Assembly (NCBI RefSeq): GCF_903970205.1
Contig: NZ_CAJCHS010000065.1
Span: forward strand, 1-33,764
Source of the DNA: Nevskia soli
GTDB lineage: Bacteria > Acidobacteriota > Terriglobia > Bryobacterales > Bryobacteraceae
Direction: 5' to 3'
DNA: 33,764 bases
A model generated the notes under the pieces. It was not told the origin of the DNA, ran no database searches, and saw only the letters and a program-made list of their open reading frames with translations. Positions 1-33,764 of this stretch are shown one piece after another; position 1 is the stretch's first letter, and each line of letters starts with the position of its first letter. Both the position numbers and the translations under genes were made by a program.

Positions 1-1
1 G

Positions 2-187
2 CCCGCTCCCGATCCGTCGGTTAGAGAAGATACTTATACAGTCAAGCCGGGAGACAGCCTTTCTAAGATCAGCCAGGAATTTTACGGTCACCCGGGAGCC
101 TATAAAAGAATCTTCGAGGCGAACCGGGACCAGTTGAGAGATCCGGACCACCTTCGCGCCGGTCAGACTCTGAAGATACCGTTATAG
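2..187 (+). CDS. LysM-domain protein, 3' end only
   Basis: The open frame enters from the left edge and ends in TAG at 185-187, giving the last 61 residues. They form one complete LysM module of about 50 residues: it opens with T-Y-T-V-K-P-G-D-S-L, has the central K-I-S-Q-E-F-Y-G segment, and closes with L-R-A-G-Q-T-L-K-I-P-L. LysM modules bind N-acetylglucosamine-containing glycans such as peptidoglycan, so the protein probably acts at the cell wall. The rest of the protein lies outside the window, so its catalytic or structural role cannot be told. It ends 10 bp from the convergent selenoprotein-like gene. Confidence 0.85.
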   Translation, partial: PAPDPSVREDTYTVKPGDSLSKISQEFYGHPGAYKRIFEANRDQLRDPDHLRAGQTLKIPL

Positions 188-197
188 AGGCTTCACC

Positions 198-434
198 TCA
201 CGCGCCGGCGAGTTCAGTGCGAACCAGATCCACAACCTCATCCGGTGCTGGAAGGTGCCCGCTTTTCTGCTTCGAGTAGATCTTGCGGCCGTTGACGATC
301 ACGTCCAGCGATCCTGGATTGCCTATCCGCAGCCGGGTCGGCACACCCAATTCAGCTTCGATACGGGTTTTGAGGCTCACGGCCTCAGCTTTGATATCGC
401 CTCAAAAGAAACATCGTTTAATCTCAACGGTCAT
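198..434 (-). CDS. SelW/Rdx-family redox protein, putative selenoprotein with in-frame TGA
   Basis: Read from ATG at 434, the frame gives 78 residues if TGA at 404-402 is decoded as selenocysteine. The N-terminus is then M-T-V-E-I-K-R-C8-F-F-U11-G12, the C-x-x-U redox motif of SelW/Rdx proteins, where a glycine also commonly follows U. Downstream come the family's helix and strands (S-L-K-T-R-I-E-A-E-L-G, then L-D-V-I-V-N-G-R-K-I-Y-S-K) and the C-terminal helix with G-H-L-P-A-P-D-E-V-V-D-L-V. A start at the GTG at 380 would give a 60-residue protein without its first strand and both redox residues, so I prefer the read-through model. Proteins of this family have a thioredoxin-like fold and take part in thiol redox. 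Bases after the TGA can form a SECIS-like hairpin (separate entry). A Cys-to-stop mutation is the main alternative. Confidence 0.8.
371..404 (-). promoter_or_regulatory. candidate bacterial SECIS hairpin
   Basis: Starting at the TGA, TGAGGC (404-399) is complementary to GCCTCA (376-371). A shorter inner stem, GCT (389-387) with AGC (377-375), exposes a loop GAGGCCGTG whose GG lies 17 nt after the TGA. Bacterial SECIS elements sit directly after UGA and carry a GG-containing apical loop roughly this far downstream, so the geometry fits. The stems are short and I could not compute a fold, so this supports the selenocysteine reading without proving it. Confidence 0.45.
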
Positions 435-440
435 AGGCTC

Positions 441-470
441 AGTATACACTCGCAAGTTACTTGTAGCCAA
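441..470 (-). promoter_or_regulatory. sigma70-like promoter of the SelW-like gene
   Basis: On the minus strand, TTGGCT (470-465) and TATACT (446-441) are separated by 18 bp. The -10 box ends only 6 bp before the ATG at 434, and there is no clear Shine-Dalgarno sequence. If this promoter is used, the transcript would be leaderless or nearly so. Confidence 0.45.
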
Positions 471-531
471 GAAACGGATACCGAGTAGGAACGGTGCATG
501 TTGGGTGTCATTTTCAAGGGAGCTGTAGAGC

Positions 532-612
532 CCACTCCGAGCCCGACCGAAAGGGAGGGTCCGCCAGGCCGCATAGATTCTTATGAGTTAGGCACGACCC
601 TTCGGTTCGGCG
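532..612. repeat. palindromic intergenic element, copy 1
   Basis: Bases 532-562 are identical over 31 bp to 27951-27981. A degenerate opposite arm (about 588-612, around GACCCTTCGGTTCGG) is roughly complementary to the arm's CCGACCGAAAGGGAGGGTC, so the unit is an imperfect hairpin. It lies just past the 3' end of the glycosyltransferase gene ending at 627. It resembles REP/BIME- or MITE-like non-coding repeats and has no coding potential of its own. Confidence 0.6.
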
Positions 613-626
613 GTTATGAATAGACG

Positions 627-2225
627 CTAAGGAATACTCACATCAAAGTAATAATCGTTTGGGCCTACGCGCTTCACCTCGCGCGCAACTCCTCCCATCT
701 CGTTCACTTTATCTAACTCCCACGCGGGCAGCCACACGTCCGGCGTCGTACTGGACAGCAGCAGAAAGTGCGATCCCTTGTGAAAAAATTGATCCCGCTC
801 GGCCACATTCACCGGCAGCCATCCGCGCTCCGCCAGCATGTTGAGATCGAGAGTATCGCTATCCATCGTTCGGAGCGAATCCTCTGGGCTGGTCACAAAA
901 TACAGCCGGTTCCTAAGTTCCGGATTGTAGTGCAGCATCGGTGTATAGAGCAGCGCCTGATCGATCACGATCGGTAGATCCGGTAACCCGCGGGCATCCA
1001 CGATCGGGGGATTATGCGGGGTGGAACGCGCGCGCCGGTACTGCCAAACGCCGGTCGTAAAGACGGCGACTGCGATTAATACGAAACAAGCGAACCCCGC
1101 GGCCTGCCGGTTTCCGAACAGACGATCCGCGCCGAAAGCAAATAGCAGCACTCCGCCGATCACCACGGATTCCGTATACCTCGGGTTCATCGAATTCGAG
1201 AAACGACCTAAGATCACCTGGAACAGCGGAATCAGCCATAACCCGAAAACGGCGACACCCATGGAACCCACGCTCCGGTCTAGTGCAGACCCGGTAAATC
1301 CAAACTGCAGCCATAACGCAGCTAAGATCACCGATCCTAGTACGACGAGCGTTCCCATGGGATGCAGATATAACTGCAACGTCAGCGACGGCCGGTACGG
1401 ATTCAGATTATGCGCGACATACCGATGGGTTGTCCGGATCAGAGGCAGATAAAGAAATACAATCGACATGCCGGCGAAGATAGCGATCCAGAACCGTACA
1501 TCGATCCGGCGCCTGCGCCACGTCCGGTAGAGTTCGCCGAGCGCAAGCGGAAACGGGATCAATAGACCGAAGTAGTGCGCCGACGTTCCGGCCGCCGTGC
1601 TGCATAAGATCCCCGCCAGACACCACCATTGGTGCTGCCCGGCAATCATACGCTGCCAGCATAAGAGCGCGAACGCGGCGCAGAACATCACGATTGCATA
1701 AGATCGCGCTTCGGTAGCGTAATACTCCGAGCGGGTTAGCAGGAGCAGGAGCGCGGCCGCGAGTCCCCAAGCCGCATTCAGTTCCCGCCTCACGATAAAG
1801 AAGACGCTCAACAGCAATCCCAGGAACGCGGCGATGAAAGGCAGACGCGTGGCCAGTTCCGTTGGCCCGAGTATCTTCTGTGCTACGTGCGCGAGCACAA
1901 AGGAGAGCGGCGGATGCACCTCAATCCCCGCTTTCATCGCCTCCCACATTCGCCCTACCGGCAAAGCGGCGAGCGAGTAGGTGAACATCTCGTCGTACCA
2001 CAGCGGCTTCAGGTGGCTCTGAACCGTCATCGCGACGAAATACACGACGCTGAAGGCGAGCAGAAGTACCCTCAAGTGGCGTTCGCAGAATGCGTCAAAC
2101 CTTCGCGCCAGAGGCTCCAGATCGCGTCCCCTCCCGGCGTCCGTCGCCGCAGGTGTGAAGGTCTGATTCACATGCCCACTGTAGCCTATGTGCGAACTGG
2201 TCGAGCTATCATGTCGAGCTATCAT
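627..2225 (-). CDS. GT-C fold (PMT/GT39-like) membrane glycosyltransferase
   Basis: This polytopic protein of up to 532 aa has roughly ten or more hydrophobic segments. The first large external loop carries P-L-W-Y-D-E-M-F-T-Y, the acidic motif expected of GT-C enzymes that use lipid-linked sugars, followed by H-P-P-L and T-R-L-P-F-I, which are typical of the dolichyl-phosphate-mannose/ArnT-like group. It probably moves a sugar from a polyprenyl carrier to a protein, lipid or glycan on the outer face of the inner membrane. The start is uncertain. The ATG at 2225 lies only 8 bp from the divergent gene and inside a 13-bp duplication, while the in-frame GTG at 2171 would remove 18 residues and leave room for a promoter. 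The specific acceptor cannot be read from sequence. Confidence 0.75.
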   Translation of the reverse strand: MIARHDSSTSSHIGYSGHVNQTFTPAATDAGRGRDLEPLARRFDAFCERHLRVLLLAFSVVYFVAMTVQSHLKPLWYDEMFTYSLAALPVGRMWEAMKAGIEVHPPLSFVLAHVAQKILGPTELATRLPFIAAFLGLLLSVFFIVRRELNAAWGLAAALLLLLTRSEYYATEARSYAIVMFCAAFALLCWQRMIAGQHQWWCLAGILCSTAAGTSAHYFGLLIPFPLALGELYRTWRRRRIDVRFWIAIFAGMSIVFLYLPLIRTTHRYVAHNLNPYRPSLTLQLYLHPMGTLVVLGSVILAALWLQFGFTGSALDRSVGSMGVAVFGLWLIPLFQVILGRFSNSMNPRYTESVVIGGVLLFAFGADRLFGNRQAAGFACFVLIAVAVFTTGVWQYRRARSTPHNPPIVDARGLPDLPIVIDQALLYTPMLHYNPELRNRLYFVTSPEDSLRTMDSDTLDLNMLAERGWLPVNVAERDQFFHKGSHFLLLSSTTPDVWLPAWELDKVNEMGGVAREVKRVGPNDYYFDVSIP

Positions 2226-2226
2226 T
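2201..2226. repeat. 13-bp tandem duplication at divergent start sites
   Basis: TCGAGCTATCAT followed by G (2201-2213) and then by T (2214-2226) are adjacent copies with one difference. Each copy carries an ATG on the minus strand, in different frames, and the outer one is the furthest-upstream start of the glycosyltransferase. Confidence 0.7.
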
Positions 2227-2233
2227 AGTTAGC

Positions 2234-3421
2234 GTGGCGAAGTCCATTTTCGATCGGGTTGTACCGCATCTCCAGCGCATCACGTCGGGGAACCGGTTTA
2301 TCCCGCAAATCGATGGGCTCCGCTTCGTGGCGATCCTATCGGTCGTGTTGTTTCACATACACGGCTCGCTTGCATTCGGGGGCGGCGCGGTGAAATCGCC
2401 GTTCGGACAGCCGCTTGTTCAGATGCTGAGCACGCGCGGCGTTCAGCTATTCTTTGTAATCAGTGGCTTCATCCTGGGGATGCCGTTTGCCTCGGCTCGT
2501 CTCGGACTCGGCAAGCCAGTGCTTTTACGCGCCTACTTCCTCCGCAGACTAACCCGCCTCGAGCCGCCGTACATACTTAACATGCTGATCTGCACGGCGA
2601 TCGGCGTGATTGCGTTCCATGCACCGCTGCTTCTGGTCTTGCCGCATCTTGGCGCTTCGCTACTCTACTCGCACCAGATCTTTTATGGCTCGCCGAGCGT
2701 CGTCAACTTAGCGGCCTGGTCGCTCGAAGTCGAGATTCAGTTCTACGTGCTGGCCCCGCTGCTGACCTATATGTTTGTGTTGAAGAGTCAGGTGATTCGT
2801 CGCGTCCTCCTCGCGATGCTGACGCTTCTCTTCGGCTTCCTGTCGAACCCGCTGTTCGGACATCCTGCGGAATGTAGCTTCCTCTATTACGGCGGATTCT
2901 TCCTGGCCGGTTTCCTGCTCTGCGACTTATATCTGGTGCGCGGCAGCGATTGGCTTCAGCGCTCCTGGAATTGGGACATCGTTGCGCTGTTGGCGTGGCC
3001 GCTTGTCTGGTATCCGGAGCAGCAGGTTGTCCACGTGCTCCTTCCGTTTCTGATCGTATTCCTCTATGTGGCCGCGTTTCGCGGTAAGTTTTGCGCCTGG
3101 CTCTTTTCGCGTCCGCTACTCACGGTAATTGGCGGGATGTGTTACACGATGTATCTGTTCCACTACTTCGCCATTTCGATCATCGGCCATTTCTCAAAAC
3201 CCATCCACATCGGGAATAGTTTTGCTGCTTACTTTATTCTGCAATGTTTGTTTATCCTGCCCGGGGTCTTACTGATAACCACATTCTTCTACCTGACCGT
3301 AGAACGTCCCTGCATGGATCGGAACTGGCCGCGCAAGCTTGCCGCCTGGTGCAGAATCCACTGGGACCGGCTCTTCTCGCGCCGGAGTAGCGAGCCGGTT
3401 CCTGTATCCGCCGCGGATTAG
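2234..3421 (+). CDS. acyltransferase-3 family membrane protein (OafA-like)
   Basis: This 395-aa polytopic protein shows the acyltransferase-3 signatures in order. I-D-G-L-R-F-V-A-I-L with a following histidine (V-L-F-H-I-H-G) is near residues 27-44, then G-V-Q-L-F-F-V-I-S-G-F-I-L, R-R-L-T-R-L-E-P-P-Y and A-W-S-L-E-V-E-I-Q-F-Y. Members acetylate or otherwise O-acylate polysaccharides or lipids at the inner membrane. The start is GTG at 2234. The gene runs directly into the next one (TAG then ATG with no gap), so the two are probably translationally coupled. Placement beside glycosyltransferase and export genes suggests modification of an exported polysaccharide. Confidence 0.9.
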   Translation: MAKSIFDRVVPHLQRITSGNRFIPQIDGLRFVAILSVVLFHIHGSLAFGGGAVKSPFGQPLVQMLSTRGVQLFFVISGFILGMPFASARLGLGKPVLLRAYFLRRLTRLEPPYILNMLICTAIGVIAFHAPLLLVLPHLGASLLYSHQIFYGSPSVVNLAAWSLEVEIQFYVLAPLLTYMFVLKSQVIRRVLLAMLTLLFGFLSNPLFGHPAECSFLYYGGFFLAGFLLCDLYLVRGSDWLQRSWNWDIVALLAWPLVWYPEQQVVHVLLPFLIVFLYVAAFRGKFCAWLFSRPLLTVIGGMCYTMYLFHYFAISIIGHFSKPIHIGNSFAAYFILQCLFILPGVLLITTFFYLTVERPCMDRNWPRKLAAWCRIHWDRLFSRRSSEPVPVSAAD

Positions 3422-4972
3422 ATGACACGATTGCGGACTGCCGCTGTTCTAATCGGCCTCTTCCTGTTCTCCGTCGGCATTCGTCAGCCGCTGTTCAACC
3501 GGGAGTTCACCTATAGCTGGGAGTGGCTGTCCGCCCATACGCTGATGACCTCTCAGCTGTGGGCCGAAACCCCCTCCGCGGTCCATCATTACAACTTGCT
3601 CTATACGTTTCCGAACGCCACCGATAAATTCATCGACAACCTGTGGAACTCCGGTGTTGCGGATAAGTCAGGCAATTACTACTACGTGTCGATGCCGCAC
3701 CTGGCGTTCCTGACCCCGTACGTCTTCCTACGAGCGTTCGAATCGCGCCCTGATCTTCGGGGCCTCGAGATCTTCGCGCTGGGAGTGCATCTGCTGGCTT
3801 GCTGGCTACTCTATATCCTGGTCCGCGAACTAACCCGAACCTATCAAGCGTCACAACTGGCGTCGATCAGCGCGTTCGCCGTGCTGCTATTCGCTCCCAC
3901 AGCTCTATTCTTCTACCAGAATGCCGTCGTCGGAACCGTGCTGGTCATCCCTTACACCGTCGCCGCACTGATTACAAGCTGCTTTCTGCTGGGGGAGATC
4001 CGGTTACCTATCCCAAGAGCTGCCGGGTGGTCCCTTCTAGTCTTCGCCATGTTTCTAGGATGCATGACGGACTGGCAGGCGTACTTCACTGCCTTCAGCC
4101 TGATGGTTGTAGCCCTCTATCTCGCCATCCAACGCCGCCGAGACCGAAAGACCTGCTTCCTGATTGCCGTACTTTGCTGTGTCGCAGTAACCGCCGCATT
4201 AGTGACCATCATTGCCCAGGACTCCAGAATTAACGGCGCCCAGGCATTTTTCGCAACCATCTTCGGCCGGTTGCGCGTGCGGGCCGGATTCGATAGCAAA
4301 GAGGGTCTGGGGCTGACAACGTTCGCCTATTACCGCAGCATGGCCCGTTTCTACTCCGCGTACTTTCAGTTCCTCTGTCTTGGCATCGCCGCTCTCTGGA
4401 TGGCCTGGCGAACGGATCGCGAAGCTACCGGGCGCATACTACGCAATTGCTCAACGCCGTTCGCCGTCGCCGCTCTCGCCGTCCTGATCGACCACCTGAT
4501 TCTGGCGCACCACACCGCACAACAGAGCTTCACCACGCTGAACGGTTTAGTCCCGATCGCGATCGGGGCCGGAGCCGGCGTTACAGCCTACTTTGAAACC
4601 AGCGCGAATCGGCAGCAGGCCGCGCGCCGCATTGCGGTAGCACTGTCGCTATGCGTCCTGGTCTCCACGGCAGAATACTACTGGGCGTATTCCAACCGCC
4701 CGCATCCATTCCGGACAGCAGCCGACGCGATCAATGCGGTAGTTCGGCCAGCGGACGGATTGTTTGCCATTGGGGACTCCGGATTCCAGCCGGATAACTC
4801 CGCCATGATCCCGCAGCTGCTGATCTATGTGCGACGCAATATCCGCGCGGTGAACAGCGTAAGCGAAGCCGAGCGAATCGCGGCAGCGAACGCAATGCCG
4901 CGGGCGGTAGTGTTCTACATTACCAGCGACTACCACGTGACAAGAGTAGAAGCGATCGACATTGGGCACTAA
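3422..4972 (+). CDS. polytopic membrane protein, possible GT-C glycosyltransferase
   Basis: This 516-aa protein has an N-terminal hydrophobic segment (about residues 5-20), a large loop, and then about nine to eleven further membrane spans. The first loop includes N-R-E-F-T-Y-S-W-E-W and later G-N-Y-Y-Y-V-S-M-P-H-L. This layout resembles GT-C or O-antigen-polymerase-like proteins, but I cannot identify a diagnostic catalytic motif. Translation probably depends on the preceding acyltransferase gene, because the ATG follows that gene's stop codon directly and no separate Shine-Dalgarno is visible. A role in building or polymerising the same surface glycan is an inference from context. Confidence 0.6.
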   Translation: MTRLRTAAVLIGLFLFSVGIRQPLFNREFTYSWEWLSAHTLMTSQLWAETPSAVHHYNLLYTFPNATDKFIDNLWNSGVADKSGNYYYVSMPHLAFLTPYVFLRAFESRPDLRGLEIFALGVHLLACWLLYILVRELTRTYQASQLASISAFAVLLFAPTALFFYQNAVVGTVLVIPYTVAALITSCFLLGEIRLPIPRAAGWSLLVFAMFLGCMTDWQAYFTAFSLMVVALYLAIQRRRDRKTCFLIAVLCCVAVTAALVTIIAQDSRINGAQAFFATIFGRLRVRAGFDSKEGLGLTTFAYYRSMARFYSAYFQFLCLGIAALWMAWRTDREATGRILRNCSTPFAVAALAVLIDHLILAHHTAQQSFTTLNGLVPIAIGAGAGVTAYFETSANRQQAARRIAVALSLCVLVSTAEYYWAYSNRPHPFRTAADAINAVVRPADGLFAIGDSGFQPDNSAMIPQLLIYVRRNIRAVNSVSEAERIAAANAMPRAVVFYITSDYHVTRVEAIDIGH

Positions 4973-4987
4973 GAGGTCGTGGTAGTG

Positions 4988-5110
4988 ACCGCTCCGTTAC
5001 CGTCGCGGCTCAGTAACTTAGTGAGAATGCGTAACTTAGTGAGAATGCGTAACGTAGTTAGAATGCGTAACGTAGTGAGTCTACAGAGCCGCGCGCGTGA
5101 GCAAGCGGTT
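4988..5110. repeat. palindromic intergenic element, copy 2, with tandem repeats in the loop
   Basis: The left arm (4988-5011) and right arm (about 5086-5110) are imperfect inverted copies built around ACCGCT...CGCGGCTC. Bases 4988-5017 match 27889-27918 at 28 of 30 positions. The element fills the gap between two convergent genes ending at 4972 and 5118, so it may form a stem-loop in both transcripts. Confidence 0.65.
5013..5080. repeat. 18-bp tandem repeat, about 3.7 copies
   Basis: The unit GTAACTTAGTGAGAATGC occurs at 5013-5030 and 5031-5048. It recurs with small changes at 5049-5066 (GTAACGTAGTTAGAATGC) and partially at 5067-5080. There are no spacers, so this is not a CRISPR array. The array sits inside the loop of the palindromic element. 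Confidence 0.9.
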
Positions 5111-5117
5111 TTCTAAC

Positions 5118-7373
5118 TTAGCCTTTACGGTCAGCCTGGTAATAGTAAGTCGACGAATACTTCCCGTATCCGTAATATTCGTAGTTCTCGGACATATGCT
5201 TGGTGACCTTATTGAGCACGACCCCGAGAATATTCACCCGCAGGCGAGTCAGCCGCCCGATCACCGAAGCCACGGCCTTGCGCGTAGTTTCTCCGGCGAC
5301 ACTGACGATGACCACGCCATCCACCATCGTCGCCATCTGCAGCGGCTCGGCGAAGTTCATGAGCGGCGAAGAATCGATAATCACGAGCGAGTACTCGCGC
5401 ACGGCCTCTTCCAATAAATCCTCGATACTCGACCCGGCAAGCTCCAACGCCCGGTGCGAAGGCGGTCCCGAAGTGAGCAGATCCAGGTTCGGCACGCGCT
5501 GGATCGGCGTAATCGCTTTGCGCCACGGGATCTCACCCAACACTACATTGGAAAGACCGACGGGACTGTTCACCCCGAAGAACCGGTCCATGCTGGGACG
5601 CCGCAAATCGCCGTCGATCAGCAAGGTCTTCTTGCCTTGTTGCGCGCTGGTCGTTGCCAGCAACGCTGAAGTGGTCGACTTACCGTCCCGCGGAGAAATA
5701 CTCGTGATCAGAATACTGCGAATCCGCCGGTCCGGATCGCTCAACAAAATCGAGCTGTGGAGCACGCGAATCGATTCCTCAAGGAGCTTCGTTCCGGGCG
5801 AATCCGCGGCTCGCACCAACTCTGTTGACGTCTCGCCTTCCGCCACCGGACCGAACCGGAATTTCCAGTCGCGCGACATCGGCAGGCTACCCACCAGATT
5901 CGTCCGCAGCTCGCGAGTCACCTGCTCCGGATCGCTCAACGTTGCATCCAGCGAGTCGGCCAGCACAGCTCCACCAATGGCCAGTAAGGTAGAGAAGAGG
6001 AAAGCCATCATCACGTTCATCGGGATGTTCGGCGAAACAGGGCCGCCGCCGGGCAGCGCCGGATCGGCGAGTCTTACCGTCCGATTTTGGAAACCCTGAT
6101 TGATGCTGGCTTCCTTGATCTTAGTGACTAACTCTTCGTATAGCTTGTTATCCGCGTCCGCTTCGCCCTTCAGGCTTTGGTACTTGGCCGATTTCTCGTT
6201 CAACGAATCGTATTCCGCCTTTACTTCCGCGACGGTCTGGCGGAGCATGTTCTCGCGATTCACCGCGTCTCGATACTCAATATTCGTGCGCCGTGGAACC
6301 GCCTTTTGAGCGGCTTCAAACTCTATCTGAAGCTCTTTGACGAGCGCGGCCTCCTTCGCGTACTCAGGATGGTTCGGCCCGTACTCCTGCTTGATTAAAG
6401 CGAATTTCTGATTGGCGTCGTTCAACTGATCGGCCAGCTTCTTAACCGTGTCGCCCTGACCCGAAACCGTAGCGGCGTCCAGCGAACCGCCTTCCGTGGA
6501 TTGCGACGCGGCTTCCTTCTTGATGCGATCGGCCTGAGCCGCCGTTAATTCCGTGTTCAGCTCCAGCAGGCGCTGCGAAAGAATATTGGTTTTCTGTTCC
6601 GGGTTGATGACGTTCAGCTCTTTCTCAAACCCGGCCAGCTTCATCTGCGACTGTTCGCGCTTGGCTCGTAACTCGTCGAGCTGCTGCTCCATAAATTTAG
6701 AAACAGTGTTGGTCGACTTAGCGCGTATCTCGTAAGCGTGCAGTAGATAGGAATCCGCGATCGCATTCGCCACATCGGCCGATATCTGCGGGGTTGGAGA
6801 ACGATAGCTGATGGTAATCAGGTAAGTGTTGATCGGGCGGCCGACACTTAGATAAGCCAGCCCCACCGGTCCGGGCCCCGGCTTGATAATGCCCGTAGCC
6901 GCCGGATGCCTCCAATGCATGTGCATCGAATCTTCCACTTGGATCAGGTTGTATTTCTCAACCACCGGCCGCAGAACGGAATCGGACCGGATTAACTCGA
7001 TCTGCGTGGCAATGAACTGGTCGGCGTCGCCGGGCGCGCCGCCCTGATGTGATTCGTCGCCGACAACGCCGGTCGGTACTTCGCGATCGACATCGAGGGT
7101 TGCCGTCGCCTGATACTGCGGGCGCATGCGCGAAGATACGATAAAGGCCGCTACCGTGCACACAACGACGAAACTCAGCATGTGCCACCGGTACCGCCGC
7201 AGTACCCACAAGTAGTGAGCGACGGGAATGGTGTTTTCGGGGCCGCCCTCGCCGCTGTTAAGAGCACGCGGATTGGCTTGTAATTGGTAGGCCGCCAGCG
7301 CTCGCGTGAGTAAGTCGCCCGCCGGCACAAGTGCTTCAGATTCGGGTTTCAATCGAGGGTTGCCTAATTCCAT
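5118..7373 (-). CDS. Wzc-like polysaccharide co-polymerase with BY-kinase domain
   Basis: This 751-aa protein has a cytoplasmic N-terminus, a first membrane helix near residues 64-80, a Wzz-type periplasmic region with long coiled coils (about 200-400) and a second membrane helix near 440-465. A bacterial tyrosine-kinase domain follows. Walker A reads S-P-R-D-G-K-S-T-T (about 558-566; the usual P-G-E-G-K-S/T is altered but GKS is kept), Walker A' is L-L-I-D-G-D-L-R-R-P and Walker B is L-V-I-I-D-S-S-P. The C-terminus has a cluster of nine tyrosines (from N-Y-E-Y-Y-G to S-T-Y-Y-Y), the usual autophosphorylation tail. Such proteins control chain length and export of capsule or exopolysaccharide through a cycle of oligomerisation and phosphorylation. 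The Wza-like gene lies 11 bp upstream, so both are probably in one operon. Confidence 0.92.
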   Translation of the reverse strand: MELGNPRLKPESEALVPAGDLLTRALAAYQLQANPRALNSGEGGPENTIPVAHYLWVLRRYRWHMLSFVVVCTVAAFIVSSRMRPQYQATATLDVDREVPTGVVGDESHQGGAPGDADQFIATQIELIRSDSVLRPVVEKYNLIQVEDSMHMHWRHPAATGIIKPGPGPVGLAYLSVGRPINTYLITISYRSPTPQISADVANAIADSYLLHAYEIRAKSTNTVSKFMEQQLDELRAKREQSQMKLAGFEKELNVINPEQKTNILSQRLLELNTELTAAQADRIKKEAASQSTEGGSLDAATVSGQGDTVKKLADQLNDANQKFALIKQEYGPNHPEYAKEAALVKELQIEFEAAQKAVPRRTNIEYRDAVNRENMLRQTVAEVKAEYDSLNEKSAKYQSLKGEADADNKLYEELVTKIKEASINQGFQNRTVRLADPALPGGGPVSPNIPMNVMMAFLFSTLLAIGGAVLADSLDATLSDPEQVTRELRTNLVGSLPMSRDWKFRFGPVAEGETSTELVRAADSPGTKLLEESIRVLHSSILLSDPDRRIRSILITSISPRDGKSTTSALLATTSAQQGKKTLLIDGDLRRPSMDRFFGVNSPVGLSNVVLGEIPWRKAITPIQRVPNLDLLTSGPPSHRALELAGSSIEDLLEEAVREYSLVIIDSSPLMNFAEPLQMATMVDGVVIVSVAGETTRKAVASVIGRLTRLRVNILGVVLNKVTKHMSENYEYYGYGKYSSTYYYQADRKG

Positions 7374-7384
7374 GCCTGCTCCGA

Positions 7385-8392
7385 TTAATGTCTGAAAATG
7401 AGTAGGCCGGACATCGTTCCGATACCGAACCCGGTTGCAATCTGAATGATGTTGGAAACGTTCCGCTTACTCTTACTATCCGGGACGTAGAGAATGTCAT
7501 TCGGCTGCAGCGGAATATCCGGCGATTTTCGCTCCAGAATCTTCGTTAGCGGGACCTCGACCTGGCCGCCTTTCGGATTATCCGATGTACGCGAGATATA
7601 AGCATTCGTGCTGCTGAACGGCATCAGCTCGGCCTGCGCCACCACCTTCAGCACGGTCATGTCGCCGGGATCTCTCACCGGGAACGGGCCGGGCCTCTTG
7701 ACGTTTCCGATCACCCAAACTTTGCCCGCCTCGGGAACGCGCACTTCTTCACCGCCGCTGAGCCGGATATTCAGGTTCTCATCGGCCTGATCCACCAGTT
7801 GCCTGCGCGAGAAGCGCTGCACCAGTTCCGGACCGCCCGCCGGGTTAGGCGTGGAAACCAGAATATCCGGCCCGGCTGCATCGGTCACACCCTCCGCCGC
7901 CGTGATCGCGTCCAGCAGGTGGATGTTCCCGGTGTCCTGAAAAGTCACCGGCTTTTTCACCGCTCCGACCACGCGAATCGGGCGGCTGCGATATTCCGAA
8001 ATCGTCACGCTGACGATCGGGCGGACCAAAATTCCCTGGTCCTTGAGAGCTGTCGTAATTTCCTGCTCGAGTTCCGGCGGATACAGACCCGCGGCGTGGA
8101 TAGGTTCGTTCAACAGCGGCAGACGGAGCGTTCCATCCTCGGAAATGCGCACCGTCCGGGTCAGCTCGGGAGAATCATAAACCTGGATGGAAACCAGATC
8201 GTTCAGGCCGACCTTTTGAATCGGCAAATTGCCGGTGGAGGGATTGATGTCGGCGTTCTTCACTTGCGCAGGGGCGGAAACCCCAACTGTTAACAGTAGA
8301 GCTACCACTGCCGAAAGCCGGGCTATCGAGGAGGATATCGAAACCGTTTTAAATGCCATCGCTCTCATGAATTCAATAATTTCCGAGGACAT
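7385..8392 (-). CDS. Wza-like polysaccharide export protein (Poly_export + SLBB)
   Basis: The protein is 335 aa from the first ATG. A signal peptide ends in V-S-A-P-A before Q43; no lipobox cysteine is seen, so it is not an obvious lipoprotein. The poly-export domain starts at V-G-L-N-D-L-V-S-I-Q-V and includes I-S-E-D-G-T-L-R-L-P-L, followed by SLBB-type segments (R-V-V-G-A-V-K-K-P and V-W-V-I-G-N-V-K-R-P-G-P-F). A hydrophobic segment lies close to the C-terminus (G-F-G-I-G-T-M-S-G-L-L-I-F), as in Wza proteins, where the C-terminal helix crosses the outer membrane. It would form the export channel paired with the adjacent Wzc-like kinase. Alternative ATG starts at 8368 and 8359 would shorten only the region before the signal peptide. 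Confidence 0.88.
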   Translation of the reverse strand: MSSEIIEFMRAMAFKTVSISSSIARLSAVVALLLTVGVSAPAQVKNADINPSTGNLPIQKVGLNDLVSIQVYDSPELTRTVRISEDGTLRLPLLNEPIHAAGLYPPELEQEITTALKDQGILVRPIVSVTISEYRSRPIRVVGAVKKPVTFQDTGNIHLLDAITAAEGVTDAAGPDILVSTPNPAGGPELVQRFSRRQLVDQADENLNIRLSGGEEVRVPEAGKVWVIGNVKRPGPFPVRDPGDMTVLKVVAQAELMPFSSTNAYISRTSDNPKGGQVEVPLTKILERKSPDIPLQPNDILYVPDSKSKRNVSNIIQIATGFGIGTMSGLLIFRH

Positions 8393-8483
8393 CCTCTATG
8401 TTCTCATGCTGCCGCTCGACCCCGTTGGGAGTTATGTAACTTTTCGGCCCGTCGAAACGCGAAACCGTGTCATTGAGATTTTT

Positions 8484-8513
8484 CCGGTGAGAGCGAACTG
8501 TCTTATTCACCGG
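8484..8513. promoter_or_regulatory. 7-bp inverted repeat upstream of the first SLH gene
   Basis: CCGGTGA (8484-8490) and TCACCGG (8507-8513) are perfect inverted copies 16 bp apart, ending 7 bp before the ATG at 8521. They could be a regulator site, or a hairpin masking the ribosome site in the divergent region between the Wza-like and FG-GAP/SLH genes. No matching known operator is recognised. Confidence 0.3.
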
Positions 8514-8520
8514 GAACAGT

Positions 8521-11046
8521 ATGGTATCGCACACAGCTCGACGTCGAGCTTTGCTTCACGCGCTGGTTTTGACGCTCGGTGTCACGACCCTGCACGCGAC
8601 GACCCTCACCCTCACCGCAACACCCACGCCCGTCCTCACGGGCCAACCCGTGACTCTCACGGCGGCGGTCAATCCTTCAAGCGCGACCGGAACCGTGACG
8701 TACTACCGTCAGTTGCTCCCGATCGCGACCGAGCCCGTAATTGCCGGTCAAGCGGTGTTTACGACTCCGCTCCTACCGTGGGGAGTGAATACGATCTTCG
8801 CGAGATACAGCGGCGATCTTAAGGGCGACGCGCCCGCGGGGTCGGCATTCGTCACAGTAACCGTGGTTTCCGCGCCTTCCGCCGGATTCTCTCCCGCTGC
8901 CGCGTTCCCCACCGATGTGTCTCCCGAAGCCCTCGCGATCGGCGACTTGAACGGCGATGGCATTGAGGATATCGTCACTGCGAACGGTGCGGGTACGATA
9001 TCGATCCTCCTCGGTACGGGTGGCGGCAACTTTGCGCCGCCCGTCAACATGGCCGCCGGCACAGATCCGGTGGCGGTCGCTATTGCTGATTTCAATGGCG
9101 ACGGAATCCCGGACATTGCCGTTGCCGCTTACGATTACGCCGCGCCGAGCGATGGCGCGGTCTTCATCCTGCTCGGCGCCGGCAACGGGATGTTCGCGGC
9201 GCCCATGGAGTTTCCGGCCGGGAACGGTCCGAGCGCGCTGGTCACCGCCGATTGGAACGGCGACGGCATCGTCGACCTTGCAATCGCCAACTTCGATGAC
9301 GATACGGTGTCGATCCTCTTAGGTCGAGGCAATGGCGCCTTCACCGCTTTACCCGCGATCCCCGTCGGCTCCGCGCCGCTCGCCCTCGCTGCCGGTGACT
9401 ACAACGGGGACTATCGAATGGACCTTGCCGTGGCGAATTCGGCCGATAATACCGTTTCCGTTCTGCTCGGAGTCGGCACCGGCGGTTTCACGGCCTATCA
9501 GCTCTTGGCTACCGGCGCTAGCCCATCGGGAATCGTAGCCGCCGACATCAACGCGGACGGCAAGCTCGATTTGGCCGTCGCCGATTTCGGCGAGTTCCCC
9601 TACGGATTCAATCCCGGCGTGAGCGTCTTCCTCGGAAATGGGAACGGAACGTTCAGCGGCGCGAAACCCGCGGCCTCGGGTCCCGGCACGATCGCGATTG
9701 CAGCCGGCGACTTCAACGGGGACGGCAAGCTCGATCTGGCTGTCGCCGCCGACGATGGCCTCGAATTACTGGCCGGAAACGGCGACGGCACTTTCCAGCC
9801 CCCGGTCTCATCCCCTGCCGGAAGTTCACCGATGGCCCTCGCCATTGGCCAATTCGATGGAACCGGCGTTACCGACGCCGCGATCGCCAGTACCCAAGAC
9901 GACGCGGTCTTCGTTCTGAGCGGCACTCCCGGCGCCTGTCAGTTCTGGCTGTCTCCACCGGCTTTTCTGTTCGACGCGAACGGGGGACCGGAAGCCCTGA
10001 CCCTTTCGACGAATAGCCCTGGGTGCGCCTGGACCGCCTCCGCGCCTTCGTGGATCTCCGCCCCGCTTTCCGGCCTCGGAGGCGGAACGCTGAACGCGCA
10101 GGTTCCGGTCAACGCCACCGGCGCCCCGCTCCAGGGCTCCTTCACGATCGGCGCCGCTTCCGTCGCCACCACCGAAGACGCGACGGTCCAACAGTTCGCC
10201 GATGTCACATTACCGGACTATTTCTTTGATGCCGTCAACCTGCTCAAGTATAAGAACATCACCAATGGATGCGGGCCCGATCTCTTCTGCCCCGATACGA
10301 ATATCACGCGCGCCCAGATGGCGATCTTCATTGTTCGCGCAGTCATGGGCGGCGATGATTTTACGCTGCTTCAGCAGACGCCGTACTTCGCGGACGTCCC
10401 CGCGGGCAGTTTCGGCTTCCAGTGGATTCAGAAAATGTTCGAGCTGGGGATCACCGGCGGGTGCACCGCGACCGATTTCTGCCCCAATGAGTCCCTCACC
10501 CGCGCTCAAATGGCCATCTTCATCGTCCGCGCGCGCTACGGAACAACCACCGCATTCGACATCCCGGCAACGCCCTATTTCAGCGATGTGAGTCCCACGA
10601 CGTTCGGCTACACGTGGATTCAGCGCATGCGTTTCGACAACATCACCACCGGCTGCGGAATCGGTCTGTTCTGTCCCACGAATCCCGTGACGCGCGGCCA
10701 AATGGCTGTGTTTCTGATGCGCGGGCTATTCGATCAGCTGCTGCCCGCCGGAACGCCGTTGATCTCGGAAATCTCTCCCTCTTCCGCGCAGCCGGGACAG
10801 ACGACGACCGTTACCATCACAGGCGTGAACACCAACTTCGCCGCGGGCGCTACCGTAATCAACACGGTGTCGGGAATTACCGCCACGAACCTCTCCGTGC
10901 AGAGCGCCACCTCGCTAACGGTCGACCTCACGATCGATCCGACCGCTCCGGCAGATCCGATCTCGATCTATGTCTCGACAAACGGCTCAACAACTCAGGA
11001 AGCGGTTCTGCCAAACGGGTTGGTTATCGAAGTTCCCGCCCAGTAA
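8521..11046 (+). CDS. secreted FG-GAP/SLH surface protein, one propeller
   Basis: This 841-aa protein has a signal peptide (about 1-26, ending T-T-L-H-A). An Ig-like domain of the Big_3_5 type (about 27-118) is followed by seven FG-GAP/VCBS repeats (about 130-470) with Ca-binding loops such as D-F-N-G-D-G-I-P-D. Seven repeats make one complete beta-propeller. A BACON-like domain (about 475-557, C-A-W-T-A-S-A-P-S-W-I) comes next, then three SLH modules starting near 559, 622 and 687. An Ig/IPT-like domain (about 750-841) ends the protein. Each SLH carries a cysteine pair (G-C-x(5)-C-P). SLH modules usually tether proteins to cell-wall-associated polymers and propellers bind ligands, so a surface adhesion or binding role is likely. 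The true ligand is unknown. It is the first of three tandem paralogues. Confidence 0.85.
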   Translation: MVSHTARRRALLHALVLTLGVTTLHATTLTLTATPTPVLTGQPVTLTAAVNPSSATGTVTYYRQLLPIATEPVIAGQAVFTTPLLPWGVNTIFARYSGDLKGDAPAGSAFVTVTVVSAPSAGFSPAAAFPTDVSPEALAIGDLNGDGIEDIVTANGAGTISILLGTGGGNFAPPVNMAAGTDPVAVAIADFNGDGIPDIAVAAYDYAAPSDGAVFILLGAGNGMFAAPMEFPAGNGPSALVTADWNGDGIVDLAIANFDDDTVSILLGRGNGAFTALPAIPVGSAPLALAAGDYNGDYRMDLAVANSADNTVSVLLGVGTGGFTAYQLLATGASPSGIVAADINADGKLDLAVADFGEFPYGFNPGVSVFLGNGNGTFSGAKPAASGPGTIAIAAGDFNGDGKLDLAVAADDGLELLAGNGDGTFQPPVSSPAGSSPMALAIGQFDGTGVTDAAIASTQDDAVFVLSGTPGACQFWLSPPAFLFDANGGPEALTLSTNSPGCAWTASAPSWISAPLSGLGGGTLNAQVPVNATGAPLQGSFTIGAASVATTEDATVQQFADVTLPDYFFDAVNLLKYKNITNGCGPDLFCPDTNITRAQMAIFIVRAVMGGDDFTLLQQTPYFADVPAGSFGFQWIQKMFELGITGGCTATDFCPNESLTRAQMAIFIVRARYGTTTAFDIPATPYFSDVSPTTFGYTWIQRMRFDNITTGCGIGLFCPTNPVTRGQMAVFLMRGLFDQLLPAGTPLISEISPSSAQPGQTTTVTITGVNTNFAAGATVINTVSGITATNLSVQSATSLTVDLTIDPTAPADPISIYVSTNGSTTQEAVLPNGLVIEVPAQ

Positions 11047-11157
11047 GTACCAATTCACGCGAAAGCGGACGAAAAATTACAACGCAAACGGATTAATCGT
11101 TTCAACCTGAAGCGAGGCTGTAACCTAAGCAAGAGCTTCGTGCTTGGGCGAATCCAT

Positions 11158-14100
11158 ATGATGCGTTGTCGAATCCTGACTCTTTTTTCGGTTTTATTCT
11201 GCTTTTTTGCAAATGCCTTTGCCGGCACGGCTACTCCGATAACCGCGCCGCGTGTTGTCGCGATCGCCACGTCACCCCGCGCCGTTGCAGTTGGCGACGT
11301 GAACGCGGATGGTACGCCGGACATCGTGGTCGCGGGCGCGCAAGGCCAGGTGCAGGTCGTGTTGCATCATGCCGACGAGAGCTTCCAGACGGCCGCGATT
11401 TACCAGATTCATGACGGTTTGACCGCTGTCGCCGTTCTGCCCGCCTCCGCGAGCATGAAAGCCGGTATCGCGCTGGCATCGTCCACTGGAAAGCTTTACT
11501 TTCTCACCGGAAACGGCGACGGCACATTCGGCGATCCATCAAGCCCGGTCGCGGTGTCTTCCAGCCTGATCTCTATCGCCCTGGGCGATGCCAACGCTCT
11601 GGGGCACTCGCGCGTGGTTGCGCTCGATGCGGCAGGGATCGCTTTTCTGGTTGACCCCGATACACGGGCATCCAGCGCGGTCGCAAGCGTCCCCGGCGCC
11701 ACCCGGATCGTCACCGCGGATTTCGATCAGGATGGTTTCCTCGACATCGCGTTCGCTTCTCCTGCCGGCGTTTCCGTGGCATTTGGGAAGGGCAATGGAG
11801 CCTTTGTAGCACCGGTCCTGATTTCCGGTACTGCGCCAGTGGTATCAATCGCCGCCTGCGATTTGGACGGGCTCGGAGTCCAGAGCCTTATCGCATCCGA
11901 CGTCCACGGGACGTTGACTTTCCTGACCCCGTCCAAGCGCGTATTCCAGACGATCGCCCAACTGACGACGGAAACGTCGGAGTTCGCCGCAGCCGATCTC
12001 GATCACGATGGCAAAGCCGACCTGGCCGTGTCCAGCCCGGTCACTCACGAGATCACTTTCTATCACGGGCTGGGTCGCGGCCAATTCGCAAGCGCTCAGG
12101 TGTTCGGGGCCGGGTCGCCGATGTCCGGTCTGGCGGCAACCGGCGGTATGGCTGGGCTGATCAGCGATCGATCCGGTGTGATCGCGGTCATTTCCACGGA
12201 AACGCCGGTAGTCGCCACGAGCCCGGCCGCGAGCCCGGTGGTCACGGCGGGTAGTTCTTCGTCGAGTAGCTCGGGAAGCGGCTCGAAAGCCAAGGGCAAC
12301 GCAGCGCCGGCCGGTGCGAGCACGGTAACTCTCAGCGCCACGCCCAACCCCGTCTCGTACGGACACGCGACAACGTTCACGGCCACGGTATCGCCCCTGA
12401 CGGCAACCGGCAAAGTCACGTTCTACGACAGCTACACCGTAATCGGCATCGCGTCCCTGGCGAGCGGTGTCGCAAGTTTAGGTACCGTCTCGCTCCAACC
12501 GGGCGCGCGCAGTATCACTGCCCGCTACGACGGCGATGCGAACGATCTGGGCAGTGTGTCCGCGCCTTACATCGAAACCGTCACCGATATCGCGGCGCTC
12601 GGCTTTGCGTCCCCACAATACATTTCGCCTGGACCTGAGCCCAGCACCGTCGTCACCGGCGACTTCAATAACGACGGCCATCCGGACATCGTCGCTCTGA
12701 CCACTGACCCCTCCAGTGGCGCGGGTACCGCCGCATTCATCGCGGGAACCGGATACGGAACCTTCGGCGCTCCCGCGGCTTTCAACGCCAATCAGACGCC
12801 CTATGGCGCCGTTGTGGCGGATTTCAACGGGGATGGCAACCCGGATCTTGGCATCACCGCCGGCGTCAACTCGAACGGGGCCATTATTCCGGTTTTCGAA
12901 GTGCTTTTGGGGAATGGGAACGGCACGTTTCAAGCGCCATTAACGAACACCGTTCCTTACAATCCTGCAACCCCGCCCGTTCCGCCCGATGGTGTAGCGG
13001 CCGGGGATTTCAACCGCGACGGCATCGTGGATGTGGTAACCGCGAACGACCTCGATAACAGCATCACGGTGTTCATCGGGAACGGCAACGGTACGTTCCA
13101 AGCCGGTGTTACCTATCCGGTCTGCACTAACTGCACGGCGGCGACCCCCACGGGTCAGAATCCCGTGGCGGTGGCTGTTTCCGATTTCAACCGCGACGGG
13201 ATACCGGACTTGGCGGTGGCGAATTCGAACGACGGCACGGTCACGATTTTCCTGGGGACCGGAACCGGCTATTTCACGATGCAAACACCGTTCTCGGTGA
13301 GCACGTCGTCGCAAGCGACTGCGATTCCGCAGGACATCGCGGCCTTTGACACCAACGGCGATGGCATTCCGGATCTGGTCATAACCGACGCCGCGAACGC
13401 CGTTGTGATCGTGCTGACGGGTCTGGGCAACGGCGCCTTCGGAACTCCCGCCACCTACCCGGTCGGAAATACGCCCGAGGGTCTGGCGACCGGCGATTTC
13501 AACGGTGACCTCGTCACGGACGTGGTAGTCGCCAACAGCAGTGACAACACGTACTCCGTTCTTCTGGGAAGTAAGACCGGAGGGTTTACCACCGGCTCAA
13601 CAATCGGCGGATGCGTCGGAACCTGCTACTGGCTCGATCCCGCAGTGGGCGATTTCAATGGCGACAGCATCTCGGATATCGTGATGGCCGATGCCGGCGA
13701 TTTAGAAACAACGCTGCCGGATCCGTATCCCGGACTCGTGGATGTTTTTCTGGGCGAGGGGTGCTCGTTCAACGTGAACCCCAACGTGATCGCTTTCGAT
13801 AATCAGGGCGGGGTCCAGCAGGTATCGATCAGCGCGTCGTCTCCCAATTGCACGTGGACCGCTTCGTCCCCGGTGCCTTGGGTTACGGTGACTCCCTCGG
13901 TTGGCGTTGCGAATCAAACGCCTCTAACCGTGATTGTTCAGCCGAATACCAGCGGCGCGGAACTGACCACAACCATCACCATCGCGGGTCAATCGGTCCC
14001 GGTCACTTCCTGGTCGACAGAGACCGTCTTTCAGGATGTCCCGCCCAGCAACGCCTTCTTCGACGCGATCAATCTCTTTTATCAAAAGGGAATTACTTCA

Positions 14101-14865
14101 GGCTGTTCCGCCAACCCGCTGGATTTCTGCCCGACAGCGGATGTCACGCGCGCCGAAATGGCCGTGTTCATCGTCCGCGCGGTTTACGGCGGCGACAATT
14201 TCACGTTGAACCAGAGCACCCCGTATTTCATCGATGTGCCGGAGGGCTCTTTCGGCTACCCGTGGATTCAGAAAATGTATGAGCTGGGAATCACTTTGGG
14301 TTGCGCTCCGCAGTACTTCTGTCCGACCGCCCCGGTGACCCGCGACGAGATGGCGGTCTTCATCACGCGCATGCGTTTCGAACAAACGCCTTTCACCTAT
14401 CCGAGCACGCCCTACTTCACCGACGTGCCGACAACCGACCCGGACTTCCCGTATGTCCAGCGGCTTGCGTATGACCAGATCACGAACGGCTGCCAGACGA
14501 ATCTTTACTGTCCTACGGAGGATGTGCTTCGCGAGCAGATGGCCCCCTTTATTCTGAGGGGCGCGTTTAACGAGCTGCTGCCCGCCGGAACGCCCGTGAT
14601 CACTGCCATCGCCCCGAACACGCTGGCCGTGGGGGGAACGGGGACCTTTACGATTACCGGGCTCAACACGACCTTTCAAGCCGAGGTAACGGACTTTGTG
14701 CCTCCGCCCGGAATTACCATCAATTCGCTCACCGTGAATTCGCCGACGTCGCTTACGCTATCGCTCACCGCGGCCCCATCCGGCGTGGCCGTGCAGCCCG
14801 AGCCGGTCTATATCCAAACCGGAACACAGCAAGCAGTCTTGCCCAATAGCTTGATTATTCAGTGA
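11158..14865 (+). CDS. secreted FG-GAP/SLH surface protein, two propellers
   Basis: ATG at 11158 (or 11161) is preferred to the GTG at 11140 because it gives a clean signal peptide (R-C-R-I-L-T-L-F-S-V-L-F, cut after A-N-A-F-A). The mature protein has a first, degenerate set of about seven FG-GAP-like repeats and a Ser/Gly-rich linker (nucleotides about 12255-12300). A Big_3_5 Ig domain and a second propeller with seven well-kept repeats (nucleotides about 12640-13760) follow. Then come a BACON-like domain (residues about 870-955), three SLH modules (starting near residues 963, 1029 and 1092) and the C-terminal Ig/IPT-like domain. In the first propeller most Ca-binding loops have lost acidic residues, which suggests a structural role or drift. 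The C-terminal half aligns domain for domain with the neighbouring paralogues. Likely a surface protein of the same family. Confidence 0.85.
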   Translation: MMRCRILTLFSVLFCFFANAFAGTATPITAPRVVAIATSPRAVAVGDVNADGTPDIVVAGAQGQVQVVLHHADESFQTAAIYQIHDGLTAVAVLPASASMKAGIALASSTGKLYFLTGNGDGTFGDPSSPVAVSSSLISIALGDANALGHSRVVALDAAGIAFLVDPDTRASSAVASVPGATRIVTADFDQDGFLDIAFASPAGVSVAFGKGNGAFVAPVLISGTAPVVSIAACDLDGLGVQSLIASDVHGTLTFLTPSKRVFQTIAQLTTETSEFAAADLDHDGKADLAVSSPVTHEITFYHGLGRGQFASAQVFGAGSPMSGLAATGGMAGLISDRSGVIAVISTETPVVATSPAASPVVTAGSSSSSSSGSGSKAKGNAAPAGASTVTLSATPNPVSYGHATTFTATVSPLTATGKVTFYDSYTVIGIASLASGVASLGTVSLQPGARSITARYDGDANDLGSVSAPYIETVTDIAALGFASPQYISPGPEPSTVVTGDFNNDGHPDIVALTTDPSSGAGTAAFIAGTGYGTFGAPAAFNANQTPYGAVVADFNGDGNPDLGITAGVNSNGAIIPVFEVLLGNGNGTFQAPLTNTVPYNPATPPVPPDGVAAGDFNRDGIVDVVTANDLDNSITVFIGNGNGTFQAGVTYPVCTNCTAATPTGQNPVAVAVSDFNRDGIPDLAVANSNDGTVTIFLGTGTGYFTMQTPFSVSTSSQATAIPQDIAAFDTNGDGIPDLVITDAANAVVIVLTGLGNGAFGTPATYPVGNTPEGLATGDFNGDLVTDVVVANSSDNTYSVLLGSKTGGFTTGSTIGGCVGTCYWLDPAVGDFNGDSISDIVMADAGDLETTLPDPYPGLVDVFLGEGCSFNVNPNVIAFDNQGGVQQVSISASSPNCTWTASSPVPWVTVTPSVGVANQTPLTVIVQPNTSGAELTTTITIAGQSVPVTSWSTETVFQDVPPSNAFFDAINLFYQKGITSGCSANPLDFCPTADVTRAEMAVFIVRAVYGGDNFTLNQSTPYFIDVPEGSFGYPWIQKMYELGITLGCAPQYFCPTAPVTRDEMAVFITRMRFEQTPFTYPSTPYFTDVPTTDPDFPYVQRLAYDQITNGCQTNLYCPTEDVLREQMAPFILRGAFNELLPAGTPVITAIAPNTLAVGGTGTFTITGLNTTFQAEVTDFVPPPGITINSLTVNSPTSLTLSLTAAPSGVAVQPEPVYIQTGTQQAVLPNSLIIQ

Positions 14866-14940
14866 AATAAAGGGAAAATCAGCTACGCTGGCTGTTGCCG
14901 CTCAGCGAACTGATACTGTATTTGGAATCGTAACCATTTG

Positions 14941-14958
14941 CTTGCGCAGTTGCGCAAG
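14941..14958. repeat. perfect 8-bp inverted repeat with 2-bp centre
   Basis: CTTGCGCA-GT-TGCGCAAG lies between the second and third SLH genes, 96 bp before the third start codon. No T-tract follows it, so it is more like a protein-binding site than a terminator. The rest of the 188-bp gap shows nothing I can name. Confidence 0.3.
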
Positions 14959-15053
14959 GCGTTGCAGCACAATACCTTGGAAGATACCGTTTCATGGCGA
15001 AGTTGGTTCCGCGAGGTGCGCGGCCGGCTTCGACCTCTAAGCCCGGGAATTGA

Positions 15054-18000
15054 ATGACTCGAATCACGACAGCCGCCGTAGTTACGCTCTTTTCTCTCGC
15101 CGCCTTGCGGCTCGACGCCGCGCGTATCCAGACCGAAACCTTTCTTTCGCCGTCATCCACAAACCCGGCGTTCGGAAGTGCACTCCTGCTCAGCGCCACG
15201 GTGGTGGATACGCAAGGCGACGCTGTAATCTCCACGGGAGGCGTCACGTTCTACGATGGCGTCAATATCCTGGGCAGTATTGCGGTCGACAGAGGTGAGG
15301 CGGATCTGGTGGTTCGCAATCTTCCCCCCGGGGTTCGCGTGTTGAGCGCCCGGTATACGGGAACTTCGACGTACGCCCCGAGTGTGTCTCACGCTCAGGA
15401 CATCACCGTCGCGGCGGGGGTCGGCGGCGCGTTCGTCAACTCATCGAATCCGGCTACGGGCACCACGCCACAATCGATCGCTTATGGCGACTTCAATAGG
15501 GACGGGATCACCGACCTGGTGACAGCCAACGCCGGCTCGAATAACGTCAGTGTCTTTATAGGCGTCGGGGATGGCACTTTCGCCGCCGCGGTGAATTATC
15601 CGGCAGGGAGCGGCGCTTCGTCGGTCGTGGCCGTCGATTTTAATCTGGACGGCCTTCTCGACCTGGTGGTCACCGACCAGTCCGCCGGCACTCTTTCGGT
15701 ACTGACCGGCAACGCCGACGGCACTTTCAACACGGCCTACACGGTGACTACGGTCAACAATCCGAACTCGATCGTGGTGGCGGATTTCAATGGCGACGGC
15801 CTGCCTGACGTGGTCGTCGGTTCGGCGACCAGCGACGAGATTGCGGTTCAGCTGAATACGGGCGCGCCCGGGTTGTTCGGGACCCCGGTGACGACCGCAA
15901 TCGGCGGATTGCCGGTCGCTTTGACAGTCGCCGATTTCAATGGGGATGGACTGGCGGATGTCGCGGTGGTCGACGTCGTCGGCGGTACGAACTACTTTGT
16001 GTCCGTCCTACTCGGTACGGGGACCGGTACGTTTGGGACGCCGGCTACTTACGCGCTTCCGGCCGGAGCGGACGCCGTTGCCTCGGGTGATTTCAACAAA
16101 GACGGCGCTGCGGATTTAGCGGTTGCGAACGGTTCCAGCAACTCCGTTAGCATCTTGCTCAATACGGGCTCCGGTACCTTCGGCGCCGCCGTGAATTACC
16201 CCGCGGGAACCGGCCCGAGCGCGCTGGTCGTCAGCGACTTCAACGGCGATGGAAATCTGGATCTCGCCGTGACCGATTCAGGCGGGACAAATATCTCCAT
16301 ACTCACGGGCGCCGGCAATGGAACTTTCGGAGCGCCGACCTCCGTTGCCGTCGGCACGGGGCCAAGTTCGATGGTCGCGCTGAATCTCAATGGTGACGAT
16401 CTCGTCGACCTTGCCGTCGCAAATGCGGGTTCCAACACGGTCTCGGTTCTGCTGGGCTCGACGCCGACAACCACTACCCTGACGGCTTCGCCGAACCCAG
16501 GCGCCGTGGGAGCCTCAGTCACGCTGACGGCAACGGTAACTCCGTCAACGGCAACCGGGACCGTCACGTTTTCCTATAACGGCGGTTCGCTCGGGTCATC
16601 CCCAGTGACAGCGGGCGTCGCAACCCTGAACGTCACGACCCTGCCGGCCGGGTCCGACTCGATCACCGCGACCTATACCGGAGACGATGGGACCAGCACG
16701 TCCGCTCCGTATGTCGAAGTCATCGGTGCGGGTAGTTCACTGGTCGTGAATGCGGCTCCCTCACCGGCGACTTACGGATCGGCAGTGACACTGACGGGGG
16801 TCGTTGCGAATGGCGGAACGGGCACGGTTACTTTCTATAACGGCACGATGGTTATCGGCTCCGCAACGGTGGTCAGCGGCACCGCCGCGCTCACCACAAC
16901 CCAGCTTCCCGCCGGCACACTTGCGATCTCAGGCCACTACAGCGGCGACGTGAACCACACGCCGGCGACTTCAGCGGTCATCAGCCTGGCGGTGAATGCC
17001 GCGGTGGGCGGAGGTTTCCCCGCGACGCCACCGACGGCAGCGGTTGGCCAATCTCCCGACGCCGTTGTTACTACCGATTTCAATAACGACGGACTGACCG
17101 ATCTTGCGGTCGCGAATTTCGGCGGCAACAGCGTTTCGATTCTTCCGGGCACCGGCAACGGAACCTTCGGCGCGGCTTCAACCGTCGCGGTTGGGACACA
17201 ACCCGTCGCCCTCGCCTACGCCGACTTCAACCTGGACGGCAATCAGGATCTGGTCGCCGTCAACTATGGCAGCAACAACGTCACGATTCTGCTCGGAAAC
17301 GGCAACGGAACCTTCCAGCCGGGGATCACGATTGCGACGGGCAGCGGCCCGTCCGGCGTAGTCACGGGCGATTTTAATGGCGACGGCATTCCGGACTTCG
17401 CGGTTGCGCTCAACAATGCCGGCCAGATCGAGATCTTCCTGGGCGTTGGTAACGGCACGTTCCAGGTCCCAACTCTGATCCCGGCCGGCGATGGACTGCG
17501 CGGCATCGTCACCGGCGATTTCAACGGCGATGGCAGGTCCGATCTCGCGGTAACCAACGGCAGCGGCGTTTATGTGCTCCTAGGCAATGGCAACGGCACT
17601 TTCGGCGCGGCGGTAAACTTCCCGACCGGCGCGGGCGCCGATGCGCTCGCGGCGGCCGACCTGAACGGCGATGGCAAGACCGACCTGATCGTCGTCAACG
17701 AGAACGTCAACACGATGACCGTTCTTCTCAGCATCGGTTCCGGCCAGTTCGCACCCCCGGTGAGTTATGCCACCGGCGTCTTCCCGCAAGGGGTGGTGGT
17801 CTCCGATTTCAACGGCGATGGGAAACTCGACGCCGCCACGATCAACTCGACGAGCAGCACGGTCAGCCTCTTCTACGGCAATGGCGACGGCACGTTCCAG
17901 CCCGCGGTCTCCTACAGCGCCGGAACGGACCCTTATGCAATCGCCGCCGGCTCGTTCACCACATTGGGACGCGTCGATCTGGTGGTCACGCAATATCAAG

Positions 18001-21000
18001 CCGGTTCGGTCGGCGTGCTGCTCGCGCTGCAAGCGGCGACGGTGACCATGACGGCTTCGCCCAACCCGGATACCACCGGCGCCCCGGTGACATTGACGGC
18101 GACCGTTGTGCCGTCGATCGCGACCGGCACGGTGACCTTCTTCGACGGTTCCACCAATCTGGGTTCGGCGCCGATTAGCAGCGGCGTGGCGACACTCACC
18201 CCGGTGACGCTGGCAACCGGAAACCAGAACCTGACCGCCGACTATAGCGGCGACAGCACATTCGGCGCCAGCGTATCGCCGGTAGTTGTCGAAAGCGTCG
18301 GCCAGACGCCCACGACGACCACGCTTGCGGTCAGTCCCAACGCGGCGATTCTGGGTCAGCCCGTGACTCTGACCGCGACGGTAAGCGGCACAAATGTGAT
18401 CGGATTCGTGACGTTCTATAACGGAGCTGCCGTGCTTGGTCAGTCGACCGTTGCGAGTGGAGTAGCCACGCTCACCACGACGCTGCTCCCGGCGGGAATT
18501 CTTCCCCTGACCGCGCGCTTCGATGGCGACGGCCTCCTGGCATCGAGCTTGTCCGCGCCAATGCCGGTCACGATTACCCCGAACATAGGCTTTTCGCTCA
18601 CCGCTCCCACGGTGGTTCCCGCCGGCACGAATCCCATATGGCTCGTCGTATCCGATTTCAACGGCGACGGGAAGTTGGATATCGCGTCCCTCAGCGCGGG
18701 GGGAGTTACGATCCTCACCGGGAACGGCAACGGAACCTTTACGACCGGCGCCACCACGGCGGCCGGAAACACGCCTTCGCAGATGGTTGCCGCTGACTTC
18801 AACGGCGACGGGAAGATGGACGTGGCCGTCACCGATTATCAAACCGGCGCCGTCAGCGTTCTACTCAACAACGGCGCGGGCGGTTTCAATCCGGCGGTTC
18901 AATATACGGTCGGGCCCACCCCCGGCGCGCTAACCGCGGGCGATTTCAATAACGACGGGATTGTCGACCTGGCCGTCACGGCTTCGGGCAACTTGTACGT
19001 TCTTCTCGGTAACGGCGACGGCACGTTCGGGGCTGCTACCGCAACCGTGGTCGGCGGCCTGGACATCGGCGTTGCCGCGGGCGACTTCAACGGCGACGGA
19101 AATACGGATTTAGCGGTGCTCGACGGCTCCGGTAATCAGGTCTGGATTTTGCTGGGCAACGGCGCCGGCGGATTTACGCTGAATAGCAGCTTTGCCGTGG
19201 GGACCAATCCATCCGTGCTCGCGGTCGGCGATCTCAATCGCGACGGAAAGCTGGATATCGCGGTCTCGAACGGCGGCAGCCCGAACGTTTCCGTGCTGCT
19301 TGGCAACGGCAACGGAACCTTCCAGCCGCAAACGCAATTCGCCACCGGATCTAACAATGCGGGTCTCGCGATCGGAGACCTGAACGGTGACGGCATTCCC
19401 GATCTTGCGGTAAGCACGGCGACGGGCGCGGTAGTCATTCTGATCGGTTCCGGCACGGGCTCTTTTGCAGCTCCAGCCGTGTTCCCCCTGGGCGGCGCGC
19501 TGGGTCAGTTGGGTCTCGGCAACTTCAACGGGGATGGAGCCGAGCAGGTCGCGGTAGCCAACTATTCCGGCAACGCCGTTGACGTCCTCTTGGACGGCCC
19601 GGCTACGCTTCAAATCGTCGGTGGCAATTCCCAGACCGCCACGGCCGGCGTAACGTTCGCCGCGCCGCTTCAAGTCTCCGCGCTGGGGTACGGTCAGCCC
19701 ACGCCCGGCGTTGCCGTAACCTTTGCTGCGCCGACAACCGGCGCATCCGGAGTCTTCGGCAGCAGCGGTTCTTCGGGTATCTTCGCCACCGGCTCGAACG
19801 GCGTCGTAACCACGCCCTCGTTTACAGCCAACAGCATCGCCGGAAGCTATACGGTCACGGCGAGCGTCGGCACATCGGTGGTCGATTTCACTTTGACCAA
19901 CGGAGCCGCGACCTGCACCTTCACGGTGACCCCGGCGTCTGGAGTGACGCCGGTTGGTTTTGTATCGACAGGTGGAACGGCCGTCATCAACGTCGTCGCC
20001 AGCGCGCCCACCTGCGCGTGGAGCGCAACCTCCGAAGCCAGCTGGATCACGCTCTCCTCGAGTGGAGGAACCGGAAACGGCTCGGTCACCGTAAGCGCCG
20101 GCGCGAATAACACCGGCGCCGATCTTACCAGCGCCGTCCTGATCGCGGGTCAAAGTATCCCCGTAGTCGAGGACATCACGGCGACTCAAGTCTTTGCCGA
20201 CGTCCCCCCGGGCTCGTTCGGCTTCGACGCCATCAATCTGTTCTATGACGACGGCGTCACTTCCGGATGCGCGGCCAGCCCGCTCATCTACTGCCCCAAC
20301 GATTCGGTCACCCGCGCGGAGATGGCGATCTTTATCGTCAGATCCGTGTTTAAGGGCAATTCGTTCATTCCCCCGCCCACGCAGATCTTCTCGGATGTGC
20401 CACCCGGCTCGTTCGGCTACGCCGAGATTCAGGAAATGTCGGCGCTCGGTTTGACCGCCGGCTGCGGTGCCGGCATCTTCTGCCCCGATGAATACGTCAC
20501 CCGCGAGCAGATGGCCGTATTCATCACGCTGATGCGCTACGGTCCGGTGTTCGATTATCAGGCCTCGCCCGCGATATTCCAGGACGTGCCGCCTACCTAT
20601 CAGGGGTATGCGGAAATCCAGCGGCTGGCGCAGGACGGAATCACGACCGGCTGCTCGGCTACGGAATTCTGCCCGACCGCCGACGTCACCAGGGCCCAAA
20701 TGGCCATCTTCCTGGTGCGCGGAGCCTTTAATCAACTCACGCTGCCGGGCCTTCCGTACATCAGCACGATCTCGCCGTCTTCATTCGTTGCCGGCGCTCA
20801 AGCTGTCACGGTGACGGTGACGGGAGTCAACACCAGCTTCGTGCAAGGCAGCACCGCGCTCGGTCCGGTGACGGGAGTCACGTTCTCCAATGTCACCGTG
20901 ACCAGCCCGACTACGCTAACCGTTGATGTGGCGGTATCGAGCACGATCGTCGTTCAGCCCTATCCGTTCCTGGTCATTACAGGGACGCAGGAGGCGCTAT

Positions 21001-21038
21001 TGCCCGACGGCCTGGTCGTGACTCCGCCTGCGCCTTAG
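15054..21038 (+). CDS. giant secreted FG-GAP/SLH surface protein, three propellers
   Basis: This protein of about 1994 aa starts at ATG 15054, with a signal peptide ending near L-R-L-D-A. The order is: Ig domain, seven FG-GAP repeats, two Big_3_5 Ig domains, seven repeats, two Big_3_5 Ig domains, seven repeats. An invasin/Big_1-like Ig domain (about 1515-1615), a BACON-like domain (about 1620-1705), three SLH modules (near 1713, 1778 and 1842) and the C-terminal Ig/IPT-like domain complete it. The 21 repeats therefore form three complete propellers. Most carry a calcium loop of the form D-F-N-G-D-G-x-x-D. Each SLH has a Cys pair. The modular build suggests a long extracellular stalk with several binding heads anchored by SLH. 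A hairpin follows the stop codon. Confidence 0.87.
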   Translation: MTRITTAAVVTLFSLAALRLDAARIQTETFLSPSSTNPAFGSALLLSATVVDTQGDAVISTGGVTFYDGVNILGSIAVDRGEADLVVRNLPPGVRVLSARYTGTSTYAPSVSHAQDITVAAGVGGAFVNSSNPATGTTPQSIAYGDFNRDGITDLVTANAGSNNVSVFIGVGDGTFAAAVNYPAGSGASSVVAVDFNLDGLLDLVVTDQSAGTLSVLTGNADGTFNTAYTVTTVNNPNSIVVADFNGDGLPDVVVGSATSDEIAVQLNTGAPGLFGTPVTTAIGGLPVALTVADFNGDGLADVAVVDVVGGTNYFVSVLLGTGTGTFGTPATYALPAGADAVASGDFNKDGAADLAVANGSSNSVSILLNTGSGTFGAAVNYPAGTGPSALVVSDFNGDGNLDLAVTDSGGTNISILTGAGNGTFGAPTSVAVGTGPSSMVALNLNGDDLVDLAVANAGSNTVSVLLGSTPTTTTLTASPNPGAVGASVTLTATVTPSTATGTVTFSYNGGSLGSSPVTAGVATLNVTTLPAGSDSITATYTGDDGTSTSAPYVEVIGAGSSLVVNAAPSPATYGSAVTLTGVVANGGTGTVTFYNGTMVIGSATVVSGTAALTTTQLPAGTLAISGHYSGDVNHTPATSAVISLAVNAAVGGGFPATPPTAAVGQSPDAVVTTDFNNDGLTDLAVANFGGNSVSILPGTGNGTFGAASTVAVGTQPVALAYADFNLDGNQDLVAVNYGSNNVTILLGNGNGTFQPGITIATGSGPSGVVTGDFNGDGIPDFAVALNNAGQIEIFLGVGNGTFQVPTLIPAGDGLRGIVTGDFNGDGRSDLAVTNGSGVYVLLGNGNGTFGAAVNFPTGAGADALAAADLNGDGKTDLIVVNENVNTMTVLLSIGSGQFAPPVSYATGVFPQGVVVSDFNGDGKLDAATINSTSSTVSLFYGNGDGTFQPAVSYSAGTDPYAIAAGSFTTLGRVDLVVTQYQAGSVGVLLALQAATVTMTASPNPDTTGAPVTLTATVVPSIATGTVTFFDGSTNLGSAPISSGVATLTPVTLATGNQNLTADYSGDSTFGASVSPVVVESVGQTPTTTTLAVSPNAAILGQPVTLTATVSGTNVIGFVTFYNGAAVLGQSTVASGVATLTTTLLPAGILPLTARFDGDGLLASSLSAPMPVTITPNIGFSLTAPTVVPAGTNPIWLVVSDFNGDGKLDIASLSAGGVTILTGNGNGTFTTGATTAAGNTPSQMVAADFNGDGKMDVAVTDYQTGAVSVLLNNGAGGFNPAVQYTVGPTPGALTAGDFNNDGIVDLAVTASGNLYVLLGNGDGTFGAATATVVGGLDIGVAAGDFNGDGNTDLAVLDGSGNQVWILLGNGAGGFTLNSSFAVGTNPSVLAVGDLNRDGKLDIAVSNGGSPNVSVLLGNGNGTFQPQTQFATGSNNAGLAIGDLNGDGIPDLAVSTATGAVVILIGSGTGSFAAPAVFPLGGALGQLGLGNFNGDGAEQVAVANYSGNAVDVLLDGPATLQIVGGNSQTATAGVTFAAPLQVSALGYGQPTPGVAVTFAAPTTGASGVFGSSGSSGIFATGSNGVVTTPSFTANSIAGSYTVTASVGTSVVDFTLTNGAATCTFTVTPASGVTPVGFVSTGGTAVINVVASAPTCAWSATSEASWITLSSSGGTGNGSVTVSAGANNTGADLTSAVLIAGQSIPVVEDITATQVFADVPPGSFGFDAINLFYDDGVTSGCAASPLIYCPNDSVTRAEMAIFIVRSVFKGNSFIPPPTQIFSDVPPGSFGYAEIQEMSALGLTAGCGAGIFCPDEYVTREQMAVFITLMRYGPVFDYQASPAIFQDVPPTYQGYAEIQRLAQDGITTGCSATEFCPTADVTRAQMAIFLVRGAFNQLTLPGLPYISTISPSSFVAGAQAVTVTVTGVNTSFVQGSTALGPVTGVTFSNVTVTSPTTLTVDVAVSSTIVVQPYPFLVITGTQEALLPDGLVVTPPAP

Positions 21039-21044
21039 GAAAAA

Positions 21045-21074
21045 CGGTGGGAACTCCGCTAAGAGTTCCCACCG
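21045..21074. terminator. strong hairpin after the giant SLH gene
   Basis: CGGTGGGAACTC (21045-21056) and GAGTTCCCACCG (21063-21074) form a perfect 12-bp stem with a 6-nt loop, starting 6 bp after the stop codon. On the plus strand no T-run follows; on the minus strand five Ts follow. It may stop or trim the upstream message, or insulate the next gene, which starts 43 bp later. Confidence 0.6.
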
Positions 21075-21117
21075 CAGACCCGAGTCGGCGCGGTTTTTCG
21101 CTAAACGGATCGTCAGC

Positions 21118-21525
21118 TTGGACCCGTTTGAATTCTTCGTTGAAGGTCCGCCTCTTTCGCAGCAAACCAGATATCCCGCGCGGTTGCGAAATTGGAAAGC
21201 GAATGTCAGGATTGAAGCCGCGAGGCTTTGGAGCGTCCGCACTCCGTACGAAGGCCCTCTGAAGCTGACATTGGTCGATTATCGTGAAAGGGAATCTGTG
21301 CTGATTGATCACGACAATATGATCAAGCCCATCCAGGACGCGCTTTCTGGACTTGTGTATCGGAACGACCGCCAGATCACCGATGCTCAGACACGCAAGA
21401 CCAATATTGACGGCCGGTTTCGCGTCCGCCATCTTTCACCCGCATACGCTCGGGCGTTTGCTGCAGGGAAACAGTTTGTCTATATCAGAATAGAAGAAGC
21501 CCCAAGTCACGACGAGCTGCTATGA
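21118..21525 (+). CDS. RusA-family nuclease-like protein
   Basis: This 135-aa protein fits the RusA Holliday-junction resolvase family in length (E. coli RusA is about 120 aa) and motif. D64-H-D66-N-M-I-K70 is followed by Q-D-A-L-S-G and R-N-D84-R-Q-I, which correspond to the family's catalytic Asp, Asp, Lys and Asp residues. RusA proteins are Mg-dependent dimers that cut four-way junctions and are mostly found in phages. Here no phage gene is nearby. The start is TTG at 21118; no in-frame ATG lies upstream and the Shine-Dalgarno is weak. The stop overlaps the next start by 4 bp (ATGA at 21522-21525), so the two proteins are probably made together and may work together. Confidence 0.8.
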   Translation: MDPFEFFVEGPPLSQQTRYPARLRNWKANVRIEAARLWSVRTPYEGPLKLTLVDYRERESVLIDHDNMIKPIQDALSGLVYRNDRQITDAQTRKTNIDGRFRVRHLSPAYARAFAAGKQFVYIRIEEAPSHDELL

Positions 21526-22175
21526 GACCCGCGACCGTTACTCCCTCTGAACAAGACAGGTTAAAGCGGATCGCCGCGGATTATCAGACTGCCGGTTACG
21601 AGGTGACGGTGCAGCCTCGCCCGGAAGATCTGCCTGATTTTTTGTCGCGTTTTCAACCAGACCTGGTTGCTCGTGGCAAGGGAGAGACGATCGTCGTAGA
21701 GGTAAAGAGCAGACGCGACCTCAGCCTTCCCTTAGACGACGCGCTGGAAGCTGCGCTTCGAAACCGGCCCGGCTGGCGGTTCGAGCTTGTAATTGAAGCG
21801 GCACAACGCGAACTTGGACAAACACTCACTGCGGCTCAAATCCGTAACTCGCTGCAAGAGGCAGCGGAGCTTCAGCAGGATGAGCATCTGATTGCCGCGT
21901 TGCTATTGTTGTGGTCCGCCGCTGAAGGCGCCTTGCGATTGTTGGCGAGTAACGAAAGCGTCGAACTGGAGTCGCTCTCACCGGGATACCTGCTGACGCG
22001 CCTTTATACGCTCGGATTGCTGAGCCGGGATCAATACCGGACATTGGACGACACGATGCGACTGCGAAACCAGGCGGCCCACGGATACCACGTCACGTTG
22101 ACACACGAGATTCTCATCGGGATTGCGGCCGTGGTAAGCGAACTTCTCGCTGAAGTCGAAGCCGTCGCGGCCTGA
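21522..22175 (+). CDS. PD-(D/E)XK nuclease-like domain fused to HEPN-like domain
   Basis: This 217-aa protein has two parts. Residues about 10-92 look like a restriction-endonuclease fold: a helix, then Q-P-D47-L-V-A, then I-V-V-E60-V-K62-S-R, giving the D...E-x-K catalytic triad. Residues about 105-217 are all helical and end with M-R-L-R182-N-Q-A-A-H187-G, the R-x4-H motif of HEPN domains, many of which are RNases or toxins. The gene overlaps the RusA-like gene by 4 bp. This suggests a two-protein unit acting on DNA and perhaps RNA, for example in defence or repair, but neither role is shown. It could also be a family known only as a hypothetical protein. It converges on clpB. Confidence 0.7.
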   Translation: MRPATVTPSEQDRLKRIAADYQTAGYEVTVQPRPEDLPDFLSRFQPDLVARGKGETIVVEVKSRRDLSLPLDDALEAALRNRPGWRFELVIEAAQRELGQTLTAAQIRNSLQEAAELQQDEHLIAALLLLWSAAEGALRLLASNESVELESLSPGYLLTRLYTLGLLSRDQYRTLDDTMRLRNQAAHGYHVTLTHEILIGIAAVVSELLAEVEAVAA

Positions 22176-22178
22176 AGC

Positions 22179-22213
22179 AAAAAGGGCGGGAGCCCGTCAA
22201 GGGGATCCCGCCC
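22179..22213 (-). terminator. intrinsic terminator of clpB
   Basis: On the minus strand a 12-13-bp stem (22213-22201 with 22195-22184, one mismatch, short loop) is followed by five Ts (22183-22179). It lies 24 bp past the clpB stop and also just past the convergent nuclease/HEPN gene, so it may serve both. Confidence 0.8.
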
Positions 22214-22236
22214 GATAGACCTTACGATCCTGCTGC

Positions 22237-24888
<2,652 letters not shown>

Positions 24889-24935
24889 AGATGATTCCTG
24901 GGTCTCCCTGTTTCTTTGATGCTTCCAAATAGCAA

Positions 24936-24960
24936 ACGGGGGCAGACTGGCTGCCCCCGT
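24936..24960 (-). terminator. hairpin between hsp20 and clpB
   Basis: ACGGGGGCAG and CTGCCCCCGT form a perfect 10-bp stem with a 5-nt loop. On the minus strand the bases after it are T-rich but broken (TTGCTATTTGG), so termination after hsp20 may be only partial, letting some transcripts continue into clpB. Confidence 0.6.
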
Positions 24961-24986
24961 CTATACGCGACCTATGGGTCGCGGTC

Positions 24987-25475
24987 TTACGCCTGCGCGT
25001 TCTGCCCGCCATTCACCTGAGCTGAAGGGCTTTGGCCAACGTTGATGGCTTTCTCGCCGGCGTTCACGCCCACTTTCACCTGACGAGGCTTCGCGGCTTC
25101 CTTCTTGGGCAGCCGGACCGTGAGAACGCCCTGATTGTAGTCGGCGCTCACCCGCTCGGTGTCAACCGTCGTCGGTACCGTAAACGTCCGAACGAAGTTT
25201 CCGTAGCTGCGCTCAATCCGGTGATATCCACCCTTATCGGTCGTTTGCTCGAATCTTCGGTTCCCTTTCAGAGTCAGCGTCTGATTTTCTACCTGCACAT
25301 CGATGTCCTCGGGCCGAATCGCCGGGAGATCGGCCTTCAAAACAAGTTCATTCTCGTTTTCGAGAATGTCGACCGCCGGGGACCAGGGGCGCGAAGCGCG
25401 CGGTTCACTGACCAGGCGGGTCACTGCGTCTTCGAAGAGTCGAAGATGTTGAAACGGATCATGGGTAAGAGACAT
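24987..25475 (-). CDS. Hsp20/alpha-crystallin small heat-shock protein
   Basis: This 162-aa protein has the alpha-crystallin domain spanning about residues 30-130. W-S-P-A-V-D-I-L-E opens it, L-P-A-I-R-P-E-D-I-D-V matches the family core, and G-V-L-T-V-R-L-P-K-K closes it. Small heat-shock proteins hold unfolding proteins in a soluble state for refolding by DnaK and ClpB, and clpB is the next gene. The tail is Gln/Ala/Gly-rich and probably disordered. The ATG at 25475 is preceded by AAAGGA, but the 13-nt spacing is long. A strong promoter and a structured leader lie upstream. Confidence 0.95.
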   Translation of the reverse strand: MSLTHDPFQHLRLFEDAVTRLVSEPRASRPWSPAVDILENENELVLKADLPAIRPEDIDVQVENQTLTLKGNRRFEQTTDKGGYHRIERSYGNFVRTFTVPTTVDTERVSADYNQGVLTVRLPKKEAAKPRQVKVGVNAGEKAINVGQSPSAQVNGGQNAQA

Positions 25476-25500
25476 GTGGTTAATAGATTCCTTTCAGCTT

Positions 25501-25527
25501 CGATTGGATTCAATCGCCTCAAGCGAT
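25501..25527 (-). promoter_or_regulatory. mutually exclusive hairpins in the hsp20 leader
   Basis: Two stems share bases 25513-25516: CGATTG/CAATCG (25501-25516) and ATCGC/GCGAT (25513-25527). Only one can form at a time. They lie in the predicted leader of about 60 nt, just upstream of the Shine-Dalgarno sequence, so a temperature-sensitive switch is possible. I do not see direct pairing over the ribosome site. Confidence 0.3.
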
Positions 25528-25541
25528 CTCATCTGTTTCTT

Positions 25542-25570
25542 AGCATAAAATATGAGCAGAATCGTGTCAA
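25542..25570 (-). promoter_or_regulatory. sigma70-type promoter of hsp20
   Basis: On the minus strand TTGACA (25570-25565) and TATGCT (25547-25542) are separated by exactly 17 bp. This is near the housekeeping consensus and unlike a sigma32 -10 box. No CIRCE inverted repeat is visible around it. Confidence 0.75.
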
Positions 25571-25807
25571 GTAGAACTTCGGCTCGCAAGTTTTTTTGAC
25601 GGACCGCTCCGAGAATTTTGCGACAGCTTCTCCTGCCGCATTCGCTGCGCCTTTCAGCGGCCGTATTACGAACGTAACCACGTTGGTGGCTCGCTTCGTT
25701 GCGCGCCCACCATCCTCCGGCTCTAGCGCCGATCCGGATACCGGGCGCCGTCAGTTCCGATATAATCCTCCATCTACATCCATCCACTGAAACGGAGGGC
25801 ATCCGCG

Positions 25808-26794
25808 ATGTTCGGTTCCGCCATTCTCGATGTTGCGATCGGGATGATTTTTCTCTATCTGCTGCTAAGCCTGATCTGCTCGGCGGTCAACGAAATGATC
25901 GAGGCGTGGCTCAACAACCGCTCCAACGACCTGGAACACGGAGTCTTTCGCCTGCTGGCGGATTCGGATTCGCAACTCCCCACCTACTGGGGGAATTTGT
26001 GGAACCGACTTCGCGGCGCGCTGCACTTGCGCGAAAAGCCGGCCGAGGTGCATCAGCCGACGTCGGGACTCGCTTCCAGACTATACGGCCATGGCCTGGT
26101 GCGTTGCCTCTATCCCAATAGTCACAATCTTCCGGCCTATATCCCCGCAGGCACTTTTGCTCTCGCGTTGATGGACCTGCTCGCACCGGTGTATGGCGCA
26201 TCCGGCGCGACGAAGTCGAGCGGCGGCATGACTCCGAGCGCTGATGATTTCTATCGCGCCGTGCAAAACTCGGTCATGCCGGACGAAGTTCGCCAGGCCC
26301 TGCTCACCTTATGCCAGGCGGCGGGCAACGACGCGGTGCAAATCCGCCTGAACATCGAAAACTGGTATAACAGCGCGATGGAGCGCGTTTCAGGCTGGTA
26401 TAAACGGCGAACGCAAATCACGATCCTTGTCCTCGGACTGGTGGTTGCGGTTTTCGTCAACGCCGACACCCTCGCCATGGTTAAGTCTCCCTGGACGAAT
26501 TCTTCGTTGCGCACGGCGCTGGCGAACGCGGCCGCGGCGCCGGGAACTTCGGTTACTCCGAAGAGCACATTGGATACTCTCCAAACGCTGGGTCTTCCTA
26601 TTGGTTGGACTGCGGCGCCCGCGCCGCGAGATAGTCTCAGCCTGGTTCTGGCGCATGGTCTGGGCTGGCTGCTTACCGCCTTCGCCGTGTCCCTCGGCGC
26701 ACCGTTCTGGTTCGATCTGCTAAACAAGTTTGTGGTTGTCCGCTCCACCGTAAAACCGCAAGAGAAGAGCCCTATCGAAGCTTCGAAGGACTGA
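25808..26794 (+). CDS. conserved membrane protein of unknown function
   Basis: This 328-aa protein has an N-terminal membrane helix (about 5-25, L-D-V-A-I-G-M-I-F-L-Y), a cytoplasmic-looking helical stretch, a second helix near 200-220 (I-T-I-L-V-L-G-L-V-V-A-V-F) and a third near 280-304, followed by L-N-K-F-V-V-V-R-S-T-V-K-P. I do not recognise a named family. It has a good Shine-Dalgarno (GGAGGG, 8 nt before ATG), and a TATAAT box lies at 25761-25766 without a convincing -35 box. The permease gene follows after 17 bp on the same strand, so they are probably cotranscribed. Confidence 0.8.
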   Translation: MFGSAILDVAIGMIFLYLLLSLICSAVNEMIEAWLNNRSNDLEHGVFRLLADSDSQLPTYWGNLWNRLRGALHLREKPAEVHQPTSGLASRLYGHGLVRCLYPNSHNLPAYIPAGTFALALMDLLAPVYGASGATKSSGGMTPSADDFYRAVQNSVMPDEVRQALLTLCQAAGNDAVQIRLNIENWYNSAMERVSGWYKRRTQITILVLGLVVAVFVNADTLAMVKSPWTNSSLRTALANAAAAPGTSVTPKSTLDTLQTLGLPIGWTAAPAPRDSLSLVLAHGLGWLLTAFAVSLGAPFWFDLLNKFVVVRSTVKPQEKSPIEASKD

Positions 26795-26811
26795 ACGGAA
26801 CCTGATTCGAC

Positions 26812-27870
26812 ATGATATTGCCTTCCACTTACTTAGCCACGCTCTCGCTCATGATCCTCACCATGATCTGCTGGGGATCCTGGGCGAATACTCAGAAGCT
26901 CTCCGGTAAATGGCGCTTTGAGCTTTTCTACTTCGATTACTCCGCGGGCGTTCTTTTAGCCGCCGTGCTGATCGCATTCACCTTCGGAACTCTGGGCTTC
27001 GACGGCTTCGCAACCACGGACGACATCCTGAAAGCCGGCAAGCGGCAGGACTTATATTGCTTCGTCGGCGGCGTGGTCTTCAATCTGGCGAACATGCTCT
27101 TAGTGGCTGCGATCGCGCTGGCGGGAATGAGCGTCGCGTTCCCGATCGGCATCGGCCTGGCGTTATTGATTGGCGTCGGCCTAAACTTCCTGATCGAGCC
27201 CAGCGGCAATCCGATGTTCCTGTTCTTCGGCGCCGCCCTGGTCGCGGTGGCCATCGTATTCGACGCGTTGGCCTACCGCGCGTTCGCCGCCCAGAAGCTG
27301 GCGCAGGCTATCAAAGCCGGAGTAACCAGCAGCACGGCGATGAAGGTCAGCCTGAAAGGTGTGCTGATCAGCCTGGCCAGCGGTGTACTGATGGGTTCTT
27401 TCTTTCCTATTGTGCAGTTAGCCGCGTACCGCGAACCGGGCAACGAAGCCGGTCTGGGCCCGTATGCTCGCGGGCTGATCTTCGCGCTCGGAGTCTTCTC
27501 TTCGACCTTCGTCTTCAATCTCTTCTTCATGAACCTGCCGGTCGAAGGGAAACCTATATCGGGGTTTGATTACTTTAAGGGCACCATTCGCCAGCATCTG
27601 CTGGGGATCGGGGGAGGAATGATCTGGTGCATCGGAACCCTGGCGAGTTTCGTGGCGGCCAGCGCCGAAGGCGAGGCGCGCGTGGGCCCGGCGGTAAGTT
27701 ACGGCATCGGTCAGGGAGCCACCATGGTCGGCGTTCTTTGGGGATTGCTCTACTGGAAGGAATTCGCCGGAGCGGAAAAGGCGGTCCGGACGCGTTTGGT
27801 GATTATGTTCTCGGCGTTTCTGGTAGGGCTGGTTCTACTGTCGCTTGCGCCGATTTTTGTAAGTAAATAG
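26812..27870 (+). CDS. DMT-superfamily permease, GRP sugar/ureide type
   Basis: This 352-aa protein is highly hydrophobic with about ten membrane helices. The N-terminal part has I-C-W-G-S-W-A-N-T-Q-K-L and F-E-L-F-Y-F-D-Y, signatures I associate with the glucose/ribose-porter and ureide-permease-like branch of the drug/metabolite transporter superfamily. A long central linker (K-L-A-Q-A-I-K-A) separates two halves of five helices. Substrate cannot be inferred; a sugar or small nitrogen compound is likely from the family. It shares a probable operon with the preceding membrane protein and is followed by a palindromic element. Confidence 0.7.
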   Translation: MILPSTYLATLSLMILTMICWGSWANTQKLSGKWRFELFYFDYSAGVLLAAVLIAFTFGTLGFDGFATTDDILKAGKRQDLYCFVGGVVFNLANMLLVAAIALAGMSVAFPIGIGLALLIGVGLNFLIEPSGNPMFLFFGAALVAVAIVFDALAYRAFAAQKLAQAIKAGVTSSTAMKVSLKGVLISLASGVLMGSFFPIVQLAAYREPGNEAGLGPYARGLIFALGVFSSTFVFNLFFMNLPVEGKPISGFDYFKGTIRQHLLGIGGGMIWCIGTLASFVAASAEGEARVGPAVSYGIGQGATMVGVLWGLLYWKEFAGAEKAVRTRLVIMFSAFLVGLVLLSLAPIFVSK

Positions 27871-27888
27871 TTGAAGGTTCGGTTAGAA

Positions 27889-27981
27889 ACCGCTCCGTAA
27901 CCGTCGCGGCTCGGTAACGTACGACACTGCGTCGAGGAAGACGTACAGCTCCACTCCGAGCCCGACCGAAAGGGAGGGTCC
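27889..27981. repeat. palindromic intergenic element, copy 3
   Basis: The left arm (27889-27916) and right arm (about 27955-27981) are imperfect inverted copies. The left arm matches the element at 4988, and the right arm is identical over 31 bp to 532-562, so this copy links the other two. It lies in the 303-bp gap between convergent genes ending at 27870 and 28174. The rest of that gap holds only the terminator at 28117-28147. Confidence 0.75.
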
Positions 27982-28116
27982 TCTGGTGTCAGCCGCGTTG
28001 ATCCTAGCGTAGCGGAACGGTCCCTGTTAAGGTTATTAGTTAGAAGAAACAGCGCTCGTTAACCTGCACAAGCGGCGCGTCTTTGGAAACGAGGTTCCAC
28101 TTTCCACCTGGCCGCC

Positions 28117-28147
28117 AAAAAAGCGGGCAGCACTGAGGCTACCCGCT
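28117..28147 (-). terminator. intrinsic terminator of the TIGR03437 protein gene
   Basis: On the minus strand AGCGGGTAGC (28147-28138) pairs with GCTGCCCGCT (28131-28122), with one G-U pair and a 6-nt loop. Ts matching the A-run at 28122-28117 follow directly. It starts 27 bp after the stop codon and is a textbook rho-independent terminator. Confidence 0.9.
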
Positions 28148-28173
28148 CTCCCCCAAACTACTACCAGGTGAGA

Positions 28174-29919
28174 CTATTGAATCGCGATATCGACCGGGTT
28201 ACTGGAAACGCCGTTCACGCTTAACATCAACGGGACGGAACTACCGACCGGGGCGTTCGACGGCAGCGTAAAGTTAATTTGATAAAGTCCGACAAACCCC
28301 GGCGCGAGGCCGACGAAAGCCGGTGTTATCGGCACCGTGGTAACAAAGCCCCCTCCGAGCGTTATGGTCACGCTCGCCGGGTTGATCGTTTCCAGTGTCG
28401 AACCACTCGCCGCTGCCCCCGTCGTCGCGGCCGGACTTGTTTGTCCTAACCCGATCGCGTACATGATCAGCGTGTCTCCGGGGCTTGCCGCATGCGCGGG
28501 GAGCGCTGTGAACCCGCTGTCGGTAGTAGCGATTGAGCCGTCCGCATAGTTCACAATGATCGGCGGTTGACCCGAATAGCCCAGGAACACTAATATCTTC
28601 GGCTCTATCGCGCCTACTGCCACCGATACTATGTTGCCCGCGGCGCCGTTATTCACCACCTGAATATCGGCCGTGCCGGCCGCCGTCGCGTAAGGCATCT
28701 GGAAATCGATCTGGTTCGGAGAAATGAAGTAGATCGGAGCTGCCGTTCCATTCACCAATACCTGAACTCCCGCCAGGTTGGTGGCGATCGGAGTAGATTG
28801 CGCGCCCTGCGGAGTCGCGCTGGTGAAATTCGAACCGTAAACCACCGCAATGTCGCCGGGCGATATGGGTGCTTGCCCGATTGCGTTATCGACCACGCCT
28901 CCGATTGCGATCTGCGGTCCGGTTTGGGTAGTTACTAGAAAGCTTACCGGTATGGACAAAGTTGCGTTCGCCGCGTTGCTGGCGACTGCAATCGTTCCCG
29001 CGTACGGGCCCGGCTGCAGACCCGTGGCATTTGCGGTGACGGTGAGAGTACTCCCGCTTGCCGCGGCCGTAAGCCAGCCCGCTGTTCCGGAGCTAACTGA
29101 AGGAGTAGCCGAAGCGATCGTCAGTGAACCTTCGCCGCTATTCCCCAATGTGACATATCCGACGGTGCTTGAGCCGGTTCCCGCAACTAAGTTCAACTGC
29201 GCGGGCGTGGCCGCCGCGATCGGCGAAGTCGTGACGTCTAAGGTAACGTTGATCGTCTTATTGTCCGACGGGAAATTAGAACCGCTTAGCACGACAGTGC
29301 CCTGGTAAGTGCCGGGCGTCGATATGTTCTGCGTGTTCGCGTCCAATTCATATTCGATAGCCGCGCCTCCGAACGGACTCTGCGACGAAGCCGAAAGCCA
29401 GCTTCCTCCGCTGGCCGTACTCGCCGAGACCTGCGGAGAACCCAGAACGTAGAAGTAAGTATAAGTAGCGCCGCCGTCGGGCGCCGCATATACCGTGATG
29501 CTCGAAGGCACTCCGACTACCAGCAATGTGACGTTGACAGTTTGCGGCGCATTCACCGCGCTCGGATCGCTTACATAAATAACAGCCGCATAACTACCCA
29601 CCGCCAGAGAAGCCGAATTAAAAGAAACCGTAACTTCCTGGCATCCGGTACCCGTTGTAGCGGTGCATGTGGCCGTGGTGCTCACGGCGGCCTGTAGCCA
29701 CGTTGCCGATGTTGCCAAGGCCGGTGTTAGTGTGCCGCCCCCGGTATTACTGATCTCGAAACTGGTTGACGGCGCATTGCTTCCCGCCGCAACCTGAGCC
29801 GTCAAAGTTGTTGTGCTTAACTGCAGAACCGCTGGCGTCGAAGTCTGGGCAATCGCGGCCCCCGTAAACAAACCGGTAACTAGAAGTGCTAAAGATGCCG
29901 ACCTTAAATGATATTTCAT
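28174..29919 (-). CDS. secreted protein with C-terminal Solibacter-type domain (TIGR03437)
   Basis: This 581-aa protein has a signal peptide (about 1-25, ending G-A-A-I-A before Q). Three or so BACON/Ig-like beta domains follow (about 30-330), with motifs such as S-F-E-I-S-N-T-G-G-G-T-L and G-S-Y-A-A-V-I-Y-V-S. The C-terminal half, from about residue 340, matches the domain I know as TIGR03437: G-D-I-A-V-V-Y-G-S-N-F, then A-P-I-Y-F-I-S-P-N-Q-I-D-F-Q-M-P-Y, then I-V-N-Y-A-D-G-S, then Y-A-I-G-L-G-Q-T-S-P. That domain is typical of Solibacter-type Acidobacteriota and has no known function. A Shine-Dalgarno (GGAG, 4 nt before ATG) supports the start. It is a single-gene unit with its own terminator. 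Confidence 0.85.
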   Translation of the reverse strand: MKYHLRSASLALLVTGLFTGAAIAQTSTPAVLQLSTTTLTAQVAAGSNAPSTSFEISNTGGGTLTPALATSATWLQAAVSTTATCTATTGTGCQEVTVSFNSASLAVGSYAAVIYVSDPSAVNAPQTVNVTLLVVGVPSSITVYAAPDGGATYTYFYVLGSPQVSASTASGGSWLSASSQSPFGGAAIEYELDANTQNISTPGTYQGTVVLSGSNFPSDNKTINVTLDVTTSPIAAATPAQLNLVAGTGSSTVGYVTLGNSGEGSLTIASATPSVSSGTAGWLTAAASGSTLTVTANATGLQPGPYAGTIAVASNAANATLSIPVSFLVTTQTGPQIAIGGVVDNAIGQAPISPGDIAVVYGSNFTSATPQGAQSTPIATNLAGVQVLVNGTAAPIYFISPNQIDFQMPYATAAGTADIQVVNNGAAGNIVSVAVGAIEPKILVFLGYSGQPPIIVNYADGSIATTDSGFTALPAHAASPGDTLIMYAIGLGQTSPAATTGAAASGSTLETINPASVTITLGGGFVTTVPITPAFVGLAPGFVGLYQINFTLPSNAPVGSSVPLMLSVNGVSSNPVDIAIQ

Positions 29920-30086
29920 GTTCTCCGGACCTGAAAGCTTTCAATCTCTTTAGCAAGCAATGCGCGTGCCAGCGCGTTGGTTACACAACTATCGTCAAAT
30001 CAACGAGACGGAAAACACACTCGTTGCGGATCGCCTCATGCCTGAGGCAATAAGCCACTTAGAATGCCGCAAGTGTTATCGAAGGA

Positions 30087-30998
30087 TTACTGTGCGAAGC
30101 CTATCTTTTTAAGAGTTGCCGCAGGTTCGGGCTCGTCGAATTGTGCTAATGCAGCCACTTCGCGCCCATTCTCGATCGCAACTCCCGCCGGGGTGCTTGT
30201 ATAGGGGAAGGTCTTCTTGAGTAACTGAAAGTCGTTCGCAGTTGCGCCTTTTAATCCAGTGCGCTCCATAAAGGCCGGTGCGAATTGCGGACGCACCACC
30301 GGTTGTCCTACAAACTTAGTAGAACCCCAGTTTAGATGGGCCATCCGTTCCCCGGCATCGAGACAATGCATGCACTCGGGATCGTAGAAATAGATAAATA
30401 CCTTGCCTTGCGAAAGCGGGTAGGGTTTTCCGTCGACCAGGATGGTGGGAGGAGCTTTGATACCGGTCTGCCGCGCGGATGCGATGCCCAGAAAAACGAC
30501 CGCGCAGATCGCCACCGCCCCGAACATGATGGCCGCTCCCCGTAACTTCGCGGATGTCCCGGCGAGCACGCCCGACACCACGGCTAAGACCAGCATTCCG
30601 AAATCTTCCGCAAAAAAGGCCGGATTCACGGCGCGTTTCACAAACGGAAAGCAACTGCAGTCCACCCCGTGCAAAGCCGTGTAATTCACCGCCATGTAAA
30701 TCATGAAGATGATCAGCAGCGCCGACCCCAACCACGCCGCGATGCGCCGGTATCCAGGCACGAGGAACAATAATCCGGTAAACGTCTCAAACGTGCCCAG
30801 GGTCACGGCAAACGGCAAACTCACGGCTTGCGGCACTTTCAACTGATGCAGCAGAACCGACCAGCCGAACGGGTCGGATATCTTCCAAATCCCCGAAGCC
30901 AGAAACAGCACAGCGATCAGAATGGATGCCGCCCACCCGACCGCGGTCTTCCATTGCGGCTGCGCGGCGACGCTGTCCATAGTTACGGCATGACTCAT
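30087..30998 (-). CDS. MauE/DoxX-like membrane protein fused to thioredoxin-like domain
   Basis: With ATG at 30998 this is 303 aa. That start has AAGG 4 nt upstream; an upstream in-frame start at 31124 would run into the divergent gene. Residues about 18-172 form the four-to-five-helix MauE/DoxX-type domain with a C-S-C motif (114-116) and an F-A-E-D-F-G segment. After a last helix (about 155-172), residues 180-303 resemble a thioredoxin-like domain with F-Y-D-P-E-C209-M-H-C212 and a T-P-A-G near 269-272, the place of the cis-proline. MauE-like proteins help form disulfides in periplasmic enzymes, so the protein may pass electrons between the membrane C-x-C and the C-x-x-C. Orientation is inferred. 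Confidence 0.75.
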   Translation of the reverse strand: MSHAVTMDSVAAQPQWKTAVGWAASILIAVLFLASGIWKISDPFGWSVLLHQLKVPQAVSLPFAVTLGTFETFTGLLFLVPGYRRIAAWLGSALLIIFMIYMAVNYTALHGVDCSCFPFVKRAVNPAFFAEDFGMLVLAVVSGVLAGTSAKLRGAAIMFGAVAICAVVFLGIASARQTGIKAPPTILVDGKPYPLSQGKVFIYFYDPECMHCLDAGERMAHLNWGSTKFVGQPVVRPQFAPAFMERTGLKGATANDFQLLKKTFPYTSTPAGVAIENGREVAALAQFDEPEPAATLKKIGFAQ

Positions 30999-31023
30999 AA
31001 AACCTTCATTGTACGCTGTGGAG

Positions 31024-32691
31024 ATGCTTCGCATGGTCGGCTGTTGGACGTTTGCCGCCGCCGGCTTCTTTCCTTTTTGTGTGGGGTTGCGGGCGGCTGA
31101 CCTGGCCGATCTGGCCGTTGTCAACGCGCAGATCTATACCGTCGATCCGCAGCAACAGTCCGCAACGGCAATCGCGGTCAAAGGCCATAAAATCCTCGCG
31201 GTAGGCGATGACGTTTCGCAGTATATTGGCCCGGATACACAGAAAATCGACGCTCACGGGAAGACGATCGTTCCCGGCTTCATCGATTCTCACGGGCACG
31301 TCCTGGGGCTCGGCCAGAGTCTCGCCCAAATCGATCTGCGCGGCGTTCGTTCCGAACAAGAAGCCGCCCGGCGCGTGGCGGCGGTTCGCGGTAAGACGCC
31401 GGGCGAATGGATTATCGGCAACGCCTGGGATCAAAATCTCTGGCCGTCGAAGAGCTTTCCGACGAAGCAGTCCCTGGATCGAGTTGCGCCTGGTAATCCC
31501 GTGGTTCTCAGCCGTGTCGACGGGCACGCGGTCTGGGTCAATTCCGCCGCTCTCAAGATCGCCGGCATCACCTCGAATTTGACCGATCCCCAGGGCGGCC
31601 GCATTGTGCGTGATTCGTCCGGCGAGCCCACCGGAGTGCTGGTCGATCGAGCGCAATCGCTGATCGACTCGAAGCTGCCACCACCCACCCCGGCGGACAT
31701 CGAAAACGCCCTCGAGCAGGCCGCCCAGCTCTGTTCCAGTTTCGGCCTGACCACCGTTCACGACGCGGGTATCGACGCGCCAACGTTGGCGGCCTACCGG
31801 ACTCTGATTGCGAAGGGCCGATTGCCATTACGCATTTACGCCATGATCCGAGTGGCCGATGCCGGCCCACTCTGGCACGCATTCCAATCGAGTGGACCCG
31901 AAGTCGGTGACTTCCTCACGGTACGCAGCGTGAAGCTATATGCCGACGGGGCTCTTGGTTCGCGCGGCGCCGCTCTACTCGAACCCTACTCCGACGACCC
32001 GGGCAATCGCGGCCTGCTTATCTCGTCCCGCGAGCTGATTGAAAAGGTCGCGCGCGAAGCCCTCGCCGCCGGTTTTCAGGTCAGCACGCACGCGATCGGC
32101 GATCGCGCCAACCGCACGGTGCTCGAAGCCTACGCGGCTGCGCTCGAGAATCAGAAAAATGACAAGCGGTTTCGCGTCGAACACGCGCAAGTGGTGGCCC
32201 CGGAAGACTTCGCCCGCTTCCGCGACAACTCGATCATCGCCTCCATGCAGCCCACGCACGCGACCAGCGACATGCCGTGGGCCGCAGCGCGCATTGGACC
32301 CGAGCGCATCCGCGGCGCATACGCCTGGCAGACGTTTCGCAAGCTTGGGGTGAGGCTCGCCTTCGGTTCTGACTTCCCGGTCGAAAGCCCGAATCCAATC
32401 TGGGGATTTTACGCGGCGATCACGCGGCAGGATCGCGACGGCAATCCGCCGGGCGGCTGGTTCCCCGAACAACGGCTCACCCGCGCCGAAGCGTTGCGCG
32501 CGTTCACGATTGACGGCGCGTACGCCGCCTTCGAGGAGCAGAAGAAAGGTTCGCTCGTGCCCGGCAAGCTCGCCGATTTCGTCATGCTCTCGGACGACAT
32601 CATGCGCATTCCCGACTCGCAGGTCTGGCGCGCGCATGTTCTGATGACAGTGCTCGACGGTAAGATCGTCTACCGTCGTCCGGGGGAGTAG
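31024..32691 (+). CDS. exported Amidohydro_3 family metal-dependent hydrolase (YtcJ-like)
   Basis: The protein is about 555 aa from ATG 31024; ATG 31033 is also possible, and a TTG at 31009 seems less likely. A signal peptide ends near G-L-R-A-A. Amidohydrolase metal ligands are present in order: F-I-D-S-H-G-H (HxH), S-T-H-A-I-G-D, R-V-E-H-A-Q-V and F-G-S-D-F-P-V-E. The YtcJ-like sequence K-L-Y-A-D-G-A-L-G-S-R-G-A-A-L is also complete. Family members hydrolyse C-N bonds in amides, formamides or cyclic ureas; the substrate cannot be told. It is divergent from the redox fusion gene by 25 bp and followed 2 bp later by a small membrane protein gene, so these are probably translated in sequence. 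Confidence 0.92.
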   Translation: MLRMVGCWTFAAAGFFPFCVGLRAADLADLAVVNAQIYTVDPQQQSATAIAVKGHKILAVGDDVSQYIGPDTQKIDAHGKTIVPGFIDSHGHVLGLGQSLAQIDLRGVRSEQEAARRVAAVRGKTPGEWIIGNAWDQNLWPSKSFPTKQSLDRVAPGNPVVLSRVDGHAVWVNSAALKIAGITSNLTDPQGGRIVRDSSGEPTGVLVDRAQSLIDSKLPPPTPADIENALEQAAQLCSSFGLTTVHDAGIDAPTLAAYRTLIAKGRLPLRIYAMIRVADAGPLWHAFQSSGPEVGDFLTVRSVKLYADGALGSRGAALLEPYSDDPGNRGLLISSRELIEKVAREALAAGFQVSTHAIGDRANRTVLEAYAAALENQKNDKRFRVEHAQVVAPEDFARFRDNSIIASMQPTHATSDMPWAAARIGPERIRGAYAWQTFRKLGVRLAFGSDFPVESPNPIWGFYAAITRQDRDGNPPGGWFPEQRLTRAEALRAFTIDGAYAAFEEQKKGSLVPGKLADFVMLSDDIMRIPDSQVWRAHVLMTVLDGKIVYRRPGE

Positions 32692-32693
32692 TC

Positions 32694-33203
32694 GTGTTCC
32701 TCGCGCTCATACTGCTCCTGTCGACGCCGGCTTCCGAAGCGCAGTTGCTGAACGATTCGTTCGACGTGCCCGCGCGGGAGTACCGGTTCATTCCCATGCA
32801 CATCGCGAACTGGCCGGCGACCTTGGATCTCGCATTTAACGCCAGCGAGAACGCGCCGGTACGCGTGGAACTGGTGACTCGCCGCGACCTGGACCGCTTC
32901 ATTCGCGGGAAGCCTTACGAATACCTGCTGCGGCTCAGTGCGCGGCCTACTTCCGACTTCCGGCAACCCGTTCCGGACGCGGGCGATTACGATGTGCTCT
33001 TAATCAATGAAGGGTCGCGGGACAGCGCGGTGAAAGTGCGCGCCGCTGTCCAGTTCGCCCGCGAGCCGGATGTGGCGCAGTACGTTCCACCGGCGCGGCG
33101 CGCGATTTTAATCAGCGTTAGCGTGGTGATTTTTCTGATTGCGCTGCTGTGGTCGGGGCTGGCGCTGCTGCGCGCCATGCGTTCGGGCGCCGGGCATCTG
33201 TGA
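32694..33203 (+). CDS. small exported, C-terminally anchored protein of unknown function
   Basis: This 169-aa protein starts at GTG 32694, with a G-rich ribosome site (GGGGGAG) inside the end of the preceding gene. A signal peptide (L-I-L-L-L-S-T-P-A-S-E-A) is followed by a beta-rich domain of about 110 residues and a membrane helix near 139-162 (I-L-I-S-V-S-V-V-I-F-L-I-A-L-L-W), ending in a short basic tail. No family recognised. Coupling to the amidohydrolase gene suggests a shared location or complex. Confidence 0.8.
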   Translation: MFLALILLLSTPASEAQLLNDSFDVPAREYRFIPMHIANWPATLDLAFNASENAPVRVELVTRRDLDRFIRGKPYEYLLRLSARPTSDFRQPVPDAGDYDVLLINEGSRDSAVKVRAAVQFAREPDVAQYVPPARRAILISVSVVIFLIALLWSGLALLRAMRSGAGHL

Positions 33204-33429
33204 AGCGCGGGGAGGCGCTTGCTTCTGCCGGCTCAGGCAGAATAACTTGGACTTCTTCGCTGAGCGGCGCCAGGTCCGGCGGGATTGGTTGGCGATCCAT
33301 GCGAAGGCTTTGGAGGTAACCGCGGATCGCATCCTGCGCCATGGCGCGAGCCTCTTCAAACGTGTCGCCTTCGGTAACTAAGTCCGAAACCGGAAAAAAA
33401 GAAATCTCACGCGAGGGTCCGCCCGGTGT
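33118..33429 (-). pseudogene. HicB-family antitoxin fragment
   Basis: The frame is open from 33429 to 33118 but has no good start until ATG 33342, which falls inside the conserved core. The readable part (L-V-T-E-G-D-T-F-E-E-A-R-A, then A-I-R-G-Y-L-Q-S-L and P-I-P-P) matches the second half of HicB antitoxins; the first strand pair is missing, replaced by unrelated sequence before a stop at 33432-33430. The C-terminus runs into the 3' end of the convergent membrane protein gene. No HicA gene is seen. Confidence 0.6.
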
Positions 33430-33524
33430 CTATCCAGACGGCCCGATCGAGCCGGAATTTCTCATCGGAGGTCACACTCTCAACGAGAAGATCAAGGCGG
33501 ATTTGATAAAACGCGGCCGACTGC

Positions 33525-33694
33525 GTGGATAGGTACACGGTTGAGTTTCAGCCGGCCGCACGTAAGGAGCTCGAGGATCTTGCTGGGCCGTGTGATCCGC
33601 AAACTGGAGTCGCTGGGCAGTATGCCGCGCCCGCCGGGCTGCAAGAAGCTTAAGCGTTACTCGGATCGCACATCGGCGCGATGTTTACGACTGA
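33525..33694 (+). pseudogene. RelE/ParE-family toxin, frameshifted remnant
   Basis: GTG at 33525 opens V-D-R-Y-T-V-E-F-Q-P-A-A-R-K-E-L-E-D-L, the start of a RelE/ParE toxin. The reading then shifts frame: V-I-R-K-L-E-S-L...P-R-P-P-G-C-K-K-L-K-R-Y-S-D continues the family in a second frame, and I-A-H-R-R-D-V-Y-D ends it in a third, before TGA at 33692. About 25-30 central residues are missing. The gene cannot make a full toxin. The reading frame just upstream (ending TAG 33532) overlaps it but is not a recognisable antitoxin. Confidence 0.65.
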
Positions 33695-33724
33695 GGCCAT
33701 CGCAAAATAAGCGGAGGCCGGACC

Positions 33725-33762
33725 TTACTTCCAATTCCCCAGCATCTTCCTTATCAACGCAA
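33725..33762 (-). CDS. possible 3' end of a gene entering from the right
   Basis: On the minus strand the last 12 codons (I-A-L-I-R-K-M-L-G-N-W-K) end in TAA at 33727-33725. A gene running in from the right edge would fit, but 12 codons are too few to be sure. Confidence 0.3.
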   Translation of the reverse strand, partial: ALIRKMLGNWK

Positions 33763-33764
33763 TC

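Follow-up and report, generated by a model that had tools for sequence, protein, structure and literature searches.

Does a short reading frame at the end of an acidobacterial contig begin at the GTG where gene prediction would place its start, or does it begin further upstream and continue through an in-frame TGA that is translated as selenocysteine (Sec)? The original prediction, made from the nucleotide sequence, placed this TGA at the redox position of a SelW/Rdx protein and proposed a selenoprotein that automated annotation would truncate. The window, i.e. the whole stretch of 33,764 nucleotides that was analysed, is one contig (C65) of a 4.16-Mb draft genome of an uncultured acidobacterium, assembled in 455 contigs and 71% complete. 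Our analysis favours the longer gene. We put the probability at about 0.96 that it encodes a small SelW-like (Rdx family) selenoprotein, probably a redox protein, with Sec inserted at UGA 404-402 through SelB and a hairpin.

Gene structure and product

The minus strand of the window, read from 434 to 198, translates as MTVEIKRCFF-TGA-GDIKAEAVSLKTRIEAELGVPTRLRIGNPGSLDVIVNGRKIYSKQKSGHLPAPDEVVDLVRTELAGA-TGA. With U at the internal TGA, the product has 78 residues, starting with MTVEIKRCFFUGDIK and ending with ELAGA, and the gene (198..434), as delimited by its translation, a Pfam Rdx match and its homologues, is complete from the ATG start codon (434-432) to the terminal TGA stop (200-198). The internal TGA (402..404, minus strand), present in every member of the clade described below, would encode residue 11, the U of a C8-x-x-U11 motif; the codon that follows it directly specifies Gly, and the partner codon for C8 (411..413, minus strand) is invariant in the clade. 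The arrangement that had been predicted upstream of the GTG, an ATG and then C-F-F-TGA-G, is thus found as described, on the minus strand. The expected truncation is also seen: a standard ORF finder returns only the 60-residue frame 198..380, and a gene caller would likely take the GTG at 380 as the start. This GTG (378..380, minus strand) would encode Val19 of the full-length protein and lies inside the apical loop of the predicted Sec insertion element (SECIS).

A second contig of the same bin, C170, is 97% identical to positions 1-505 of the window and continues past the window's end. The two differ at 13 sites in 505 bp, five of them within the gene; the TGA is retained, and none of the differences falls in the 48 nt that begin with the TGA. 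C170 is strain variation at a contig end. A second gene copy or paralogue was considered and rejected, given the shared flanking LysM gene and the 97% identity.

Conservation of the internal TGA

A first homologue search covered 121 genomes, consisting of the host genome and its relatives. Those relatives that carry a name in GTDB-based records belong to Acidobacteriota (Bryobacteraceae, Acidobacteriaceae, Terriglobia), and the family of the host was deduced from them. Three other genomes have UGA-containing homologues: two belong to the same family, with identities near 60%, and the third is less closely related. When 399 genomes of the class were searched with a profile, 59 homologous places were obtained, the weak near-threshold matches among them being partly inspected; 19 of these have no internal stop, and 40, in 37 genomes, have exactly one. 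That stop is TGA in all 40 cases, and neither TAA nor TAG was found as an internal stop among the homologues in the 399 genomes.

Homologues in other genomes preserve the ATG with ten codons, the TGA and the frame that follows it, so that the upstream extension cannot be put down to chance, and the homologous sequence claimed for both sides of the TGA is confirmed. Six close sequences were compared over the ten codons that precede the TGA; summed over pairs, they differ 14, 5 and 70 times at the first, second and third codon positions, a sign of purifying selection on a translated segment. Coding sequence is thus conserved on either side of the in-frame UGA, as is required of a bacterial selenoprotein.

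These data bear on two other explanations. If the TGA were a real stop, the functional protein would start at GTG 380, in agreement with the 60-residue frame given by standard gene calling, and the upstream similarity would be a relic; such a protein, however, would lose its first strand and both redox residues and would start within the SECIS loop, whereas the ten codons upstream of the TGA change in the manner of coding sequence and C-x-x-TGA with the preceding strand is kept in every subclade homologue. We regard this explanation as very improbable. The fragmented and incomplete state of the draft genome could also invite the view that the locus is a pseudogene, or that a TGC was misread as TGA in sequencing. 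Yet the TGA occurs in the two strain variants of the bin and in independent assemblies from other genera, no homologue carries TAA or TAG in its place, and purifying selection extends to both sides of it, which makes a pseudogene or an error even less credible than a genuine stop.

The homologues were also to be aligned in order to see whether related proteins have Cys at the Sec position. In a separate branch of the class (YCxxC) they do, and the seven Cys-type homologues among the fetched loci, all with TGC, form a branch of their own; in the window's subclade, no Cys version was found in the class sample. One sequence that aligns with the clade (L056, genome G361) reads TPLFPG at the CxxU motif and contains no Cys or Sec there, in a genome that possesses selB and tRNA-Sec. 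To judge from this sequence, the redox site may perhaps have been lost naturally.

Selenocysteine machinery

The presence of the Sec machinery had been proposed as a check on the prediction. In the host genome, selB was found with 364 bits over profile positions 1-578 of 581, together with a full-length selD (364 bits) that has Cys in its GGCASK motif, and a complete selC, the tRNA-Sec gene (C197:52-145; 77.5 bits), whose anticodon is TCA according to ARAGORN. The selA gene is represented by its C-terminal 148 residues, the last third, which run off the end of contig C370; truncation at the contig edge brings its score under the family cut-off, and the absence of the remaining portion is best explained by an assembly break and not by gene loss. 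In all 37 genomes with a UGA-containing homologue, selB was matched at E<=1e-50, three of these matches being weak (about 1e-55). tRNA-Sec was detected at E<=1e-11 in 33 of the 37, compared with 265 of the 399 genomes overall (66%), an enrichment with a Fisher p of 0.0016 when kinship is ignored.

The frame would also be open if TGA were read throughout the genome as an ordinary amino acid, e.g. Trp. Against such a reassigned code, TGA terminates this gene as well as three further long ORFs of the window, Trp is encoded by TGG 40 out of 40 times in five genes, and the homologues without Sec carry Cys, not Trp, at the position in question. A code change of this kind has next to nothing to recommend it. 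Taken together with the conservation of the N-terminal strand and of the C-x-x-U codon in relatives, where loss of the strand or of C-x-x-[CU] would have spoken against the prediction, the machinery genes support a likely selenoprotein, and the translation of the internal UGA as Sec, rather than as a stop, is well supported at the level of sequence.

A predicted SECIS hairpin

Further independent support, absent from the original prediction, comes from a SECIS-like hairpin. According to a published model, bacterial SECIS elements have a loop of 3-9 nt, a stem of 4-16 bp, a G in the first two loop positions, a distance of 16-37 nt from the UGA and a minimum free energy <= -7.5 kcal/mol (PMC13188914). 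The predicted hairpin of the window, UGAGGC-CGUGA-GCCUCA (371..387, minus strand), has a stem of 6 bp and a loop of 5 nt, is spaced 20 nt after the UGA and has an energy of -8.1 kcal/mol; its apical loop begins with CG, giving a G at position 2, followed by U. Each of these values lies within the limits of the model (PMC13188914); some relatives reach just -5 to -7 kcal/mol. When longer stretches were folded, other structures may win, either keeping the hairpin stem or competing with it.

A qualifying hairpin at <= -5 kcal/mol occurs in 36 of 43 distinct UGA homologues, against 13% of shuffled sequences and 25% of shifted controls, and in one of seven Cys-type homologues at -5 kcal/mol. Since the protein is also conserved across the hairpin, synonymous codons were randomised with the codon usage of the window. 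In the window's own clade, the hairpin was present at <= -5 kcal/mol in 14 of 14 sequences, compared with 22% expected under this randomisation, and the -8.1 kcal/mol of the window gene was equalled in 2.6% of its own randomisations; on its own, the window hairpin is modest evidence. In the alignment, the cells of the hairpin pair in 85.7% of cases versus 24-46% for slid controls. Pair 19-33 is G-C in most sequences and C-G in three; with the swap, CAG replaces GAG on one side of the stem, and CTG replaces its synonym CTC on the other; covariation is seen at this one pair alone. An Rfam search of the window gave no match, and we know of no general bacterial SECIS model in Rfam, so that this negative result says little.

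Fold, family and clade

The protein matches Pfam Rdx (PF10262) with 28.0 bits against a cut-off of 22.6, residues 2-72 aligning with positions 1-73/74 of the profile, and all 15 members of its clade match the same family at E<=1. It stays under the cut-off of both NCBIfam SelW models, TIGR02174 CXXU_selWTH (28.4 bits against 34.2) and NF041051; with a score under the TIGR02174 cut-off, it is filed under Pfam Rdx only. An AlphaFold model built from 50 aligned homologues (mean pLDDT 81.5) predicts a strand at residues 3-7 and a helix at 12-29, with the redox motif C8-F-F-U11, invariant in the clade, after the first strand. The nearest folds in the PDB are the SelW-related structures 2p0g, 2fa8, 3dex, 2ojl and 2obk and mouse SelW 2npb (TM about 0.8), and the 23 best matches of the predicted model are all SelW-related/Rdx structures or MIEN1 (TM by query 0.75-0.86). 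The model therefore points to a SelW (thioredoxin-like) fold.

In a tree of 50 homologues, the protein falls inside a 15-member [KR]RCxxU clade with support of 100/99; the YCxxC proteins and the YCxxU-NY proteins, the latter spread over many phyla, lie outside it. All 15 sequences have Sec and, in the alignment, one additional residue after U. The clade is firm; its age and branching order are not, owing to the few alignment columns and the arbitrary root. L076 (KRCVTU), from elsewhere in the phylum, is a further member by its motif.

Genomic neighbourhood

The gene is convergent with the C-terminal part of a LysM-domain protein gene (2..187, plus strand), which is a neighbour outside the system. 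No clear Shine-Dalgarno sequence was seen upstream of ATG 434. A sigma-70-like promoter match, TTGGCT-18-TATACT (441..470, minus strand), agrees with the consensus and is not evident upstream of the relatives' genes. As the match ends 6 nt from the ATG, a leaderless transcript may follow, though we offer such a start only as a weak guess from the sequence.

Neighbours vary among the relatives, with LysM in the window and M16 peptidase, FG-GAP protein, ferredoxin-like and aldehyde dehydrogenase genes elsewhere. An operon link in the window's own family was rejected on these grounds, and for the same reason no functional partner can be named. A recurring neighbourhood exists in another family of the class only (f11; L050-L053), where the recurring genes are threonine aldolase-like (Beta_elim_lyase), polyketide-cyclase-like and acyl-CoA dehydrogenase genes.

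Discussion

Bacterial SelW-like selenoproteins with CxxU have been known since about 2005 (PMC1088965, 2005; PMC1794560, 2006; PMC2398784, 2008). In the Sargasso Sea data they were the most abundant selenoprotein family, and in GOS they ranked among the most widespread; they have a CxxU motif and few Cys homologues (PMC1088965, PMC2398784). For Acidobacteria and SelW-like proteins together, the literature search retrieved the 2006 survey alone, which gives three families and four selenoproteins for Acidobacteria, unnamed in the part of the text searched (PMC1794560). What is new here is modest, a strongly supported [KR]RCxxU branch, for which no name was found in a small sample of the literature.

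By analogy with the known bacterial system, as described for SelA, SelB, SelC and SelD of E. coli (PMC1794560), SelB would bind the hairpin that closely follows the UGA and deliver Sec-tRNA(UCA) to UGA 404-402. The product would be a protein of thioredoxin-like fold whose redox pair, C8-x-x-U11, sits where the first helix begins. Its motif and fold suggest that it is most likely a thiol/selenol oxidoreductase, which would form and resolve a Cys-Sec bond with a thiol partner.

The protein resembles the known bacterial SelW-like proteins (PF10262) in its size, in a CxxU motif that opens the first helix, in an Rdx match over the cut-off, in the fold of SelW-related crystal structures, in a SECIS right after the UGA and in the scarcity of Cys homologues. 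It differs from them in having [KR]RC-x-x-U and one residue after U instead of YC-x-x-U-NY, in its position in the separate branch and in its scores below the TIGR02174 and NF041051 cut-offs. The Cys-type Rdx proteins of Acidobacteriota (YCTQCRW; L061, L064, L066-L070) belong to the same Rdx-like sequence family, but they have Cys at the Sec position and a longer C-terminus, form a separate branch and mostly lack the hairpin. Eukaryotic SelW and MIEN1/C17orf37 share the fold, and MIEN1 is the only chain in the PDB that a sequence comparison matched (2ljk, E 0.00025), although their identity to the window protein is about 20%; the eukaryotic SECIS, unlike the bacterial element after the UGA, is located in the 3′ UTR (PMC12013277). 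The residue inserted after U, the basic residues before C and the recurring neighbours in another family raise the possibility that the clade is more than an ordinary SelW variant, namely a distinct acidobacterial subfamily that uses Sec only and has a redox role of its own. We hold this proposal tentatively and consider it somewhat doubtful.

The locus is a clear example of a gene liable to truncation at the UGA by annotation, with a false start codon within the SECIS loop. It adds to Sec use in a class for which little is described in the searchable literature, and in which tRNA-Sec was found in about two-thirds of the sampled genomes. A SelW-like branch in which no Cys form was found is also useful for asking why Sec is kept.

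Another arrangement of the redox motif was observed in Planctomycetota, where a SelW homologue on contig JAQBVK010000056.1 (L036), whose gene ends at ~1479-1490, reads MKVSITY-TGA-GQ-TGA-NYLPRASG. With TGA at both redox positions, it could possibly encode a UxxU protein, or reflect a sequencing error in a single metagenome assembly.
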